A stretch of DNA of 64,000 bases, from the NCBI GenBank assembly GCA_036382775.1, contig DASVHD010000037.1:1-64000 (forward strand), written 5' to 3'. Source of the DNA: a bacterium. Lineage in GTDB: Bacteria; Hydrothermota; Tepidihabitantia; SM23-42; JAOAFX01. Each line of letters starts with the position of its first letter. The stretch's first letter is position 1. The position numbers and the translations under genes were made by a program. The notes beneath the pieces were generated by a model. That model saw only the letters and a program-made list of their open reading frames with translations. It did no database searches and was not told the origin of the DNA. Shown here piece by piece: positions 1-64,000 of this stretch.

Positions 1-75
1 CACTTTGTTCTTCAAATGCTCGCGCAAGATCTCAACCTTTTTCTCGGGACTGATTCGCTGCCGTTTGCCTTCCAT
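1..75 (-). CDS. Transposase OrfA-like N-terminus (partial)
   Basis: Twenty-five codons run off the left edge of the window. The N-terminus is Lys/Arg-rich and contains ISPEKKVEILREHL, which resembles the first helix of the helix-turn-helix in IS3-family OrfA proteins. The ATG (complement of 73..75) is preceded by GGAAGGAG with good spacing. The rest of the gene, and so any catalytic domain, lies outside the window. The family assignment rests only on this short motif. Confidence 0.5.
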   Translation of the reverse strand, partial: MEGKRQRISPEKKVEILREHLKNKV

Positions 76-196
76 TTCGCTCCTTCCTAACCACCTTATT
101 CAGCTAGGCCCGATTGTCAAGTTCCATCTGAAGCAGGACAAATAACCCAACCCCAACACCTTTTGTATTGACATCGTCAAGGCAAGGTCGTAGAAA

Positions 197-271
197 GGTT
201 CATCGTAAAACTCCTTTCCAAGCCCGCAAGTATACCTTATATTCATGTCCAAGTCAAACGGGGAGCATTCC
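197..271 (-). repeat. 75-bp copy of IS-type 5' end (promoter plus RBS)
   Basis: The reverse complement is identical over 75 of 75 bases to 39071..39145. It carries TTGACT, a 17-bp spacer, TATACT, then GGAAAGGAG and ATGAAC. In this copy the frame after the ATG closes after eight codons (MNLSTTLP), so the promoter is orphaned. The rest of 76..384 shows no gene; the 69-codon frame there is a shadow through this repeat. Confidence 0.85.
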
Positions 272-384
272 GTAAGGGGATGAAATGTTTCTTGATAGAA
301 TAAAAACAATGTTAGTAAGGAGGTGAAAACAAATAAAAGAACAAATTCACGAATCGATATTTTTCACAACCAAAAGGAGAAAAC

Positions 385-759
385 ATGAAGAAAGTCTTGA
401 TAGCAATAATCCCAATAATCGCCTTAACATTCATTGTTTTGAGCGTCTTGAATTCAAGAACCTCTGCAGACGAATTTGCTCGTTGGTTATCAGGCTATGT
501 TAAGTATGAAAATGGTAATGGCGTCGGTTCTGGGAAAAATGTATTTATATATGACAGTCCGACCCACTACGTGGGATACGATGCTACTGATGGATCCAGC
601 CAATATCAGTGGAATTTTTATCCCCCCTTCTACGTCTATAAGGTGAAATGCTCATGGTCGGGTCTCTACTCAGGAGAAACCATCATAGACAGAACACTCT
701 CTGAAGACACCCAAGTGGATATTACGGTACATTACGTTGGTGGTGATACTACAAAATGA
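385..759 (+). CDS. Small exported protein, unknown
   Basis: A 124-residue protein with an N-terminal hydrophobic segment (about residues 2-24), either a Sec signal or an anchor, followed by a roughly 95-residue beta-rich region (VKYENGNGVGSGKNVFIYD) that looks like a small Ig-like or carboxypeptidase-regulatory-like sandwich. AAAAGGAG sits 7-8 bases before the ATG and supports the start. The gene ends in UGA and is followed at once by a strong hairpin, so UGA is a genuine stop here. No recognisable family. It is monocistronic. Confidence 0.7.
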   Translation: MKKVLIAIIPIIALTFIVLSVLNSRTSADEFARWLSGYVKYENGNGVGSGKNVFIYDSPTHYVGYDATDGSSQYQWNFYPPFYVYKVKCSWSGLYSGETIIDRTLSEDTQVDITVHYVGGDTTK

Positions 760-770
760 TATTCATAGGT

Positions 771-797
771 CAGGGGCAGGGCAATACCCTGCCCCTG
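771..797 (+). terminator. 11-bp GC-rich hairpin after small exported protein
   Basis: CAGGGGCAGGG pairs perfectly with CCCTGCCCCTG around a CAATA loop, 12 bases after the stop. There is no U-tract, so termination efficiency is uncertain. Confidence 0.55.
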
Positions 798-831
798 AAT
801 CAAGATCCGACCTCTAGGAATTATCGTACTG

Positions 832-859
832 TTGACAGTGAAGAATTTGATTATATAAT
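832..859 (+). promoter_or_regulatory. Sigma70-type promoter for propeller gene
   Basis: TTGACA (832..837), 16-bp spacer, TATAAT (854..859), both boxes perfect. It gives a leader of about 85 nt to the ATG at 952. Confidence 0.75.
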
Positions 860-951
860 TGACTAGTTTAATGTGATGAGATCTAATACGATGGCACTTT
901 TTAAATGAAATTATATGTTTTTTTTATAATTACGTGGAAAGGATTATAAAT

Positions 952-3387
952 ATGTCGAAATGTGTTTCAATAATCATACTCGGATTTACTACATCAATAA
1001 GTGCTCAATGGCTTGAAACAACCATCTATGTACCAGACTCACTCTGTGGAGTTATTTACCCACAGGCATTTGCCTATAATGAAACAAACAACAAAATTTA
1101 CGTCGGCGGCTGGGAAGGTAATTCAGTAGTTGTCATTGATGGGGTGTCTGACTCTAAAATTGCCCGAATTCCTGTTGGCCTGGTTATTCATGCACTTTGC
1201 TGGAATTCAAGCAACAATAAGGTTTACTGCGCTAATGCAACCAACAATACTGTGACTGTAATTGATGGTGTAACAAACTCGGTGATAACAACCATCCCAG
1301 TGGACGTTTATCCATTGGCTCTCGCTTATAATTCATTCAATAATATGGTGTATTGTGCTAACGAACAGAGTAATACTATAACCGTGATTGACGGTGCTGG
1401 GGATTCGGTTATTACAAACATTCCGACGGGAACCAACCCCCATCAACTGGTTGTGAATTCAACCAGTAATAAAATCTATTGTACTAATTTTTACAGCAAC
1501 ACTATATCTGTGATTGACGGCGTAACAAACTCAGTGATAAGTACTATCACAGTAGGAAATCGACCCACTGCACTAGTTTGGAATGCAACTAATAACAAGG
1601 TCTATTGTACTAATAAGAATAGCAACACCCTGACCGTGATTGACGGTGTTGGGGATTCGGTTATGACAAATATCGCTGTAGGAAACGGCCCTGACGGTCT
1701 TACTTGGAATATAACAAACAATAAAGTTTATTCTGCAAACAGAAGTAGTAACACTATAACAGTAATTGATGGTGCCGGGGATTATGTCACAACGAGCATT
1801 GCAGTGGGCAGTAATCCTGGTTTCCTAGTTTGGAATTCCACTAATAACAAGGTCTATTGTGCAAATGAAAATAGTGATAATGTTACTGTAATCAATTGTA
1901 CAACCAATACCGTTATCGCCACAATTACGACAGGAAATGGTCCTCTTGCCCTGGTTTTTAATCAAATCAATGATAAAATATATTGTGCTAATGGTGTGCA
2001 TGATATTGTGGGTGCCTATGATGGCCTTGATATAACCGTGATTGACGGGGTAACGGATTCCATTATTACGAACATCGTTGTCGGATGCGAACCGTTCGCA
2101 ATGGCCTGGAATTCCACCAACAACAAAGTTTACTGTGCGAATTGCAATAGCGATATCATGACAGTAATCGACGGTGTAACAAACTCCGTGATAAAAAATA
2201 TAATAATAGATGGACCTTTTGAAGAAATAATGCCCTTTGGGATGGTTTGGAATTCCACCAATAACAAGATCTATTGCGCTAATTACAATCATAATACCGT
2301 GACCGTTATTGATTGTTTAGCAGACTCGGTGATCACTAATATCCCTGCTGGAACTGGCCCTTGGTCTCTGGCTTGGAATTTAACAAATAATAAGATCTAT
2401 TGTAGCAATGGAGAAGGCAACACCGTGACCGTGATTGATGCGACTACTGATACCGTGATAACAAGCATTGCTGTGGGAGATTATCCCTGTGGTTTGCTCT
2501 GGACTGCACCTAATAACAAAGTTTATTGCACTAGTTATGGGAACGACAATATGATTGTTATTGATTGTGCCGGGGATTCTATAATTAAAAACATCAGTAT
2601 AGGGAGAGGTCATGCGGCTCTGGGCTGGAATTCAATCAACGGCAAAGTTTATTGCGCCAGTTTTGACAGCGCTTATGTTACCGTAATTGATGGCACCACC
2701 GATACGATGATAATAAATATTGCAGTAGGGAGTAGACCTGATATTTTTGTATACAATTCCATAAATAATAAAATTTATTGCGGTAATACCGGGGATGGCA
2801 CGGTGTCTGTCATTGATGGCACAGGAGACGCAGTAATTGCGACTATTGCGGCCGGCGAAGGGATAACACCCCTTCCTCTAGTCTGGGATTCGATTAATAA
2901 CAAGATTTATTGTGGTAACGGCGATACAACGGTAATTGTAATCGATGGCGCAACAGACTCCGTGATAGCAAACATCACCGTGGGAAAATGGCCATACGGT
3001 TTGGCCTGGAACTCCATACAGAATAGAATATATGTGGCGAATTATCTCAGTTCCAACGTATCAGTGATTAGAGACGTCGTCGGAATTGAAGAAGCCTATG
3101 GATTCAATGTGAAACGCATGATGCTCAAAATCTTTCCAAATCCCTTTTCTTCATTGACCAACATCTCATATTATCTTGAAAACTCCTCCAGTGTTTCACT
3201 CGAAATCTATAATGTCGCGGGTCAGTGCATGAACACGCTTGTCAATGAGAAACAGAATGCTGGTACTTATAAAAGAGTTTGGGAGGGTCGTAATGATATA
3301 AATGAAAAACTATCACAAGGTGTTTATTTTGTTCGATTAACAGCTGGAAATCATTCTTATACAGAAAAAATTATTATGGTAAAATAA
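952..3387 (+). CDS. Secreted YVTN/YncE-type beta-propeller with T9SS-like C-terminal domain
   Basis: An 811-residue protein. The signal peptide is MSKCVSIIILGFTTSISAQ. About 16-17 repeats of roughly 40 residues follow, built on the pattern NNKVYCAN-xxxxTVTVIDG-xxDSVITNI-xVGxxP, typical of YVTN/YncE propeller blades. A T9SS type-A/FlgD-like domain closes it (about residues 725-811, FPNPF...GVYFVRL...EKIIMVK). The in-frame GTG at 934 is less likely as start: GGAAAGGA lies 8-9 bases before the ATG at 952, which also begins the signal peptide. Probably a surface or secreted binding protein; the ligand is unknown. The first blades have near-identical DNA words, indicating recent internal duplication. 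Confidence 0.85.
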   Translation: MSKCVSIIILGFTTSISAQWLETTIYVPDSLCGVIYPQAFAYNETNNKIYVGGWEGNSVVVIDGVSDSKIARIPVGLVIHALCWNSSNNKVYCANATNNTVTVIDGVTNSVITTIPVDVYPLALAYNSFNNMVYCANEQSNTITVIDGAGDSVITNIPTGTNPHQLVVNSTSNKIYCTNFYSNTISVIDGVTNSVISTITVGNRPTALVWNATNNKVYCTNKNSNTLTVIDGVGDSVMTNIAVGNGPDGLTWNITNNKVYSANRSSNTITVIDGAGDYVTTSIAVGSNPGFLVWNSTNNKVYCANENSDNVTVINCTTNTVIATITTGNGPLALVFNQINDKIYCANGVHDIVGAYDGLDITVIDGVTDSIITNIVVGCEPFAMAWNSTNNKVYCANCNSDIMTVIDGVTNSVIKNIIIDGPFEEIMPFGMVWNSTNNKIYCANYNHNTVTVIDCLADSVITNIPAGTGPWSLAWNLTNNKIYCSNGEGNTVTVIDATTDTVITSIAVGDYPCGLLWTAPNNKVYCTSYGNDNMIVIDCAGDSIIKNISIGRGHAALGWNSINGKVYCASFDSAYVTVIDGTTDTMIINIAVGSRPDIFVYNSINNKIYCGNTGDGTVSVIDGTGDAVIATIAAGEGITPLPLVWDSINNKIYCGNGDTTVIVIDGATDSVIANITVGKWPYGLAWNSIQNRIYVANYLSSNVSVIRDVVGIEEAYGFNVKRMMLKIFPNPFSSLTNISYYLENSSSVSLEIYNVAGQCMNTLVNEKQNAGTYKRVWEGRNDINEKLSQGVYFVRLTAGNHSYTEKIIMVK

Positions 3388-3388
3388 A

Positions 3389-3415
3389 GGGCTGGCTTGC
3401 GCCAACCCCCCTTTT
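3389..3415 (+). terminator. Putative intrinsic terminator
   Basis: GGGCTGGC pairs with GCCAACCC (one C-A mismatch) around TTGC, followed by CCTTTT. It begins 2 bases after the propeller stop codon. Confidence 0.5.
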
Positions 3416-3516
3416 ACCGTGTGTCAAATCCGTGCCCAACTTCCCACCAAAACACATTGCAGCATATAGAATTACCGACAATGGATGAAATGATTTTGAC
3501 AGCAAAAAGTACAGTT

Positions 3517-3708
3517 TTATTCAGTTTTCCTTATCCCTAAAAATTTCCTTATTTTCCTTAAATTCCTTTTGCTCGGCTCAACCCTGCCCTTCTCCCAGCA
3601 AGTTATTGTATTAGTGGACACGCCAATGAGCCTGGCGACATCCTTCTGAAATAATCTCATGTCCATTCTCTTCTTTTTAAGCCTCTCCCCGATTGTCGTA
3701 GGCTTCAA
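3517..3708 (-). CDS. XRE-family HTH regulator, short
   Basis: A 63-residue basic protein that is essentially one Cro/C1 helix-turn-helix (TIGERLKKKRMDMRLFQKDVARLIGVSTNTITCWEKGRVEPSKRNLRKIRKFLGI). The only start available is a TTG at 3708 with no convincing SD. The same frame stays open for about 30 codons upstream (ending FHPKDYPLKP) without ATG, GTG or TTG, and that extension reads like the natural N-terminus of this family. The gene is therefore either started from a rare codon or 5'-degraded. Divergent from the ferredoxin-like gene. Confidence 0.6.
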   Translation of the reverse strand: MKPTTIGERLKKKRMDMRLFQKDVARLIGVSTNTITCWEKGRVEPSKRNLRKIRKFLGIRKTE

Positions 3709-3813
3709 GGGATAGTCTTTTGGATGAAATTTCGGACGTTTAATATTAATGTGAAGCTTGGGCTTTGTAAAGAAATTGCAATGAACCCCTGCCGTTTCAT
3801 TATTATTTCCGTC

Positions 3814-3841
3814 TTGATTTTTGATCCGTATTTGCTATACT
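3814..3841 (+). promoter_or_regulatory. Sigma70-type promoter, short leader
   Basis: TTGATT (3814..3819), 16-bp spacer, TATACT (3836..3841). Thirteen bases separate the -10 box from the ATG at 3855, so the leader is about 6-7 nt with no SD. Confidence 0.65.
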
Positions 3842-3854
3842 GAGGCATCGAACC

Positions 3855-4940
3855 ATGAGCACTCCCGAATCCGCTTTACCGGAAAATATTTACGAGCGGC
3901 TGATCGATGCCCTTGACGCCCTGCCCAATGGGTTCCCGAGGACCCGGTCGAGGGTAGAAATACAACTGCTCCACAAGCTCTTTGCGCCGGACGAAGCGCT
4001 GATCGCGTCCCTGATGTCTCGGCACGAAGAAACGCCGGATGTGATCGCCCAAAGGGCAGGTCTGCCAGCTGCTGAAGTAAAAGCAATACTCATCACCATG
4101 GCAAAACGCGGGCTATTATGGTGTGCCAAGCGGGGCCGGGAAATGAAGTTCCGGCTCGCGCCCTTCATCGTCGGCATTTACGAAGCCCAAATGGAAGTAC
4201 TGGACCAGGAATTTGCTCTACTTTTTGAAGAATACATGAGCACGGGCGGCGCCGTCGGCATCATGCGGCCGTCGCCGGCCCTGCACCGGGTCGTGCCTAC
4301 CCAGGGCACGATCAAAACCGACTGGATCCTGCCGTATGAGGACGTCAAGGCAATCCTGCTCGAAGGCAGGGTTTTCAGCGTGCGCGACTGCATATGCCGC
4401 GTGCAGCAGGACCTGCTGGGCAAGCGCCGGTGCAAGCATGAGCTCGCAAGCTGCCTTAGTTTCACGAAGATGGAACGCCCGCCTCGTGCCGGTGACATAC
4501 CCATCGAGCAGGCTTTAAAGATCCTGAATGACGCCGAGACCGCCGGGCTGGTGCACACGGTCAGTAACGTCGTTGAAGGAGTTTTTTATATCTGTAATTG
4601 CTGCGGCTGCTGCTGCGGTATCCTGCGCGGCATCACAGACTTCGGCATCGAGACCTCGGTCGCGCGGTCAAATTACTACGCGGTCATTGATCAAGAATCC
4701 TGCACCGGCTGCATGCTGTGCAGCCAGCGATGCCAGGTCCATGCCATTGCCGAACCGCCATCGGGTGAACCCGTGGTCATTGACAGTGTTAAATGCATCG
4801 GCTGCGGGTTATGCGTTAGTGCCTGCGCGACGGAATCGATCCGGCTGGAGCGCAAAAAAGACGCTCAGGCGGTTCATCCGCCAAAGGATTTCGCCGCCTG
4901 GGAAATGGCTCGCCTTAAGGATCGCGGTCTGCCTGAATAA
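3855..4940 (+). CDS. 4Fe-4S ferredoxin-type protein with N-terminal winged-helix-like region
   Basis: A 361-residue cytosolic protein. Residues about 45-100 (EETPDVIAQRAGLPAAEVKAILITMAKRGLL) look like a winged helix. A central cysteine-rich part contains CICR, CKHELASC and the unusual cluster CNCCGCCCG. The C-terminal third has two ferredoxin motifs, CTGCMLCSQRC and CIGCGLCVSAC, for two [4Fe-4S] clusters. It belongs to a family of ferredoxin-domain proteins common in anaerobes whose partner is unknown; the extra Cys cluster could hold a further metal site (inference). Monocistronic, with its own promoter and terminator. Confidence 0.8.
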   Translation: MSTPESALPENIYERLIDALDALPNGFPRTRSRVEIQLLHKLFAPDEALIASLMSRHEETPDVIAQRAGLPAAEVKAILITMAKRGLLWCAKRGREMKFRLAPFIVGIYEAQMEVLDQEFALLFEEYMSTGGAVGIMRPSPALHRVVPTQGTIKTDWILPYEDVKAILLEGRVFSVRDCICRVQQDLLGKRRCKHELASCLSFTKMERPPRAGDIPIEQALKILNDAETAGLVHTVSNVVEGVFYICNCCGCCCGILRGITDFGIETSVARSNYYAVIDQESCTGCMLCSQRCQVHAIAEPPSGEPVVIDSVKCIGCGLCVSACATESIRLERKKDAQAVHPPKDFAAWEMARLKDRGLPE

Positions 4941-4978
4941 GTGATCTTTAATCGCCGCGATCACTGATCTCTTTTTTT
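4940..4978 (+). terminator. Intrinsic terminator of ferredoxin-like gene
   Basis: AGTGATC pairs with GATCACT around a 12-nt loop, followed by CTTTTTTT. The T-tract reaches the stop codon of the convergent M14 gene. Confidence 0.75.
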
Positions 4979-6893
4979 ATCTCACAAACACGAATTTCCC
5001 TTTACTCTGTCCCGCATAGTCCCGATACCGGTAGAAATACACGCCGGACTGAACCGGCAGCCCGCCCCGCGAAGTACCGTTCCAGACGAGTCGTCTGCCG
5101 GTGACGCTCGCGACCATCATGCCCGCCGCGTCGTAGATCTCGAGCACGGCTTGCGGGCTCGGAGCCGGCGACGCGTCGAACCGCACGCTGCCGGAAGCCG
5201 GGTTGTTCACGATCGACAGCATTAAACGCGCAGGATTCGCCGATCTTTGTTCATTGACGGCCACCGGGCTGCTGCCGACCACCAGCGAGCATACCAGCGC
5301 CTGGGTTATGGTGCACGTATCATCCTTGAAGGTCATGACCAGCCTCAGACGTTTTATCGTTCCTGGTATCGCGTTCGGACTGCAATAAATGATGAACCGG
5401 GAGCCGCTGTTATTACCCGTGCTGTTCCTGCGGATGACAGGGAACGTCGCGCTGGCGCTCTGGACCGTAACCTGCGAATCCAGGGAAACCAGCTGCGCGT
5501 TGACATTATAGGCCGAATCGAGCGGATGGACCGCGCGGTTCTTCAAGCTGAACCATATATGCGACGTTTCGTTGGGATCCAGCTGCCCGGTCATATTGCC
5601 CAGGACCGTATCCGCGACGGTTTTTTTGAGGTTGTCAAAGAACACGCCGGCGATCCTGGTGAAATAGTAATTTACCGGCCGGCACTGGTTGATATTGTCG
5701 GTGATCGTGGTCATGTTGGATACACCGTCCCAGAAGTCATTCTGGTCGGTTTCGATCGAATAAGCATACGTCATGAATTTCTGGACGCCGTTGTGCAGCG
5801 TGTCTTTCACTTCCCATTCACAGCTGCCGCCGTTTGCCGCGTATAAAACGCGATAAATGGGACCGGTCGCGTTCGCCGGGAAGCCGTCCTTTGCGCGCAT
5901 GGAATCCAGGATCTCCCATTGCATGATCGAATCCGGGATCGGTTCGGCAGAACCGCTGTACCCCCAGACGCAGAGGTTGTAGGGCCCGTAAGAGTGGTAA
6001 TCCATCTGGGTCCGGATCTTTTTGGGCAGGAAATAGTCGCGGGCGACCTGGGTCTCCGGCTCGGAAAACCGGGAAGGACCACGATATGTTTCGCTGGAGG
6101 GGTTCGAGCTTGAACCATAATTATCATATCCCCATTTATAGCCGTAATTGCGGTTGAGATCGATGCCGACATTCGGCGATTGCACGACCCGGCGGTTCTT
6201 CCGCCAGTTGGCTGTCGAACCGCCCGAATCCGAATTATAACGGTATCCGTCCGGGTTCATCACCGGAATGAAATAGATCTCGCGGTTGTTGACCAGCCAG
6301 GTGATCGTCGAGTCGGTACCGTAATTGGAGAGCAGGTATTTTATGAAGTCCACGCAAAGATAAGTTCCCATGGGTTCGCGCGCGTGACTGGCGCCGTTAA
6401 TGCATACCGCGGGTTCGCCCTCGTCGACCAGGGGATTATCCGATATTTTAAAGGCGATCATGCTCAATCCCTGGTAGGAATTGCCCGCGCTGTAATACCT
6501 GCTGATGCCTGGATACAGGCCAGCCAGGTATTGCAGGGTATCACGCACCTCCCAGTATGTGTAAAAATAACCGAAACTGCGCAGGATCTGCCGGTCACGC
6601 GTACCGGCCATTTCCCAGAATTTATCGGCGATGTCGTCATACGTTATCTCGGTTCTGAACCCCCGCGCTTTTATCCGCTCGAGTTCATCCCTTGTGGCAT
6701 TGATGACAAGGTAGTATTCGCCTGTCTTTGCCTGTTGCACTGTACAGACATCCAGCCTTCCGAAAAGTTCTCCCATATCCCGGTAAAGCTGATCGGCGTT
6801 GGAATAGTAGACTCTTACTTCCATCCGGATATCGCCGGCAAAAGCGCCTGCGACCAGGGCGGTAAGACACAAAAACCAGGCAATTATTTTCAT
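4977..6893 (-). CDS. Secreted M14 zinc carboxypeptidase with T9SS-like C-terminal domain
   Basis: 638 residues. Signal peptide MKIIAWFLCLTALVAGAFA, a short propeptide (about 20-110), an M14 peptidase domain (about 115-410) and a C-terminal sorting domain (about 555-638, GVYFYRYRD...KGKFVFVR). Catalytic features are intact: zinc ligands His170 and Glu173 in SHAREPMG and His300 in DYHSYG, the substrate-binding motif GIDLNRNYGYKWG, and the general base Glu381 in YSIETDQ. It removes C-terminal residues from peptides outside the cell or at the surface. AAGGAG lies upstream of the ATG. With the two C25 peptidases it suggests extracellular protein scavenging. Confidence 0.92.
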   Translation of the reverse strand: MKIIAWFLCLTALVAGAFAGDIRMEVRVYYSNADQLYRDMGELFGRLDVCTVQQAKTGEYYLVINATRDELERIKARGFRTEITYDDIADKFWEMAGTRDRQILRSFGYFYTYWEVRDTLQYLAGLYPGISRYYSAGNSYQGLSMIAFKISDNPLVDEGEPAVCINGASHAREPMGTYLCVDFIKYLLSNYGTDSTITWLVNNREIYFIPVMNPDGYRYNSDSGGSTANWRKNRRVVQSPNVGIDLNRNYGYKWGYDNYGSSSNPSSETYRGPSRFSEPETQVARDYFLPKKIRTQMDYHSYGPYNLCVWGYSGSAEPIPDSIMQWEILDSMRAKDGFPANATGPIYRVLYAANGGSCEWEVKDTLHNGVQKFMTYAYSIETDQNDFWDGVSNMTTITDNINQCRPVNYYFTRIAGVFFDNLKKTVADTVLGNMTGQLDPNETSHIWFSLKNRAVHPLDSAYNVNAQLVSLDSQVTVQSASATFPVIRRNSTGNNSGSRFIIYCSPNAIPGTIKRLRLVMTFKDDTCTITQALVCSLVVGSSPVAVNEQRSANPARLMLSIVNNPASGSVRFDASPAPSPQAVLEIYDAAGMMVASVTGRRLVWNGTSRGGLPVQSGVYFYRYRDYAGQSKGKFVFVR

Positions 6894-6919
6894 AGACCAT
6901 CTCCTTGTTGCTTATATAT

Positions 6920-6947
6920 ATTATATGAATGCATTTTTCGAAGTCAA
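6920..6947 (-). promoter_or_regulatory. Sigma70-type promoter for M14 gene
   Basis: On the minus strand TTGACT (6942..6947), 16-bp spacer, TATAAT (6920..6925). Confidence 0.75.
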
Positions 6948-7091
6948 TACGGAACGGATGACTACAGCGATGTACTATGAAGGAAGAGTGTAGAGATAAA
7001 AATCCAAAAAAACACTATATTCAATCTATTATCGTTGTAATCTGTCTTTTCATCTCCGTAATCAACGCTACGAATGAAATTGGTAGCGTTC

Positions 7092-7385
7092 TTACTGCTG
7101 TAATCTCAGCTCGCCTTTTATCTTGACCTCATCCATGATCTCGACCCGTGCCGGCCAGGGATCGTCGATCTTGACCTTGAAGGGTTGTGATGGGTAGGCG
7201 TTCCAGTCCACGATCTTTACCGGCACCGGTTCGCTGATGACGACCTGGAGCGGTCCGGAAACCGATGGTAACGTTTCCTGAGCCATAAGTGCGTGATCGG
7301 GTAAGGCCATTTTAAGCGCGATAATGGTCAGCGCAAAAGCGATCCACGCCAACAAGAGCTTCATGGTCCTGTCTATCTTGATCAT
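7092..7385 (-). CDS. Small membrane-anchored or exported protein
   Basis: 97 residues with one hydrophobic segment (about 8-26, LLLAWIAFALTIIALKMAL) after a short basic N-terminus. The rest is beta-rich and hydrophilic (VSGPLQVVISEPVPVKIVDW), probably periplasmic. A strong AGGAGG sits 6 bases before the ATG. No family recognised. Confidence 0.65.
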   Translation of the reverse strand: MIKIDRTMKLLLAWIAFALTIIALKMALPDHALMAQETLPSVSGPLQVVISEPVPVKIVDWNAYPSQPFKVKIDDPWPARVEIMDEVKIKGELRLQQ

Positions 7386-7402
7386 TTAAGCCTCCTTGAT
7401 AA

Positions 7403-7430
7403 ATTATAGCAAAGCCGGCATGATAGTCAA
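7403..7430 (-). promoter_or_regulatory. Sigma70-type promoter for small membrane protein
   Basis: Minus strand TTGACT (7425..7430), 16-bp spacer, TATAAT (7403..7408). Confidence 0.75.
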
Positions 7431-7450
7431 CTGATGTGGGATGCAAAAAA

Positions 7451-7480
7451 GAAAAAAAGGAGCGATGCGCGACCGCTCCT
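7451..7480 (-). terminator. Intrinsic terminator of cold-shock gene
   Basis: Minus strand AGGAGCG and CGCTCCT form a 7-bp stem with a 9-nt loop, followed directly by a run of seven T. It lies 34 bases after the cspA-like stop. Confidence 0.85.
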
Positions 7481-7513
7481 CTTTTTCAGGCGTTTTTATG
7501 AACGCGTACAAAG

Positions 7514-7717
7514 CTAAACGCGTTCGATCTTTGTGGCTTTTTCGCCCTTGGGCGAAGAGGTGATCTCGAACTTCACCTTTTCGCCTTCGCGCAGCGTACG
7601 GTATCCATCACCGATGATATCCTGAAAATGTGCGAACACATCGCCAGAACCATCCTCTTTTTGGATAAAGCCGTAGCCCTTTTTGCTATCAAACCACTTT
7701 ACAGTACCCAATGGCAT
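7514..7717 (-). CDS. cspA: CspA-family cold-shock protein
   Basis: 67 residues, full length for the family. The OB fold carries RNP1 (KGYGFIQ) and RNP2 (VFAHF) for binding single-stranded RNA/DNA, and the N-terminus [11 protein letters not shown] is diagnostic. AAAGGAG precedes the ATG. The promoter at 7809..7836 implies an 80-85 nt leader, a common setting for thermosensitive regulation of csp mRNAs. Its own terminator follows, so it is monocistronic. Confidence 0.95.
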
Positions 7718-7808
7718 ACGTCTCCTTTCAAGCCTTTATTTGTTTTTGGGTTGAGAATATGAATATTCTTCCACCGCTTCTCACAAATACCAAGCTTTTC
7801 AATGGGCA

Positions 7809-7836
7809 ATTATATTTATAAATAGAAATATGTCAA
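7809..7836 (-). promoter_or_regulatory. Sigma70-type promoter of cspA-like gene
   Basis: Minus strand TTGACA (7831..7836), 16-bp AT-rich spacer, TATAAT (7809..7814); both boxes perfect. Confidence 0.8.
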
Positions 7837-7923
7837 GTACCAAAATGCACTCGGATCACTGCTCAATTCCCCGTCTGGAGCCAAGGTCATCGTATTAATA
7901 AAATAGAGACCTTGCCGTGATCC

Positions 7924-9093
7924 CTAGACTGTCTCAGACCCATCGATCACATAACCTTCCTGCTTAAATAGACTCAGACATGCCTCAGCCACTTCCGGGT
8001 CATAAAGATCCCCTTTATTCTGCTTTATCTCAGCCAGGGCTTTTTCAATACCCAGCGCCGGACGGTAGGGACGATGGGATGACATTGCTTCGACCACGTC
8101 GGCAACGGCTAGTATTCTGGCGCCGAAGGCGATCATTCCTCCGGACAATCCATGCGGATAGCCCGATCCGTTCATGCGTTCATGGTGCTGCAACACCGCC
8201 GGCGCCACCGGCCATGGGAAATCTATGGACTTTATGATATCATAACTAACCTGGGGGTGAGTTTTCATTATATTGAATTCGCCTTCAGTCAGCTTGGATG
8301 GTTTGCTCAAAATCTCTGCCGGCACATATACTTTTCCAATATCGTGCAGTGCCCCGGCGACGCGGATACCTTCCAATATTCCTTCTGAAAGACCGAGTTT
8401 TTTGGCAATGGCATATGCCAGTTTGCTTACTCGTTTTTGATGGCTTGCGGTATACGGATCCCTTTTGCTTAAAATCAGGGTTAGGGCATCGATCGTGTTT
8501 TCCAGCGTTTTCCCCGCGCTGACAACACTTTGCTTGAGATCGGTTTCCAGACGCAGCACCCGGTAACCGATGACGATATCGCCCGCGATTTCGGTCAGAA
8601 AATCGATCTCATCGTCGCCGAATGCATTCGGACGCGTGGAACCGATATTTAATAAGCCGATCACATTTTCATGATCGATCAGCGGCAGTATGATCCGCGA
8701 CCAAAAAACCGGCTGCCCACTCTCGCCGCGGTCGCCTACATCCGGCTCATTGAGCACTAATGGTTTCATGGTCTGGATCGCCGTGTGACCCGGGCCGCGC
8801 TGCTTGTCCAGGTCGGCGCACAGCAGCAAAATATCTTTGGTGAGCGTATGCTCAATGCCGGCTTGCGCTACGAACTTGATCTTCTGCTCTTTTTCAAATT
8901 CCTCTATAAGACCTATCCACACATACTGGGCAGAATCGTAGTGAGTAATGATGGCGCATACTTCGTTCAAAAACAACCTTTCGTCTTTGATCTTCAATAA
9001 CAGCTGGCTGATTTCCCGGACGATCAGCCTCTGCGTTGACAGGCTGGCAAATTCAGAATTAAACGAAGGTGAATTATCCAAAGACTTTGTCAT
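7924..9093 (-). CDS. GAF/HD-GYP cyclic-di-GMP phosphodiesterase
   Basis: 389 residues without membrane segments: a GAF sensor (about 30-190) and an HD-GYP domain (about 200-375). The metal-binding HDIGK, the second His pair in HHERMNGSGYPHGL (an HHExxNGxGYP motif) and the preceding DPYTASHQKRV are all present, so it is predicted active in hydrolysing c-di-GMP. CAGGAG lies just before the ATG. Its catalytic domain is closely similar to the C-terminus of the gene at 61368. It lies downstream of the sigma54-driven peptide gene pair, separated from them by a long nested inverted repeat, and may be read from that promoter. Confidence 0.9.
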   Translation of the reverse strand: MTKSLDNSPSFNSEFASLSTQRLIVREISQLLLKIKDERLFLNEVCAIITHYDSAQYVWIGLIEEFEKEQKIKFVAQAGIEHTLTKDILLLCADLDKQRGPGHTAIQTMKPLVLNEPDVGDRGESGQPVFWSRIILPLIDHENVIGLLNIGSTRPNAFGDDEIDFLTEIAGDIVIGYRVLRLETDLKQSVVSAGKTLENTIDALTLILSKRDPYTASHQKRVSKLAYAIAKKLGLSEGILEGIRVAGALHDIGKVYVPAEILSKPSKLTEGEFNIMKTHPQVSYDIIKSIDFPWPVAPAVLQHHERMNGSGYPHGLSGGMIAFGARILAVADVVEAMSSHRPYRPALGIEKALAEIKQNKGDLYDPEVAEACLSLFKQEGYVIDGSETV

Positions 9094-9160
9094 TTTCTCC
9101 TGTAAATTATGTTATATAAATAAATTAACCAACCCATAACCCGGGTGCCGCTCAAATGGC

Positions 9161-9207
9161 GAACAGCAAGCTGACCAGAAAGCTGGTGCTACGTCAGCTT
9201 GCTGTTC
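9161..9207. repeat. Nested 15-bp perfect inverted repeat
   Basis: GAACAGCAAGCTGAC (9161..9175) and GTCAGCTTGCTGTTC (9193..9207) are perfectly complementary. The 17-base spacer itself holds ACCAG-AAAG-CTGGT sharing the arm boundary. No U-tract follows on either strand. It sits between the 75-residue gene and the HD-GYP gene, so in RNA it would be a strong structure inside that transcript. Confidence 0.8.
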
Positions 9208-9216
9208 TCGGGGAAC

Positions 9217-9444
9217 TTATTCACTCCCCCCTGCAGAGACAGGCGCCTTATCGACGGCAGAGACACATACTTTGCGCCAGCCCAATTCCCGTATGGAAAC
9301 GATGCCGCTGTAATATAGGCGGATCTTATTCTGCTCCACTGAACCGGACCTCATGATGATCATCTTATCATCGCGATACGGTATTTCACCACGGTATAAG
9401 GTGCCGTCTATCAGCTTCACTTCGTAAAGGTGCAAAGATTTCAT
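9217..9444 (-). CDS. Small protein, possible Sm/LSm-like barrel
   Basis: 75 residues from the ATG at 9444, chosen because GAGGT lies 6-7 bases upstream; a longer frame to 9519 overlaps the preceding gene and has no such site. The sequence LIDGTLYRGEIPYRDDKMIIM followed by NKIRLYYSGIVSIREL resembles the Sm1/Sm2 pattern of LSm proteins, but the similarity is weak. It lies 19 bases after the 62-residue peptide gene and is probably cotranscribed from the sigma54 promoter. Confidence 0.55.
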   Translation of the reverse strand: MKSLHLYEVKLIDGTLYRGEIPYRDDKMIIMRSGSVEQNKIRLYYSGIVSIRELGWRKVCVSAVDKAPVSAGGSE

Positions 9445-9463
9445 GCAATACCTCAATCCATTA

Positions 9464-9652
9464 TTACTTAATCGGCGGCGGTTTGGGAATATATCCACCA
9501 ACCGTATCCGAATCTGCATAAGCTACCGACGGCATGAAAATATCCAGGACCACGCCAGTAACAGCATTGTCGGTCTTGGCCTGTCTAGTAGTAAACCCCA
9601 CCATACACCCGATAACCAGTACCAATAGTGTATAAATTAACGCTTTCTTCAT
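9464..9652 (-). CDS. 62-residue exported peptide precursor under sigma54 control
   Basis: From the ATG at 9652 (AAAGGAGA 7-8 bases upstream; the longer frame to 9700 would overlap the promoter). It has a hydrophobic signal segment (residues about 4-21, ALIYTLLVLVIGCMVGF), a spacer, then SVAYA-DSD. The AYA looks like a second, signal-peptidase-type site that would release the Pro-rich tail DSDTVGGYIPKPPPIK. No known family. It is the first gene of the transcript starting at the sigma54 promoter 9684..9700, with palindromic activator sites beyond. The function as a signal peptide is inference. Confidence 0.6.
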   Translation of the reverse strand: MKKALIYTLLVLVIGCMVGFTTRQAKTDNAVTGVVLDIFMPSVAYADSDTVGGYIPKPPPIK

Positions 9653-9683
9653 GGTTATGTCTCCTTTCATTATTATCTTAATA

Positions 9684-9700
9684 AGCAAAATCTGTGCCAA
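9684..9700 (-). promoter_or_regulatory. Sigma54 (RpoN) promoter
   Basis: Minus strand TTGGCAC (9694..9700), N5, TTGCT (9684..9688). This matches the -24/-12 consensus TGGCAC-N5-TTGC at every conserved base. It is about 32 bases upstream of the peptide ATG. Confidence 0.88.
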
Positions 9701-9758
9701 CTCTGTTTGTTTCGAAAAATCGAAGAATAGTCTTATTAACCATCATTTTGGATGTCTG

Positions 9759-9785
9759 AAAAGTGCGACAAAATGTCGCACTTTT
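9759..9785. promoter_or_regulatory. Upstream activator site 1 (12-bp palindrome)
   Basis: AAAAGTGCGACA, spacer AAA, TGTCGCACTTTT: a perfect inverted repeat centred at 9772, about 100 bp upstream of the expected sigma54 start. The core CGACAAAATGTCG recurs at site 2, which favours a protein-binding site; as RNA it could also act as the 3' hairpin of the activator gene. Confidence 0.7.
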
Positions 9786-9833
9786 TAAATATGCAGTTTT
9801 CGCCGTGATTTCATGGAGTTTGAGATGCGCTTT

Positions 9834-9868
9834 TACGACAAAATGTCGCGCTTTATTGAAATGTCGCA
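9834..9868. promoter_or_regulatory. Upstream activator site 2 plus half-site
   Basis: TACGACA-AAA-TGTCGCG at 9834..9850 (centre 9842, 70 bp from site 1) repeats the same core. A further half-site, TGTCGCA, is at 9862..9868. Spacing and symmetry fit a Fis-type-HTH sigma54 activator, presumably the product of the adjacent gene. Confidence 0.65.
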
Positions 9869-9883
9869 GCAGCTGTCAATATG

Positions 9884-12800
9884 TCATGTAATAACGTTAT
9901 ATTTCTTTATATGTCTCTCGATTGTCCTGCGGCTTATATGCAGCATTTTAGCTGCGAGTGTAACATTACCGTCTGACGCATTTAACGCTTCAATGATGGC
10001 TTCTTTTTTTATGTCGGTCATCTTGCCCATTACCGGCGTTACATGTGATAATCCAATATCTTCAACCGACACCATGCTGCCCTTTGATGTCACGACCGCC
10101 CGCTCGATCAAGTTTTGGAGCTCCCGCACATTACCCGTCCAGTAGTATTCTTTCAATTGTTTCATCGCTTCAGCGGTAAAATCTCTGATCGCTTTATTCA
10201 CTTCAGTGGAATATTTTTTTAGAAAATACCGCGCCAGGTGCGCGATATCGCTGGAGCGTTCGCGGAGCGGCGGGACATGGATGCTGAATACGTTGATACG
10301 GTAATACAGGTCCTTCCTGAATCGTCCTTCTTCCACTTCGATTTCGAGGTCTTTATTCGTGGCGAACAAGAACCGGACATCGATTTTTCTCTGCTCGGTT
10401 TCGCCCAGTCTGCGGATGACCTTGTCTTCTATGGTCTCGAGCAGTTTTGCCTGAAATGACAATGACGTGTTGGTTATTTCATCGAGGAAGATCGTGCCGC
10501 CGTGGGCCTGCTCAAGCAGACCGCTTTTATCGCTGACCGCGTCGGTAAACGCGCCTTTCTTATGACCGAAAAGTTCAGATTCCAGAAGCGTCTCCGGGAT
10601 CGTGCCGCAGTTGATCGTCAGAAATCTATTGTGTTTTTGACGGCTGTACATATGGATATACCGGGCGATCATTCCTTTGCCCGTGCCGGTCTCACCCAGT
10701 ATCAGTACCGGCGCGTTGCTGGGACCTATGTCTTCGATCTGACGATAGATGGCTTTCATCGGTTTTGACCTGCCAATGAGATAGCCCTGTCCGATTGCCG
10801 GATCTATTTTGCTTTTGAGCAATATGTTTTCTTCTTCTATTGCCTGCATTACCGTTGATTTTTCTAAAACCGAAGCCAGAATTTTCGTTACCGTGGTAAG
10901 AAAATCCTTATCCTGCACGCTGAATACAGCGTTGGCAAAGCGGGAATCCAGATATACCGCGCCGAGCACCTCCTTGTCGATGGTCAGGGGGATACATAAA
11001 ATCGTGCGAATCTGATTCAGCATCACGCTCTTTCTGACATTGTATATCACGTCGCTGACCGCGTCCTGGATATAAACAAACTCACGGTTGGCGATGTCAC
11101 TGATCACGGTCCGGGACAGATCGCCGGCGTCCTTGATCGTGGTTTTATCCAGATTGCGTCCGGCAGCCAGTTTCATCCGTTTCTTGCTCTTTATAAAAAG
11201 CGCGCCGCGTTCGGCGCCGGTCGCCTTAATTATCAAGTCAAGGACCTGGTTACTGAAATCAGGATCACCAAGTTTTGCATGAATCAGAGTTGCGATACCC
11301 GACAATGTAGCGAGATATTTCTGAGAGACAGCGTGTCGGGAATAATCGCGCACGAGCACAGGATAGAGTTTTTCTTTGAGCTCTTGCACCCTTTGAAATT
11401 CGGTCTTGGCGCCGGACAAAGCGTAAATATTTCCGATCTCATAGAGATCCTTAAGAATAGCTTCGATATTGTTTGCTTCAATGTTGGTTTCCAGGCGTAT
11501 CTGACAGACCAGCTTTGTTAAAAAGGCATAAGTGCTTATGAATCCTCTTTCTTTTAGAAATAATAAATCTCCGTCGAATCCCTGAGGGTCAGTATTGTTC
11601 ATTGCTGCAGATATGATACTTACCAAAACATTCGTAATGTTGCGGTGGATACTGTGTTCAGAAGATAAAGCTGCAACCTGTTCTGCAAGACTCAGTGCGC
11701 GTTCAAATTCATTAGTAAGACAGTAGAATTCGCACGCCCTTATTAGTATATCTGTTTTGTCTGATATATTTGTAACCGCCCCGTTAATAAAATCGAGGGC
11801 TTTGGCTAGAACGGATTTAGCTTCGCCTAGCTTTCCCAATGCGAGGTATATGAAGGCGAGATTCATGTAAAAAAGGTTATTTTGGCTCCGACTCAAAGCA
11901 TTTTCAAGCTGTGATTGTGCTGCATCAAGATCACCTTTCAGATACTGGATAAATGACATTTCATAAATGGCGTGTGGATCATCCGGCGCTGTGTCATGTG
12001 CTTGCCGTGCGTAAATCAATGCTTGTCCCAGATCACTAATTTGTCGGCTAATCAAACTCAAATTGAGGAGACAGTTTTTTAGTATTTCGTTATTATCGTG
12101 GAGGATTTCGGATTTTAAGACTTCCTCGTATGCGCTTTGCGCGGATTTGAGATCTCCTTTGATAAGGAGAATATTTGCCTTATAAACCACAGCAGTTGCA
12201 ACAGCATCCGCTTGCTTAACTTTTCTAAAGCCCGCAATTGCAAGATCCACAAATTCCATTGCTTTAACATAATCCGCTTTCAGGAGATAAAACGAAGTGA
12301 AAAGGTTCGCAACAAAAGCGTACTGCTTTTCAAGACAATGGGTTTTGCAAAAACTAAGCAGCTCCGTGCTTTTGACGATTCCTTCGTCATAATTTCCCCT
12401 ATGCCAAGCCATCGTGATCATATAGTAGGATGATTCGGCTTCAAGTGCGTGATTCTTCAATTTACGCGCAGAATCGACGGATTGGTTCAGGATATCTCGC
12501 GCTTTATCAAACTCGGAAACATCGAACAGCGCGTACGCTTTATAGTTCGCTGTCCTGATGTATTCCTCAGTGCCAAGAGACATTCGCTGGAGCGCTTGAT
12601 CAAAGAGCCCCAAAGATTCGCTTAGTTCGCCAAGCGCGTGTATAACTTTTGCAAGGCCGGCATAAGCACGCGCCATTATTTCAGGGTCCGCTGTTTTAAG
12701 TGCTTGATCATAGCGTTGTTGAGCGCGGGCATTGTTGCCCGCAATGTCATAAAGATCGGCGGCTTTGAGCACAAAAGCGAAGTATTGGTCATTTTTCTTA

Positions 12801-14770
12801 CTTTCCGACAGGCCGATCAGTTTTTCATACAGAATTACCGCCGAATCATTGTCGTAAATTCTTTCCGCTTCTTCAGCTGCTTTTTGAAAATACGTTATTG
12901 CCTGAGGTATCCTGCCTGACTTCTCGTATAACGCGGCGACCGGCGCGTAATGCCATGCCTGCATCGGTGACATGGATTCGAACGCGGCGATCAATTTATT
13001 GACTAATTGCGCCTGCTCCTGCGGCGGGATCATTTCCTTAACGATGGCTAACAGGATTTTATTGGCAACCACGGCTATGATGCCGTGCGCAGTATGCTCG
13101 ATCCGGACCAGACCGCTGTTTTTCAGACGTTCAAGGTTGATTTCGCCGCGTCCGGGCACCAGGTCGTTTATCATTGCCATTGATAATGGGCATTCACAAA
13201 TGGCCAGCAGCTTGAGTAACAAAAGTTCATCGTCCCCAACATCTTTTATTCTCATCGTGAGAATGTTTTCGGTCTTTGAAGGCATTTCCGTTTGTTTTAG
13301 TAAAGCCATATTTACCTGCCATTTGTTATCCCTGAAAACAAGTGCCTGTTTCTCATGGAGCGCTTTAAACGTTTCGACAATAAAAAGCGGATTTCCGCTG
13401 GTCATATCCATAATTGATCCGGCGAATTCATGGATACCGCTTTCCGACGGCTGAATCTCGATGACGAAAAAAGTCTTCGCGAGCAGCTGTTCGATTTCGG
13501 GCATCGAGAAAAGCTCCAGGCCGATCATGTCGAAATTTGTCTGCTTGACGCGCTCCGATGTTATGTCTCCGACCGTATTCGCGCTTGCCGCGACCAGCAG
13601 GTTAGAACCGGCTGCTCCCAGACCGATATAACGCAGCAAACCCAGTTCGAAATCACTGCAATCCTCAAGATCATCGACCAGAATCCCCAAACCGGAACGG
13701 GAAGCGTACTCAGCTATTGCCTGCCTGATCTCTTCATAAGCCTGGATCTTATTCTGAGGATGATAATCCCGGCTATTATCATCATCCGGGATACCGAGGA
13801 AATCCCTGAGCGCCGCCAGGAGCGAGATGTTTCCTTTGCCGATATGCCAGAGGACCTGCCAGCCCCTTGTCTGCAGCCTGTACTTTATCTCCCTTAAGTG
13901 GCGCGTTTTGCCGGCGCCGGTGTCGCCGCAGATAACGAAAGGATTTATTATTGCGGCGGTATCCGTCCTCATTTTTATTTCAGGGTTTTCCACGTAGCCG
14001 GTGACGGGGATGTCGACGTCATACTTCATCGACTCGATCTTGCCGCTGGGGAGTTGTTTTCTGAAATACTCATGCAACTCGGGCAGAGCCGGTCTGAGAT
14101 AAGGCTCGGGTGCGATAAGGCGGTCGAGATAAGAATTCAGCTCTTCAGGCACGCGGTCTAATTTCTGAAAATTCTTGTACGGTTTGATACCGGATAAAAT
14201 TTCATACATGATTATGCCGAGGGAATATAGATCGCTGCGCTGGTCAAGCCCGATGCCCTTGAGCACCTCGGGCGCTATATACCCGATCGTGCCGGCGCCG
14301 GGCGAATCGCCGCAGGCAATGCCGGCAAAGCCGAAATCGATCAGCGTCGCTTTTTTTCGGACCGTATCGTACAGAACATGCTCGGGCTTTAGGTCGGAAT
14401 GAATAAAACCCTTGTTATGAAACGCGCCGAGCGCGTCGAAGACCTGCAGAAAAGCGGCGATGAAATCCTCGGTAAATCCTTTGAAACACTCGCCGATAGG
14501 CTTGCCGTCGATATATTCGGACGTGAAAAAAGCCCGGCCTTCCTTGTCAATATCGTAATCAAGTACGCGCACGATATGCGGATGCTGAAACTGCGTCAGA
14601 ATACGATATTCCCGTGAAATGAGCTCATTGAATTGGATCGAGTTGTCGAGCGCTTTTTTTTGAATTAATTTGCTTTTATCGGAGGCTTCCAGGAGATAAA
14701 CGACCGCATTGCGCGTTTCCTCGAGTTTTTTGGCTTTTTTGTACTGAGCAAGCGGCGGCGTACCGGTCAT
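9884..14770 (-). CDS. Kinase-ATPase-TPR-GAF-sigma54 activator fusion regulator
   Basis: 1628 residues. Order: Ser/Thr-kinase-like domain (1-235; HSDLKPEH with Asp126, DFG at 145-147, but no clear Gly-rich loop, and His131 in place of the metal-binding Asn); STAND/ORC-type ATPase (about 265-560, P-loop GDTGAGKT at 282-289, Walker B-like GILVDDLED); long TPR array (about 600-1130); GAF (about 1160-1300); AAA+ sigma54 activator (P-loop GETGTGKG, GAFTDA loop, Walker B GGTIFLDEI); Fis-type HTH (last 45 residues). The GAFTDA motif is complete, so it can engage sigma54. The kinase may be a degenerate ligand or partner module. Very short leader, no SD. It likely drives the promoter just downstream at 9684. 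Confidence 0.93.
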   Translation of the reverse strand: MTGTPPLAQYKKAKKLEETRNAVVYLLEASDKSKLIQKKALDNSIQFNELISREYRILTQFQHPHIVRVLDYDIDKEGRAFFTSEYIDGKPIGECFKGFTEDFIAAFLQVFDALGAFHNKGFIHSDLKPEHVLYDTVRKKATLIDFGFAGIACGDSPGAGTIGYIAPEVLKGIGLDQRSDLYSLGIIMYEILSGIKPYKNFQKLDRVPEELNSYLDRLIAPEPYLRPALPELHEYFRKQLPSGKIESMKYDVDIPVTGYVENPEIKMRTDTAAIINPFVICGDTGAGKTRHLREIKYRLQTRGWQVLWHIGKGNISLLAALRDFLGIPDDDNSRDYHPQNKIQAYEEIRQAIAEYASRSGLGILVDDLEDCSDFELGLLRYIGLGAAGSNLLVAASANTVGDITSERVKQTNFDMIGLELFSMPEIEQLLAKTFFVIEIQPSESGIHEFAGSIMDMTSGNPLFIVETFKALHEKQALVFRDNKWQVNMALLKQTEMPSKTENILTMRIKDVGDDELLLLKLLAICECPLSMAMINDLVPGRGEINLERLKNSGLVRIEHTAHGIIAVVANKILLAIVKEMIPPQEQAQLVNKLIAAFESMSPMQAWHYAPVAALYEKSGRIPQAITYFQKAAEEAERIYDNDSAVILYEKLIGLSESKKNDQYFAFVLKAADLYDIAGNNARAQQRYDQALKTADPEIMARAYAGLAKVIHALGELSESLGLFDQALQRMSLGTEEYIRTANYKAYALFDVSEFDKARDILNQSVDSARKLKNHALEAESSYYMITMAWHRGNYDEGIVKSTELLSFCKTHCLEKQYAFVANLFTSFYLLKADYVKAMEFVDLAIAGFRKVKQADAVATAVVYKANILLIKGDLKSAQSAYEEVLKSEILHDNNEILKNCLLNLSLISRQISDLGQALIYARQAHDTAPDDPHAIYEMSFIQYLKGDLDAAQSQLENALSRSQNNLFYMNLAFIYLALGKLGEAKSVLAKALDFINGAVTNISDKTDILIRACEFYCLTNEFERALSLAEQVAALSSEHSIHRNITNVLVSIISAAMNNTDPQGFDGDLLFLKERGFISTYAFLTKLVCQIRLETNIEANNIEAILKDLYEIGNIYALSGAKTEFQRVQELKEKLYPVLVRDYSRHAVSQKYLATLSGIATLIHAKLGDPDFSNQVLDLIIKATGAERGALFIKSKKRMKLAAGRNLDKTTIKDAGDLSRTVISDIANREFVYIQDAVSDVIYNVRKSVMLNQIRTILCIPLTIDKEVLGAVYLDSRFANAVFSVQDKDFLTTVTKILASVLEKSTVMQAIEEENILLKSKIDPAIGQGYLIGRSKPMKAIYRQIEDIGPSNAPVLILGETGTGKGMIARYIHMYSRQKHNRFLTINCGTIPETLLESELFGHKKGAFTDAVSDKSGLLEQAHGGTIFLDEITNTSLSFQAKLLETIEDKVIRRLGETEQRKIDVRFLFATNKDLEIEVEEGRFRKDLYYRINVFSIHVPPLRERSSDIAHLARYFLKKYSTEVNKAIRDFTAEAMKQLKEYYWTGNVRELQNLIERAVVTSKGSMVSVEDIGLSHVTPVMGKMTDIKKEAIIEALNASDGNVTLAAKMLHISRRTIERHIKKYNVIT

Positions 14771-14783
14771 AATAACATTTAGA

Positions 14784-14811
14784 AGTCTATATAAATCTAT
14801 TCGGTTGTCAA
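14784..14811 (-). promoter_or_regulatory. Sigma70-type promoter of the fusion regulator
   Basis: Minus strand TTGACA (14806..14811), 16-bp spacer, TAGACT (14784..14789). Thirteen bases separate the -10 box from the ATG, so the leader is about 6 nt. Confidence 0.65.
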
Positions 14812-14867
14812 CACCTTTGGAGGTTTAATTCTCTGCTTGCTTCATTCACCGACACCAGGCACAAAAA

Positions 14868-15404
14868 CTATAGACAGATAATATCAATTCCTTTAATATC
14901 GTTTTTGCTCAACACTTCATTGACCAAGTCCTTGCCGTTATGACCGTTGCAGTTCCTCGGCACGACAATATGGAATTTGGCGCCGAGATTCAGGGCGGTC
15001 ATGGCAAATAACCGGCTTTTGCTGACGGTAGCATCGTCAAGCATCGTATCGCATGTTTCGATCTCGTAGAGCAGCAGTTTGAGATTTTCCGAGGTGGTGT
15101 TTTTATATACGGCATCCGGCAAATGTCTGGTGTTGGGTCCGGCGATCTCTTCACAATCGATTTCCGTAAAATCCTTCATGTTCTTCAAACTATCGCGCAG
15201 CGCACACCGAAGCTGATCATATTCGCTGGTTTTTCTTGCTCCACCCTCCACGATTCTTGGTTCCATATAACCGACGTAGAGTTCGGTATCGCACCGTGGA
15301 CAGATCATCAGTTCGTCGGGACCGATATAACCCAACGACATCCAGCATTTAGAGCATCTGAACACCAGCCTGGGTATGGCATCCTGCGAATCGTCTAATG
15401 GCAT
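14868..15404 (-). CDS. Zinc-ribbon protein with possible PD-(D/E)xK nuclease-like domain
   Basis: 178 residues. The N-terminus has a zinc ribbon (CSKC about residue 17-20, CPRC about 35-38). The C-terminal half reads HLPDAVYK...LKLLLYEIETCDT...LNLGAKFHIVVPRN. The PD, the ExE on a hydrophobic strand and a later strand match the layout of PD-(D/E)xK nucleases, though this is a pattern reading and not a family match. A GAGGA lies upstream of the ATG and its own promoter lies at 15430. The neighbouring repeats give no functional hint. Confidence 0.6.
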   Translation of the reverse strand: MPLDDSQDAIPRLVFRCSKCWMSLGYIGPDELMICPRCDTELYVGYMEPRIVEGGARKTSEYDQLRCALRDSLKNMKDFTEIDCEEIAGPNTRHLPDAVYKNTTSENLKLLLYEIETCDTMLDDATVSKSRLFAMTALNLGAKFHIVVPRNCNGHNGKDLVNEVLSKNDIKGIDIICL

Positions 15405-15429
15405 GGGTCATTCCTCAGCTTTTAATGTA

Positions 15430-15457
15430 ATGATATTTAGAATTAAGCCTCTGTCAA
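15430..15457 (-). promoter_or_regulatory. Sigma70-type promoter for zinc-ribbon gene
   Basis: Minus strand TTGACA (15452..15457), 16-bp spacer, TATCAT (15430..15435). Confidence 0.65.
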
Positions 15458-15560
15458 TAGTTGATCAAAAGGGAACAGAAATTAGATTGTGTGTTATTTG
15501 AAGCAAAGGGTAATGCACAAAGTAAAGATCTGACCTCCAGGGTTCAATCTCAGCCTGGAA

Positions 15561-15587
15561 TATGTCATTGCGAGTGATTTTGGTACG
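15561..15587 (+). repeat. 27-bp direct repeat, copy 1
   Basis: Identical over 27 bases to 15694..15720. Begins TATGTCATTGCGAGTG and ends TTTTGGTACG. Confidence 0.85.
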
Positions 15588-15693
15588 CAACCTTATATAT
15601 AACAATAAAAATACATGGAGTCCCTGTGGGGCAACCCTTAAAATTCCAACGCTGGTGTCCCGAGGAACGAGGGGAAGCAATCTCATCCCGGAC

Positions 15694-15720
15694 TATGTCA
15701 TTGCGAGTGATTTTGGTACG
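15694..15720 (+). repeat. 27-bp direct repeat, copy 2
   Basis: Second copy of 15561..15587, 133 bp downstream, followed by AAGCAATCTC. Confidence 0.85.
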
Positions 15721-15740
15721 AAGCAATCTCATTTTTTTTA

Positions 15741-15767
15741 TGTCATTCTCGTGCAAACGGGAATCCA
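15741..15767 (-). repeat. Dispersed GATTCCCG/CGGGAATGACA palindrome, inverted copy
   Basis: The reverse complement matches 16148..16174 at 26 of 27 positions. Confidence 0.75.
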
Positions 15768-16147
15768 GTGTTTATGTCGTTATCACTGTAATCTATTTCT
15801 TCATCACTGTCATCGATCTGCCGCTAGGCAGAAGCAATCTCAGCCTGATTCTAATATTTGTGTTTCACAAACCTGCTTTCAGGACAGTCCGGTTTGGTTG
15901 GTTTTTAGTCTGAGAACAACCGTGATCCAACCGCCGGCTACGATTCCACAATTGCGAAATAGTGAAATAGTCATATCAACGAAATGTATAATGTAAAGAT
16001 CTGACCCCAAGGTACACACATCAGATTATCAGGTGTAAATCCTTTAATTGATCTGCTGACAACCTTGAAAAAAAGTTGTTACTGGTGTCCCTGTGGGATA
16101 TCCTGATGATCTGGTCTGCTGTCATCATTTAAGGCAGGCAGAAAATC

Positions 16148-16174
16148 TGGATTCCCGTTTGCACGGGAATGACA
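16148..16174 (+). repeat. Dispersed GATTCCCG/CGGGAATGACA palindrome
   Basis: TGGATTCCCG, TTTGCA, CGGGAATGACA: imperfect hairpin. Related copies occur at 38171..38190 and, expanded, at 37154..37224. Confidence 0.75.
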
Positions 16175-16186
16175 GAGGGAAGCGGA

Positions 16187-16214
16187 TTGACAATGAACCC
16201 CTGATGGCTATACT
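16187..16214 (+). promoter_or_regulatory. Sigma70-type promoter, near-leaderless
   Basis: TTGACA (16187..16192), 16-bp spacer, TATACT (16209..16214). Only 8 bases precede the ATG at 16223, so the transcript should begin at or next to the start codon. Confidence 0.75.
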
Positions 16215-16222
16215 ACAGGGAC

Positions 16223-17899
16223 ATGGCCGAACTGCTCGATGCCCAGACCAAGCAAGACCTGACCGCCCTGCTGGAGCAGCTGCCAAGGCCGGTCAATATT
16301 ATTTTCTTTACCAAGGAAAAAGACTGCCCCCATTGCCAGGAACAGCAGCAGGTACTCTCGGAAATAACCGCGCTGTCAAGCAAGATCACGCTCACGGTCT
16401 ACGACATGGCCAAGGACAGCATCACCGCTGCCAAGTACGGCATCGCGAGAACGCCCGCCACCGTGATCATCAGCACCAAGGATCACGGCATCAGGCTCTA
16501 CGGCGTGACCGCCGGCTATGAGTTCTCGTCGCTCGTGGAAACCATCATCATGGTAAGTACCGATACTTCGGGCCTGTCGCCGGAGATCGAATCCATAATC
16601 AGGACCATTGACCAGCCCGTGCACCTCGAGGTCATGGTCACCTTGACCTGTCCTTATTGCCCGCGCGCGGTCCACGCCGCTTTCCAACTGGCAATGGTCA
16701 GCGACCAGATAAGCGCCGACGCGGTGGACTCCGGTGAATTCCCCGAAGTGGCGCAGCGCTACGATGTCTCGGGAGTGCCCAAAACGATCATTAACGAAAA
16801 ATTCTCGTTCACCGGCGCGATACCGGTCGAATCGGTCTATCTTGAGATCCTCAAAAATCTGAAACCAGACGAATATAAAAAAGTAAGGGCTTCGATCCAG
16901 GAAGCCCAGGGACACCGCCACGTCCGCCCCGCCGATCCCAAACACACTTATGATATGATCATTGTCGGCGGCGGTCCGGCCGCCTTGTCCGCGGCGGTCT
17001 ATGCGGCAAGAAAAGAACTCGATGTTCTTCTTGTGGCCGACGAACTGGGCGGGCAGATCATCAATACCGCGGTGATCGAGAATTATCTGGGTCTGCCCGG
17101 CATCAGCGGCAAAGAGCTGGCCGAGCAATTCCAGTTCCACGCCGAGCAGTTCCCCATTGCCGAAAAGATCGGTTCACCGGCATCAAAGGTATCGGAAATA
17201 GACGGCATATTCACGGTCAACACGGCGGACGAACAGAGTTTCACCGGCCACACGGTCATATACTGCGCGGGCAAGGAATACCAGAAACTCGGGATTCCGG
17301 GTGAAAACCAATTTGTCGGTCACGGCATTGCTTTCTGCGCGACCTGCGACGCGCCCCTGTACAAGGGGAAAAAGGTCGCGGTGATCGGCGGGGGCAATTC
17401 CGCGCTCACTGCGGCGCGGGATCTTATGATGTACGCCAGCGAGGTTCACCTCGTGCACCGCCGCGATTCATTCAAGGCAGACCCAACCCTGGTAGACGAA
17501 ATAAAAGCATTGAAAAAAGTAATCATCCATTATGAAACCGAGGTGAAGGAGTTCCTCGGCGATGAGAAACTTAAAGGCATGAGGATCTCGACCGCCGGTG
17601 GTGCAAAACCTGAGGATATCGAGGTGAACGGCGTTTTCCTGGAGATCGGGCTGAGCCCGAACACGGCACCGGTGCAGGATCTCGTGCCCTTGAACGCCAA
17701 CCGTGAGATCCCTGTTAACCGCGATAATTCGACCGCGCGGGCGGGATTTTTTGGTGCCGGTGACGCCACCGACGTGGTGGAAAAGCAGATCGTTATCGCC
17801 GCGGCCGAAGGCGCGAAAGCCGCGCTCGCCGCGTACAAATTTCTGGTTGGCAAAAAAGTCTTGAAAAACCTTTCGGCAGCGGATTCATGGACCCAATGA
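16223..17899 (+). CDS. PDO/glutaredoxin-thioredoxin reductase fusion (AhpF-like)
   Basis: 558 residues: two tandem thioredoxin folds (1-115 and 120-225), then an FAD/NADPH thioredoxin-reductase unit (about 240-545). Both folds keep a CxxC (Cys35/Cys38 in CPHC; Cys142/Cys145 in CPYC), as in archaeal-type protein disulfide oxidoreductases; classical AhpF keeps only the second. The reductase has the FAD motif GGGPAA, redox pair Cys372/Cys375 (CATC), NADPH motif GGGNSA and GAGDATDV. It passes electrons from NAD(P)H to disulfides or peroxiredoxins. No ahpC adjoins it. Its 3' end overlaps the next gene by 13 bases. Confidence 0.9.
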   Translation: MAELLDAQTKQDLTALLEQLPRPVNIIFFTKEKDCPHCQEQQQVLSEITALSSKITLTVYDMAKDSITAAKYGIARTPATVIISTKDHGIRLYGVTAGYEFSSLVETIIMVSTDTSGLSPEIESIIRTIDQPVHLEVMVTLTCPYCPRAVHAAFQLAMVSDQISADAVDSGEFPEVAQRYDVSGVPKTIINEKFSFTGAIPVESVYLEILKNLKPDEYKKVRASIQEAQGHRHVRPADPKHTYDMIIVGGGPAALSAAVYAARKELDVLLVADELGGQIINTAVIENYLGLPGISGKELAEQFQFHAEQFPIAEKIGSPASKVSEIDGIFTVNTADEQSFTGHTVIYCAGKEYQKLGIPGENQFVGHGIAFCATCDAPLYKGKKVAVIGGGNSALTAARDLMMYASEVHLVHRRDSFKADPTLVDEIKALKKVIIHYETEVKEFLGDEKLKGMRISTAGGAKPEDIEVNGVFLEIGLSPNTAPVQDLVPLNANREIPVNRDNSTARAGFFGAGDATDVVEKQIVIAAAEGAKAALAAYKFLVGKKVLKNLSAADSWTQ

Positions 17900-19752
17900 T
17901 CTTATGCTGGGCGCTGCTATTTGCGGTCACGGGAGGATCTCCTGATCAAGGCGCGGACATGAACGATCCCTATCAGATCCTGGAAAAGCATTTTGAAGCG
18001 ACCGGCGGGCTGAAAAAGATCCAGGGGATAAAGACGGTTTATAAAGAAGCCAAACTTGTGATCGCGGGCACCGACCTCAAGGGAACCGTAAAACAGTGGG
18101 AGCGCCTGCCCCGGATGTGGCGGCAGGAGGTGGACCTGGGCGTGATCAGAACTTACGCCGGTGACAATGGCGAGATCCGGTGGTCGGTCGATCCAAACGG
18201 CAAGATCCAGATCCACCGCGACAAAAGCACGCTGGAGGACCGCGAACTAAAAAGGCTGATGAGTCTCCTTGAGTACCGGGATCCTCAGTCGCAGCATTTC
18301 AAACTCACCTTTGACGGCGTCAGCAAGGTCATGGACGAGGATTGCTACGCGGTCACGATAGCAAATACCGTAAGCGGCACGACCCAGATCAACTATTACA
18401 GTACGGCTACGTTTTACCTGATAAAAATGGTCGTCAAGAGACCGAATTCTCAAGAAACCACATTTTTTTTCGACTTCCGGACCATTGAAGGAGAAGGGCT
18501 GATTTTGCCATTCAAAGAGGTGACCGAGACCGCCCCGGCCGGCGAGAAGCAGATCATGGAATATTCGACTTACGATAACAACAAACCGCTCGAAGGCATC
18601 TCTTTTGATCCGCCGGCGCAGGACGTGAAAGATTACCGCTTTACCAGCGGCAGCAGCGCCCCGGATATACCTTTCCAGCTCATCGAGAATCACGTTTACC
18701 TGCCGATCACGATCAACAACAAAGAACAGTTGTGGGTGCTGGATTGCGGCGCGGCGGTAACGGTCGTCGATTCCGGTTACGCGGCGGGACTGGGGTTTTC
18801 TTTTGAGGGGCCGATCAAGGGACAGGGCGCGTCCGGAACGGTCGATCTTTATTACGTAACCCTGCCGGCGTACGCGATGAACGGCATCGAGTTTAACGCG
18901 CAAAAAGTGCTCTCCATGAACATCCGGGATATTTTCAAGCCGATCCTCGGTCTGGAGATCGCCGGCATCCTTGGTTACGACTTCCTTTCCCGTTTTGTGA
19001 CCAGGATCGACTACGCCCGCGAAAAAATTTCATTGTACGATCCCGGAGTATTTGATTACGCAGGTTCCGGTAAGGTCATCGACTCGCCTCTGCAGGACAG
19101 GATGTTCAGCCTGCCCATGACCGTGGACAGCATTTACACCGGACAATGGAGGCTCGATATCGGCTCGGCCAGCATCGATTTCCAGTACCCTTTTGCCCGC
19201 GACCATGGTCTCCTTAACCGGACCGGAATTGACCTCGTCGCGATCGGCGCCGGCGGCAGCCAGACGATCCGCGTTTCGAAGTTTTCAACCGTCGAGATCG
19301 GAGGTTATACTTTCCTCAACCCGCTGATCGGGATCCCGCAGGAAGAAGGCGTCGGCGCGTTCAGCCACTCCACGGTCATCGGTAATGTCGGCAATATCCT
19401 GCTGAGGAATTTCGCGCTGTATCTTGATTACGCTCAGCAAAGGCTTATCCTTGAACCGGGCGAAGATCTTGGAAAAACTTTCCCCGAGGATAAAAGCGGG
19501 CTGCATATTCAGTACGATCCGGACGACCAGATCATGGTCGCCTATATCACGCCCGGCACTCCGGCGGCTGACGCCGGGTTCCAGAAGGGCGATATTATTA
19601 CCAAGATAACCGGGAAGGGTGTTGCCGAGTATGGAACGATCCTTGACTTGAGAAAATTATTCAAGGAAAAGGCTGGCCTGCATTACCAATTCGTAATACT
19701 CAGGGGCAGTGAAACCCGGGAACTGGAACTAACGCTCCGCGATCTGTTTTAA
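17887..19752 (+). CDS. Exported retropepsin-like aspartyl protease with PDZ domain
   Basis: 621 residues. Short N-terminal hydrophobic segment (MDPMILCWALLFAVTGGS), an outer-membrane-lipoprotein-carrier-like beta region (about 25-245), then two pepsin/retropepsin lobes with Asp286 in LDCGAAVTVVD and Asp424 in LDIGSASIDF, and a C-terminal PDZ (about 540-621, ITPGTPAADAGFQKGDIITKI). The first Asp motif is D-C-G-A and the second D-I-G-S instead of the usual D-T/S-G, so activity is plausible but not certain. It overlaps the redox gene by 13 bases, implying translational coupling. Confidence 0.8.
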   Translation: MDPMILCWALLFAVTGGSPDQGADMNDPYQILEKHFEATGGLKKIQGIKTVYKEAKLVIAGTDLKGTVKQWERLPRMWRQEVDLGVIRTYAGDNGEIRWSVDPNGKIQIHRDKSTLEDRELKRLMSLLEYRDPQSQHFKLTFDGVSKVMDEDCYAVTIANTVSGTTQINYYSTATFYLIKMVVKRPNSQETTFFFDFRTIEGEGLILPFKEVTETAPAGEKQIMEYSTYDNNKPLEGISFDPPAQDVKDYRFTSGSSAPDIPFQLIENHVYLPITINNKEQLWVLDCGAAVTVVDSGYAAGLGFSFEGPIKGQGASGTVDLYYVTLPAYAMNGIEFNAQKVLSMNIRDIFKPILGLEIAGILGYDFLSRFVTRIDYAREKISLYDPGVFDYAGSGKVIDSPLQDRMFSLPMTVDSIYTGQWRLDIGSASIDFQYPFARDHGLLNRTGIDLVAIGAGGSQTIRVSKFSTVEIGGYTFLNPLIGIPQEEGVGAFSHSTVIGNVGNILLRNFALYLDYAQQRLILEPGEDLGKTFPEDKSGLHIQYDPDDQIMVAYITPGTPAADAGFQKGDIITKITGKGVAEYGTILDLRKLFKEKAGLHYQFVILRGSETRELELTLRDLF

Positions 19753-20074
19753 TCCTTGAAATAGATTATTTTCCCCGTCCTGGGGTACCCGGAATACCAC
19801 GCTGGGTCCTCTCCATTTTTTTGTATCATTTTTCGACAACACCATCAAACGCCATATAATCAGTATGCAGATCGTCAACTAACAAATAATGCCTATTGAG
19901 GTTGTCAAAAGGCAGTGGTCGAGTTTATTGAAAATACTCGAAGGGGACTCGACTATTCTGGAGACACGCAGACCAGGGTCTGCCACTACAAAACATGCAA
20001 AATACCAACAAATTATTGAAAAAAATTCGAAACTGCCGATGGTAATAGTGGAGAGAACTCAGGTCAATACGGTA
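19753..20074. other. Non-coding interval
   Basis: No supportable gene. A 70-codon frame at 19889..20101 has no SD and runs through the promoter of the next gene. CCCC-GTCCT-GGGG at about 19782..19794 is a weak hairpin just after the protease stop. Confidence 0.5.
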
Positions 20075-20102
20075 TTGACAATTTTTGATTTTTATCTATA
20101 AT
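20075..20102 (+). promoter_or_regulatory. Sigma70-type promoter for FG-GAP gene
   Basis: TTGACA (20075..20080), 16-bp spacer, TATAAT (20097..20102); both boxes perfect. The leader is about 75 nt. Confidence 0.78.
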
Positions 20103-20183
20103 ATTGACATAAATTTTGTTACGGTGACTAAGGGTAACATATAAAGTAATGAAAAAAAATATATAAAATCAAAAGGAGGTTCA

Positions 20184-21422
20184 ATGATACGATTCTGTTT
20201 GTTTATTCTCATGGCTGCTTTAGCAGCCCTGCACGCGGTAACGCCGCTATTCGATGCTCCCATTGCTATCCAGGCCGGCGGTTCGCCGATCAATGTCGGC
20301 TATGGCGGGAACGCATCGCCGTTCATGATCGACTGGGACAGTGATGGCAAGCAGGACCTACTGCTGGGCCAGTTCGATGCCGGGAAGATCCGCTTCTATG
20401 CTAATACCGGGACCAACTACAATCCGGCATTCGGTAGTTTCAGCTATCTGCAGGCTGATGGGGTCGATATATCGCTGAGCTGCGGCTGATGCCAGGGCGC
20501 TACGGTCGCAGTTTGCGACTGGAACCAGGACGGCTATAAAGACCTTATCACCGGAGAGCGTTTAGGTTACTTCCGGTATTTTCGGCGGCTTGCTGCCGGC
20601 ACTCTCACTTTTGTTGGATATATCCAGACCGACGGCGTCAACATAACGACTGCGAATAATTCCTGGCCGTGCGTCTGTGATTACAATGCCGACGGTAAGA
20701 AAGACCTGCTCATTGGACAGGAGGGCATCGGTTCGCCATGCAATGTCTTTGTCTACCTTAACGTCGGGACCAATGCGGCACCGGTCTTTACGGATTCAAC
20801 ACCGGTCCTGTTCAACGGCAGCCCGACCACCTATTACCGCACCATACCCGTTTTGCTGGACCTGGATCTTGATGGCAAAAAAGACATGATCCTGGGCGGC
20901 TGGTACAGCGACGTCCGTTTCTACGCGAACGTCGGCACGAACGCCAATCCGGTCTTCACGAATTACATCTATCTGGTCAACCCCGATTCCTCCGCTTACC
21001 TCAACGGCAATCCGCCGCGCCTTAATTTTACGGACTGGGATGGTGACGGTGACCTCGACATGCTTACCTGCGATTATTACGGGTCGGTCTTTCTGCGCCG
21101 CAATATTTCAGGCGTCAATGTTGAAGAACTCTCAGGCCGGTCGGCCGCACAGGACCGATTCTCCGTCACGCCCAATTTGATCACAAACCGGGCGTTGATC
21201 AAGGTCAATATCGAAAGCCCCGCGTTCGTGCGTCTTGATCTCTACGCTCCTGACGGCAGGAAGGTCGCCTCGCTCCTGAACCGCCATGCGGATGCGGGCG
21301 AATTGCGGTTTACACTGGATCTGAATTCCTTTGAACGGCAGGTACTGAGCAGCGGTGCTTATTTTGTGGTGCTTAAGACGGATAACCGTATTATTACGAG
21401 TAAAGTACAAATCTTGCGCTGA
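20184..21422 (+). CDS. Secreted FG-GAP/VCBS protein with in-frame UGA (putative selenoprotein)
   Basis: 412 codons in one frame, with a single UGA at 20487..20489 (codon 102). Signal peptide MIRFCLFILMAALAALHA. Five FG-GAP/VCBS-type motifs (DWDSDGKQD, DWNQDGYKD, DYNADGKKD, DLDLDGKKD, DWDGDGDLD) run evenly across the UGA, and a T9SS-like C-terminal domain (GAYFVVL...SKVQILR) ends it. The UGA context is SLSCG-UGA-CQGA. A hairpin with an AGUUU apex follows 13 bases later. Strong AAGGAGG before the ATG. Alternatives are a nonsense mutation (for example TGG to TGA) or readthrough. The gene ends in an ordinary UGA. Confidence 0.7.
20503..20521 (+). promoter_or_regulatory. SECIS-like stem-loop after UGA codon 102
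   Basis: CGGTCGCA-GTT-TGCGACTG: 8-bp stem (one G-U), 13 bases after the in-frame UGA. The apical G is 21 bases from UGA, as in bacterial SECIS elements. Confidence 0.5.
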
Positions 21423-21446
21423 TATCCGATAAAAACGCGATAACCT

Positions 21447-22148
21447 TCACGTAAAACAACCAACCAGTAAAAACTGGACCCAGCCGTTGGCAAGGGTCCA
21501 GGCGCTCATCGGGCCGATGGAATTGCCGGTGTATCGATAGATCAAACCATAGCCGCATGAAAAAAGCGCGACCTGCACGGCGTTCGATACATTTCCGGTC
21601 GTGACGATATGGAAAAGACCGAAAAATACCGGGACCAAGATCGCGCCGGCCAAGAACGTGTTCGGCGATCGCTTACCGGTCATGACCGATACTAAAATAT
21701 CCACATTGACCATAAGATAGACGACAAAAAACGCCTCAAGCGGGCCATAGGCGAAAATACCGAGCAACGCATAATACAGATTCAATGGAAAAGCGAGATC
21801 AAAACTGCGATAAACCAGGACCACGCCGGTATGGCTGAGCAGGGGACTGATAAGGCGGTAAATCAGGGCGAGCGATAATCCAAGAGTCAAACTCCTGATG
21901 ATCCCCTTTTTGCCAACGCCGTACATGCTCAGGTTCTCCCTGAAAAATATTACCAGGATCAGCGGTGCCAGACCGACAAACATAAATTCAAAATACGAGG
22001 TGTAATGCGGTCCCCTGGCCAGAATGGCCGTGACCAGCGGTTTAAAGATCGCGCCCGTGGTAAGGAGAAGCAGGAATAGCGCGAAGACAACCGTTACTCC
22101 GATCTTGCCCAGCGTGCGCTGGATCACTGCATCGCTTGACATATCCAT
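21447..22148 (-). CDS. CPBP-like multi-pass membrane protein
   Basis: 233 residues with about six membrane segments. The region GPLEAFFVVYL, followed by FFGLFHIV and a late Asn-containing helix, resembles the three motifs of CPBP/CAAX-type intramembrane proteins. Motif 1 has a single Glu without the usual EExxxR, and motif 3 lacks the His, so proteolytic activity is doubtful. A TATAAT lies immediately upstream; the second ATG (residue 3) may be the real, near-leaderless start. Convergent with the FG-GAP gene. Confidence 0.6.
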   Translation of the reverse strand: MDMSSDAVIQRTLGKIGVTVVFALFLLLLTTGAIFKPLVTAILARGPHYTSYFEFMFVGLAPLILVIFFRENLSMYGVGKKGIIRSLTLGLSLALIYRLISPLLSHTGVVLVYRSFDLAFPLNLYYALLGIFAYGPLEAFFVVYLMVNVDILVSVMTGKRSPNTFLAGAILVPVFFGLFHIVTTGNVSNAVQVALFSCGYGLIYRYTGNSIGPMSAWTLANGWVQFLLVGCFT

Positions 22149-22171
22149 ATTATATCGTTAGTTGTGGGTTT

Positions 22172-22209
22172 AAAAAAGCCTCTCCCCCTTCTTATCGAAG
22201 GGGGAGAGG
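22172..22209 (-). terminator. Intrinsic terminator of large C25 gene
   Basis: Minus strand CCTCTCCCCCTT and AAGGGGGAGAGG form a 12-bp perfect stem with a 7-nt loop, then CTTTTTTA. It lies 42 bases after the stop. Confidence 0.88.
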
Positions 22210-22250
22210 AACGCCATGGAGAATGATGCTTCGTGATCGCGGTAAGAGTA

Positions 22251-25200
22251 TTACCTGAGAAGGATGGCTTTCTCCGTCTTCTTCTCGCCGTTTACCTCAA
22301 ACCGGACAAAATACACGCCAGCGGGAACTCGACGACCAATGTCATCTGAACCGTCCCAGATGACATCAGTAGGTAGTACGGAGTAGGTAGTAGGTAGCTC
22401 AAAGGATTTTACCAACCTGCCGGAAGCGTCAAAGATCCGGAGGGATGGATTCCCATTTTGCTCCTTACTACTTACCACATACTTAATTACTGTCTTTCCA
22501 AAGAACGGATTCGGCGACAGCGCGAGGCTTGTCACCAGCATGCTGCCGTTCTGCTCAGCCACGCCTACCAGTCCGTTGAGGTTGCCGACTTCCCAATCGA
22601 GAAGCGCAGGATTCGTCGGAGCCTTTGACGACTTGCGGTAGAACGTGCCCTTCAAACGGATATTCCGATAGGTGTTCGTGTCCAACCCGGACAAATTGAC
22701 CGAATCATACGCTGCGTTCTTGAAAAACCCGGTCGAATTGCCCGGCAATGTACCGTTCGGCACTAATTGCCATGCGCTGCCCGTATAGTATTCGACCTGC
22801 AGACCGATCGAATCGCCGGCCGTTGCCTTGTGGAACACCATCCATCCCCACTTGTTCCGGTTGAAGGTCTTTGACAGTTCCTTGTAATCGATGCCCATAC
22901 CTGTCATCGTGCCATAATCGTTGGAAAGCGTGTAAGTCCGCTTGAGGACGACGTTGTCCGCCGCGTTCGCATACCCCCAGTGCGACGACGCGGTGCTGTC
23001 CGAGAAGAACCAGTCGAACTGCATCGAATCGCACGGCAGCTGCGATGTCAGGCTGACCGTTTGGGTGCCGGCTCCGCTGCTGGAATAAACGACAAGATCG
23101 GTCCACGCCGTCCAGGCGCCGCTTCCGGTCTTCTTGCGGAATTTCAAGCGGTACTTCTCGCCGACCTGGTATATCTGGAATCCATAGCCATACTCAACCT
23201 CCAGGTCATCCGTGATGCCTCCCACATACCACTTGGGCGAGAGCAATTCCTCGTTGTTATTGATCACGCCGCTGCCCGCGTCGTCATCCGAATAGTACGC
23301 GTAGTACGTTCCATAACTCGGCGGCGTATATGATCCAAGATCGCTGGTCGTGCCCACTGTCCACATGTATGAATCACCGTTGCCGTTGACCACGCTCCAG
23401 CCCGACGGGATGCCGGCTACATCAAAGAACTGCTCCTGTATGGTATCCACAACGACTGCGCCCGACGGCACCAGGATCACGCTGTCCCCCTGGATCATCG
23501 TCGCGTTATAGGTATTGTAACTGAACTGCGCGGCCGTTGTCTGAAACCATGAACAGGTGTTGGCCGGCAGACTGGTGTCGACCGTGAACGACCGTGCGGT
23601 CGTATAACTTGTCCAATATCCGGAACCGCTGGGGTCGGAGCATTTCACTTTCCACCAGTAGGTCGTGCCGTTGGTCAAATCGGAAGGGAATGAGAAATTT
23701 ACAACGGCGCCGCTTGCGTAGTTGGCTGTGAGCGAGCTTTCCGGACTGGCGAAAGTCGGGTCGGTATCCCATTTTACGCAGTACCGGATCTGCTCGCCCT
23801 GCGGATCAGTGGAATAGAATGTCAGCACTGGGTTCAGCGCGGACAGCCGCGCGAAATCCATCGGTTTGACCACCGTCGGCATTGCGGGCATGCCGGCGTC
23901 GATGACGATGGCATAGCCTTCGTACGGATAGTGGTTCTTTTTCGTGACCGTGACCCACATCGTGTCGAGCGGGACCATCGCCGTGATCGTGATATTCGCT
24001 ACGCCTGAGCCGTTCGTATTGCCGGTCCCGTATAATCCCGCGTCGCTCTTGCCGTCCAGGCATACCAGCGCGCTCGTGACCGGTGTCGTCCCGTCGCTTT
24101 CCTTGACCGTTACCGTAAAGCTGTTCGTTCCCATCGGAACCATGGCATTATATGTGACCTGCATGGTCGCGGGGATATCGGTCCAGAGCGGCATTTCAGG
24201 ATCGCCGAACAGGTTCAGCTCATAGATACACCAGCGGGTCATATCATACTGATTACCAGAATCAGCATAGGGAACCCAGGCGTCCTTGTCCACGGCCAAT
24301 ATCGGTCCGATGTTATACATGCCGGCATTGAATATTTTCGCATAGAACGTAGTGTCCAGGCGTTCGGAAGGACCCGGGACATACTGCGTGGTATACGCGC
24401 CCCATCCATATCTTGCATTCATCATCGAGGCTACGAGACCGCCGCCTTGCCGGTTCACCAGGTGTTCGGCAAAACAATCAAGGCCCGAAGAAACAAGGTC
24501 CCAGCCGCCGGTCATACAGGCAATGCTGATATTAATGCCCACTTTATCGCCATTGATCAATCCATCCGCAGCGGAGGAACTCAAATACGGCGTACTGCCC
24601 ATGTAGATCCCGTTCTCATCCCCATGGCCTTCCCAGGCGCCCATGCCAAAACCAACATTCATTGAATCGACCATGAGCTGAGGCGATAAGGTGCCGTTCC
24701 TCTCATAGAGTTTACCATCAGTCCAGGTCGCAGCTGGCGTCATCCGGGCGATGGAGTCCTGCATGGGACGCTCTTCGTAACTGGACCAAAGGATCGCCGT
24801 GGGTAAAAGCATTTTACGCAGGTATCCAGTCGGCGGATTTTTTTCATATTTGAACACTTTATAGACAAAATTCTGGGCCAGAGCAACCGTGTAGACCGAT
24901 GCCCGGCCTACATAGACATCATGATACATATTGACATTGTCGCTGAGCTCGCCGTAGGTATGATCACCGTCCGCGTCCCAGTTGCCATTCAGGTCCGAAT
25001 AGTACAGATCCGCGGGGAGGTAATCGCCATCCGGACCGCCGGCAGATGTATACCATCCCTTGCGCGTCGGTACCAGGTTCTGACCGGTCGAATTGTAGTC
25101 GCCTGAACCGCCCAGCAGGAAATACATTGATCCCCATGTCGCATAGGCATCGATGATAAAATTCCTGACTTTCTCTGCCAGGTCATAGCCGGTATAGTTG

Positions 25201-26006
25201 CTGTTGATATAGGATACCAGGACGACGGTGGCCGGAATGCCTTTCTTGGTCTTCCAATTGGCCAGGCGCTGCAAAACCGTGTCCACGGGCGGCGCGCTGA
25301 TCACAACGTACTGATAATTCCCCGGCGGCAATGCCCTCGATCCCATGCCAAGCCTGACCTCGGGCGCGAACTTATCAACGGCCCCGGGGTTGGCGACGAT
25401 CGAACGGACTTCCTGTCCGGATACCTGCTGCTGCAGTAAGGTCGGGATCCAGGCATCCACCTGGTGCTCTTTGTAGGTCAAACGATATGTCAGTTTCGTG
25501 ACCAGTGTCAACTTCTGTTTCTTAGGCTGGTACGTCAACGGGTATATTTCCACGTGCGCGATACGGTAGCCGTTCAACGTGCCGGCACCGGTCAGCCTGA
25601 TATTTATTTCGGGATAACTATTTTCTGATCCATAGATAAGTGAATTCGGTTTCGATACCTTGGGGGTAAAAACTTTACCCGGCATTGGCAAGGGCACATC
25701 GTGTTGCGTAGGGAGAATATTGTAAGTGCCCGGAATATCTGCTGCCTCTTCCGAGATCAATTCCACTGATACCGGATTAGCACCGGCCGGAATTACCAGT
25801 GCTTGAACGACCCTTGGCAGCCTGGGCTCGCCAAGCTTGGTACCGCTGGGGTACCCTTTCAGGTCAACGACATCGTAGTTGTCAGCGGCGGTGAAATACA
25901 GATCTCCCGGCGAGAAACTCACGGTCTGAACGATCTCACCCGCCCATAACATGCCGGTGATCACGACTCCCAGCATTACATATTTTATGACACCCGCTTT
26001 TATCAT
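22251..26006 (-). CDS. Secreted C25 (gingipain-type) cysteine peptidase with T9SS-like C-terminal domain
   Basis: 1251 residues. Signal peptide (1-23), propeptide (about 25-225, with the RLPRVV motif typical of C25 prodomains), C25 catalytic domain (about 230-620) with His461 in EGHGDENG and Cys497 in IACMTGGWD, then fibronectin-III/Ig-like repeats (about 625-1150) and a sorting domain (GVYFVRF...TEKAILLR). The catalytic dyad is intact. It is an extracellular or surface endopeptidase. AAGGAGG precedes the ATG. It serves as the reference for its smaller neighbour, in which the equivalent Cys codon is UGA. Confidence 0.92.
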   Translation of the reverse strand: MIKAGVIKYVMLGVVITGMLWAGEIVQTVSFSPGDLYFTAADNYDVVDLKGYPSGTKLGEPRLPRVVQALVIPAGANPVSVELISEEAADIPGTYNILPTQHDVPLPMPGKVFTPKVSKPNSLIYGSENSYPEINIRLTGAGTLNGYRIAHVEIYPLTYQPKKQKLTLVTKLTYRLTYKEHQVDAWIPTLLQQQVSGQEVRSIVANPGAVDKFAPEVRLGMGSRALPPGNYQYVVISAPPVDTVLQRLANWKTKKGIPATVVLVSYINSNYTGYDLAEKVRNFIIDAYATWGSMYFLLGGSGDYNSTGQNLVPTRKGWYTSAGGPDGDYLPADLYYSDLNGNWDADGDHTYGELSDNVNMYHDVYVGRASVYTVALAQNFVYKVFKYEKNPPTGYLRKMLLPTAILWSSYEERPMQDSIARMTPAATWTDGKLYERNGTLSPQLMVDSMNVGFGMGAWEGHGDENGIYMGSTPYLSSSAADGLINGDKVGINISIACMTGGWDLVSSGLDCFAEHLVNRQGGGLVASMMNARYGWGAYTTQYVPGPSERLDTTFYAKIFNAGMYNIGPILAVDKDAWVPYADSGNQYDMTRWCIYELNLFGDPEMPLWTDIPATMQVTYNAMVPMGTNSFTVTVKESDGTTPVTSALVCLDGKSDAGLYGTGNTNGSGVANITITAMVPLDTMWVTVTKKNHYPYEGYAIVIDAGMPAMPTVVKPMDFARLSALNPVLTFYSTDPQGEQIRYCVKWDTDPTFASPESSLTANYASGAVVNFSFPSDLTNGTTYWWKVKCSDPSGSGYWTSYTTARSFTVDTSLPANTCSWFQTTAAQFSYNTYNATMIQGDSVILVPSGAVVVDTIQEQFFDVAGIPSGWSVVNGNGDSYMWTVGTTSDLGSYTPPSYGTYYAYYSDDDAGSGVINNNEELLSPKWYVGGITDDLEVEYGYGFQIYQVGEKYRLKFRKKTGSGAWTAWTDLVVYSSSGAGTQTVSLTSQLPCDSMQFDWFFSDSTASSHWGYANAADNVVLKRTYTLSNDYGTMTGMGIDYKELSKTFNRNKWGWMVFHKATAGDSIGLQVEYYTGSAWQLVPNGTLPGNSTGFFKNAAYDSVNLSGLDTNTYRNIRLKGTFYRKSSKAPTNPALLDWEVGNLNGLVGVAEQNGSMLVTSLALSPNPFFGKTVIKYVVSSKEQNGNPSLRIFDASGRLVKSFELPTTYSVLPTDVIWDGSDDIGRRVPAGVYFVRFEVNGEKKTEKAILLR

Positions 26007-26052
26007 TCCTGCCTCCTTGCATTCATGTTTACCGTTATTTTTTATTAACTAT

Positions 26053-26081
26053 ATTATACTACCGGCATTGTGGATTGTCAA
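26053..26081 (-). promoter_or_regulatory. Sigma70-type promoter for large C25 gene
   Basis: Minus strand TTGACA (26076..26081), 17-bp spacer, TATAAT (26053..26058). One of the few 17-bp spacers in this window. Confidence 0.75.
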
Positions 26082-26131
26082 GTGACATCACAAAACCCGG
26101 CCGGCTGGTCGGCAAGCAGACCGCCCGCGGT

Positions 26132-27577
26132 TCACTGACAGCCGGTGATGATGATTTTTTCTAACGATCCATAGCGCTGGTCGGGAACTTCATGATCGCG
26201 CTGGAAATTCAAGTTTACAAAATAGACGCCGGCCGGCAAATCGATTATCCTGCCGGCAGAAACGTTATGTTCCTTGAAAACACAACGGCCTGACGCATTC
26301 CAGATTATAACATCGGCAGATCCCGGAACCTTCAGTTCCTGGCAGATACCGGGTAGAACACGGATATCCCGGGAGACCGGTATTGCACCGCGGCCTTCAT
26401 TGATATCCACAATGCCGGCATATCTCAGCCGCAGCGCCGGGTCACCGATCAGGTTGTTTAAGACTGCCGGCCCGTACAGCGAATCGACCGGGAAATACGT
26501 GCTGATGATGCGGCATTTCGCGTCATACACGATCCGGCCCAGGACGCGTTCATTTTCAACGTATATCTTCTTAAGCATCTCCCCGTATAGATAATGGTGG
26601 CCGGTCGGGGTGCCGCAGGGATTTGGCGCCGTGGTAGCGATCGCGCCCCCGGTTGCGTATTCCACCAGCTGTTCGGCGAGACACTCCGAACTGGAGTTGT
26701 CAAAATATCCCTCGGTTCAGCCCCGGCCGAACGAAACGGGATACACCTGGTTGCTCAAGCTCGCGATATCAATACCCATGAACAGGGTGTAAGTTACACC
26801 GATCCATGCCGGCGGCTGGGCGCCATGGCAAGCAGGCATGATGATGGCTGCGCCGTTATTGATCGCCTGGATATGACGAGCGCGCAGGCTGGGTGTGTTT
26901 CCCTCGGATTCGTATATTTTTACGATCGAGTCGCCTGCCGGCTGGAAAAAGTTTACAATGTACTGGTCTGCATATATTTGCCGGTCGGTTGACGAATTCA
27001 GGATAACAGTCCTTTGCCATGGTCCGGCTGAATCCCCGGTCTCGTAATTTATTATTTTATTCACGACGTTCTGCGCCATCACCGCGGAGTTGACCGCCAG
27101 ACGGCCGATGATCATATCCGGCACGGAATCGTTGCCTTCCAGCGTTACATACCAGTTGTCGGCGCCATGCTGGGTAATGCCGCCGGTGTAAGGATAGTTG
27201 AATTTTGGAAAGGTCTTTACCGGCACATAATCATTGGCGCCGCCGCCGCGCTGGGCGTCGCCGACCAGTAGTATGTAGGTAGGCCGGGGATTCCAGTAAT
27301 TGTAGATCCGTTCCATGCAGAGACGGATCGACATCGCCGGGCTGGTATCGGGAAATGTCGAATATATCAGGTCGGTCTGCGCCATTTTTACCTGCAAACC
27401 AAGGCTGTCCCGTAACCGGCATAGCGGCGTGATAGCGTTCGTGAAATCAGGGTGTACTGCGATGAAATAATCGGCGCCGTTATTGAACAGCGAATCCGGC
27501 GTCGTGATCAAATACTGAGCGTACAGGGGGACCAATGCGATGAACAATATACCCGGTATTTTCCTATTAATTGTCAT
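26132..27577 (-). CDS. C25-type peptidase with UGA at the catalytic Cys position (putative selenocysteine peptidase)
   Basis: 482 codons in one frame, with a single UGA at 26717..26719 (codon 287). Signal peptide MTINRKIPGILFIALVPLYAQ; no large prodomain; C25 domain (about 25-390); T9SS-like tail (about 405-481, GVYFVNL). Before the UGA: LLVGDAQ, PDMIIGRLAV and the catalytic His251 in CHGAQPPAW. After it: TEGYFDNSSSECLAEQLVEY, the normal sequence following the catalytic Cys of C25 enzymes. Aligned to the neighbour, U-TEGYFD matches C-MTGGWD, and His-to-Cys/UGA spacing is 36 residues in both. A bulged hairpin follows. Selenocysteine is the best explanation; a nonsense mutation is the alternative. 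Confidence 0.82.
26680..26701 (-). promoter_or_regulatory. SECIS-like bulged stem-loop after UGA codon 287
   Basis: Minus strand GAC-(A bulge)-ACTCC, loop AGTTC, GGAGT-GTC: an 8-bp stem with one bulged base, starting 15 bases after UGA. The apical G is 25 bases from UGA. The AGUU apex matches that in the FG-GAP gene. Confidence 0.6.
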
Positions 27578-27614
27578 TTTGCATCTAATTTATTATTAAT
27601 TCAGTATGCATGTT

Positions 27615-27642
27615 ATTATATGCTGCGATGCCGGCATGTCAA
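27615..27642 (-). promoter_or_regulatory. Sigma70-type promoter for small C25 gene
   Basis: Minus strand TTGACA (27637..27642), 16-bp spacer, TATAAT (27615..27620); both boxes perfect. An intact promoter argues against a long-dead pseudogene. Confidence 0.78.
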
Positions 27643-27748
27643 GTCAGGTCTTCACATACCAGCCTGATATCGAATAACAGCCGTTACATATGGACGTTAT
27701 CGGATCGATATTAAAGCTACATGACCATGATCTATCATATTATTCGAC

Positions 27749-28591
27749 TTATTCGACGATCAGTTTTGCCCGGGTTGTCCGCGCGCCGTCGGTAATTTCA
27801 ATAAAATGAACGCCGCTCGGCAGCCTGTCCGTTGAGTAATAGAGGTCATCTCCACTCTGCCGCAATTCTCCGCACCGTACGCGATCGACCATTCTGCCAT
27901 CGGCATCGTATATTCGGAGGAGACTTGACGGTATGTTTTTTCCCGCCGATCTGATCCGCGCGGCATTCCCGCGTTTTACGATGCTCGGCAAGATCTCGAT
28001 GTTGGTAATGCGGGAATTATTATTGACCTCCTCCGTGCCGATTATACCGACCGTGATGGATCCAGGCACAACAATGGTGCGCCAGCTCTGGGTGTGGACG
28101 ACCACAATGAAATTATTCTGCTGACCGCCCTGCGCGAACGAGCACGTCGTTGTATCGATGGCGATCGTTTGCGGTATGGCATTGTCCGCAATAGTAAAAT
28201 AGAGTTTGAGCGCAAGATAGTATCCGGGAAGCATGGAATCTCCCGCCCATACATACAAACCGGTCGCGCCGCACGTCTGGACGCCATCCCACTGCCCGTT
28301 ATTAACAAACTTGCTTTTCCACGCCCAGTTCTCCATTGTCGTGCCGGCGTAGCTTACCGAATCGCAGACCAACGGCGATAACCCGTTCCCGAATTTCATC
28401 GGCAGGGTCCAGCCCTGATAGTAATCGGTCGTTCTGATGTATATCGGCACCATGACATGCTGTCCCGCAACACCGATCACGTTCCCGACGTAAAGAGTGT
28501 CATGGGTCAGTACCCCCTGCCCAAAAGCCGCGGCAGCCCATAATGCTATAAATACCAAGCCGAGGACAACCTTAAAATATGTTGGTTTCAT
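27749..28591 (-). CDS. Secreted cohesin-like protein with T9SS-like C-terminal domain
   Basis: 280 residues from the ATG at 28591, chosen because AGGAGG lies just upstream and the signal peptide (MKPTYFKVVLGLVFIALWAAAAFGQ) starts there; the frame stays open to 28663. The middle (about 30-190, GVAGQHVMVPIYIRTTDYYQGWTLPMKF...AWAGDSMLPG) resembles a cohesin-type beta sandwich (metal/dockerin-binding fold). The end, SLLRIYDADGRMV...GVHFIEITDG...RAKLIVE, is a sorting domain. Likely a surface scaffold or binding protein. Confidence 0.7.
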   Translation of the reverse strand: MKPTYFKVVLGLVFIALWAAAAFGQGVLTHDTLYVGNVIGVAGQHVMVPIYIRTTDYYQGWTLPMKFGNGLSPLVCDSVSYAGTTMENWAWKSKFVNNGQWDGVQTCGATGLYVWAGDSMLPGYYLALKLYFTIADNAIPQTIAIDTTTCSFAQGGQQNNFIVVVHTQSWRTIVVPGSITVGIIGTEEVNNNSRITNIEILPSIVKRGNAARIRSAGKNIPSSLLRIYDADGRMVDRVRCGELRQSGDDLYYSTDRLPSGVHFIEITDGARTTRAKLIVE

Positions 28592-28701
28592 AAAAACCTC
28601 CTGTTCCATTACAATATAATAAAGTTTGTGTGCGCGAGACGTGATCGAAGGGCTTCCACCCATTGGAAATACACACTATTCTGCGTTTATTCGACGGCTT
28701 C

Positions 28702-28729
28702 TTGACATTTTGATAGAAAATTGTATAAT
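28702..28729 (+). promoter_or_regulatory. Sigma70-type promoter for HTH-TPR-SARP gene
   Basis: TTGACA (28702..28707), 16-bp spacer, TATAAT (28724..28729), both perfect; the start codon is 20 bases on. Confidence 0.8.
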
Positions 28730-28749
28730 ATTTCCATAAATGGTGAAAA

Positions 28750-30936
28750 ATGGCTTTTTCTGAGTTCATAAAAAAACAGGCGCTTGAATGCTATTTAACC
28801 GGCAAAACTCTTGAACAGACCGCCACATTGTTCAAGGTCCACAGAAATACGATACACCGCTGGCATAGAGCATATGAACAGCACGGCTGGAATGGATTGG
28901 CTGGTCAAGGGCAATATCCAAAGAAACTCACGGCTTCCACTGATGCCAGGATAGTTGCGCTCAAAGAATTAAGGCCTGCGATCACTATTCGCAAAGCCCG
29001 GGATTTGCTTCGCGGACAAAGTATCTTTGTCTCCCAAAAAAGCATATGGAAGACATGGCAGCGTTATGGCCTGGGCGGTTTTGCCAAGGAACAACTCTCC
29101 CGGTCGTACGCGCAATACTTGAACAGCGTCATGCCGCCGGTGTTGACCGGGGAGATAGACCGGCTCGTAGATGCAGGGAAATACCGGAAGGCAGCCGACA
29201 TCATCAATGGTCTGCCGGTATTCCCCCAGAACGAAATCATCCTTAAGATCCCCGAACATCTGCTCAGTTTACGCAGAAGGGTCGACCGCCTCCAGATAGA
29301 ATTCGCCAGGATCCCTTTAAAGACTTACATAAGGAAAGCAGAAAGGCTGCGCGGTCAGCTGGAGAAAAAAAAACTGTATTACTCATCGCTCTGGGTATGC
29401 GTTGCCGAGTGCTATGCGCATATGTGGGCGGGAGCGACACTGCACGTATTGGGACTATTAAAGCTTATGCGAAAACGGACAAAGGGGCTGTGGGACGCGC
29501 GCCTGCGATTCATTATGATCATGCTTGAAGGGCAGGCGCAGGCAAGCCTGCTCCATACAGAAAAAGCCATGCTCTGTGCGGGAAAAATGAAACAGATCAT
29601 CCGCGGAGCTAAGGATCCGCACTTTTTCATGGGTGGTCTGGGCGGCCTGTATTCACTGATCGGTTATTTTCGCGAAAGCATCAAGTGGACGCGCAAGGCT
29701 CTCCTGGGAGCTGCTCCCAGTTACCAGCAACAGCTCCATGTTAACCTGGCAGGATTCTATACGACATCCGGTGAGTACCAAATGGCATTGGAGTCATTAA
29801 AAAACGGCAAGCTTGAGGACTGGGGATTTCATTCCCGCACGAGCATGATAAAAGCATGCGCTTATCTGGACCAGGGGAACTTCGGAAGGGCGATCGATGA
29901 AGCAAGCGAGACCCTTGGCCGGGCAGAAAAAGAGGGCGTCAGGAGGCTGCTCCATCCGGCCACGCTGATCCAGGCGTGTTGTCACCAGGCGGCAGATGAT
30001 AAAAAAGAGGCATCCCGAATTTTAAGGGAAGTGTTACCGCTGCTGAAAAAATATGATCTTAAGCTGGAGTATTACCAGCGCCGGATGATTATCGGCCGCG
30101 CAAGGATTTCTAAAAAACTTCTTAATGTCCCAAGCTTGCGTTTGATCTACCTGTTGCAGAAATCCATATGGAACTGCAGTCTCGGGAATTACCGCGTCGC
30201 CTTGAAATACGCCCGTACTCAAAAGCTCCTTGGCTTGTTCATGCGTCTTGTCCCATTTTTTCCTCAACCGGTCAGGCGCTTGCTGGAAAAAGGCAAAAAC
30301 ACCGGTCTTCCCCAGCAGTTCCTGCACATGCCGGTATTTCAGTTTGACATTCCTGTCTATAATATTCGCTACCTCGGCAGGCTGCACATTGCCCGGCGAG
30401 GCAAACCCCTGCCCGGATCGAATCTCCGGCCGAAAGATGCTGCTTTTCTCATTTATCTGGCAGGCAATAAAGCGCGGTCAAAGGAGCTTGAAAGCCTGTA
30501 TAGAAATTTTTGGCCCGGCCGCAAAGAGCCGGCAAGGAACCTTTCTCATCTGCTCTCCCGGCTTCGAAGGGCCCTTGGCATCCCCGCGCATCTTGTTAAA
30601 ATGAAAGGCGGATACCTGCGGTGGGATGTTTTTTTCACTACCGATCTGGAACTTTTTTATGAACTCTTATCACGCGCGGCGGCATATGCGCAGGCTGGCG
30701 AGTGGAAATTTGCCACGAGCGAGTACCGGCGCGCTTTCCGGCTCTGCCGCGGCATACCCTTCAAAAGCATGTATGACAACTGGTCAGAGGATAGCCGGCA
30801 CGCCTTTTTAAACCGGCTGGAATCGGCAATTACTGGCTTTGCTGAATCCTGCAGGAATTGTGGAGATATGGTTGAATATAATCGGGTATTTGAAAATCTG
30901 GTCGCGAAAAAACTGCTGCCCGGTAAAAACGAATAA
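28750..30936 (+). CDS. Regulator: transposase-type HTH, TPR array and SARP/BTAD domain
   Basis: 728 residues, cytosolic. Residues 1-115 form a two-part HTH like that of IS630/IS481-type transposases (TLEQTATLFKVHRNTIHRWHRAYEQHGWNGL, then VSQKSIWKTWQRYGLGG). A helical TPR-like stretch follows (about 125-525). The C-terminus (about 540-728) has an OmpR-like winged helix (LRPKDAAFLIYLAGNKARSKELESLYRNFWPG...LSHLLSRLRRALGI) and a BTAD-like helical bundle, the SARP activator plan. No catalytic DDE residues are present. Start at the ATG 28750 (weak GGTG upstream); an ATG at 28740 is out of frame and closes quickly. Confidence 0.8.
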   Translation: MAFSEFIKKQALECYLTGKTLEQTATLFKVHRNTIHRWHRAYEQHGWNGLAGQGQYPKKLTASTDARIVALKELRPAITIRKARDLLRGQSIFVSQKSIWKTWQRYGLGGFAKEQLSRSYAQYLNSVMPPVLTGEIDRLVDAGKYRKAADIINGLPVFPQNEIILKIPEHLLSLRRRVDRLQIEFARIPLKTYIRKAERLRGQLEKKKLYYSSLWVCVAECYAHMWAGATLHVLGLLKLMRKRTKGLWDARLRFIMIMLEGQAQASLLHTEKAMLCAGKMKQIIRGAKDPHFFMGGLGGLYSLIGYFRESIKWTRKALLGAAPSYQQQLHVNLAGFYTTSGEYQMALESLKNGKLEDWGFHSRTSMIKACAYLDQGNFGRAIDEASETLGRAEKEGVRRLLHPATLIQACCHQAADDKKEASRILREVLPLLKKYDLKLEYYQRRMIIGRARISKKLLNVPSLRLIYLLQKSIWNCSLGNYRVALKYARTQKLLGLFMRLVPFFPQPVRRLLEKGKNTGLPQQFLHMPVFQFDIPVYNIRYLGRLHIARRGKPLPGSNLRPKDAAFLIYLAGNKARSKELESLYRNFWPGRKEPARNLSHLLSRLRRALGIPAHLVKMKGGYLRWDVFFTTDLELFYELLSRAAAYAQAGEWKFATSEYRRAFRLCRGIPFKSMYDNWSEDSRHAFLNRLESAITGFAESCRNCGDMVEYNRVFENLVAKKLLPGKNE

Positions 30937-31090
30937 CCGACTGGTTTAAAAGACGACTTGTATCGGATCGGTGTTTGAAGGCGGGTCAGACGTCGAAGCG
31001 GTGTACAGTTTTACCTGAATCAGTTATGTTTTCGCCGGTGCTACGATAAGCTTGTGAACTTCATATAGGATACGCTGTTACTTTTTAAAT

Positions 31091-31330
31091 TCACTTCTTT
31101 GATCCGGCCTTATCCTGTGATTTGTCCTTTTCCTCCTGCTGTTCGATAATATACTCATGCGCCTTGCTGGCGCTTGGCTCAAGGGCGTCCTGCACGGCCC
31201 TCATCGCGTTGCCCGCTGTTCCTGAAGCTCTGCCTTTCATAAAAATATGGGTTATATTGAAATGATCAAGGACAGCCAGGACAATAAAGGCTAATATTAC
31301 TCCACCGGCGATCAAGAGAATTATCATCAT
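31091..31330 (-). CDS. Small single-pass membrane protein
   Basis: 79 residues: one membrane segment (about 2-22, MIILLIAGGVILAFIVLAVL) and a hydrophilic, charged tail (EYIIEQQEEKDKSQDKAGSKK). It lies 9 bases after the TIGR04076-like gene and is very likely cotranscribed with it. AGGA lies before the ATG. Function unknown. Confidence 0.65.
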   Translation of the reverse strand: MMIILLIAGGVILAFIVLAVLDHFNITHIFMKGRASGTAGNAMRAVQDALEPSASKAHEYIIEQQEEKDKSQDKAGSKK

Positions 31331-31339
31331 TTGATAGTC

Positions 31340-31609
31340 CTACTTTTTTCCGATCCGTTTAAGTTCGTATACTACGTGGTTTTCCGGATCGGGACAACAG
31401 ACATGGGTCATGCCTTTCTTTTTATCCCAGGGCTGGGAACCGCCGAATCTTAAGATACGGAGGGCTGAAAATATGGCCTGATAGGCGCTCTGGCACATGC
31501 CGCCCGGAGTCGTCTTGTCGATCACCCAAGTTCGGCCGGCTTTGAATTTCATCGGGCACTTGCCTTCAATGGATTTGATCCTGACTTTAACTTTATTGGT
31601 TTTTCTCAT
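31340..31609 (-). CDS. TIGR04076-family small protein
   Basis: 89 residues. The pattern VRIKSIEGKCPMKFKAG, then TPGGMCQSAYQAIFSALRILRFGG and CPDPENHVVYELKRIG, is characteristic of the TIGR04076 family (about 85-95 residues, conserved Cys residues, common in anaerobes, function unknown). GAAGGAG precedes the ATG. First gene of a two-gene unit. Confidence 0.8.
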   Translation of the reverse strand: MRKTNKVKVRIKSIEGKCPMKFKAGRTWVIDKTTPGGMCQSAYQAIFSALRILRFGGSQPWDKKKGMTHVCCPDPENHVVYELKRIGKK

Positions 31610-31631
31610 TATCGCTCCTTCTTATTATTTT

Positions 31632-31659
31632 ATTATATAACGCTTTTGATCAAAATCAA
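31632..31659 (-). promoter_or_regulatory. Sigma70-type promoter for TIGR04076-like operon
   Basis: Minus strand TTGATT (31654..31659), 16-bp spacer, TATAAT (31632..31637). Confidence 0.75.
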
Positions 31660-31750
31660 GTTATATAAAAACAGATGGGATTGCTTCGTCACGTTGTTCC
31701 TCGCAATGACGGACGAATGGCTTCCGCTATAACATATTTAGCGTTGATAC

Positions 31751-31781
31751 AAAAAGGGGGGGCGGGTATAGAGCCCGCCCC
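31751..31781 (-). terminator. Intrinsic terminator of sigma/anti-sigma/Spy operon
   Basis: Minus strand GGGGCGGG and CCCGCCCC (8 bp, loop CTCTATA), followed by CCC and six T. It lies 22 bases after the Spy-like stop. Confidence 0.88.
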
Positions 31782-31803
31782 GAGTTTACTCCTGTGTGAT
31801 TAT

Positions 31804-32337
31804 TTAATTACCGCACCCGCCGCAACCACTGGCGCCGTCCATACCCTTGCCGCAGCCCATGCCGCCCATCATGCCGCAGTTCTCGCCGATATCGCAGCAG
31901 TCAAAACCACCGCAGCCCATGCCCATCATCCCCTTCATCATGGTCTTCTGCTCTGGCGTCAGGATCTTCATCATGGCCAGCTTGTGGTTGATCATCTTTT
32001 CCTGCAGTTTGAGTTTCAAGCCGCCGATCTCCTGCACCTTGACCAGGATCTTCTTAGCGTTGGGATTGTCATCCTTCCACAGCTCCATGAGTTCTATGCC
32101 CTTGACCTTCAGGTCGGTCTTCAGGGGTTCTGTTTCCTTGAGCATGGTGGTTTTCAGGTCCATCATCTGCTTTTCCTGCTCCGCACTCAAATCCATGGCC
32201 GGCATTGGCACGCCCTTGGCGTTTCCGGCTGGCATACCTTTGTTACCTGCCATCGGGCACTGACCGAAGAGCGGCGCGGTGGCTAACAAGCCCGCCACGA
32301 TCACGACCGTCATCAGAATATGTCCATATTTTTTCAT
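31804..32337 (-). CDS. Spy/CpxP-like periplasmic protein with Met/Cys-rich metal-binding tail
   Basis: 177 residues. Signal peptide MKKYGHILMTVVIVAGLLATAPLFG, helical Spy/ZraP-type core (about 50-135, LSAEQEKQMMDLKTTM...LTPEQKTMMKGMMGM), then a tail dense in Gly, Met and Cys (GCGGFDCCDIGENCGMMGG), suited to binding Cu, Ni or Zn. AAAGGAG precedes the ATG. Last gene of the ECF sigma operon, so probably its metal-buffering or chaperone effector. Confidence 0.82.
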   Translation of the reverse strand: MKKYGHILMTVVIVAGLLATAPLFGQCPMAGNKGMPAGNAKGVPMPAMDLSAEQEKQMMDLKTTMLKETEPLKTDLKVKGIELMELWKDDNPNAKKILVKVQEIGGLKLKLQEKMINHKLAMMKILTPEQKTMMKGMMGMGCGGFDCCDIGENCGMMGGMGCGKGMDGASGCGGCGN

Positions 32338-32357
32338 GTTTATCTCCTTTTATTTAA

Positions 32358-32846
32358 TTATTTATTCTGTTCTTGACATTCATTCATACAGCCCGCTTCC
32401 ATTGCCGGGCATAGTTCTTCCGTCACCTGGCGGTACAGGATCTCACGCTGCGCAGGATCCAGCTGGTTCCGAACGTCGCACATATGTCGAAAAACTTCCT
32501 TTTCCAGGGAAACCTGGTCAATGACCAATAGCGCCAGCAAGCTGTCCAGCATTGGTTCTGGGACCGTATCCCGCCGATATAGATCGAGCAGGGCCTGGCG
32601 GTGTGCGCGCAGTTCATTCCGGATCCCCGCGGTTCGATCGACCATTTCCAGGCGGCTCTTTTCCAGAACCTCGGCCTGGTCCTGGCTCAGGTGATAGTCC
32701 CCACGCATGGCCGAACAGCGCCAACCATACTGAACATCCTTCTGCGATCGCGCCTGCTTCATAAGCACGATTATGGCTCCAGTGTTAATGCCAAGGGAAA
32801 TAATAAGCAGGCAAGTTAACAAGATTTTGGATTTCATATCGGTCAC
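32358..32846 (-). CDS. CnrX/ZraP-like periplasmic heavy-metal sensor
   Basis: 162 residues: N-terminal membrane anchor (about 5-28, ILLTCLLIISLGINTGAIIVL) and a periplasmic four-helix core of the Metal_resist type (YHLSQDQAEVLEKSRLEMVDRTAGIRNELRAHRQALLDLYRRD...LDPAQREILYRQV) with Cys and Met near both ends. The GTG start overlaps the anti-sigma stop by 4 bases; an ATG three codons on is an alternative. In the CnrYXH plan it would report metal to the anti-sigma factor. Confidence 0.75.
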   Translation of the reverse strand: MTDMKSKILLTCLLIISLGINTGAIIVLMKQARSQKDVQYGWRCSAMRGDYHLSQDQAEVLEKSRLEMVDRTAGIRNELRAHRQALLDLYRRDTVPEPMLDSLLALLVIDQVSLEKEVFRHMCDVRNQLDPAQREILYRQVTEELCPAMEAGCMNECQEQNK

Positions 32847-33289
32847 TCGCCGGTAAGCTGGCTGTACGCGCCCGCCAGGGTAGTTTGGGGCGCATCATGA
32901 AACACGGAAAGGTCCATAGTCGCGGACGTGACCTGGAGTTGAGGACTAGCCGGCGGGGCAATGATCCGCGTTATCAGGTCAGTACTGGCAAAAGCGGTCA
33001 GAATAAAGGCGGCCGCCGCAAGGACCGGGACCAGGGCCGGCTTCCACCAGGGGATGGCGCGGATCCGGTTATGATCCGGCAGGCGTTCGCGGATCAGGGC
33101 GAATAAGCGAGTCGGGGCCGGCACGTCGGCCGGTTTTTCAATGATTTTCAGCAACGACCGGAGTTCCTCGGTCTCCTGCCGGCAAGCCGGGCAGGCCGCG
33201 AGGTGGTCTTCAAAAGCGCGTAAAATATCTTCCGACAACTCCCGGTCGAGGAATCTGGAAATCAATGATCTGGCTTGTTGGCAATTCAT
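32843..33289 (-). CDS. Anti-sigma factor with zf-HC2 domain
   Basis: 148 residues. The cytosolic zinc-binding anti-sigma motif HLAACPAC (about residues 29-36, Hx3Cx2C) follows an N-terminal Cys (MNCQQA). One membrane segment (about 83-103, ALVPVLAAAAFILTAFASTDL) leads to a short periplasmic part. It should hold the ECF sigma of the upstream gene until released. Seventy bases separate it from that gene; it overlaps the sensor gene. Confidence 0.85.
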   Translation of the reverse strand: MNCQQARSLISRFLDRELSEDILRAFEDHLAACPACRQETEELRSLLKIIEKPADVPAPTRLFALIRERLPDHNRIRAIPWWKPALVPVLAAAAFILTAFASTDLITRIIAPPASPQLQVTSATMDLSVFHDAPQTTLAGAYSQLTGE

Positions 33290-33359
33290 TTTTGGTCCTA
33301 TTAATTAGACGCCAAATAATACACCGTTCTTACGCATGACTTTGCCGGTTGATATTCTG

Positions 33360-33926
33360 TCATAATTCTCCTTTGAGCCTGAAAGGCTGCAGGACCTTTT
33401 TCAGTTGCTCCTTGGCCCGGTGCATTATGGCGGCGACCGCGTTGGCGGAAATGCCTAAAACCTTCGAAATTTCGTCATAAGAGTACCCGTCAAACTTTCC
33501 CATGATGAACGCGATCCGCTGTTTGGGGGGCAAGGAATCGAGGGCATTACGGACCAGTTCCGCTTTTTTCCTTCCGCGGTATATCTCCTCCGGTTCTTCT
33601 GATCTGGGCGCCGGCTCCTGCACAAAATCCAGCGATTCAGTCATGATCTTTTTTCGGCGCTTGAAATTAAGGCAGGTATTGACCGTGATGCGGTACAGCC
33701 AGGTGGTGAACCGGGCTTCCCGCCGGAAAGAAGCGGCTTTTTTGTACACTTTGAGAAAAACATCCATGCTGATCTCCTCGGCGTCCGCAGACGACCCCGT
33801 ATACCGGTACGCCAGGTTGAACACCTGGTCGCGGTGGCGGTCGAACAACTGCCGGAAGGCGCTTTCGTCGCGCTGGACGATGCGCTGCAGCAGGTCATGA
33901 TCGGGGATCGCGGGCTGGTCGTTCAT
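33360..33926 (-). CDS. ECF (RpoE/CnrH-type) sigma factor
   Basis: 188 residues. Region 2 (about 25-95, RHRDQVFNLAYRYTGSSADAEEISMDVFLKVYKKAASFRREARFTTWLYRI) and region 4 (about 130-180, LDSLPPKQRIAFIMGKFDGYSYDEISKVLGISANAVAAIMHRAKEQLKK) are complete. First gene of the operon sigma, anti-sigma, metal sensor, Spy-like protein. Its own promoter is sigma70-like with about a 5-nt leader and no SD. Confidence 0.93.
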   Translation of the reverse strand: MNDQPAIPDHDLLQRIVQRDESAFRQLFDRHRDQVFNLAYRYTGSSADAEEISMDVFLKVYKKAASFRREARFTTWLYRITVNTCLNFKRRKKIMTESLDFVQEPAPRSEEPEEIYRGRKKAELVRNALDSLPPKQRIAFIMGKFDGYSYDEISKVLGISANAVAAIMHRAKEQLKKVLQPFRLKGEL

Positions 33927-33938
33927 AAAAACATGAGA

Positions 33939-33966
33939 AGTATAACCCCCGCTTCGTTAAAGTCAA
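33939..33966 (-). promoter_or_regulatory. Sigma70-type promoter of ECF operon
   Basis: Minus strand TTGACT (33961..33966), 16-bp spacer, TATACT (33939..33944). Twelve bases to the ATG at 33926. Confidence 0.72.
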
Positions 33967-34014
33967 TGAGAACTCTATATGGTTTAGAACGTTTAGACCG
34001 GCATTTTTTCGGTG

Positions 34015-34042
34015 TTGACATCATCATGTGGTCTATTATAAT
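34015..34042 (+). promoter_or_regulatory. Sigma70-type promoter for PD40 propeller gene
   Basis: TTGACA (34015..34020), 16-bp spacer, TATAAT (34037..34042); both perfect. Divergent from the ECF operon promoter. Confidence 0.8.
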
Positions 34043-34059
34043 AAACTCAAGGAGATAGA

Positions 34060-34938
34060 ATGAAGCTGATCAGCTTGATCCTCGGTGCGATATTGATCCT
34101 ATGCGGAACTATTCAATGCCGTAAAAACGAGCCGTTGAACCACGGGATTGTCTTTTGCTCCGATCGAGATAAATCGGGTGTCTGTGAAATATATGTCATG
34201 AACGCCGACGGCTTTGATCCAATACGATTAACTGATAATGACGCGGACGAAAGATACGCTGACTGGTCCCCGGACAGCACGAAGATCGCCTTTACCTCAT
34301 GGAGGGATGGCAACAGCGAGATCTATATCATGAACTTTGACGGCTCCGATCAGACAAATATAACTAATGATAGTGCTAGTAATATCTATCCTTCCTGGTC
34401 CCCCGATGGTTCAAAGATCACCTTTACTTCTGACCGGAATGGTAATTATGAGATCTATGTGATGAATGCCGACGGCTCCGATCCGGTAAATATTACTAAC
34501 GACAGTACTGGCGCCGATCTTTCTCCTTCCTGGTCCCCCGATGGCACAAAGATCGTCTTCACTTCAACAAGGAATGCCACCGTCGGGATCTATGTGATGA
34601 ACGCCGACGGCTCCGGTCAAGCAAACTTGAGCAATCACCCGGTTGGTGAAGATTTTGCATCCTGGTCGCCGGATGGCACAAAGATCGCCTTCACTTCATG
34701 GAGGGATGACAACAGTGAGATCTACGTAATGGACACCGATGGTTCAAATCAAACGAATTTGACAAAACATGGCGCTGACGATCATTATCCTGCATGGTCG
34801 CCCGACGGTTCAAAAATAGCCTTTACATCAATGAGAGACGGCAACAATGAGATCTATGTGATGAACGCCGACGGCTCCGAGCCTGTAAATCTTACTCATA
34901 ACGGCGCTTTTTTGGATATATTCCCCAATTGGCATTGA
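34060..34938 (+). CDS. TolB-like/PD40 beta-propeller, exported or lipoprotein
   Basis: 292 residues. N-terminal signal (MKLISLILGAILILCGTIQC); the Cys20 could be lipidated, although Gln at -1 is unusual for a lipobox. Six to seven repeats of about 41 residues follow: SWSPDGTKIAFTSxRDGNxEIYVMNADGSxxxNLT, the PD40 blade of TolB-type propellers. CAAGGAG precedes the ATG. It lacks a TolB N-terminal domain and pal/tol neighbours, so it is a stand-alone propeller. Confidence 0.82.
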   Translation: MKLISLILGAILILCGTIQCRKNEPLNHGIVFCSDRDKSGVCEIYVMNADGFDPIRLTDNDADERYADWSPDSTKIAFTSWRDGNSEIYIMNFDGSDQTNITNDSASNIYPSWSPDGSKITFTSDRNGNYEIYVMNADGSDPVNITNDSTGADLSPSWSPDGTKIVFTSTRNATVGIYVMNADGSGQANLSNHPVGEDFASWSPDGTKIAFTSWRDDNSEIYVMDTDGSNQTNLTKHGADDHYPAWSPDGSKIAFTSMRDGNNEIYVMNADGSEPVNLTHNGAFLDIFPNWH

Positions 34939-35245
34939 GGAAGTAGAACAAGACGTTCAGATCGTTTAGAGCGTTGTGATCGTTAAGGAGACAATGGGGT
35001 CAAATCTTCAATCTTCAATTTTGATAAAGATGTTTGGTAATTACGCTTAGTGGAGTCTATTTTGATCTATTGACGGCACATTATAATCCCGTTTCATATA
35101 AATAGTTATTTAAGAACGGGAAATCCGACACATAAAAAGAATCGGGGTTGGCTTAAAAACAGATCCCAATCCACTATCATTGATATCTTAATAGTACAGT
35201 TGTTTTGTTACGATTTTGTTATAATTTAAAACTGTCAACATATGA
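34939..35245. other. Non-coding interval
   Basis: No gene seen. It contains degenerate CGTTTAGA/ATCGTT words (34961..34986) like those at 33983..33999 and 38248..38275, and an imperfect CCCGTT...AACGGG inverted repeat (about 35090..35121). Confidence 0.5.
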
Positions 35246-35611
35246 TTATCTTCCAAATAACCAAATAAATATTGTCAAAATTAATGGCAGTCCTATTACT
35301 AGCAATAAAAACAAAAATATAGTCCATCTCTTTTTCCTAAAGGGCATTATTCCCCAGTTAATTTTCATAAAATCTTGATCAACAGGTAACTTTTCGACAA
35401 TTGCTTTTGCTTCTCCAAAATGTTTTTTTGAAACAAAGATAATAAATTCTATGCCAGGATAGGCAACAGGAAAAACAGGAAATGCTTGAAGAAGCCCGGT
35501 AATGGCACCTTCCTGCTTATAACACGGGATTTTTGCTTCCCGTAATACATTGAAAACCATGTCAGCCACAAAGGGTTGCTGATGACGAAATATCTCTGTG
35601 AATTCATTCAT
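35246..35611 (-). CDS. DUF2007-like protein with C-terminal membrane segment
   Basis: 121 residues. The first 75 (FVADMVFNVLREAKIPCYKQEG...FPVAYPGIEFIIFVSKKHFGEAKAIVEKL) resemble the DUF2007 putative signal-transducing fold, related to PII-like ferredoxin folds. A single membrane helix follows (about 97-119, IFLFLLLVIGLPLILTIFIWLFG). Role unknown. Confidence 0.6.
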   Translation of the reverse strand: MNEFTEIFRHQQPFVADMVFNVLREAKIPCYKQEGAITGLLQAFPVFPVAYPGIEFIIFVSKKHFGEAKAIVEKLPVDQDFMKINWGIMPFRKKRWTIFLFLLLVIGLPLILTIFIWLFGR

Positions 35612-35824
35612 AATTCTATGTATACTCGGGATTCGTGTTATGTATCAGCGTGAATCGGACATATTGACAATAAGTTGTTGGACATTTTTCAATCTTATAC
35701 CATACCATATCCTCACACCACGACATTATATAATAATTTCAAGATCAGTCAATAGTGTTTTATCCCTTATGGTTTTTCAACCAACCTGGGCAATCTGGTG
35801 CTGTCTGGACGACAGTATTCACTC

Positions 35825-36820
35825 TTAATTTGTGGGATTCCAAATAAATTTTCCGGTTTTATCAATGTAACACCATTTATTGTCAATCTTGACTCTTGCC
35901 AATCCATCGGAAAAACTTCTGATTTCATCGAACTGGGGATTGATGATAAATTCCCCGGTTTTGTCGATATAACCCCACTTATCACCTATCTTTGCTGTTG
36001 CCAGACCATCAGAAAAAGGAAAAGCGAGGTCAAACTGGGGTTTAATCACCAATTCGCCAGACCTATCTATATAACCATATTTATCACCTACCCTGACCAC
36101 TGCAAGACTTTCAGAAAAATATAGAGCACCGTCAAACTTGGGTTTGATAATAAATTTGCCAGTTGTATCAATAAAACCAAACTTATGACCTGACCACACC
36201 ATTGCCATTCCTTCGGAAAAAAACAGACAATGCTTAAACTTGGGCTTAATAACAAATTTGCCGGATTTATTTATATAGCCCCATTTGTTATGAATCATAA
36301 CCATTGCCAGCCCCTCTTTAAACAAATCAGCACGTTCAAACTGAGGTTCAATAACAAATTTGCCTGACTTGTCAATATAGCCCCACTTTTGACTAATCAG
36401 AACTACTGCTAAACCTTCACTAAACCTTCCGGCTTGGTCAAATTGGGGGTTGATGACATACTCGCCAGTCTTATTTATATAACCACTTTTAAAATCTTTC
36501 CTGACTTCTCCAAATCCCTCAGAAAAATTATCGACACCATTAAACTCAGGTTCGATGACAATTCTGCCAGTTTTATCAACATAGCCCCACTTATGGTCGA
36601 TTTCAATACGTGCTAATCCTTCAAAAAAATCATCGGCAAAATTAAACTTCGGAACGATGACAATTTTACCGGTCTCGTCGATAAAACCCCAATGATTATT
36701 TTGGCAAATAGGGAATAATTTTTTTTCTTCAACTGTCTTATTTTGTTGGCAGTTTAACATCATTAAAACTATGAATGGAATCAACGAAGTCAAATTTCTT
36801 GTATTAAATAATACGTTCAT
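35825..36820 (-). CDS. WG-repeat protein, probable lipoprotein
   Basis: 331 residues from the ATG at 36820, chosen because GGGGGAG lies just upstream; the longer frame to 36901 begins inside the -10 box. Signal sequence LTSLIPFIVLMMLNC with a lipobox-like Cys. Nine WG repeats of about 33-35 residues follow (WGYIDKTGKFVIxPQFDxAxxFSEGLAxVxIxxK). Exported WG proteins are thought to bind peptides or cell-surface ligands, without a firm function. No neighbour in operon. Confidence 0.82.
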   Translation of the reverse strand: MNVLFNTRNLTSLIPFIVLMMLNCQQNKTVEEKKLFPICQNNHWGFIDETGKIVIVPKFNFADDFFEGLARIEIDHKWGYVDKTGRIVIEPEFNGVDNFSEGFGEVRKDFKSGYINKTGEYVINPQFDQAGRFSEGLAVVLISQKWGYIDKSGKFVIEPQFERADLFKEGLAMVMIHNKWGYINKSGKFVIKPKFKHCLFFSEGMAMVWSGHKFGFIDTTGKFIIKPKFDGALYFSESLAVVRVGDKYGYIDRSGELVIKPQFDLAFPFSDGLATAKIGDKWGYIDKTGEFIINPQFDEIRSFSDGLARVKIDNKWCYIDKTGKFIWNPTN

Positions 36821-36901
36821 TTTCACTCCCCCTCTCTTATCTTGTTTTTTCTTTGTTATGTTTCTGTGTAATCGGACATTTTTACCTTTCCTCACTGCCA
36901 T

Positions 36902-36929
36902 ATTATAAGAGGTTTTTAGGGGAAGTCAA
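36902..36929 (-). promoter_or_regulatory. Sigma70-type promoter for WG-repeat gene
   Basis: Minus strand TTGACT (36924..36929), 16-bp spacer, TATAAT (36902..36907). Leader of about 75 nt. Confidence 0.75.
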
Positions 36930-37457
36930 GTTTTTACCCATTGTATAAACCAAGGCTCGCCAGAACAAATCTGGTGCTGGCTGGATGGCAATATAGCAGG
37001 GGTCAATTAAAAGCAAAAATCGTCATATACTTAGAGGTTATTTGCTTCTTTATGCAACATGCTTTTTAGCTGACTTTTTAACCGGGGCAGCTCGTCTTTG
37101 GGCAGGGGGGGGCAGGCGTTAACCGTTAACCTAAATATCTTACAACGATATGACCGCATACTGGATTCCCGCTCCCCGTTTTTACGGGGACAAGTTTACC
37201 CCTGCGGAAACACGGGCGGGAATGACAGAAAAGAGAAATAAAGTAGTTTTCGATTCCCTCCATACACCATGGCGGGCAGGCACAGCGTTCACTCGAATAA
37301 TATATGGAAGATGAGATTGCTATGCTACGCATTCGATTGCAGTGATAAAACAGCAGATACCGGCTTAAAGCCGGGGCAGGCGTTAACCGTTAACCAGAAA
37401 AAGATCCCCTGACGCTACTCGGTGGCGGAACATAGGACGGGCGGCTCGTTAGCGTCG
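36930..37457. other. Non-coding interval with direct repeats
   Basis: No gene supported. A 23-bp word, GGGGCAGGCGTTAACCGTTA plus ACC, is repeated exactly at 37109..37131 and 37373..37395. An expanded GATTCCCG...CGGGAATGACAG palindrome occupies about 37154..37224. Confidence 0.7.
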
Positions 37458-37802
37458 CTACTTCATTTTCTTTAGAATTTTCTCAATCAGTGGTTTCACA
37501 GCAGGTATTTCCTTGGTTGCCGAATCCCAGACAATGTCCAGGTCGACGCCGAAATATTCATGAATGAGTTTATCACGCATACCTGCCATTTTTTTCCACG
37601 GGACATCCGGATATTTATCTTTTATTGTGGATGGTATGTTTTTTGCCGCTTCACCAATGATTTCCATGCTTCTTATTACCGCATTGACTGTCTTTTTATC
37701 GCCCTCGAAATCGCGAAAGCTTAATCCTCGCGTGAAACTCTCCAATTCCAGTATGGCGTCCAGAATATCCTGGACATAATCGCCGTATTCCTTGAACGTC
37801 AT
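37458..37802 (-). CDS. hepT: HepT-like HEPN toxin (DUF86)
   Basis: 114 residues, all-helical HEPN domain. The Rx4-6H active motif is present in MRDKLIHEYFGVDLDIVW, characteristic of HepT RNases. Its start overlaps the MNT gene stop by 4 bases (ATGA), the usual antitoxin-then-toxin order. In characterised MntA/HepT pairs the nucleotidyltransferase silences HepT by AMPylating the Tyr after the His; a Tyr (HEY) is present here. Confidence 0.9.
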   Translation of the reverse strand: MTFKEYGDYVQDILDAILELESFTRGLSFRDFEGDKKTVNAVIRSMEIIGEAAKNIPSTIKDKYPDVPWKKMAGMRDKLIHEYFGVDLDIVWDSATKEIPAVKPLIEKILKKMK

Positions 37803-38092
37803 ACGTAGACTACCTCTTGCAGTATATGCTTGCCGATTCGCGGCTTAAGCGCTTTTTTGGAAACGAGATCGACCTTGATGCCTATCAGGACAGTAAGGTA
37901 TTCCTCCAGGTCCATAAAAGCGAAAATCCCTATCGGTTGTTGAAACTCGACAAGAATATCAATATCACCGTCTGTTCGTTCTTCACCGCGGGCATATGAA
38001 CCGAATATGCCAATACTCTTAACGTTGTATCGCTCCATGATAAAAGATTTCTGCTTTTCTATTTTCTGCTTGATCGCTTCGATTTTTGCCAT
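37799..38092 (-). CDS. mntA: MntA-type minimal nucleotidyltransferase antitoxin
   Basis: 97 residues from the ATG at 38092, where CGGAGG precedes it; the longer frame to 38221 runs through the promoter. The minimal nucleotidyltransferase signature GSYARGEERTDGDIDILVEF (GSxARG...DxD) is complete, then VDLVSKKALKP supplies the third carboxylate. Cotranscribed with the HEPN gene. Confidence 0.9.
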   Translation of the reverse strand: MAKIEAIKQKIEKQKSFIMERYNVKSIGIFGSYARGEERTDGDIDILVEFQQPIGIFAFMDLEEYLTVLIGIKVDLVSKKALKPRIGKHILQEVVYV

Positions 38093-38126
38093 TCGGACCT
38101 CCGTGCCTCCAGCAACTTCACGGCAG

Positions 38127-38154
38127 ATTATAATGGTATTGCCGTAGTTGTCAA
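38127..38154 (-). promoter_or_regulatory. Sigma70-type promoter of MNT/HEPN pair
   Basis: Minus strand TTGACA (38149..38154), 16-bp spacer, TATAAT (38127..38132); both perfect. It fixes the MNT start at 38092. Confidence 0.8.
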
Positions 38155-38404
38155 GCGATCGGTGAAAAAAGCGGATTCCCGCTGGCACGGGAATGACGGA
38201 TGAGATTGCTTCGTCCACCAAAAGAAATAGCGGACTCGCAATGACGATAAGCGTTTAGAACGTCATGATCGTTATTATCGTTTGATTCGTTGACATAGTT
38301 TACTTATTGAATATAATATTTCATCCTCACTCTGACCTCCCCCATCAAGGGAGAGGAAAGGGAAAGATGGATTCCGGATCAAGTCCGGAATGACAAATAT
38401 GGTC

Positions 38405-38454
38405 GCCGAGATGGCGGAACCGGGAGACGCGGCGGACTCTTGAAGGCTCCGCAG
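38405..38454 (+). pseudogene. tRNA-Leu 5'-half duplicate
   Basis: Bases 38402..38439 match 38564..38601 (the tRNA-Leu 5' half with its GTC flank) at 37 of 38 positions. The anticodon loop is then expanded (CTCTTGAAGGC) before TCCGCAG, and no T-arm or acceptor 3' strand follows. Instead there are two small hairpins (GGCTCC...GGAGCC and CCCCG...GCGGGG). Confidence 0.7.
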
Positions 38455-38566
38455 CTTTTTAGGGAGCCGGAAATCCCCGTTGATATATGCGGGGAAAAAT
38501 CTTGATTTTGTAGTCCGCCGGAATATGCGTAACGTATTGTTGATGCGTTTGTAATTAACTTTAGTC

Positions 38567-38652
38567 GCCGAGATGGCGGAACTGGGAGACGCGGCGGACT
38601 CAAAATCCGCAGTGCTGCAAGGCATGTGGGGGTTCGACTCCCCCTCTCGGCA
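38567..38652 (+). tRNA. tRNA-Leu (CAA)
   Basis: Complete class II cloverleaf. Acceptor GCCGAGA/TCTCGGC, anticodon stem GCGGA/TCCGC with loop CTCAAAA (anticodon CAA, reads UUG), variable arm TGCTGCAAGGCA, T-arm GGGGG-TTCGACT-CCCCC, discriminator A. CCA is not encoded. Confidence 0.93.
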
Positions 38653-38653
38653 T

Positions 38654-38672
38654 AAGGGGGCATATCCCCCTT
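38654..38672 (+). terminator. Hairpin after tRNA-Leu
   Basis: AAGGGGG-CATAT-CCCCCTT, a 7-bp stem starting 2 bases after the tRNA. There is no clear U-tract, so it could be a processing structure. Confidence 0.45.
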
Positions 38673-38965
38673 ATATCCAAAAAGTTTGGACGAAACAATA
38701 CTTTTCGGATGCCTTGAATCCCCCTCCAGCTGTTCTTATACTAAACGCTGCTATTTATCTCTTTATGCTACCAGGACCGAATAGGCTGTGTAACTTATTA
38801 ATGATCTGGGGCATATCCCCTGCCAATTTTTCCCAAATCCGACTTTGGATTTGGCTGAAAAATTGAGCATCCCGCATACTCATTAGTTTGTTTTACAAAT
38901 GCGGGACTTCTCTCCATTCGGTTTTTGAACACCACAAAAACACTCATGGAGGCCTCGGATCCCCC
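38673..38965 (+). repeat. tRNA-adjacent degenerate non-coding element, copy 1
   Basis: In the same order it shares CTTGAATCCCCC, a hairpin ATCCCGCAT...AATGCGG followed by CTCTCCATTC, and CGGATCCCCC with 48461..48815, which lies to the right of tRNA-Arg. No gene is seen here. Confidence 0.55.
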
Positions 38966-39070
38966 AGAGTTTTCCGATAACATACGCTGGGTTCGATAAG
39001 TGTCGGTTTTACACTAACAGGTTTGTACAAATTTTAAATGCATTTTTATACTCTCCCCTGAAGGGGGTTT

Positions 39071-39145
39071 GGAATGCTCCCCGTTTGACTTGGACATGAA
39101 TATAAGGTATACTTGCGGGCTTGGAAAGGAGTTTTACGATGAACC
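39071..39145 (+). repeat. 75-bp copy of IS-type 5' end (promoter plus RBS)
   Basis: Identical to the reverse complement of 197..271. It contains TTGACT, 17-bp spacer, TATACT, GGAAAGGAG and the start ATGAACC. In this copy it leads into a transposase-like frame. Confidence 0.85.
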
Positions 39146-39264
39146 GCAAGATTTGGACGCTCGAGGAAAAGCTTGGGGTGGTTTTGGCGATGTTGAAGGG
39201 AGAGGAATTGAGGAAGTGGAGACCGCATAACCCCCTTCAGCTGTTCTGTTACATGTCGCCTTAA
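39139..39264 (+). pseudogene. Transposase 5' fragment fused to repeat DNA
   Basis: A 41-codon frame. MNRKIWTLEEKLGVVLAMLK resembles the first helix of an IS3-type OrfA HTH. From GGGAGAGGAATTGAGGAAG onward the DNA instead follows the dispersed repeat seen at 48771..48800, so the transposase stops after about 20 codons. The frame ends in TAA. A remnant left by recombination at AAGGGAGAGG (inference). Confidence 0.6.
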
Positions 39265-39379
39265 TCCACAAAGCTTACGCAACCAACTAAAATAGACTGC
39301 GCTGTGTTAATTTCACCCTCACCCTAACCCTCTCCCATCAAGGGAGAGGCGATGTGTAGAATGGAACCCTAAACAACCC

Positions 39380-39407
39380 TTGATTATACTTTCTGGCTGG
39401 TTAAAAT
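39380..39407 (+). promoter_or_regulatory. Sigma70-type promoter, leaderless gene
   Basis: TTGATT (39380..39385), 16-bp spacer, TAAAAT (39402..39407). Only 5 bases to the ATG at 39413, so the mRNA is expected to start at that ATG. The in-frame TTG at 39380 is the -35 box and not a start. Confidence 0.7.
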
Positions 39408-39412
39408 ATATC

Positions 39413-40657
39413 ATGGTATTGAGTAGAAAAACCCTGGTAATGACATGCTTGCTGATCGTGTTGTCGGCGCTCGCATGTTATGGCCAAAAGCAGGGTATTT
39501 ATCCGGTCAAGGTGCGCAAGATCAATGACAAAGTCATCATCTGCAATTGTCTCGGCGTAAACGTCGCGGCCATTGCGGCGAGCAAGGGCCTGGTGATCAT
39601 CGATACCAATCGCTCGCCCGGGATAATGGAAGACATAAAGAAGATCATAAAAAAAGAATTTAAAAGAAATGATTTCCTGTATGTCATTAATACCCACGGG
39701 CACTGGGACCACGCTTCGGGTAACCAGGTTTTCCCGGGATCGATCATTATCGGTCATAAAAAATGTCCCGAGTTCCTGAAACGGAATCCGGCGACAGCGC
39801 TTACCACCATCTCGTCCCTCGGACACCGGCTATCGCTTTATAAAAACAGATCGCAGAAGCTGAACAAAAAATCGACCGAAGCAAAAGCGCTCGTTGCCGA
39901 TATCCGCAGCCTTGAAATGCTGATCCGAGACCTTAAAGATAATTACTCGGTGACTCCGCCCGGCAGAACATTTACCGACAGCGTGACGCTCGATGCCGGC
40001 GATATGACGCTTAAACTCTTTTACTGCGGGAACGCCCACACCGACAATGATATCTTTATTTTTATCCCGGAACAAAAAATGTTATTTTCGGGCGACGTGT
40101 TTTCCAGCCGCAGCAGTTTTTCTTTCAGCGTGAACGTTATAAACGACATCCCGCGAGTGATCGCCGCGATCGACCGGATACTGACCGATGGTTCGGGCGT
40201 GGAATATGTCATAACCGGCCATGGACAATCAGATCTGTCCGGCAGCGACCTGGGAAATCTCAAGGGATCACTGCAAGAACAGTATCTTGAACTTGACAGC
40301 GCGCGGTCGGCGGCGCTGGTTTTGAAAAAATTACTGCTGGATCAGGACGGCGAGACAGCTATCCAGAAATACAAGACCTTCCGGAAAAATGCCGGGGCTC
40401 GATATTGTTTTTCCGAAAATGAGTTCTCCCTTGTGGCCTGGCAATTGCTGTGGACCGGCTCGATTGACAAGGCGATACGAGCGTTTCGGACGATGACCGA
40501 TGAATTCCCAGCTTCTGCCCTGGCACCCGATAACCTGGCAGAAGCCTTTATGCAAAACAGTGATATTGATTCAGCGGTGAAATATTATAACAGGTCTCTG
40601 CAGTTATACCCTGGCAACATCAACGCGCAGGAAATCCTGAAACTGCTCGGTAAATAA
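39413..40657 (+). CDS. Exported metallo-beta-lactamase-fold hydrolase with TPR tail
   Basis: 414 residues. Signal peptide MVLSRKTLVMTCLLIVLSALACYG. Metallo-beta-lactamase domain (about 25-270) with the metal motif HGHWDH (His95, His97, Asp99, His100), then GNAHTDND, SGDVFSS and TGHGQSD supplying the later ligands. A helical C-terminal part (about 290-414) ends in TPR-like units (ALAPDNLAEAFMQNSDIDSAVKYYNRSLQLYPGN). The fold covers many hydrolases; the substrate is unknown. Leaderless promoter. Confidence 0.85.
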   Translation: MVLSRKTLVMTCLLIVLSALACYGQKQGIYPVKVRKINDKVIICNCLGVNVAAIAASKGLVIIDTNRSPGIMEDIKKIIKKEFKRNDFLYVINTHGHWDHASGNQVFPGSIIIGHKKCPEFLKRNPATALTTISSLGHRLSLYKNRSQKLNKKSTEAKALVADIRSLEMLIRDLKDNYSVTPPGRTFTDSVTLDAGDMTLKLFYCGNAHTDNDIFIFIPEQKMLFSGDVFSSRSSFSFSVNVINDIPRVIAAIDRILTDGSGVEYVITGHGQSDLSGSDLGNLKGSLQEQYLELDSARSAALVLKKLLLDQDGETAIQKYKTFRKNAGARYCFSENEFSLVAWQLLWTGSIDKAIRAFRTMTDEFPASALAPDNLAEAFMQNSDIDSAVKYYNRSLQLYPGNINAQEILKLLGK

Positions 40658-40749
40658 ACTGCTGGCAACAACATATTTAAATACGTCTAAACGCTTATCC
40701 ACTCAGTCCACCTACTCTGTCACATTCAGCGGAATGTTACGATTTCTGA

Positions 40750-40824
40750 TTATAATCCCCCTTCTTCCCCCTTTAAAAAAGGGGGAAGAAGAGGGGTTTG
40801 TATTTAAGGTGAATTAAGTGGATA
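40750..40824. repeat. Long hairpin element, also a likely bidirectional terminator
   Basis: CTTCTTCCCCCTTT and AAAGGGGGAAGAAG (40761..40774, 40778..40791) form a 14-bp stem with loop AAA; outer CCCC/GGGG extends it. It lies between convergent genes. The flanking ATTATAATCCCCCTTC and GGTGAATTAAGTGGA recur at 58646..58720. Confidence 0.7.
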
Positions 40825-40835
40825 TGCATTTGAGT

Positions 40836-42140
40836 TCATTTTGACAAATCGATGATCACTTCATGGATCTGTGAATGACGGAGCTTTTTGATAATGAACT
40901 GCACGCCGTTGGCCCTGACCCGGGAATCGGTCTTCACGTTGTGATCCAGCTGCTCCTGGAGCCAATCATTCAGGGAGATATCCTGGTCTGGTGTCGACAC
41001 CGGTATCGATGATGATACTTTGGAATTCAGCTCGGACAGTTTTATCTTGCCGCCGGCAATATAACGGTCCCGGGCGATCTTGTACAAGTAATCGGGCATA
41101 AGGTCCAGTTCACCGCTGATATCGCCGACCAGCACCTCGATGATGTCCTCCTGCGTGATCAAACCCAGTTCGGTTGTTTCCTTCTTCGCGTCCGTAACGA
41201 GACCGATATGCTGGAAATTCCTGATCATGGTCTTGAGCGCGGCGACGATGTATTCCTGGTCATTAAATTTTATTAAAGGCCGGCAAATAGACAAAAGCGA
41301 CGGCTCGCGGGGGTTGAATTTGAGCACGTTGATGATGTCCTTGAAATTGATATAGCCGATCGTTTCGTTTGTCTTTTTGTCCAGCACCGGGTACCGCGTA
41401 TGCTGGTGCACGTGCGCCTCAAGCAGGGCGTCCAGGAGGCTCATGTCCGAGTAAAGATACTTGATGTTTTCCTTCGGGACCATGATCTCGTGGACTTTTA
41501 TCTGGTTGATCCGGATCGCGTTCTTGATGATCTTTTCCTGCTCTTTCTCGATCTTGTGCTCGATCACAGCCACTCTCGTGGCGCCCAGGATCTGCTTGAC
41601 CATGTCAAGCTCCTGGTCTTTGGCAGTTTTCGGGATGCCCGCGATCTTGAAGAACAATTTTATGGAAAAACTTAAAATCGCGACAAAAGGGTACAGTAGT
41701 ATGGAAAACACCCGGATGATATTGACCAGCCGGATGATCAGCATCTCTGCGTTACGCAGGGCAAAGGTCTTGGGTATAAGCTCGCCGAATACGATCGTAA
41801 AATAAGTGACGACCAGCACCAGGAGGACCAGTGATATCAGGTATGCGTAATGGCTGATGAACGCCACGGGGATATGCACGATAAGCCGGCTGAGAGCGCC
41901 CGCCAGAGTCAGGCCGCTGTACGCGCCGGCAATGACGCCGATCAGGGTTATGCTGACTTGGATCGTCGATAGAAACTTATCCGGATCCTTGCGAAGTTCG
42001 AGAACCTGCTGGGCTTTTTTATTGCCCTGGTCGAACGCGATCTCCCTGAGCCGGCTCTCGCTGGACGCGACAAACGCGATCTCGGCCAGGGCGAACAGAC
42101 CATTGAGCAGGATCAGAAGCGCGATAATGATTATTTCCAT
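40836..42140 (-). CDS. CNNM/HlyC-CorC family membrane transporter with CBS pair
   Basis: 434 residues, usual family length. Four membrane helices of the CNNM domain (about 1-190; LFALAEIAFVASSESRLREIA is the conserved N-terminal motif), two CBS domains (about 205-330, VPKENIKYLYSDMSLLDALLEAHVHQHTRYPVLD) and a C-terminal CorC_HlyC domain (about 345-430). Such proteins are implicated in Mg2+/Co2+ export or homeostasis; the specific ion is not shown by sequence. Confidence 0.9.
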   Translation of the reverse strand: MEIIIIALLILLNGLFALAEIAFVASSESRLREIAFDQGNKKAQQVLELRKDPDKFLSTIQVSITLIGVIAGAYSGLTLAGALSRLIVHIPVAFISHYAYLISLVLLVLVVTYFTIVFGELIPKTFALRNAEMLIIRLVNIIRVFSILLYPFVAILSFSIKLFFKIAGIPKTAKDQELDMVKQILGATRVAVIEHKIEKEQEKIIKNAIRINQIKVHEIMVPKENIKYLYSDMSLLDALLEAHVHQHTRYPVLDKKTNETIGYINFKDIINVLKFNPREPSLLSICRPLIKFNDQEYIVAALKTMIRNFQHIGLVTDAKKETTELGLITQEDIIEVLVGDISGELDLMPDYLYKIARDRYIAGGKIKLSELNSKVSSSIPVSTPDQDISLNDWLQEQLDHNVKTDSRVRANGVQFIIKKLRHSQIHEVIIDLSK

Positions 42141-42184
42141 GTTTTCAGTTTGGTCGTTAAAATTCCCAACAACCTGATATCATT

Positions 42185-42212
42185 ATTATATCGATATATT
42201 CGACCATGTAAA
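42185..42212 (-). promoter_or_regulatory. Sigma70-type promoter for CNNM gene
   Basis: Minus strand TTTACA (42207..42212), 16-bp spacer, TATAAT (42185..42190). Confidence 0.6.
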
Positions 42213-42317
42213 GACAGGAGCACAGATCATGTCATGCTGACATAAAATTTGAAAGCATTATACGGTTATCTACGTTTGTTCTTTTAAGCTGTTTGGATTA
42301 GAGTATGACTTTCAGGT

Positions 42318-42764
42318 TCAGTATATACCGCCAACAACGGCACCCAATACGATCCCCACGATTATTGATACCATTATTAGTTCTCCACCGCCCATGCAGT
42401 CATCGTCTTGCATTGCGATTAACGACCCGGCGGCCAGGCCAACAACACCGCCCAGACAGCCGTAACCAACCTGCCTTATAGATCGAGGAGTGCCCTCATC
42501 TTTTACGGTTACCTTCATTTCGGGTATTGGCGCCACGGATGTAGTTTCCGGCGCGGCCACAGCCGTTTCGATCTTTTCAACCTCAGCGGCGGCGATGCTG
42601 ATCTGACCGGCTGATGTCTTGACCGTAACCGAATCAGCCGTGACGGAGAGCAGCTCGCCTTCGATCTTAAGACCGTTTTTCAGGGTGATGGTATCAGAGT
42701 AAAGAATGGCAACAAACAGGATAACTAGTAGGCACATTATATTTTTAATCTTCATGCTTTTCAT
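42318..42764 (-). CDS. Exported/membrane protein with glycine-zipper helices
   Basis: 148 residues. Signal segment (about 5-22), a small beta domain (TITLKNGLKIEGELLSVTADSVTVKTSAGQISIAAAEVEKIE) similar to short SH3/Sm-like repeats in exported proteins, and two Gly-rich hydrophobic segments (GCLGGVVGLAAGSLIA and LIMVSIIVGIVLGAVVGGIY). GGGAGGA precedes the ATG at 42764. Function unknown. Confidence 0.65.
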   Translation of the reverse strand: MKSMKIKNIMCLLVILFVAILYSDTITLKNGLKIEGELLSVTADSVTVKTSAGQISIAAAEVEKIETAVAAPETTSVAPIPEMKVTVKDEGTPRSIRQVGYGCLGGVVGLAAGSLIAMQDDDCMGGGELIMVSIIVGIVLGAVVGGIY

Positions 42765-42836
42765 TTTTCCTCCCTTTCAGCTGCTCCAAAAATTTATGCA
42801 TCATACACAATAAATCATTACTTAGATGACATAATA

Positions 42837-42864
42837 ATGCTATATGTATTTTATCGGTTGTCAA
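42837..42864 (-). promoter_or_regulatory. Sigma70-type promoter, minus strand
   Basis: Minus strand TTGACA (42859..42864), 16-bp spacer, TAGCAT (42837..42842), serving the gene ending at 42318. Confidence 0.62.
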
Positions 42865-42918
42865 GAGGTTCTTAGAGACATGCTCCCAGTTACCCCCTGA
42901 GGGGGTATCGATTACCCC

Positions 42919-42946
42919 TTGACAAACCGGCAATTTTAATTATAAT
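42919..42946 (+). promoter_or_regulatory. Sigma70-type promoter for BNR propeller gene
   Basis: TTGACA (42919..42924), 16-bp spacer, TATAAT (42941..42946); both perfect. A small ACCCCC-TGA-GGGGGT hairpin (about 42893..42907) lies just upstream. The leader is about 120 nt. Confidence 0.78.
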
Positions 42947-43073
42947 ATACTTAAGTGTCAAAATGAATATAATGATAAATAATACAAAATAACGAAAGGA
43001 GGCTGCAATACCCTATAAAAAGTTTACGATAGAAGGAAATAAACGGCGCGAAAAACATACAAGGAGGTGTGTA

Positions 43074-45308
43074 GTGCGCATGAAATTTTTACCCATATTT
43101 CTGCTGGTGTTTATCGCCTTTGGCATGGCAGCATGGGAAGCAGTCGGGCCATATGGCGGTTATATCCGCCCGGTCATGGTATCATACAGCAATGAAAATA
43201 TCGTCTACGCGGTTTCATACACGTACCCTTCAGCGGTCGCTAAATCCACGAACGGCGGCGCCACATGGACAACCGTTGGCTCGATCAGCGGCAACGGGTA
43301 TTCCGGCGCGATCGATCCCACTAACCAGGACAAGGTCTATGTTGGCACCGGCTCGTATTTTTATCGTACGACTAATGGCGGGACCAATTGGTCCAGCACC
43401 TATGTCGCCAACACTTACCCCTACGGCTTGGTCGTCAATAATCTTGTGCCATCGACGATCTATGGCGCGGGCTACGCGTACGACAATGTAAAATGGCGCA
43501 TGGCGTTCTTCAAAAGCACTGACAGCGGCGTGAGCTGGTCGACCGTGTATCTTTATGACAGTTCGGCCTATGGCTACGGCGTCGCGATAAACCGAACGAA
43601 CCCCAATATCGTCTATGTCTGCGGGTATTCCTATTACAATAGCACGTATGTTCCCCTCATCTACAAGTCAACGAACGGCGGCACGAACTGGACCCTGACT
43701 ACGACCGGCATCCCCTCCACCGCCTACTACATCAATTCCATCGCGGTTCATCCCACGAATCCGAACATCGTCTACGCCGGTGCCTATTCAGGAATCTACC
43801 GCTCGATCGATGCCGGCGCAACCTGGACCCAGACCAGCACCCATTATTATAACTACGGCATGGCGGTCAGCAGTGCCTCGCCCAATGTCGCTTATGCGGC
43901 TGGCTATACTGATATATTTAAGACGACCGACGCGGGTGTCACGTGGGCCACCGCATCAACCGGTTTTCAGGGGTCTTATCCTTACTTCATCGCTATGAGC
44001 CATACCGGTACCCAGGTCGCGTATTATGGAGACAATAAGGGCATTTTCAAAACCACCGACGCCGGCTCGAGCTGGTTTGACACTAACAACAACCTGAACA
44101 TCGGCTCGATCGGCAGTTTCGCAGTCGCGCCTTCGTCCGCTTCCACGATCTACACATCGTTCAAGGAAGTCGGCGTATACAAAACGACCAACAGCTGCAC
44201 GAGCTGGTCGATCCTGCCCACGCCGGTAGGCTGCGGTAATATCTGCGAATTCGCAGTAAATAATACCAACCCCAATATCGTCTATGCACTAGAGGGGTCT
44301 GGCTGAGGCAACGCTGAGCTCTATATGAGCACAGACGGCGGGTCCGTCTGGTCAGCAGCCTTAGAAAGCTATTATACTGACGGCGGCGCGTTGGTCATGG
44401 ATCCCAATAACAGTTCGGTATTATACAGCGGCGGTTACGTGTATAATCCCGATACCCTTGTGTATACTTATGTGATGGCCGTCTCAAAAACGACCGACGC
44501 TGGCACGACTTGGCACCGTGATACCCTGACCACGACTTACGGCATGTGCTACGCGCTCAGGGTCGACCGCACGAATTCCAATATCGTTTACGCGGGCGGC
44601 TACAACGGGACGTTGTACAAGAGCACGAATGCCGGAAGCACATGGTTCTTGTCGAACACCGGGTTGAGCGGAACTATCAATGATATTAGGATCGGTTCGA
44701 CCAAGGCCAACACCATCTATGCCGGTTCATCGTCCGGCGTATTCAAATCTACCAACGCCGGTTCGAGCTGGACCAATACTGGGTGCACGAACGTGTATGA
44801 CGTCATGATCAATCCGACCAATGAGAACGAGATCTATGCGGCGACCTATACCGGTGTGTACAAGAGCACGACCGGCGGCGGCGGCTGGACACTGATGAAT
44901 ACCGGTCTTGTGAACGTCAATACGACATCACTGGGCATTTATGCTAATAACTACTTGTTTGTCGGCACCGACGGTGGCGGCATGTCTCGATGGAACATCA
45001 TGGTTGGCGCTGAAGAGCAGAAGACGACCGGGTTTAAGACCATGTTCACGGCCAAACCCAATCCTTCAGATGGCTGGACCAGGATCTCATACCAGGTCAC
45101 GCAAACAGGAAACGTTAACCTGGCGATTTACGATATCCAGGGGCGGCTTGTTAAAATGCTCGTCAATACAAACCAGGCGCCAGGCACATACAGTGCGGTC
45201 TGGAACGGGATCGATGAACAGAGTAACCGCGTAGCCAGCGGTGTTTATTTCTGCAGGCTGGATGCCGGTGATGAGCAGATGATCCAAAAACTGATACTGG
45301 CGCGATAA
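43074..45308 (+). CDS. Secreted BNR/sialidase-type propeller with in-frame UGA (possible selenoprotein)
   Basis: 745 codons in one frame with a single UGA at 44304..44306 (codon 411). GTG start at 43074, placed 6-7 bases after GGAGG (ATG 43080 is the alternative). Signal peptide KFLPIFLLVFIAFGMA. BNR-type blades (YKSTNGGTNW, FKTTDAGVTW, MSTDGGSVW) continue evenly on both sides of the UGA, and the protein ends in a T9SS-like domain (GVYFCRLDAGDEQMIQKLILAR). UGA context LEGSG-UGA-GNAELY. A 7-bp hairpin follows 25 bases later. Sec, Trp-to-stop mutation or readthrough are all possible; no functional residue identifies the site. Confidence 0.68.
44332..44350 (+). promoter_or_regulatory. SECIS-like stem-loop after UGA codon 411
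   Basis: CAGACGG-CGGGT-CCGTCTG, a perfect 7-bp stem 25 bases after UGA. The first loop G is 34 bases from UGA, near the far end of the usual range. Weaker case than the other two. Confidence 0.35.
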
Positions 45309-45327
45309 CTGGATAACACAAGAGCAG

Positions 45328-45363
45328 AAAAAAAAGCGCCCGGCGTATTATCGCCGGGCGCTT
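45328..45363. terminator. Strong terminator between convergent genes
   Basis: AAGCGCCCGGCG and CGCCGGGCGCTT (12 bp, loop TATTAT). On the minus strand eight T follow, so it mainly terminates the GH57 gene; on the plus strand only CTTCACTTT follows. Confidence 0.88.
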
Positions 45364-45387
45364 CACTTTGCGCAGGCGATCAGTTCT

Positions 45388-47490
45388 TTAAACGCTCCAG
45401 TTTTGTAGTGCCAGTTCTTTCAAAGAAAGGCTGAACCTCAACAGTGGCGTCCGGTCAAGTTCAATTGTTTTCTCGCGTGCCCGAACCACGAATTCCACGA
45501 TCCCGGCCTCGCCCTTTCCGCCTTGCGCCTGGTCACGGCTGGGAGCATCGATACCGAGCATCTCATAAGGTACCGATACTTCGATGATCTCACCAACCTT
45601 GAACACCACCGCTGCCGGGCAGGCGTCATCGAGCGTGATCTTCAGGTTTTTTGGCTTGTAAAAATCGATCGAGTATTGATAGGCACCGATGTCGTGATTT
45701 ATAACATCGCACCTGACGTAGACCGCCCGCTCATCAAATCCATAGTGGATCGCCGAGAACAAGCCGGCAAAACGCTGCATGGTGCCGCCCATCCGTTTGA
45801 CTTCGGCGCGGCCGGCATTGAACCATTCGTAGAAATGCGTAACCCTGCCGTCGATCACGGGTTTTATACGGTCGATCGGCGGCTGCGAAAGTGTATCATC
45901 CTGGGTGTTTATCGAAGAGAACAGTTCGTGCGGGCGTTTCTCGCCGATCCGGTTATAGATCCAGATCGCAGTGAGCCTGAATAACTCGTCAAATACTTCG
46001 CCGGTGACCGAGAAAAAATCGTCGCCGAACCACCAGTACCAGTCGCTGCCCTCTAGAATATAGAACCGATCCCAAACGGCGGGATCGGTTATGTTCTTCT
46101 CGACCAGTTTTTCCCTCAAGTCCTTAAGCACCTTCCATGCTTTATGATCCTGAGGTCGACCCATCCAGATATTGAAATTCGCGCCTATCCATGATCCCGG
46201 GAACAATTTCGTCAGTTTATTCTGCGCGCCGTGCGCATGCAGATAGTCCGAAATGGTGGTGGTCGTGACCTTCTCCTTGAGCAGCTCCTCGTACAGGCAG
46301 TCAAGGAACTCCGAGCCGTCGCCCGCGAAGAATTCCCAGGCGTTTTCGCCATCAAGAATTATCGGCAGCAGGAAACTATCGAACTGCGACAGCGAATTCC
46401 CAATTGTCTTGATCCGCCCGACCAGATCCTGCGCCGCCTTTTTCTGATCCCAGGTGTTGTAGTTAAAGGCGATCATGTCGGACAGAGTATGGTCCCTGAA
46501 GATCATTTTTACCTTGCCGATCTGCCATGGCTTGTACAACTGGGCGGCATTGGTCGGGATGCCGTTCTCGTCCCGGCGGAATGACGCACTGAGCGACCGG
46601 GCGAGGATCTCCTCGTCCGCGGCGATCCATTCCACGCCCAGATCGGAAAGGATCGGGATCAGTTCCTCGCATACGCTGCCCTCGGAAGGCCAGATACCTG
46701 CGGGCTTTTTACCAAAACAATGCTCGAACAGGGCGATACCCAGTTCCAGCTGGCGACGGGCGTCTTCGGGGTGTTTGAATTGGAACGGTATATCAAGGTT
46801 GGGATTGGCGACCTTGGCGAGGTCGCTGTTGATCAAAAGCGGAAGGATCGGATGGTACATTGGTGACGTAATAAGTTCGATCTGCCCCGAATCATAGGCT
46901 TTTTTATATTCATCGATGATCGATGACAGAATCCGGTTCTGCTGCGCGACGATCCGGTCCTTGTCCTGTTCGTGGAATCCTCTGCCCTGCTTGTAGAGAT
47001 CGCTGATCTCGTCCCGGAATATCGGATCTATCCAAACCAGGTTGGCCCAGACCTGCAGGTCCCTGAATTCATCTACCGTGAATCCTTGAGCGACCGCTGC
47101 CAGTTCATCATCAACGATGTTCTTTCCCCGTTTCATCAGCAGTGAAAAATACCGGGGGTATGGTTCTATCATGGTCGTCCAGTTGGCAAGGAAAAAATCG
47201 CGCAGGATCTCGGTTTTTTCCTCCACGGTCAGGTCGCCGGCATCTTTCCGGAACAGTTCGAACTGACGGTCGGTGCACGCGCCCGAGCCGTAGTCCTGGA
47301 TCTGCTTGAGCAGGGATGGCGTGAAGTTGAACGTGGCGCGAATACCCGGAAATTTCTGGATGTGCTTGAGCATGTCCAGATAATCCTTGAGCGCGTGCAG
47401 ACGCACCCAGGGCAGGGGCATTACTCGGTCATCGGGTTTGGAATAGATCGGCTGGTGAAAATGCCAGAGAAACGCGACCTCAATATTCAT
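45388..47490 (-). CDS. GH57-family glycoside hydrolase (amylase/glucanotransferase type)
   Basis: 700 residues, no signal peptide, so probably cytosolic. The GH57 fold spans about 1-400: HFHQPI near residue 10, the nucleophile Glu270 in GIWPSEGSVCEE and the acid/base Asp380 in ILDGENAWE. A helical region (about 420-540) and a beta-rich C-terminal domain (about 560-700, DUF1926-like) follow. GH57 enzymes act on alpha-glucans, as amylase, branching enzyme or 4-alpha-glucanotransferase; which one cannot be read here. It suggests glycogen-type storage metabolism. Confidence 0.9.
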   Translation of the reverse strand: MNIEVAFLWHFHQPIYSKPDDRVMPLPWVRLHALKDYLDMLKHIQKFPGIRATFNFTPSLLKQIQDYGSGACTDRQFELFRKDAGDLTVEEKTEILRDFFLANWTTMIEPYPRYFSLLMKRGKNIVDDELAAVAQGFTVDEFRDLQVWANLVWIDPIFRDEISDLYKQGRGFHEQDKDRIVAQQNRILSSIIDEYKKAYDSGQIELITSPMYHPILPLLINSDLAKVANPNLDIPFQFKHPEDARRQLELGIALFEHCFGKKPAGIWPSEGSVCEELIPILSDLGVEWIAADEEILARSLSASFRRDENGIPTNAAQLYKPWQIGKVKMIFRDHTLSDMIAFNYNTWDQKKAAQDLVGRIKTIGNSLSQFDSFLLPIILDGENAWEFFAGDGSEFLDCLYEELLKEKVTTTTISDYLHAHGAQNKLTKLFPGSWIGANFNIWMGRPQDHKAWKVLKDLREKLVEKNITDPAVWDRFYILEGSDWYWWFGDDFFSVTGEVFDELFRLTAIWIYNRIGEKRPHELFSSINTQDDTLSQPPIDRIKPVIDGRVTHFYEWFNAGRAEVKRMGGTMQRFAGLFSAIHYGFDERAVYVRCDVINHDIGAYQYSIDFYKPKNLKITLDDACPAAVVFKVGEIIEVSVPYEMLGIDAPSRDQAQGGKGEAGIVEFVVRAREKTIELDRTPLLRFSLSLKELALQNWSV

Positions 47491-47648
47491 GGCGCTGCGC
47501 TTACAGCGAATAAAACGAATGACAGCGAATTAACCGAATCCTTTCTACGAATGGAGCAAATGACAGCGAATTTATCGAATCCGAGCATTCTTTTTCGTTC
47601 AGCTCATTCGTCTTTAAATTCGTATTTTCTCATTCGCAATATTCGTGT
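47491..47648. other. Short gap with degenerate CGAAT-type repeats
   Basis: AATGACAGCGAATTAACCGA (47518..47537) recurs in slightly altered form (AATGACAGCGAATTTATCGA) 40 bases later. Further CGAAT words fill the gap. No gene. Confidence 0.6.
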
Positions 47649-48311
47649 TTATCTATTGAAGTACCCGATGTAGAATTTCGCGTCGTTGGTGATATCTGGA
47701 GGCGGGTTCTGCGTCACCAGGTCTTTCAGGATCGTTTGCGCTTTTTCATACTCGCCCTGAATGCCGCTGATCCGTCCGTAGGCGAGAAGTGACTGGAAAT
47801 AAAAAGGCGAAGTCTTATCCTTGATTATGCGGGAATAGTACCCAAGGGCTTTTTCGTATTCTTTCAGGCCTTCGGCCGCGCAACCGGCCGCGTACTGCGC
47901 CGACGGCGTAAGCAAGTAGTCATTCTTCATGTTGCCCAAGAATTTATCGAAGTAATCCAGCGCCTCGGCGAACTGCCCCCGGTAATAGTATATTACGCCC
48001 AGGTAATACAGAGCGATCTTGCCGGGTCTTGTGTTCGAGTACTTTGTGCTGAGTTCGGTCAGTACCTGCTCCGCGTCCGGGAACCGGCCCTGGGATATCA
48101 TCCCGATCGCCTGGGTCTGCATGAGTTCGGCTTCCGGTTTCTGCACTTCGCTTTTTGACGTCATATAGCCGAAAAACACGATGGCCGCCACAACTCCAAT
48201 GCCGACCCAGATCGAAGTCTCCTTGTGGCGGACAATGAACTTGATCGCCTTCTGCATTATGGATTGGAACTCGTCTTCGGTCTTGACCCCGCGCTTCATA
48301 TCTCTAAACAT
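47649..48311 (-). CDS. Membrane-anchored TPR protein (YfgM/BamD-like)
   Basis: 220 residues. A cytosolic N-terminus is followed by a membrane helix (about 34-51, SIWVGIGVVAAIVFFGYM) and then TPR units to the end (YYLGVIYYYRGQFAEALDYFDKFLGNM, YAAGCAAEGLKEYEKALGYYSRII). The layout matches the YfgM/ancillary TPR family, which acts at the periplasmic face in protein export or envelope biogenesis; the exact partner is unknown. AAAAGGAG precedes the ATG. Confidence 0.75.
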   Translation of the reverse strand: MFRDMKRGVKTEDEFQSIMQKAIKFIVRHKETSIWVGIGVVAAIVFFGYMTSKSEVQKPEAELMQTQAIGMISQGRFPDAEQVLTELSTKYSNTRPGKIALYYLGVIYYYRGQFAEALDYFDKFLGNMKNDYLLTPSAQYAAGCAAEGLKEYEKALGYYSRIIKDKTSPFYFQSLLAYGRISGIQGEYEKAQTILKDLVTQNPPPDITNDAKFYIGYFNR

Positions 48312-48386
48312 GTTTTATTCTCCTTTTTTTTCAATCACCTAATATCCATCTTCTATTATCTAACAACTGTTTTCCAGTTTCAACAG

Positions 48387-48460
48387 CACCCCTGACCCGA
48401 TTCGAACGGGTGGCCTGCGGTTTAGGAAACCGCCGCTCTATCCTGCTGAGCTACAGGGGT
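48387..48460 (-). tRNA. tRNA-Arg (CCU)
   Basis: Complete cloverleaf on the minus strand. Acceptor ACCCCTG/CAGGGGT, D-stem GCTC/GAGC, anticodon stem GCGGT/ACCGC with loop TTCCTAA (anticodon CCU, reads AGG), T-arm ACCCG-TTCGAAT-CGGGT, discriminator G. CCA is not encoded. Confidence 0.93.
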
Positions 48461-49003
48461 AAAGAGGGGCGCTGCCCCCCTTTTATCCATTCACTTTTTA
48501 ATACACACCCATTAAAAACTTCATGGATACCTTGAATTCCCCCGTCGGCTTTTCTTACACGCCCGGGTGATAACTCTATGCCTCCGCTACCAGAACCAGC
48601 AGCTAACGCTGACAAGCTATGCAGTTTCAATGGAGGGGCACATCCTCTTATAATCCCGCATATTCAAAATGCCACTATTTAAAATGCGGAGCTTTTCTCC
48701 ATTCATAATTATTTATTTCGTCCTCACCCCCGTATCAAGTACGGGGCAGGCTCTTACCCTCTCCCACCAAGGGAGAGGAAATTGAGGAAGCAGAGACCTC
48801 GGATCCCCCGCTACCGACGATCGCTGTCATTGCGAGGAACGCCAGTGACGAAGCAATCTCCCGTCTCGTTTATGATTATTATATCTAATGGGTTTTGAAT
48901 GTCAATCCGCGCCGTAAGATTCGTTTTTCTCTTTCTTCGATATCTCAACGACACAAGATATTGCATCAAAGCTGACTAAAAGCGACGGGTCCGGGTTAAC
49001 GTA
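48461..49003 (+). repeat. Non-coding interval with tRNA-adjacent element, copy 2
   Basis: No gene. 48461..48815 parallels 38653..38965: a GGGG...CCCC hairpin, CTTGAATTCCCCC, ATCCCGCAT...AATGCGG then CTCCATTC, and CGGATCCCCC. CCTCTCCCA/CAAGGGAGAGG and a GTCATTGCGAGGAACG...GACGAAGCAATCTC element (48827..48860) follow. Confidence 0.6.
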
Positions 49004-49360
49004 TTAGATTCCGATCAGCTCAAAAACTTTTGCCCTCAGTTCGGCGATATTCACGGGTTTGGTAATGAAAGCGGCAATGTTGGATGTGCCCACGACAACG
49101 TCGTCCTGCATCAGGCGGTATGCTGAACAGATGATTATCGGTATGGTTTTGTTTCGCTCGCGGATGCGTTCGATCGCCTCCAAGCCATGCGTCCCCGGCA
49201 TCTTGATATCGATGATCAGCAGGTCGAATTCCTGCATGGTCACAAGTTTTACGGCCTCGCGGCCGTCACTTGCCTCGGTCATTTCGTAATCGCCCTTCAG
49301 AATTTCGCGCAGCAACAACCTAATCGACGCTTCATCATCACAAACCAATATCTTCTTCAT
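49004..49360 (-). CDS. Single-domain response regulator
   Basis: 118 residues, receiver domain only. Acidic pair Asp8/Asp9, phospho-acceptor Asp51 (LLIIDIKMPG), a Ser-Ala pair at the switch position (CSAY) and the Lys in TKPV. GAGGT precedes the ATG. It follows the histidine kinase gene by 15 bases, so it is the likely cognate receiver; with no output domain it must act on another protein. Confidence 0.9.
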   Translation of the reverse strand: MKKILVCDDEASIRLLLREILKGDYEMTEASDGREAVKLVTMQEFDLLIIDIKMPGTHGLEAIERIRERNKTIPIIICSAYRLMQDDVVVGTSNIAAFITKPVNIAELRAKVFELIGI

Positions 49361-49375
49361 CTTGCACCTCGCTTT

Positions 49376-51013
49376 TTATTGCCGGGGCAAAACAGCCGGA
49401 CCCTTCCGCAGCATGATATTGCAGGTGGTTCCTTCCCCGACTATGCTGGTGAATTCGATTTTACCGTTATGCTCATCAATGATCTTTTTCACGATGGCAA
49501 GCCCCAGACCCGTGCCCCGCTCTTTGGTTGTGTAGAAAGGTGTAAAAAGGCACTTCAGGTCCTGCTCGGCTATGCCCTGACCATTATCGCTCACCTTGAT
49601 TATGGTCCATTCATCATTCTCCGCAATTTCGATCTCGACCTTGCCTTCTTTGCCGATCGCATCAAGGCTGTTTTGAAGAAGGTTCACGAAAACCCGGCGC
49701 AGCGACTCATACTCGCCCTGCACTACGGGTTTGGAGATTCCTTTAATGCGGATATCGGCGGCAAAATGCTTGACGATGCCCTCGATCAGACCCCTGACAT
49801 CGACGTCCTTCATCTGCAGCTGCTTGGATCGAACGAATCCAAGGATGTCGTCGATTATATGGTTGATCCGGTCGGCTCCGTTGCGGATTTCACCGCTGTA
49901 AAGGTCGATGCTGGCGGGATCCCGGGTCGTGGCCAGCAGTTGGGCAAAACCAGCGATCGCGGTCAACGGGTTGCGGATCTCATGGGCTACCCAGCTTGCC
50001 ATTTTGCCCAGGTAGCTCAACCGTTCCGATTGTTTCAGCTTTTCCTCAAGCGCTCGCACCTGGGAAAGATCTTTGAATACCACGACACAGCCCGTAACCG
50101 AACCCTCCGGCCTGTAGATCAGTGAAGTTGAAAATCCCAGCGGTATCGGATCGCCGCGGCGGTTGCAGATATCGATTTCGTCGCGGCCGATCGCCTTGCC
50201 GTCATGCAGCGATGGTTCGATTTTATCCCATAGCGGCTGCAGTTCTTGGACGTTTTTTATATTATACCCTTCGGTATCGTCTTTCTTCAAACCCAGCGCT
50301 CGTTCGGCTTCCGGATTTAGGGTGGTGATGACGCCGTCGCGCTTGATGACGATAATACCGCTCGGGACGCTGTTGATGATCCGTTCATGGTAAATTCTCA
50401 ATTCGATTTCTTTGGCGATTTCTTTATCGATGATGTGTCTCAGTTCTATATTTTTCTTTTCCAGTTCATTTTTCTTCCTGGACTCCCGCCGGACGAATGA
50501 AACCCAGAAACTGCTGATAAAAGAAATGATGAACAAAAAGGGAATGCGGATGAGAAATTTAGCGTCAATCAGCGATATCCCGGGGTTTTCGCGGTACAGC
50601 AGCCAGCCGTAAAATATGCTGATAACGATGGCGATGACGAAACTGCCACCGATATTCTGTCCGATCGCCGAGATGAATATGACCAGAAAATAAACAAGAT
50701 AAAAATCGGTCTGTATGCCTTCGGACAAGTATATCGCCAGCGTGATGATGAGGATATCGAACAGTAAAACAAAGAACGACGACACCGGCCGGTTGATGAT
50801 CTTCGTCGGGATGAAATAGAAAATGACATTGGACGCGAAATATATCAGGGCAATGACATAGCCCGGCGAATCGATGCTCAGCCCCCGTTTCGAATAGGTC
50901 ATGATCAAGATGGTCGCCAGGATGAGCACGAACCTTAAAAACAACATGATGCGTTTTGGAGAGCTGAATATCTGATGGTTCATCTCTTTTGCCGCGCTGT
51001 CGTCTTGCGTCAT
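49376..51013 (-). CDS. PilS-like membrane histidine kinase
   Basis: 545 residues: about six N-terminal membrane helices (20-185), a coiled linker, a PAS domain (about 215-320), HisKA with the phospho-acceptor in WVAHEIRNPLTAI (about 345) and HATPase with the N box (NLLQNSLDAIG) and G boxes (DNGQGI, GTGLGLAIVKKI). The six-helix/PAS/kinase plan is that of PilS-type sensors, and type IV pilus-related genes lie just across the divergent promoter region; the PilS link is inference. Very short gap to its receiver gene. Confidence 0.88.
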   Translation of the reverse strand: MTQDDSAAKEMNHQIFSSPKRIMLFLRFVLILATILIMTYSKRGLSIDSPGYVIALIYFASNVIFYFIPTKIINRPVSSFFVLLFDILIITLAIYLSEGIQTDFYLVYFLVIFISAIGQNIGGSFVIAIVISIFYGWLLYRENPGISLIDAKFLIRIPFLFIISFISSFWVSFVRRESRKKNELEKKNIELRHIIDKEIAKEIELRIYHERIINSVPSGIIVIKRDGVITTLNPEAERALGLKKDDTEGYNIKNVQELQPLWDKIEPSLHDGKAIGRDEIDICNRRGDPIPLGFSTSLIYRPEGSVTGCVVVFKDLSQVRALEEKLKQSERLSYLGKMASWVAHEIRNPLTAIAGFAQLLATTRDPASIDLYSGEIRNGADRINHIIDDILGFVRSKQLQMKDVDVRGLIEGIVKHFAADIRIKGISKPVVQGEYESLRRVFVNLLQNSLDAIGKEGKVEIEIAENDEWTIIKVSDNGQGIAEQDLKCLFTPFYTTKERGTGLGLAIVKKIIDEHNGKIEFTSIVGEGTTCNIMLRKGPAVLPRQ

Positions 51014-51031
51014 TTTACCCGGTCCTGGGGA

Positions 51032-51059
51032 AGTATATACGAATACCGAGTGAAGTCAA
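51032..51059 (-). promoter_or_regulatory. Sigma70-type promoter of kinase/receiver operon
   Basis: Minus strand TTGACT (51054..51059), 16-bp spacer, TATACT (51032..51037). Confidence 0.7.
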
Positions 51060-51066
51060 TCATAAC

Positions 51067-51094
51067 TTGACAACGGCCTCCGTATATATATAAT
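51067..51094 (+). promoter_or_regulatory. Sigma70-type promoter of MshEN/pilT operon
   Basis: TTGACA (51067..51072), 16-bp spacer, TATAAT (51089..51094); both perfect. Its -35 box is 8 bases from that of the divergent kinase promoter. Confidence 0.8.
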
Positions 51095-51130
51095 TCAGAC
51101 AGGAGATTGGACCTTAATAAAGGAGGATCC

Positions 51131-51736
51131 GTGAAATCCCGAATCGGTGAGATGCTGGTCAATCACGGTATTATCAGCGAAAATCAGCTGCAGCAGGCGC
51201 TCGACCTCCAGAAAGAGCAGAATAAACGGCTCGGCGAGATCCTCATCGATCTCGGTTTCATTAAAGCCAATGACCTGATGTGGATGCTCAGCGAACAGGC
51301 AGCGATACCGTTTGTCGATCTTCACCCTGAAATGCTCGATTCCCAATTGATCAACAGCTTTCCGGAAAAAATATTGTATGACAATTGTATCCTGCCCCTG
51401 TACGCAACGGATGACTCCATTTATATCGTGCTGGGCGACCCGGCAAATACCGCCGGTATCAATGCCATTATAGAATACACAAAAAAACAGATCGTCACTG
51501 CTGGCGCCGTACCGGGAAAAATTCTCGAATTGCTTGATAAATTCTATTTGTCACAGCAGACCGAGGCGATCATCGACGGCGAGTTCAAGGGCAAGATAAA
51601 AGTCCTGATCTGCGATAACAAGGCGACCGTTGAGTTCACCGATGAAAAGGGCGCCGTGGCAAAACGTAAATTGCCAGTCGAGGTGAAAATACACATCGGC
51701 AAGTTCAAGGATGAAATAGACGATGCGAGAGATTGA
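51131..51736 (+). CDS. Stand-alone MshEN/GspE-N domain protein
   Basis: 201 residues from the GTG at 51131, picked because AGGAGG lies 6 bases upstream; an in-frame codon at 51107 has none. Residues about 1-140 match the N-terminal domain of PilB/GspE ATPases (RIGEMLVNHGIISENQLQQALDLQKEQNKRLGEILIDLGFI...LWMLSEQAAIPFVDL). MshEN domains bind c-di-GMP. The last 50 residues are beta-rich (KVLICDNKATVEFTDEKGAVAKRKLPVEVK). It overlaps pilT by 14 bases. Possibly a c-di-GMP input for the retraction motor (inference). Confidence 0.75.
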   Translation: MKSRIGEMLVNHGIISENQLQQALDLQKEQNKRLGEILIDLGFIKANDLMWMLSEQAAIPFVDLHPEMLDSQLINSFPEKILYDNCILPLYATDDSIYIVLGDPANTAGINAIIEYTKKQIVTAGAVPGKILELLDKFYLSQQTEAIIDGEFKGKIKVLICDNKATVEFTDEKGAVAKRKLPVEVKIHIGKFKDEIDDARD

Positions 51737-52754
51737 CGGCCTGCTGAAGTACACAGTTGAAAACAAGGCCAGTGACCTGCATATAACCGCGGGTTCGCCG
51801 ATCATGGTGAGGATCCATGGATCCATGATACCGGTGGACCCAAACTCCATAAGTCCATCAAAAGCGTATGAGCTGGTGCGTCCGGTTTTGAGCGACGAAC
51901 AATTCGCCACTCTGGAAAGAGACAAAGAAATAGATTTTTCCCTGTACATCGAGAGCATCGGCCGCTTCAGAGTGAATATTTTTTACCAGCGCCATGGCAT
52001 CGGCGCCGTTATGCGCGTGATACCCGAAAAGATCCCAAGCATGGATGATCTCGGTCTGCCCAAGGTCATCAAAGAGCTCATTGACCTGGAAAACGGCCTT
52101 ATCCTGGTCACGGGACCAACCGGCAGCGGCAAATCAACCTCTCTGGCCGCGATGATCGACTATATTAATACCAACCGAGACGGACATATTATCACGATCG
52201 AGGATCCGATCGAATTTATGCATAGTTCCAAGAAATGTATAGTCAACCAGCGGGAAGTCGGAACGAGCACGCGATCCTTCAGTAACGCGCTGCGCAGCGC
52301 TTTGAGAGAAGACCCGGACTATATACTGGTGGGCGAAATGCGGGACCTGGAAACGATCGCCCTGGCTCTAACGGCCGCCGAGACCGGGCATCTGGTATTT
52401 GGAACACTTCATACTTCGAGCGCGCCCAAGACAATCACCAGGGTGATCGATGTGTTTCCGACCACGCAGCAGGACCAGATCCGGGTCATGCTGTCCGAGT
52501 CGATCCAGGGCGTGATCGCCCAGAAATTGTACCCGCTCAAGGACGGCCAGGGCCGGGTCGCGGCGTTCGAAATACTCATTGCCAACCAGGCCGTGAGGAA
52601 TATCATTCGGGAGGAGAAGATCTTTCAGTTGGAATCGGTGATCCAAACCGGCCGGCAGCTGGGCATGCAGGTCATGGAACAGGCAAAGCGAAAGCTCGTG
52701 TCCGAAGGTAAAATATCACCCGAATTCCTTGAAGAACGGATGACCCTGTATTAA
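51723..52754 (+). CDS. pilT: Type IV pilus retraction ATPase PilT
   Basis: 343 residues, typical PilT length. N-terminal PAS-like domain, then the RecA-like core: Walker A GPTGSGKST (131-139), the Asp box with EDPIEFMH, Walker B region DYILVGEMRD, the His box TGHLVFGTLHTSS, and the C-terminal region AFEILIANQAVRNIIREEK that contains the PilT-specific AIRNLIRE-like motif. It powers pilus depolymerisation for twitching or DNA uptake. Pilin and assembly genes are not in the window. Confidence 0.95.
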   Translation: MREIDGLLKYTVENKASDLHITAGSPIMVRIHGSMIPVDPNSISPSKAYELVRPVLSDEQFATLERDKEIDFSLYIESIGRFRVNIFYQRHGIGAVMRVIPEKIPSMDDLGLPKVIKELIDLENGLILVTGPTGSGKSTSLAAMIDYINTNRDGHIITIEDPIEFMHSSKKCIVNQREVGTSTRSFSNALRSALREDPDYILVGEMRDLETIALALTAAETGHLVFGTLHTSSAPKTITRVIDVFPTTQQDQIRVMLSESIQGVIAQKLYPLKDGQGRVAAFEILIANQAVRNIIREEKIFQLESVIQTGRQLGMQVMEQAKRKLVSEGKISPEFLEERMTLY

Positions 52755-52839
52755 AAGTTAAAAGATCACGGCCATTTAAACACCAGCAAAAAATAAGTAT
52801 TTCTACCTAGTTGTTTTCAAGTAGTCTATCTAATTTACT

Positions 52840-52866
52840 TGTCAAAACACACGCTTACAATAAAAT
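52840..52866 (+). promoter_or_regulatory. Possible promoter, leaderless sugar transferase gene
   Basis: TTGTCA (52840..52845), 15-bp spacer, TAAAAT (52861..52866). Three bases then the ATG at 52870. Weaker than the other promoters listed. Confidence 0.4.
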
Positions 52867-52869
52867 TGT

Positions 52870-53697
52870 ATGAAAAAAGAATTCATTCAATTTTCTTCGT
52901 ATGCCGGGGAACATTTCCCGCCAGTGAATTATAAACTGCACAGAGACGCAACTATGTGTGATGAATGGACCCGTATTACGCCACGCACCGAGGAAAAAGC
53001 GGCAAGAATACGCCCGGCGGAACTGCTAATTTATCATGAGCGTTTGTCCAAGAGAATTTTTGATATCTTACTTGCAGGTTTCGGATTATTCATATCGTCA
53101 TGGTTATGGGTGTTGATCATTACGGCAATAATCATTGAAGATGGATTTCCGGTTATTATCCGCCAGAAACGAATCGGCAAAGGCGGTGCCCTGTTTAATT
53201 CATTCAAATTCCGCTCAATGATCAAAGCGTCATTAAATGAAAAGGTGCAGGTTCAGGCCGCTGAAAATGACCACCGCGTCACGAGAGCCGGCAAAATTTT
53301 AAGAAAAACCGCCCTTGATGAACTGCCGCAATTGCTTAATATTCTGTTCGGTGAGATGAGTTTTGTCGGTCCCCGACCACTCTTACCATCAGAGTCGGAA
53401 ATAAACGGAAATCCCCAAATTATAAATATCGCGTGCATTCCCGGCTATGATAAGAGAATTTTAATCCGTCCGGGATTGACCGGGATATCACAGGTTTTTG
53501 CTTCCCGGGATCTGCCCCGCCGGCATAAATTCAAATATGACATTTTATATATAAGAAAGGCAGGGATTGTTTACGATATAAGGTTAATTATTTCGTCTTT
53601 CCTTGTGACCTTCAAGGGCGCCTGGGAAAAGCGCTGTACGAAGCTCAGGTTTCTAGAAACAAGAAATAATCACGACCATTATTTAACATCCAATTAA
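52870..53697 (+). CDS. Bacterial sugar transferase (undecaprenyl-phosphate sugar-1-phosphate transferase)
   Basis: 275 residues. One membrane helix (about 64-86, ILLAGFGLFISSWLWVLIITAII) then the PF02397 catalytic region: QKRIGKGGALFNSFKFRSM, then TRAGKILRKTALDELPQLLNILFGEMSFVGPRPLLP and RPGLTGISQV. It starts lipid-linked glycan assembly by moving a sugar-1-phosphate to undecaprenyl phosphate (exopolysaccharide, O-antigen or glycoprotein glycan). No other glycan genes are in the window. One base separates it from the flavoprotein gene. Confidence 0.9.
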   Translation: MKKEFIQFSSYAGEHFPPVNYKLHRDATMCDEWTRITPRTEEKAARIRPAELLIYHERLSKRIFDILLAGFGLFISSWLWVLIITAIIIEDGFPVIIRQKRIGKGGALFNSFKFRSMIKASLNEKVQVQAAENDHRVTRAGKILRKTALDELPQLLNILFGEMSFVGPRPLLPSESEINGNPQIINIACIPGYDKRILIRPGLTGISQVFASRDLPRRHKFKYDILYIRKAGIVYDIRLIISSFLVTFKGAWEKRCTKLRFLETRNNHDHYLTSN

Positions 53698-53698
53698 T

Positions 53699-54964
53699 AT
53701 GAAAAAAGTGTATGACGTGGCGGTTGTCGGCGGCGGACCCATCGGTTCTTATACAGCATACCAATTGGCCGGAAGAGGCTTTAAAGTCTGCGTGTTAGAT
53801 GAGAAAAAAATTATCAGCGAAGGGGTTATTTGTTCGGGAATAATAAGCAAAGAGGCATTCAGGCGTTTCGATTTACCCCGCGCATCCATATTGACGGACA
53901 TTGACTCTTTCCGGGTTGTATCCCCCGGGGGTCAAACTCTGGAATATAGGCATCAGAGTCCTTTTGCCCATATTGTTGATCGCGAAAAATTCAACGAGGA
54001 TATCATGGAAAAAGCCAGGGAAAAAAGCGCGCAGATATACCTTGATCATCGGGTGGACAGAATCGACAAAACCGGCGATTTTTATATGATATCTCATAAT
54101 GGTGCCGTGCTACAAAGCAAGGCGGTGATCCTGGCAACCGGTATCAAGTATGATTTGCATGCAGCATCGGGTCTGGGCAAGCCGTCCAAATTTCTCTACG
54201 GTTCGCAGACCGAAATCCCTTTGTCAATGCCGATTTCGACGATTGAAGTCCATCTCGGTCAAAGTTTTGCGCCGGGATCTTTTGGCTGGATCGCGCCGTT
54301 ACACAAAGATACGTCGCGGGTTGGCGTTATCGCTGAGGAAAAAGGTAAACATTTATTAATGCGCATGCTCAGGGAAAGAATCAATTATCCCGCTAGTAAA
54401 ATAAAGATAAACATGATAAAATCAAAACCTATTGTCTTTGGTCCGATCAAGCCCAGCGTTAACGGCATGCTTTTAGCGGTTGGCGAGGCTGCCGGGCAAG
54501 TAAAAACAACGACCGGCGGAGGAATATTTTTCGGATTACTGTGTTCAGAAATTGCGGTTGATAAATTGACCGCGACATTAAAAGGTAAATATGTATTAAA
54601 TGAATACGAAACTGCCTGGCGGCAGGCTCTGCATGCAGAACTCGAAATCGGGATGGAGTTGAGAAAAATTGCCGGCATCCTGGGTGACAAACAAGTGGAA
54701 AATTTGCTTAGTTTTATCAAAAAGAACCCGGTATTAATTAAGTGGATAATACCGCACATTAAGTATGATTTTCATTCAAACTTCCTGCTGGATTGCCTGA
54801 AAGGATTTCAATCATTGCTGGGTTCCTGGCAACCAAAAGCTTTCAGGAATGATGATGTGACCCTTCTACATGTGAATAGTTGTTTAAACTCGAGACCTTT
54901 TGCCGAAAAGAACCTTGAACCGGCATTCATACCCTCAGGTTCATGGAGAAATCCTTTAATCTGA
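53699..54964 (+). CDS. Geranylgeranyl-reductase-family flavoprotein
   Basis: 421 residues. N-terminal FAD-binding Rossmann motif (VAVVGGGPIGSYTAYQLAGRGFKVCVLDEK), the VICSGIIS motif of the GGR family, and the second FAD motif (LLAVGEAAGQVKTTTGGGIFFGL). Family members saturate isoprenoid chains of lipids or quinones, or act as related electron-transfer flavoproteins. Placed directly behind a polyprenyl-phosphate sugar transferase, it may act on a polyprenol, but this is inference. Confidence 0.85.
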   Translation: MKKVYDVAVVGGGPIGSYTAYQLAGRGFKVCVLDEKKIISEGVICSGIISKEAFRRFDLPRASILTDIDSFRVVSPGGQTLEYRHQSPFAHIVDREKFNEDIMEKAREKSAQIYLDHRVDRIDKTGDFYMISHNGAVLQSKAVILATGIKYDLHAASGLGKPSKFLYGSQTEIPLSMPISTIEVHLGQSFAPGSFGWIAPLHKDTSRVGVIAEEKGKHLLMRMLRERINYPASKIKINMIKSKPIVFGPIKPSVNGMLLAVGEAAGQVKTTTGGGIFFGLLCSEIAVDKLTATLKGKYVLNEYETAWRQALHAELEIGMELRKIAGILGDKQVENLLSFIKKNPVLIKWIIPHIKYDFHSNFLLDCLKGFQSLLGSWQPKAFRNDDVTLLHVNSCLNSRPFAEKNLEPAFIPSGSWRNPLI

Positions 54965-55016
54965 AAAAGTCCATCCTCAATCTCTCTTTAATAAGGGAAA
55001 TTTAAGGTATTTGCCA

Positions 55017-55044
55017 TTGACACTAATTCAGTCTTAGGTATAAT
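55017..55044 (+). promoter_or_regulatory. Sigma70-type promoter, leaderless regulator gene
   Basis: TTGACA (55017..55022), 16-bp spacer, TATAAT (55039..55044). Five bases to the ATG at 55050, so the transcript should start at the ATG. Confidence 0.78.
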
Positions 55045-55049
55045 CAAAC

Positions 55050-55700
55050 ATGTATAATTTAGTGGTTGCCGATGATCATACGCTGGTCCGGCAGGGTCTG
55101 CGCAGGATCATTGAAGAGGGCGGCGCATACAAAGTTGTCGGTGAGACCGGGGATGGCGCCGGGATTATTCCCTTGATTCGCCGACTTATCCCCGATATGA
55201 TCATTCTTGATATTTCACTGCCCAATCTCAGAGGGATTGAAGCAATCCGCAAGATCATCAAAATCAACAAAAAGATCAAAATCCTGATTCTAACCATGCA
55301 TAAAAACGAAGAATATGTGTACGAGAGTTTGACCAACGGCGCCCATGGTTATCTGCTGAAAGAGGATGCGGACAGTGAATTGATCAAGGCAATCAGCATG
55401 ATTCAGTCGGATAAGTTATATATATCTTCATCCTTCAGCAGCGACATCATCAAAGGTTTGGTTCAGAGAAAAAACCATAAAAGCGTCAAGTCACAGTTCA
55501 GGATCCTTTCCGTACGTGAAAGAGAAGTCCTCAAGTTGCTTGCTGAAGGAAATTCCAGCAAGAAGATAGCAGGTCAATTGAGTATTAGCACCAGGACGGT
55601 TGAACATCACCGCCTGAATATCATGAAAAAACTAAAAATCTCGAATATCGCGAGCTTGGTTCAGTATGCCATAAAGGCAGGACTGGTCGACCTGGCTTAA
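55050..55700 (+). CDS. NarL/FixJ-family response regulator
   Basis: 216 residues. Receiver domain with Asp8/Asp9, acceptor Asp54 (IILDISLPN) and Lys in LLKEDAD, then a LuxR-type HTH (about 150-210, LSVREREVLKLLAEGNSSKKIAGQLSISTRTVEHHRLNIMKKL). No SD before the ATG; leaderless promoter. It is followed by a HisKA_3-type kinase, the usual partner class. Confidence 0.93.
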   Translation: MYNLVVADDHTLVRQGLRRIIEEGGAYKVVGETGDGAGIIPLIRRLIPDMIILDISLPNLRGIEAIRKIIKINKKIKILILTMHKNEEYVYESLTNGAHGYLLKEDADSELIKAISMIQSDKLYISSSFSSDIIKGLVQRKNHKSVKSQFRILSVREREVLKLLAEGNSSKKIAGQLSISTRTVEHHRLNIMKKLKISNIASLVQYAIKAGLVDLA

Positions 55701-55742
55701 CAATTTTTATAGAATTTCCTTTTGGACAAAAAGACAACAACT

Positions 55743-58448
55743 ATGAAGAACAAAAACGGCAGACACAGTATACCCAACCGCGTAACCCATGACCATGCGG
55801 AAAAATATGTCGCCATTTTGCGCGAGCTTCCGGATATTGTTTATAAGATTGATCCCAAGGGTTATTTTACATTCATAAATAAGTCAGTAAGCGTCCTGGG
55901 TTACAATCCGGACGAAATTATTGGTAAGCATTTTAGTAAAATAATCCATCCCGAAGATGTAAAGTTATTCAGCCGGAACTATGTTTTGCCGAAGTACAAA
56001 GGAAAATCGACCGGAGCTGCAAATGCCCCAAAGTTGTTTGACGAAAGAAGAACCGGCGAGCGAAGAACAAAAAATCTCGAAATAAGACTGATCCCAAAAG
56101 ACTGGCGAAAAGCGAAAGATTCCAAAGCAATTATCGGCATGGTCATCGCTTTCGGTGACGTGAGTGCCGGCGGATATTATGGTCTTGACACTGGTGACGG
56201 AAAACGGAAGTTTCAAGGGACCTTGGGGATTATCCGGGACATCACCGATCGCAAGCGGCTTGAGGACGCGCTGAAGAAGAGCAGAGAATATTTCCTCACC
56301 CTCACTGAAAATTCTTCGGACATTATCATTATTTTGGATAGAAAAGGGACGATGACTTACGCGAGTCCCTCGATCGAGCGTTTTAGCGGATATAAAAAAG
56401 AAGAATTGATCGGCAAAAGCGGTTTTGGTTTCATTGTAGCCGGTGATCTTCCGAGAGCTATTTATGATTTTGGCAAGGCAATACTAACAAAAGATGTTAT
56501 CATCCCCAATGTTTTTCGCATTCGACACAAAGACGGGTCAGAACGCATTTTCGAGGGGCTGGGTAAGAATCTTTTGGATAATCCGGTAATCGCGGGTTTT
56601 GTTATGAATGTCCGGGACATCACCGATCGCAAAAAAGCGGAGGAAGCATTAAAAGAAAGCAGAGAAAAGTATCGCTGTTTGGTCGATGGTATGCATGATG
56701 GTCTGATGCAGGTTGACAATGACGATCGCATCCTTTTTGTGAATGAGCAGATTTGTAAGATACTCGGTTATACTATGAAGGAACTCCTGGGTCAAATAGG
56801 CTATAAAATATTTTTCAGCGAATCTGATCAGAAACTTATAAGAAAATACAACGAGAGACGGCTTAAGCAATTATCCGATAAATACGAAATAAGGATGAAG
56901 AAAAGATCAGGAGAGTTCATCTGGGTGCAAATACGTGGTTCGCCGGTGATCGGACCTAATGGTACTGTCTTAGGTTCGATCGGTGCAATCGCTGACATTG
57001 ACCAGCGCAAACATGCCGAAGAAGCCTTACGCAAATCCGAAGAGAAATACCGCGACCTGGTTGAGAACATAAACGATATTGTCTTTGCTACTGATCTAAA
57101 TGGTATTGTTACTTACATAAGTCCGGTCATCGAATCACTCGGTGGCTACAAACCCGCTGAAGTAATTGGAAAACCTTTTACTGATTTTATTTATCCGGAG
57201 CATCTGTTATCTGTTAAAAGACGATTTCAAGACCTGATCGACGGGAAACAGGAGCCGGCTGAATACAAAATTTTAACCAAGTCAGGAGATGCCCGCTGGG
57301 TCCGAAGTTTCAGCAAACCAGTCTATAAAGAGCATCGTTTTATGGGCATTCAAGGTGTCATCACCGATATTGACCAGCGCAAACAAATGGATGAAAAACT
57401 GCAGTATCAGGCTGATATGCTTGCGAATGTCTCCGACGCCATTATCTCTACGGACCTTGACTTTAAAATTCGTACCTGGAACAAAGCGGCCGAGAGAATT
57501 TACGGTTGGCAGGCATGGGAAGTGATTGGTAAACCAGTAGGTAGAATCACCCGGCTCGTTTACCCGAATGATCAGCAGAATAAGGTCGTAGCGAAGTTCT
57601 TTAGACAAGGATATTGGCAGGGAGAAGTCATTCAGACAAGAAAAGACGGCACAAAACTCAATGTGCTGACGGCCGTTGCTTTGATGAGAGACAGCAGCGG
57701 AAACCCGGTTGCGGCAATTGCCGTAAACCGTAATGTAACCGAAAGAAAAAAGACTGAGAATGAATTGGTGAATGCATTGAATGAATTGAGTAAGCAGCGG
57801 ACTGAATTAAATATCCTCACAAAAAAAATTATCAATGCCCAGGAAGAGGAGCGGCGTTATTTAACATCGGTAATCCATGACGAATTCCTTCAGGGGATTG
57901 TTTCGATATTATATTTTCTGCAAACGTTCGATGTATCATCACTGGGCAAAGAGGTTGGGGATCAGAAAGAAGGGCTTATGAAAGCGGTCAAGGATTCGAT
58001 TGAAAAGGGCCGTGCCTTGATCACCGAGACCGAGCCAATTCGCGAATTAAGCAGCGGATTGATCGAGGCGGTCAAAAAGACAATTGCTTTGCGGTTCAGC
58101 AACACCGCGGTCAGGGTCCGATTTATTCACCCGAAGAAAATGCCGAGACTTGAAAGGGATATCGCAACCAGTGTTTTTCGTATTGTTCAGGAGGCGTTGT
58201 TCAACATCCAGCGGCACGCTAAAGCGACTTCTGTCCTGGTGAGGATATCAGTTAATAACCGTAATTTTGATGTCGAAGTGAGAGATAATGGTGTTGGTTT
58301 CATTCCTGAATTAGTCGCGGGAAAAAAGACCGGTCACTACGGTCTGCTCAGTATGCAGGAGCGAACTCACTTGCTCGGCGGTGACCTGGTTATTATCAGC
58401 AAACCAGGCAAGGGGACGATGGTAAAATTCAAATTTTCTTCTTCTTAA
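55743..58448 (+). CDS. Multi-PAS HisKA_3-type histidine kinase
   Basis: 901 residues from the ATG at 55743 (an in-frame TTG lies at 55722; neither has an SD). No membrane segment, so a cytosolic sensor. Five PAS/PAC domains (about 25-690) are followed by a NarX/DesK-type dimerisation helix with EERRYLTSVIHDEFLQGIVSI (phospho-acceptor His) and a HATPase_c ending DNGVGFIP...GHYGLLSMQER. It lies 42 bases after the LuxR-type regulator, with which it forms a two-component pair. PAS ligands are unknown. Confidence 0.88.
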   Translation: MKNKNGRHSIPNRVTHDHAEKYVAILRELPDIVYKIDPKGYFTFINKSVSVLGYNPDEIIGKHFSKIIHPEDVKLFSRNYVLPKYKGKSTGAANAPKLFDERRTGERRTKNLEIRLIPKDWRKAKDSKAIIGMVIAFGDVSAGGYYGLDTGDGKRKFQGTLGIIRDITDRKRLEDALKKSREYFLTLTENSSDIIIILDRKGTMTYASPSIERFSGYKKEELIGKSGFGFIVAGDLPRAIYDFGKAILTKDVIIPNVFRIRHKDGSERIFEGLGKNLLDNPVIAGFVMNVRDITDRKKAEEALKESREKYRCLVDGMHDGLMQVDNDDRILFVNEQICKILGYTMKELLGQIGYKIFFSESDQKLIRKYNERRLKQLSDKYEIRMKKRSGEFIWVQIRGSPVIGPNGTVLGSIGAIADIDQRKHAEEALRKSEEKYRDLVENINDIVFATDLNGIVTYISPVIESLGGYKPAEVIGKPFTDFIYPEHLLSVKRRFQDLIDGKQEPAEYKILTKSGDARWVRSFSKPVYKEHRFMGIQGVITDIDQRKQMDEKLQYQADMLANVSDAIISTDLDFKIRTWNKAAERIYGWQAWEVIGKPVGRITRLVYPNDQQNKVVAKFFRQGYWQGEVIQTRKDGTKLNVLTAVALMRDSSGNPVAAIAVNRNVTERKKTENELVNALNELSKQRTELNILTKKIINAQEEERRYLTSVIHDEFLQGIVSILYFLQTFDVSSLGKEVGDQKEGLMKAVKDSIEKGRALITETEPIRELSSGLIEAVKKTIALRFSNTAVRVRFIHPKKMPRLERDIATSVFRIVQEALFNIQRHAKATSVLVRISVNNRNFDVEVRDNGVGFIPELVAGKKTGHYGLLSMQERTHLLGGDLVIISKPGKGTMVKFKFSSS

Positions 58449-58559
58449 GTTTTTGGATTTGATCTTCTAAAGTTTGATTTGTAAATTAGAAATACTATCC
58501 AGATGTATGGGGATATTATTCTTAATAAGCTTGTTTAAAAATCGGTGGAACAAATGTAG

Positions 58560-58725
58560 TCGCAACCTTTAGGTTGCGAAATAATTTTAACATCTATTAA
58601 CTCAGCTCGCCGGTCCAGAAATATTCACCGAAACAGTGCTCTATCTAATTATAATCCCCCTTCACCCCTCTTTAAAAAAGGGGGATATAAGGGGATTTAT
58701 ATTTCAGGTGGATTAGGTGGACAAG
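58560..58725 (+). repeat. Hairpin and dispersed CCCCCTT/AAGGGGG element in a 370-bp gap
   Basis: TCGCAACC-TTTA-GGTTGCGA (58560..58579) is a perfect 8-bp hairpin. 58646..58720 repeats the element seen at 40750..40824 (ATTATAATCCCCCTTC, TTTAAAAAAGGGGGA, GGTGGATTAGGTGGA). Nothing else is seen in 58449..58817. Confidence 0.65.
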
Positions 58726-58817
58726 GATTCATAGGTATATGTACCTACATTAAGACTGGTATTATGCGATATTGTTCTTTCGGCTTTTCCCATGTATCAT
58801 ATTCAAAGAGAAATATT

Positions 58818-60803
58818 ATGAAAGCGGTAAACAAGAATAAGACAAAGACTGAACTGATAAAAGAATTGAACGAACTGAAAAAACGAATAGAAAAAGTCGA
58901 AGCATCAAAAGCAAAGCTCAAACAAGCGGAGGAAGCACTGCGGGAGAGCGAAGCCAAATTCAAGCGCTTATACGATTCCAACATCATTGGCATTATTTTC
59001 TGGGATACTGCCGGAAACATAACACGCACGAACAGCGAGTTTCTTCGAACAGTTGGTTATACGGAGGAGGATGTCATTACGGGCAGAGTACGCTGGAAGG
59101 ACATGACCCCGCCGGAATATGCGCCGCTTGATGAAAAAGCATTAAGAGAAATGGGGAAAACGGGTGTTTCCGTACCCTTTGAAAAGGAATACATCCGCAA
59201 GGATGGCCGCCGTGTTCCGGTCGTCATAGGTGCAACAATCTTTAAAGGGCAAAAAGATATCGGAATATGTTTTGTTCTGGATATCACCGAGCGCAAAAAG
59301 GCAGAGGAAGCGCTGCGGATAAGTAAAGACCGCCTGCTCTTTGCAACCGAGGGCGCCAATCTCGGGGTTTGGAATTGGAATACCGTAACCGGCGAATTAA
59401 TCTGGTCGGACAAGTGCAAAGCGCTTTTTGGCATACCGCTTGAAGAAACGATGAGCTATCAACGCTTCCGTGATGCATTACACCCCGATGATCGCGAGAG
59501 GACGGATAAGGCGGTAAAAGATGCGCTCGACAATCACGAAGATTACGATATTGAATATCGCGGCCTCTGGCCTAACGGCAGCATCCACTGGCTTGCGGCA
59601 AAAGGACGCGGTTTTTACGACGCAGCGGGCAAAGCTGTACGGTTGGAAGGCGTAGTGCTGGACATCTCCGACCGCAAGCGGGTGGAGGAGGCGCTCCGGC
59701 TCAAGAACATCGTGTTCGATTCCTCCATCGCGGCGAACAGCACTGCCGACAGCGACGGGAATATCACCGAGGCGAACGAAGCTTTTCTACGCATATGGGG
59801 CTATTCTGCCAAGGACGAGGTCGTCGGAAAACCGATACTGCATTTTTTGCAGAATAAAGAGGAAGCTGTCGACATCATAACTGCGCTCAACGCGTCCGGG
59901 AAATGGAAGGGAGAATACACAGCCCGACGAAAAAACGGTACTACGTTCATTGCATACGGCCTGGCAACCGACCTGAAAGATTCGACCGGTAAGTTGATAG
60001 GGTATCAATCCGCCGTCATCGATATTACGGAACGCAAGAGGGCGGAGGAAGAATTAAAAAGAACCATGACCGATTTGTCACGTTCGAACAAGGACCTCGA
60101 GCAGTTTGCCTATGTCGCGTCCCATGACCTGCAGGAACCGCTGCGCATGGTGGCAAGTTTCACCCAACTTTTGGAAAAACGTTATAAAGGGAAACTTGAT
60201 GCTGAAGCGGATGAATTCATTGACTATGCGGTGGGTGGTGCCAATCGCATGCAGCAACTCATAAATGATTTGTTGACCTATTCCCGTCTGGGCATAAAGG
60301 GCAAACCCTTCGAATCCTGTGATTGCCATTCGGTGCTCGGTCGGGTGATCGTCAACTTGAGAACAGCAATTGATGAGAATAAAGCACTAATTACTAACGA
60401 TGACTTGCCGGCCGTAATTGCCGACGAGACGCAAATGATTCAGTTACTTCAAAATCTGATTGGTAATGCCATCAAGTTCCGCAGCAAGGAATCACCCCTG
60501 ATTCACGTCTCTGCCCAAAAGAAAGATAATGAGTGGATTTTTTCAGTCCGCGATAACGGTATCGGTATTGAACCTCAATATAAAGAAAGAATATTCGTGA
60601 TCTTCCAGCGTCTGCATGGAAAAGAAGAGTATAAAGGCACGGGCATTGGTCTTGCTGTTTGTAAAAAAATTGTGGAGCGCCACGGTGGTCGCATCTGGGT
60701 GGAATCAGAATTGGGCAAAGGCTCAACCTTCTATTTCACCATGCCTGAAAGGCCGCTGGCCGCGATGGAGAAAAAAAATGTCCGTGATGAAATATTATTG
60801 TAA
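58818..60803 (+). CDS. Multi-PAS sensor histidine kinase (HisKA)
   Basis: 661 residues from the ATG at 58818; the frame reaches an ATG at 58764, but the Lys-rich coiled N-terminus (MKAVNKNKTKTELIKELNELKKRIEKVEA) looks native. Three PAS/PAC domains (about 45-420), HisKA with the acceptor in YVASHDLQEPLRMVASFTQLL (about 440) and HATPase (QNLIGNAIKF, DNGIGI, GTGIGLAVCKKIVERHGG). Cytosolic, phytochrome-kinase-like C-terminus. A receiver-only protein and a receiver-HD-GYP protein follow, forming a likely phosphorelay. Confidence 0.88.
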   Translation: MKAVNKNKTKTELIKELNELKKRIEKVEASKAKLKQAEEALRESEAKFKRLYDSNIIGIIFWDTAGNITRTNSEFLRTVGYTEEDVITGRVRWKDMTPPEYAPLDEKALREMGKTGVSVPFEKEYIRKDGRRVPVVIGATIFKGQKDIGICFVLDITERKKAEEALRISKDRLLFATEGANLGVWNWNTVTGELIWSDKCKALFGIPLEETMSYQRFRDALHPDDRERTDKAVKDALDNHEDYDIEYRGLWPNGSIHWLAAKGRGFYDAAGKAVRLEGVVLDISDRKRVEEALRLKNIVFDSSIAANSTADSDGNITEANEAFLRIWGYSAKDEVVGKPILHFLQNKEEAVDIITALNASGKWKGEYTARRKNGTTFIAYGLATDLKDSTGKLIGYQSAVIDITERKRAEEELKRTMTDLSRSNKDLEQFAYVASHDLQEPLRMVASFTQLLEKRYKGKLDAEADEFIDYAVGGANRMQQLINDLLTYSRLGIKGKPFESCDCHSVLGRVIVNLRTAIDENKALITNDDLPAVIADETQMIQLLQNLIGNAIKFRSKESPLIHVSAQKKDNEWIFSVRDNGIGIEPQYKERIFVIFQRLHGKEEYKGTGIGLAVCKKIVERHGGRIWVESELGKGSTFYFTMPERPLAAMEKKNVRDEILL

Positions 60804-60915
60804 CCAGCTGTCTGCAGATATTTACTGCGGTCACTTTTTGGTAAATAGGTTCTGTGTGAATCTACGCTGTTGTTTGTGTGCATCTGTGATATTGCGTAGC
60901 AGGTAAGGAGGTAAA

Positions 60916-61371
60916 ATGAGCAACAAGGTGATTGGCGAAATGATCCAAATCCTGTTGGTTGAAGATAACGCCGGCGATGTGCGTCTCGTAAAAGAGGCTC
61001 TCAAAGAAGGAAAGATACACGTTGAAATGGACGTGGTACAGGATGGCGTGGAAGCACTCGCATTTCTTAACCGGAAGGGAAAGTATACGAAAGTGCCCCG
61101 GCCGGACCTGATCCTTCTCGACCTGAACCTGCCCAAAAAAGACGGCCGCGAAGTGCTGGCCGAGGTCAAAGCCGACGAAGATCTCAAACGTATTCCGGTG
61201 GTAATTCTGACGATTTCCAAAGATGAAGAAGATATCATTAAGAGCTATAATCTGCATGCTAACTGTTACATTACCAAGCCGGTCGATCTCAAGCAATTCA
61301 TGAAAGTCGTCCAGTCAATCGAAGATTTTTGGCTAACCATTGTTAAGCTGCCGCCTAACGGCGCGAAATGA
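60916..61371 (+). CDS. Rcp1-type single-domain response regulator
   Basis: 151 residues. Receiver only, with Glu16/Asp17, acceptor Asp69 ([17 protein letters not shown]), the Thr in LTIS and the Lys in YITKPV. The extended loop and KKDGREVL motif are typical of Rcp1-like partners of phytochrome-type kinases, matching the kinase upstream. AAGGAGG precedes the ATG; its stop overlaps the next start by 4 bases. Confidence 0.92.
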
Positions 61372-63296
61372 TCAGCGAAAATATCAAGATCTTACTCATC
61401 GAAGACAATCCCGGCGATGTTCGGTTGATAGAAGAGATGTTAAAAGAAGTCATGCCGAATAGGTTTGATATGATTAAAAGCCGGACTCTTGAACATAGCA
61501 TGAAGAGTCTTCAAGAGCAACAATTTGATGTTATCATATTGGACCTTGGTCTGCCGGATAGCCAGGGTATCAATACTTTTGAAAGGTTACTTCCCAATAC
61601 AAGAGACGCCGCAGTCATTGTCGTGACCGGTCTTGCCGACGAAAAGGTTGGTATTCAGGTAGTAAGGAATGGAGCTCAGGACTATCTAGTAAAAGATAAC
61701 ATAAATGCGAACCTGCTTGGTAAATCACTGCAATATGCGATCGAACGCAAAAAAGCCGCGAAAGCGCTTTTGGGGAGTGAGCGACTTCTCAAAGAAGCGC
61801 AAGCCCTGGGAAAAATCGGCAACTGGGAGTTTGACCTGGCCACTCAAAAGATTGCGTGGTCGGATGAAGTTTATGTTTTGTACGAACGTGATAAGAGTCT
61901 CGGACCTCCGACCGCAGAAGAAGAGGCTGAGTACTACTCTGAGGAGCAAGCGAAAAAACTCCGTGAATACACGAAACTGGCGGTTGAGACCGGACAGGAA
62001 TTCGAGTATGACCTTGTTACTAAGCTGCTCGATGGGAAAATTTGCTTATTCCATGCATCAATGCGTCCCGTAAAGGATACAGGCGGTCGGGTCGTTAGAC
62101 TTTTTGGCACCGTGCAGGACATTACCGAGCGCAAGCGTGCCGAGGAGACACTGCGTAAAGTGATACGTGCGCTCAAAACACTCAGTCAATGCAACGAGGT
62201 TCTGGTTCGCGCCACTGATGAATCAGAACTCCTGCAGAAGATTTGTAAGGTCATCGTTGAGGTCGGCGGCTATCGAATGGCTTGGGTCGGGAATACCGAA
62301 GAGGATCAAAAGATGACAGTCCGACCGATGGCTCAGACTGGTTTTGAAAACGGATATCTTGAAGCGCTCAGAATTACCTGGGCTGATACCGAACTCGATC
62401 ATAGTCCCATCGGCACTGCAATAAGAACAGCCAAACCGTGCGTTTGCCAGGATGTCTTCTCTGATCCTGGTTATACACGCTGGCGCGACGACGCGGCTAA
62501 GTTTGGTTATGTTTCACTGATTGCCTTACCGCTGATTACCGACCAACAGCCTTTCGGCGCCCTGAATATCCATGACGCAGAGCCTGATGCCTTTGATGAC
62601 GAGGAAGTCATGCTGTTGACAGAACTCGCGGACGACCTGGCTTACGGTATTAAAGCGTTGCGGATGCGGGTTGAGCGCAGAAAAGCCGACGAACAGCTTA
62701 AACAGAGCGTCGAGAGGCTGAGTGCCACTCTGGAAAAAACGGTCAGTGCGCTGGCATCGACCGCCGCAAAAAGAGATCCCTATACCGCGGGTCATCAGCA
62801 GCGTGTCACTCATCTGGCAGTTGCCCTGGCGTCGGAAATGGGCTTACCGCAGGACCAGATCGACGGTGTGAGAATTGCCGGGTTGTTGCATGATATCGGC
62901 AAAATTGCGGTGCCGGCGGAAATTCTAAGCAAACCAACGCGGCTGACTGAAGCGGAATTCAACATTGTAAAAAGCCACGCGGAAGTTGGTTTTGAAATAA
63001 TCAAAGGGATCGAATTTCCCTGGCCGGTTGCCAAGGCGGTTCTGTATCATCATGAAAGACTGAACGGTTCGGGATATCCGTCCAGCCTGAAAGGCGATGA
63101 TATAATTATCGAGGCCAAGATCCTTGCGGTCGCCGATGTTGTTGAAGCAATGGCAAGCCATCGCCCTTACCGGCCGGCCCGGGGCATCGATGTGGCGTTG
63201 GAAGAAATCAAGCAAAACCGCGGGGTCCTTTATGACCGGGCAGTCGTGGATGCCTGCATTGATCTCTTTGAGAAGAAAAATTTCAAATTTGACTGA
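61368..63296 (+). CDS. Receiver-PAS-GAF-HD-GYP protein (c-di-GMP phosphodiesterase)
   Basis: 642 residues: receiver (acceptor Asp59, [13 protein letters not shown]), PAS (about 140-260), GAF (about 275-435) and HD-GYP (about 455-635) with HDIGK and [14 protein letters not shown] intact. Phosphorylation or a GAF/PAS ligand should set c-di-GMP breakdown. The ATGA overlap with the preceding receiver gene couples their translation. Its HD-GYP domain is closely similar to that at 7924..9093 (AEILSKPxxLTExEFNI, FPWPVAxAVL, ASHRPYRPA in both). Confidence 0.92.
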
Positions 63297-63390
63297 ATAA
63301 TCCAGCCCACCATAAAAATAACCAACAAGCACTGCATTTGTTTTCGCGGACTCTGACGGTATCCAGGGATTGAGCGCCCGCAATATTTAG

Positions 63391-63590
63391 CTATCGCCCG
63401 GCCAGGGGATCGTCTTGCAGGAGTCCGAAAATATTGCCCTCAGTATCCGTGCACTGAGCGTACCAGCCGATACCGGGGATAGGATTTTTAGGAACAGCAA
63501 TCACACCACCGGCGGTTTTAATTCTAGCGGTATACTCATCGCCCTGTTGGGGTTATCGGCATGGATCTCGAAATGAATTACTCTTGGCAT
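63391..63590 (-). pseudogene. VOC/glyoxalase-family gene with internal deletion
   Basis: An AGGAGG-led ATG (63590) starts MPRVIHFEIHADNPNRA. The next homologous stretch, DEYTARIKTAGGVIAVPKNPIPGIGWYAQCTDTEGNIFGLLQDDPLAGR, is in another frame. Intact VOC proteins have about 40-45 residues between these parts, so a deletion with frameshift removed the middle. Total 200 nt, not a multiple of three. Confidence 0.8.
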
Positions 63591-63675
63591 GTATCCTCCT
63601 GTTTGGGTATCGATAATAATACATCATGTGTTTGAAAAAATCTGTGACAAGACAAAAAACCTTTTCTCCCGGTTT

Positions 63676-64000
63676 CTATTTCATCATCTCAATCAGCTCC
63701 CTGACATAATGCGAGAGCTGATCATACTGCTTTTTGGTCTCAAGGTAGAGTTGCTTATAGTCGATATTCCGAACCTCCGTTTCCACGGGGGGTTCCAGCA
63801 TCGACTGAATGGCCAAGATCGTGTCCTCAAGCGCTGGTGATGCCGACGGCTCTTGTTCGGCCTGCTTGATGATATCGACAAAACCCTGTTCCAGCAGCCA
63901 TTTTCTCGGGTCGATGTATTCGGCAGCCTGTTCCGGCGCCTTCGTCCAGTAGTGGTATGCTTTTTCCATATCGTAATTGAGCTCGGGATAGACCTTGACG
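63676..64000 (-). CDS. Unknown protein, C-terminal part (partial)
   Basis: The frame is open to the right edge (VKVYPELNYDMEKAYHYWTKAPEQAAEYIDPRKWLLEQ...), so the first in-window ATG at 63969 is probably internal. The last 105 residues are helical and charged, ending in a coiled-coil-like stretch (YKQLYLETKKQYDQLSHYVRELIEMMK). Not recognised. Confidence 0.55.
   Translation of the reverse strand, partial: VKVYPELNYDMEKAYHYWTKAPEQAAEYIDPRKWLLEQGFVDIIKQAEQEPSASPALEDTILAIQSMLEPPVETEVRNIDYKQLYLETKKQYDQLSHYVRELIEMMK

What the first reader, a model, noticed from the sequence alone, without database searches (positions are those of the whole stretch)
26132..27577. C25 gingipain-like peptidase with UGA exactly at the catalytic cysteine: candidate selenocysteine protease
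Seen: one continuous 482-codon frame broken only by UGA at codon 287. The residues after UGA (TEGYFDNSSSECLAEQLV) are the normal sequence after the catalytic Cys in C25 enzymes. The intact paralogue 126 bp away on the same strand has CMTGGWD at the same place, and the His-to-Cys/UGA distance is 36 residues in both (His461-Cys497; His251-UGA287). A stem-loop with one bulged base and an AGUUC loop starts 15 bases after UGA, as bacterial SECIS elements do. The promoter, signal peptide and C-terminal domain are intact. Known: Sec replaces catalytic Cys in many redox enzymes. I do not know of a Sec-containing C25 protease.
Basis: partly seen in the sequence, partly recalled or inferred. Interest (0 to 1): 0.92.

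Follow-up and report, generated by a model that had tools for sequence, protein, structure and literature searches.

The report
Selenium-dependent gingipain-like secreted protease
An uncultured WOR-3/Stahlbacteria bacterium encodes a secreted gingipain-family protease in which the attacking cysteine appears to be replaced by selenocysteine, a substitution kept at the same position in four related genomes and apparently not reported before for a cysteine protease.

Summary
The observation and the reading both hold. On the minus strand, 27577..26132, one 481-residue frame is broken only by TGA at codon 287 (window 26717-26719). That codon aligns with catalytic Cys244 of gingipain R, and His251 aligns with catalytic His211. 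The genome carries selA, selB, tRNA-Sec(UCA) and two selD genes, each selD with its own in-frame UGA. The decisive result is comparative. Among 147 genomes of the phylum, four orthologues (42-62% identity) each have exactly one in-frame stop, a TGA, in the same column. dN/dS is low on both sides of it. All 36 other C25 enzymes aligned have Cys there. A SECIS-like hairpin with an AGUU loop sits 24 nt after the UGA in all five, and the same loop occurs in 7 of 10 selD genes of these and sister genomes. One orthologue genome (a 760-contig bin) has selA, but selB, selD and tRNA-Sec were not found there. No Cys form of this subfamily was found, and no Sec-containing C25 or cysteine protease was found in the literature searched. 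Selenocysteine insertion is about 95% likely. That the protein is a working Sec-nucleophile peptidase is inferred (about 70%); a redox role using subfamily-specific Cys321 is the main rival.

The parts
26132..27577 (-). CDS of the Sec-containing C25 peptidase homologue: 481 residues with U287, terminal stop TGA
26717..26719 (-). in-frame TGA, codon 287, at the catalytic-Cys column (Cys244 of RgpB)
26680..26701 (-). SECIS-like hairpin GACAACTCCAGTTCGGAGTGTC, bulged A, AGUUC apical loop, starting 15 nt after the UGA
26825..26827 (-). catalytic-His codon (His251, CHGAQPP), aligned with His211 of RgpB
26426..27469 (-). Peptidase C25 domain (PF01364), residues 37-384
26615..26617 (-). Cys321, invariant in the five Sec members, found in 1 of 36 Cys-type C25; aligns next to Trp284 of RgpB; candidate resolving Cys (inference)
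27515..27577 (-). signal-peptide-like N-terminus (residues 1-21), judged from the sequence
   Evidence: visual
26207..26332 (-). weak type IX secretion sorting domain (residues 416-457)
22251..26006 (-). adjacent ordinary Cys-type C25 paralogue (His461, Cys497); not the Sec gene's closest relative

Best explanation
The gene encodes a secreted peptidase of family C25 (gingipain/PorU caspase-like fold) whose nucleophile is selenocysteine. During translation SelB, carrying Sec-tRNA(UCA), recognises the AGUU-loop hairpin just after the UGA and inserts Sec at codon 287. The selenolate, activated by His251, would attack the scissile peptide bond as the thiolate does in gingipains. Shown here: domain, alignment of UGA and His with the catalytic dyad, Sec machinery, conservation of UGA and hairpin in five genomes, purifying selection on both sides. 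Inferred: actual Sec insertion, peptidase activity, export by the type IX system, substrate. The confidence given is for Sec insertion at this codon in a C25-fold protein; for the peptidase chemistry it is about 0.7.
For: Five genomes in four genera keep one TGA in the same column at 42-62% identity to the window's protein. dN/dS where dS is not saturated is 0.11-0.17 upstream and 0.12-0.33 downstream of the UGA. selA, selB, tRNA-Sec and UGA-containing selD are in G000 and in G081, G109 and G117. All 36 aligned Cys-type C25 have Cys at the column, and the five UGA genes form one clade at 100/100. Of about 98 C25 matches in these five genomes only two others contain an internal stop, and the one that is a TGA is frameshifted with its TGA two codons past the Cys. 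The hairpin is more stable than synonymous recodings in three of five genes (4/300, 0/300, 1/300). An AGUU hairpin at this spacing follows all five UGAs and AGUU loops follow 7 of 10 selD UGAs, but only 8 of 5481 TGAs overall carry one, of which six are these Sec sites. TGA is otherwise a stop: 8 of 24 long stop-to-stop frames in the window end in TGA, and so does this gene.
Against: No protein, read-level or 75Se data. G118 has selA, but selB, selD and tRNA-Sec were not found in its 88%-complete, 760-contig bin. In G117 and G118 the hairpin is no more stable than synonymous recodings (69/300, 118/300), and stem pairing is in two registers, so column-wise covariation is not significant. Peptidase activity is untested. 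The structure model was poor (mean pLDDT 47).
Confidence: 0.93

Rival explanations
1. Sec is inserted, but the C25 fold has been turned to a redox job: Sec287 cycles with Cys321 (selenenylsulfide) as a secreted thiol peroxidase, reductase or redox-switched peptidase.
For: Cys53 and Cys321 are invariant in the five Sec members and absent or nearly absent in Cys-type C25 (0/36, 1/36). Cys321 aligns next to RgpB Trp284, near the active site. Most prokaryotic selenoproteins are thought to be redox enzymes (PMC13188914).
Against: The catalytic His and the surrounding C25 motif G-x-F-D are kept. No thioredoxin-like or CxxU motif. Position of Cys321 not confirmed in three dimensions.
Confidence: 0.25
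2. Ordinary pseudogene: a nonsense mutation happened to hit the catalytic codon, or a sequencing or assembly error.
For: Real decayed C25 genes exist in the lineage: G081:C275 (frameshift plus TGA, L103) and the G115 remnant (L078).
Against: The same TGA in five genomes with the frame under purifying selection. True pseudogenes here show frameshifts and truncation; none of the five does.
Confidence: 0.02
3. UGA is reassigned to a sense codon (Trp, Gly or Cys) in this genome.
For: An in-frame TGA in a conserved gene.
Against: TGA ends long ORFs in the window and this gene itself; tRNA-Sec and selB are present; the other C25 genes of this genome lack internal TGA.
Confidence: 0.01
4. UGA acts as a selenium-dependent switch: under low selenium a truncated product lacking the nucleophile is made and is itself functional.
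For: Compatible with all the sequence data.
Against: The truncated product would end inside the C25 domain. Conservation continues over the C-terminal part.
Confidence: 0.04

Closest known systems
Gingipain R / RgpB (MEROPS C25; PDB 1cvr, 4ief)
   Same: Profile match E 1.5e-16; His251 aligns with His211 and U287 with Cys244
   Different: Sec for Cys; 481 aa; the Asp163 position (Arg specificity in RgpB, own knowledge) is not conserved in the alignment, so cleavage specificity is unknown
PorU type IX secretion sortase (NCBIfam NF033707; PDB 6za2)
   Same: C25 domain; best NCBIfam hit, 81.7 bits
   Different: Far below the curated cut-off of 420 bits; 481 aa against a 1095-position model; not a PorU equivalog
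Cys-type C25 peptidases of WOR-3/Stahlbacteria, including the neighbour 22251-26006
   Same: Same domain and dyad positions
   Different: Cys at the nucleophile column; next-best profile score 141 bits against 792-895 for the Sec clade
Sec-containing trypsin-like and MucD serine-protease homologues of the GOS survey (PMC2398784)
   Same: Predicted selenoproteins within protease families
   Different: Serine proteases; Sec replaces a conserved Cys read there as redox-related, not the nucleophile
Sec-containing SelD of the same genomes
   Same: UGA recoded; AGUU-loop SECIS with similar spacing
   Different: Selenophosphate synthetase; cytosolic

Membership tests
Peptidase family C25 | C25 domain above the Pfam gathering score | tested here: met
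   171.6 bits against cut-off 23
Peptidase family C25 | Catalytic His in the (G/x)HG motif | tested here: met
   His251 aligns with RgpB His211; invariant in the five
Peptidase family C25 | Catalytic Cys | tested here: not met
   UGA (Sec) in place of Cys in all five members; a Sec variant by homology, not a cysteine peptidase in the strict sense
Peptidase family C25 | Proteolytic activity | not testable with these tools
   needs biochemistry
Bacterial selenoprotein | In-frame UGA aligned to a conserved functional Cys in homologues | tested here: met
   36 of 36 Cys-type C25 have Cys
Bacterial selenoprotein | UGA conserved in homologues from other species | tested here: met
   five genomes, four genera
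Bacterial selenoprotein | selA, selB, selD and tRNA-Sec in the genome | tested here: met
   G118 only partly (selA)
Bacterial selenoprotein | SECIS hairpin with G in the apical loop shortly after the UGA | tested here: met
   AGUU loop at +24 nt in all five; thermodynamic excess significant in three of five
Bacterial selenoprotein | Selenium shown in the protein | not testable with these tools
   75Se labelling or mass spectrometry needed
PorU sortase | Score above the NF033707 cut-off | tested here: not met
   81.7 against 420 bits
Type IX secretion cargo | C-terminal sorting domain | tested here: inconclusive
   TIGR04183 21 bits, cut-off 23; PF18962 E 0.11; CTD structures matched by the profile

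The most novel reading that the evidence does not exclude
The first natural protease whose catalytic nucleophile is selenocysteine: an exported, lineage-specific C25 subfamily in WOR-3/Stahlbacteria in which Sec has replaced Cys and been kept, with no Cys reversion found.
Probability: 0.68. Interest if true: 0.92.

Novelty: new variant of a known kind. Interest (0 to 1): 0.86.

Why it matters
Selenocysteine is usually explained by redox chemistry. A Sec at the nucleophile of a protease, held in place over deep divergence, would ask what selenium gives to peptide-bond hydrolysis (lower pKa, nucleophilicity, resistance to irreversible oxidation outside the cell), and would add a protease class to the selenoproteome. 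It is directly testable by expression and 75Se labelling. It also shows that ordinary gene calling splits such genes into two false fragments, as the ORF listing did here.

Tried and rejected
(2) Genome-contig scan with the single protein: no relative, because its patterns were too specific; with the alignment it returned two of the same UGA orthologues under their public names and no Cys form. (4) Column-wise covariation of the hairpin: not significant, because the stem pairs in two registers; replaced by per-sequence and synonymous-recoding tests. (5) Conserved operon partners: none seen in all members; G117 and G118 share an adjacent HtrA-like protease. (6) Viral contigs and plasmids: no copies. 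(7) Paper searches for Sec with gingipain, C25, metacaspase or protease: nothing relevant except the GOS serine proteases. Three possibly relevant papers (Haft and co-workers 2023 and 2025; Deng 2026) are not held.

Full report
What is there. The finding lies on the minus strand. Reading 27577..26132 with TGA as Sec gives one 481-residue protein with a single internal TGA at codon 287 (window 26717-26719) and a terminal TGA. Pfam PF01364 (Peptidase C25) covers residues 37-384 at 171.6 bits, so the domain runs straight through the UGA. A profile of the family aligned to solved structures puts His251 on His211 and the UGA on Cys244 of gingipain R (1cvr), the catalytic dyad (the residue roles in RgpB are established knowledge). 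The His-to-nucleophile spacing is 36 residues, as in the neighbouring intact C25 gene.

Sec machinery. The genome (3.06 Mb, 51 contigs, 95.6% complete) has selA and selB side by side and tRNA-Sec with anticodon UCA nearby on contig C48, and two selD genes, each with one in-frame TGA of its own. This organism therefore very probably recodes UGA. UGA is otherwise a stop: 8 of 24 long stop-to-stop frames in the window end in TGA, and so does this gene.

Decisive comparison. A search of 147 genomes of the phylum found four orthologues of 44-62% identity by tblastn (42-59% over the full alignment), in G081, G109, G117 and G118. Each has exactly one internal stop, a TGA, and all five TGAs fall in one alignment column inside (R/K)G-U-T(D/E)GYFDN. 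Two of these genomes are named in the public collection as Candidatus Stahlbacteria CSMAG_2384 and a WOR-3 bin from lake sediment. For the pairs where dS is not saturated, dN/dS is 0.11-0.17 upstream of the UGA and 0.12-0.33 downstream, so both halves are under purifying selection. In a tree of 41 C25 domains the five are one clade (100/100) and all 36 others have Cys in the column. With the family profile the five score 792-895 bits, the next C25 only 141 bits, and none of the other listed matches contains a stop. No Cys form of the subfamily was found in these genomes or by the pattern scan of 84,980 species; that scan sees only close matches to two short motifs.

Controls. In the five genomes, about 98 C25 matches include only two internal stops outside the family: one TAA, and one TGA that lies two codons past the Cys in a frameshifted gene. 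A sister genome, G115, holds a truncated, frameshifted remnant of the family. Genuine decay in this lineage thus looks different from the five intact genes.

SECIS. In the window gene the hairpin GACA-A-CUCC-AGUUC-GGAG-UGUC begins 15 nt after the UGA. All five genes place an AGUU apical loop at the same distance, on 5-7 base pairs. The stem is more stable than synonymous recodings in three genes (4/300, 0/300, 1/300) but not in G117 (69/300) or G118 (118/300). Column covariation is not significant because the pairing uses two registers. The same AGUU loop follows the UGA in 7 of 10 selD genes of these and sister genomes. Over 5481 TGA sites in the loci examined only 8 carry such a hairpin: the five C25 sites, one selD, one site with a short reading frame, and a second candidate in this window.

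Weak points. G118 has selA, but selB, selD and tRNA-Sec were not found in its 760-contig bin; an assembly gap is the likeliest reason, since its congener G117 has them, but recent loss cannot be excluded there. There is no protein evidence. The structure prediction was too poor to use.

Mechanism. Most likely SelB delivers Sec to codon 287 and the protein is exported (signal-peptide-like start; weak type IX sorting domain) to act as a peptidase with a Sec-His dyad. The rival is redox use. Cys53 and Cys321 are invariant only in the Sec clade, and Cys321 aligns beside RgpB Trp284 near the active site, so a Sec287-Cys321 selenenylsulfide is conceivable. It could also serve as a redox switch on a peptidase.

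Literature. The 2026 inventory of 119 prokaryotic selenoprotein families (PMC13188914) contains none of the words peptidase, protease, caspase, hydrolase, C25 or gingipain. The GOS survey (PMC2398784) predicted Sec in trypsin-like and MucD serine proteases, at a conserved Cys read as redox-related. deep-Sep (PMC12013277) lists a PyrG-type glutamine amidotransferase, whose Sec position I could not check. NCBIfam has no Sec-C25 model hit. Three possibly relevant papers were not held, so priority cannot be fully excluded.

Verdict. The finding is real. It is a new selenoprotein family and a Sec variant of C25 peptidases. Confidence is about 0.95 for Sec insertion and about 0.7 for a Sec-nucleophile protease.

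Noticed in passing
window 20184-21422 (+), TGA at 20487-20489: Second candidate selenoprotein: a secreted FG-GAP-repeat protein whose 412-residue frame is broken only by TGA in the motif SCG-U-CQG, followed by a 7-bp AGUU-loop hairpin. Stem stability is not exceptional against synonymous recodings (26/300), and no close homologue could be searched, so it is a lead only.
   Followed up: partly
G000:C48 (L033) and G000:C16 (L034): Two selD genes in one genome, each with an in-frame UGA; sister genomes also often have two, of two SECIS types.
   Followed up: partly
G081:C235 and G081:C105: Two selB genes and two tRNA-Sec genes in one bin: true duplication or a mixed bin.
   Followed up: no
L078 (G115:C271), about 1659-1960: Truncated, frameshifted remnant of the Sec-C25 gene in a genome that still has selA, selB and selD.
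   Followed up: partly
G000, whole genome: 19 C25 peptidase domains in one 3-Mb genome, several in tandem on contig C50; in many of the tandem copies the catalytic-His motif looks changed.
   Followed up: no
window 16223-17899 (+): Fusion of thioredoxin-like domains with a pyridine-nucleotide-disulfide reductase domain, upstream of an aspartyl-protease/PDZ protein.
   Followed up: no
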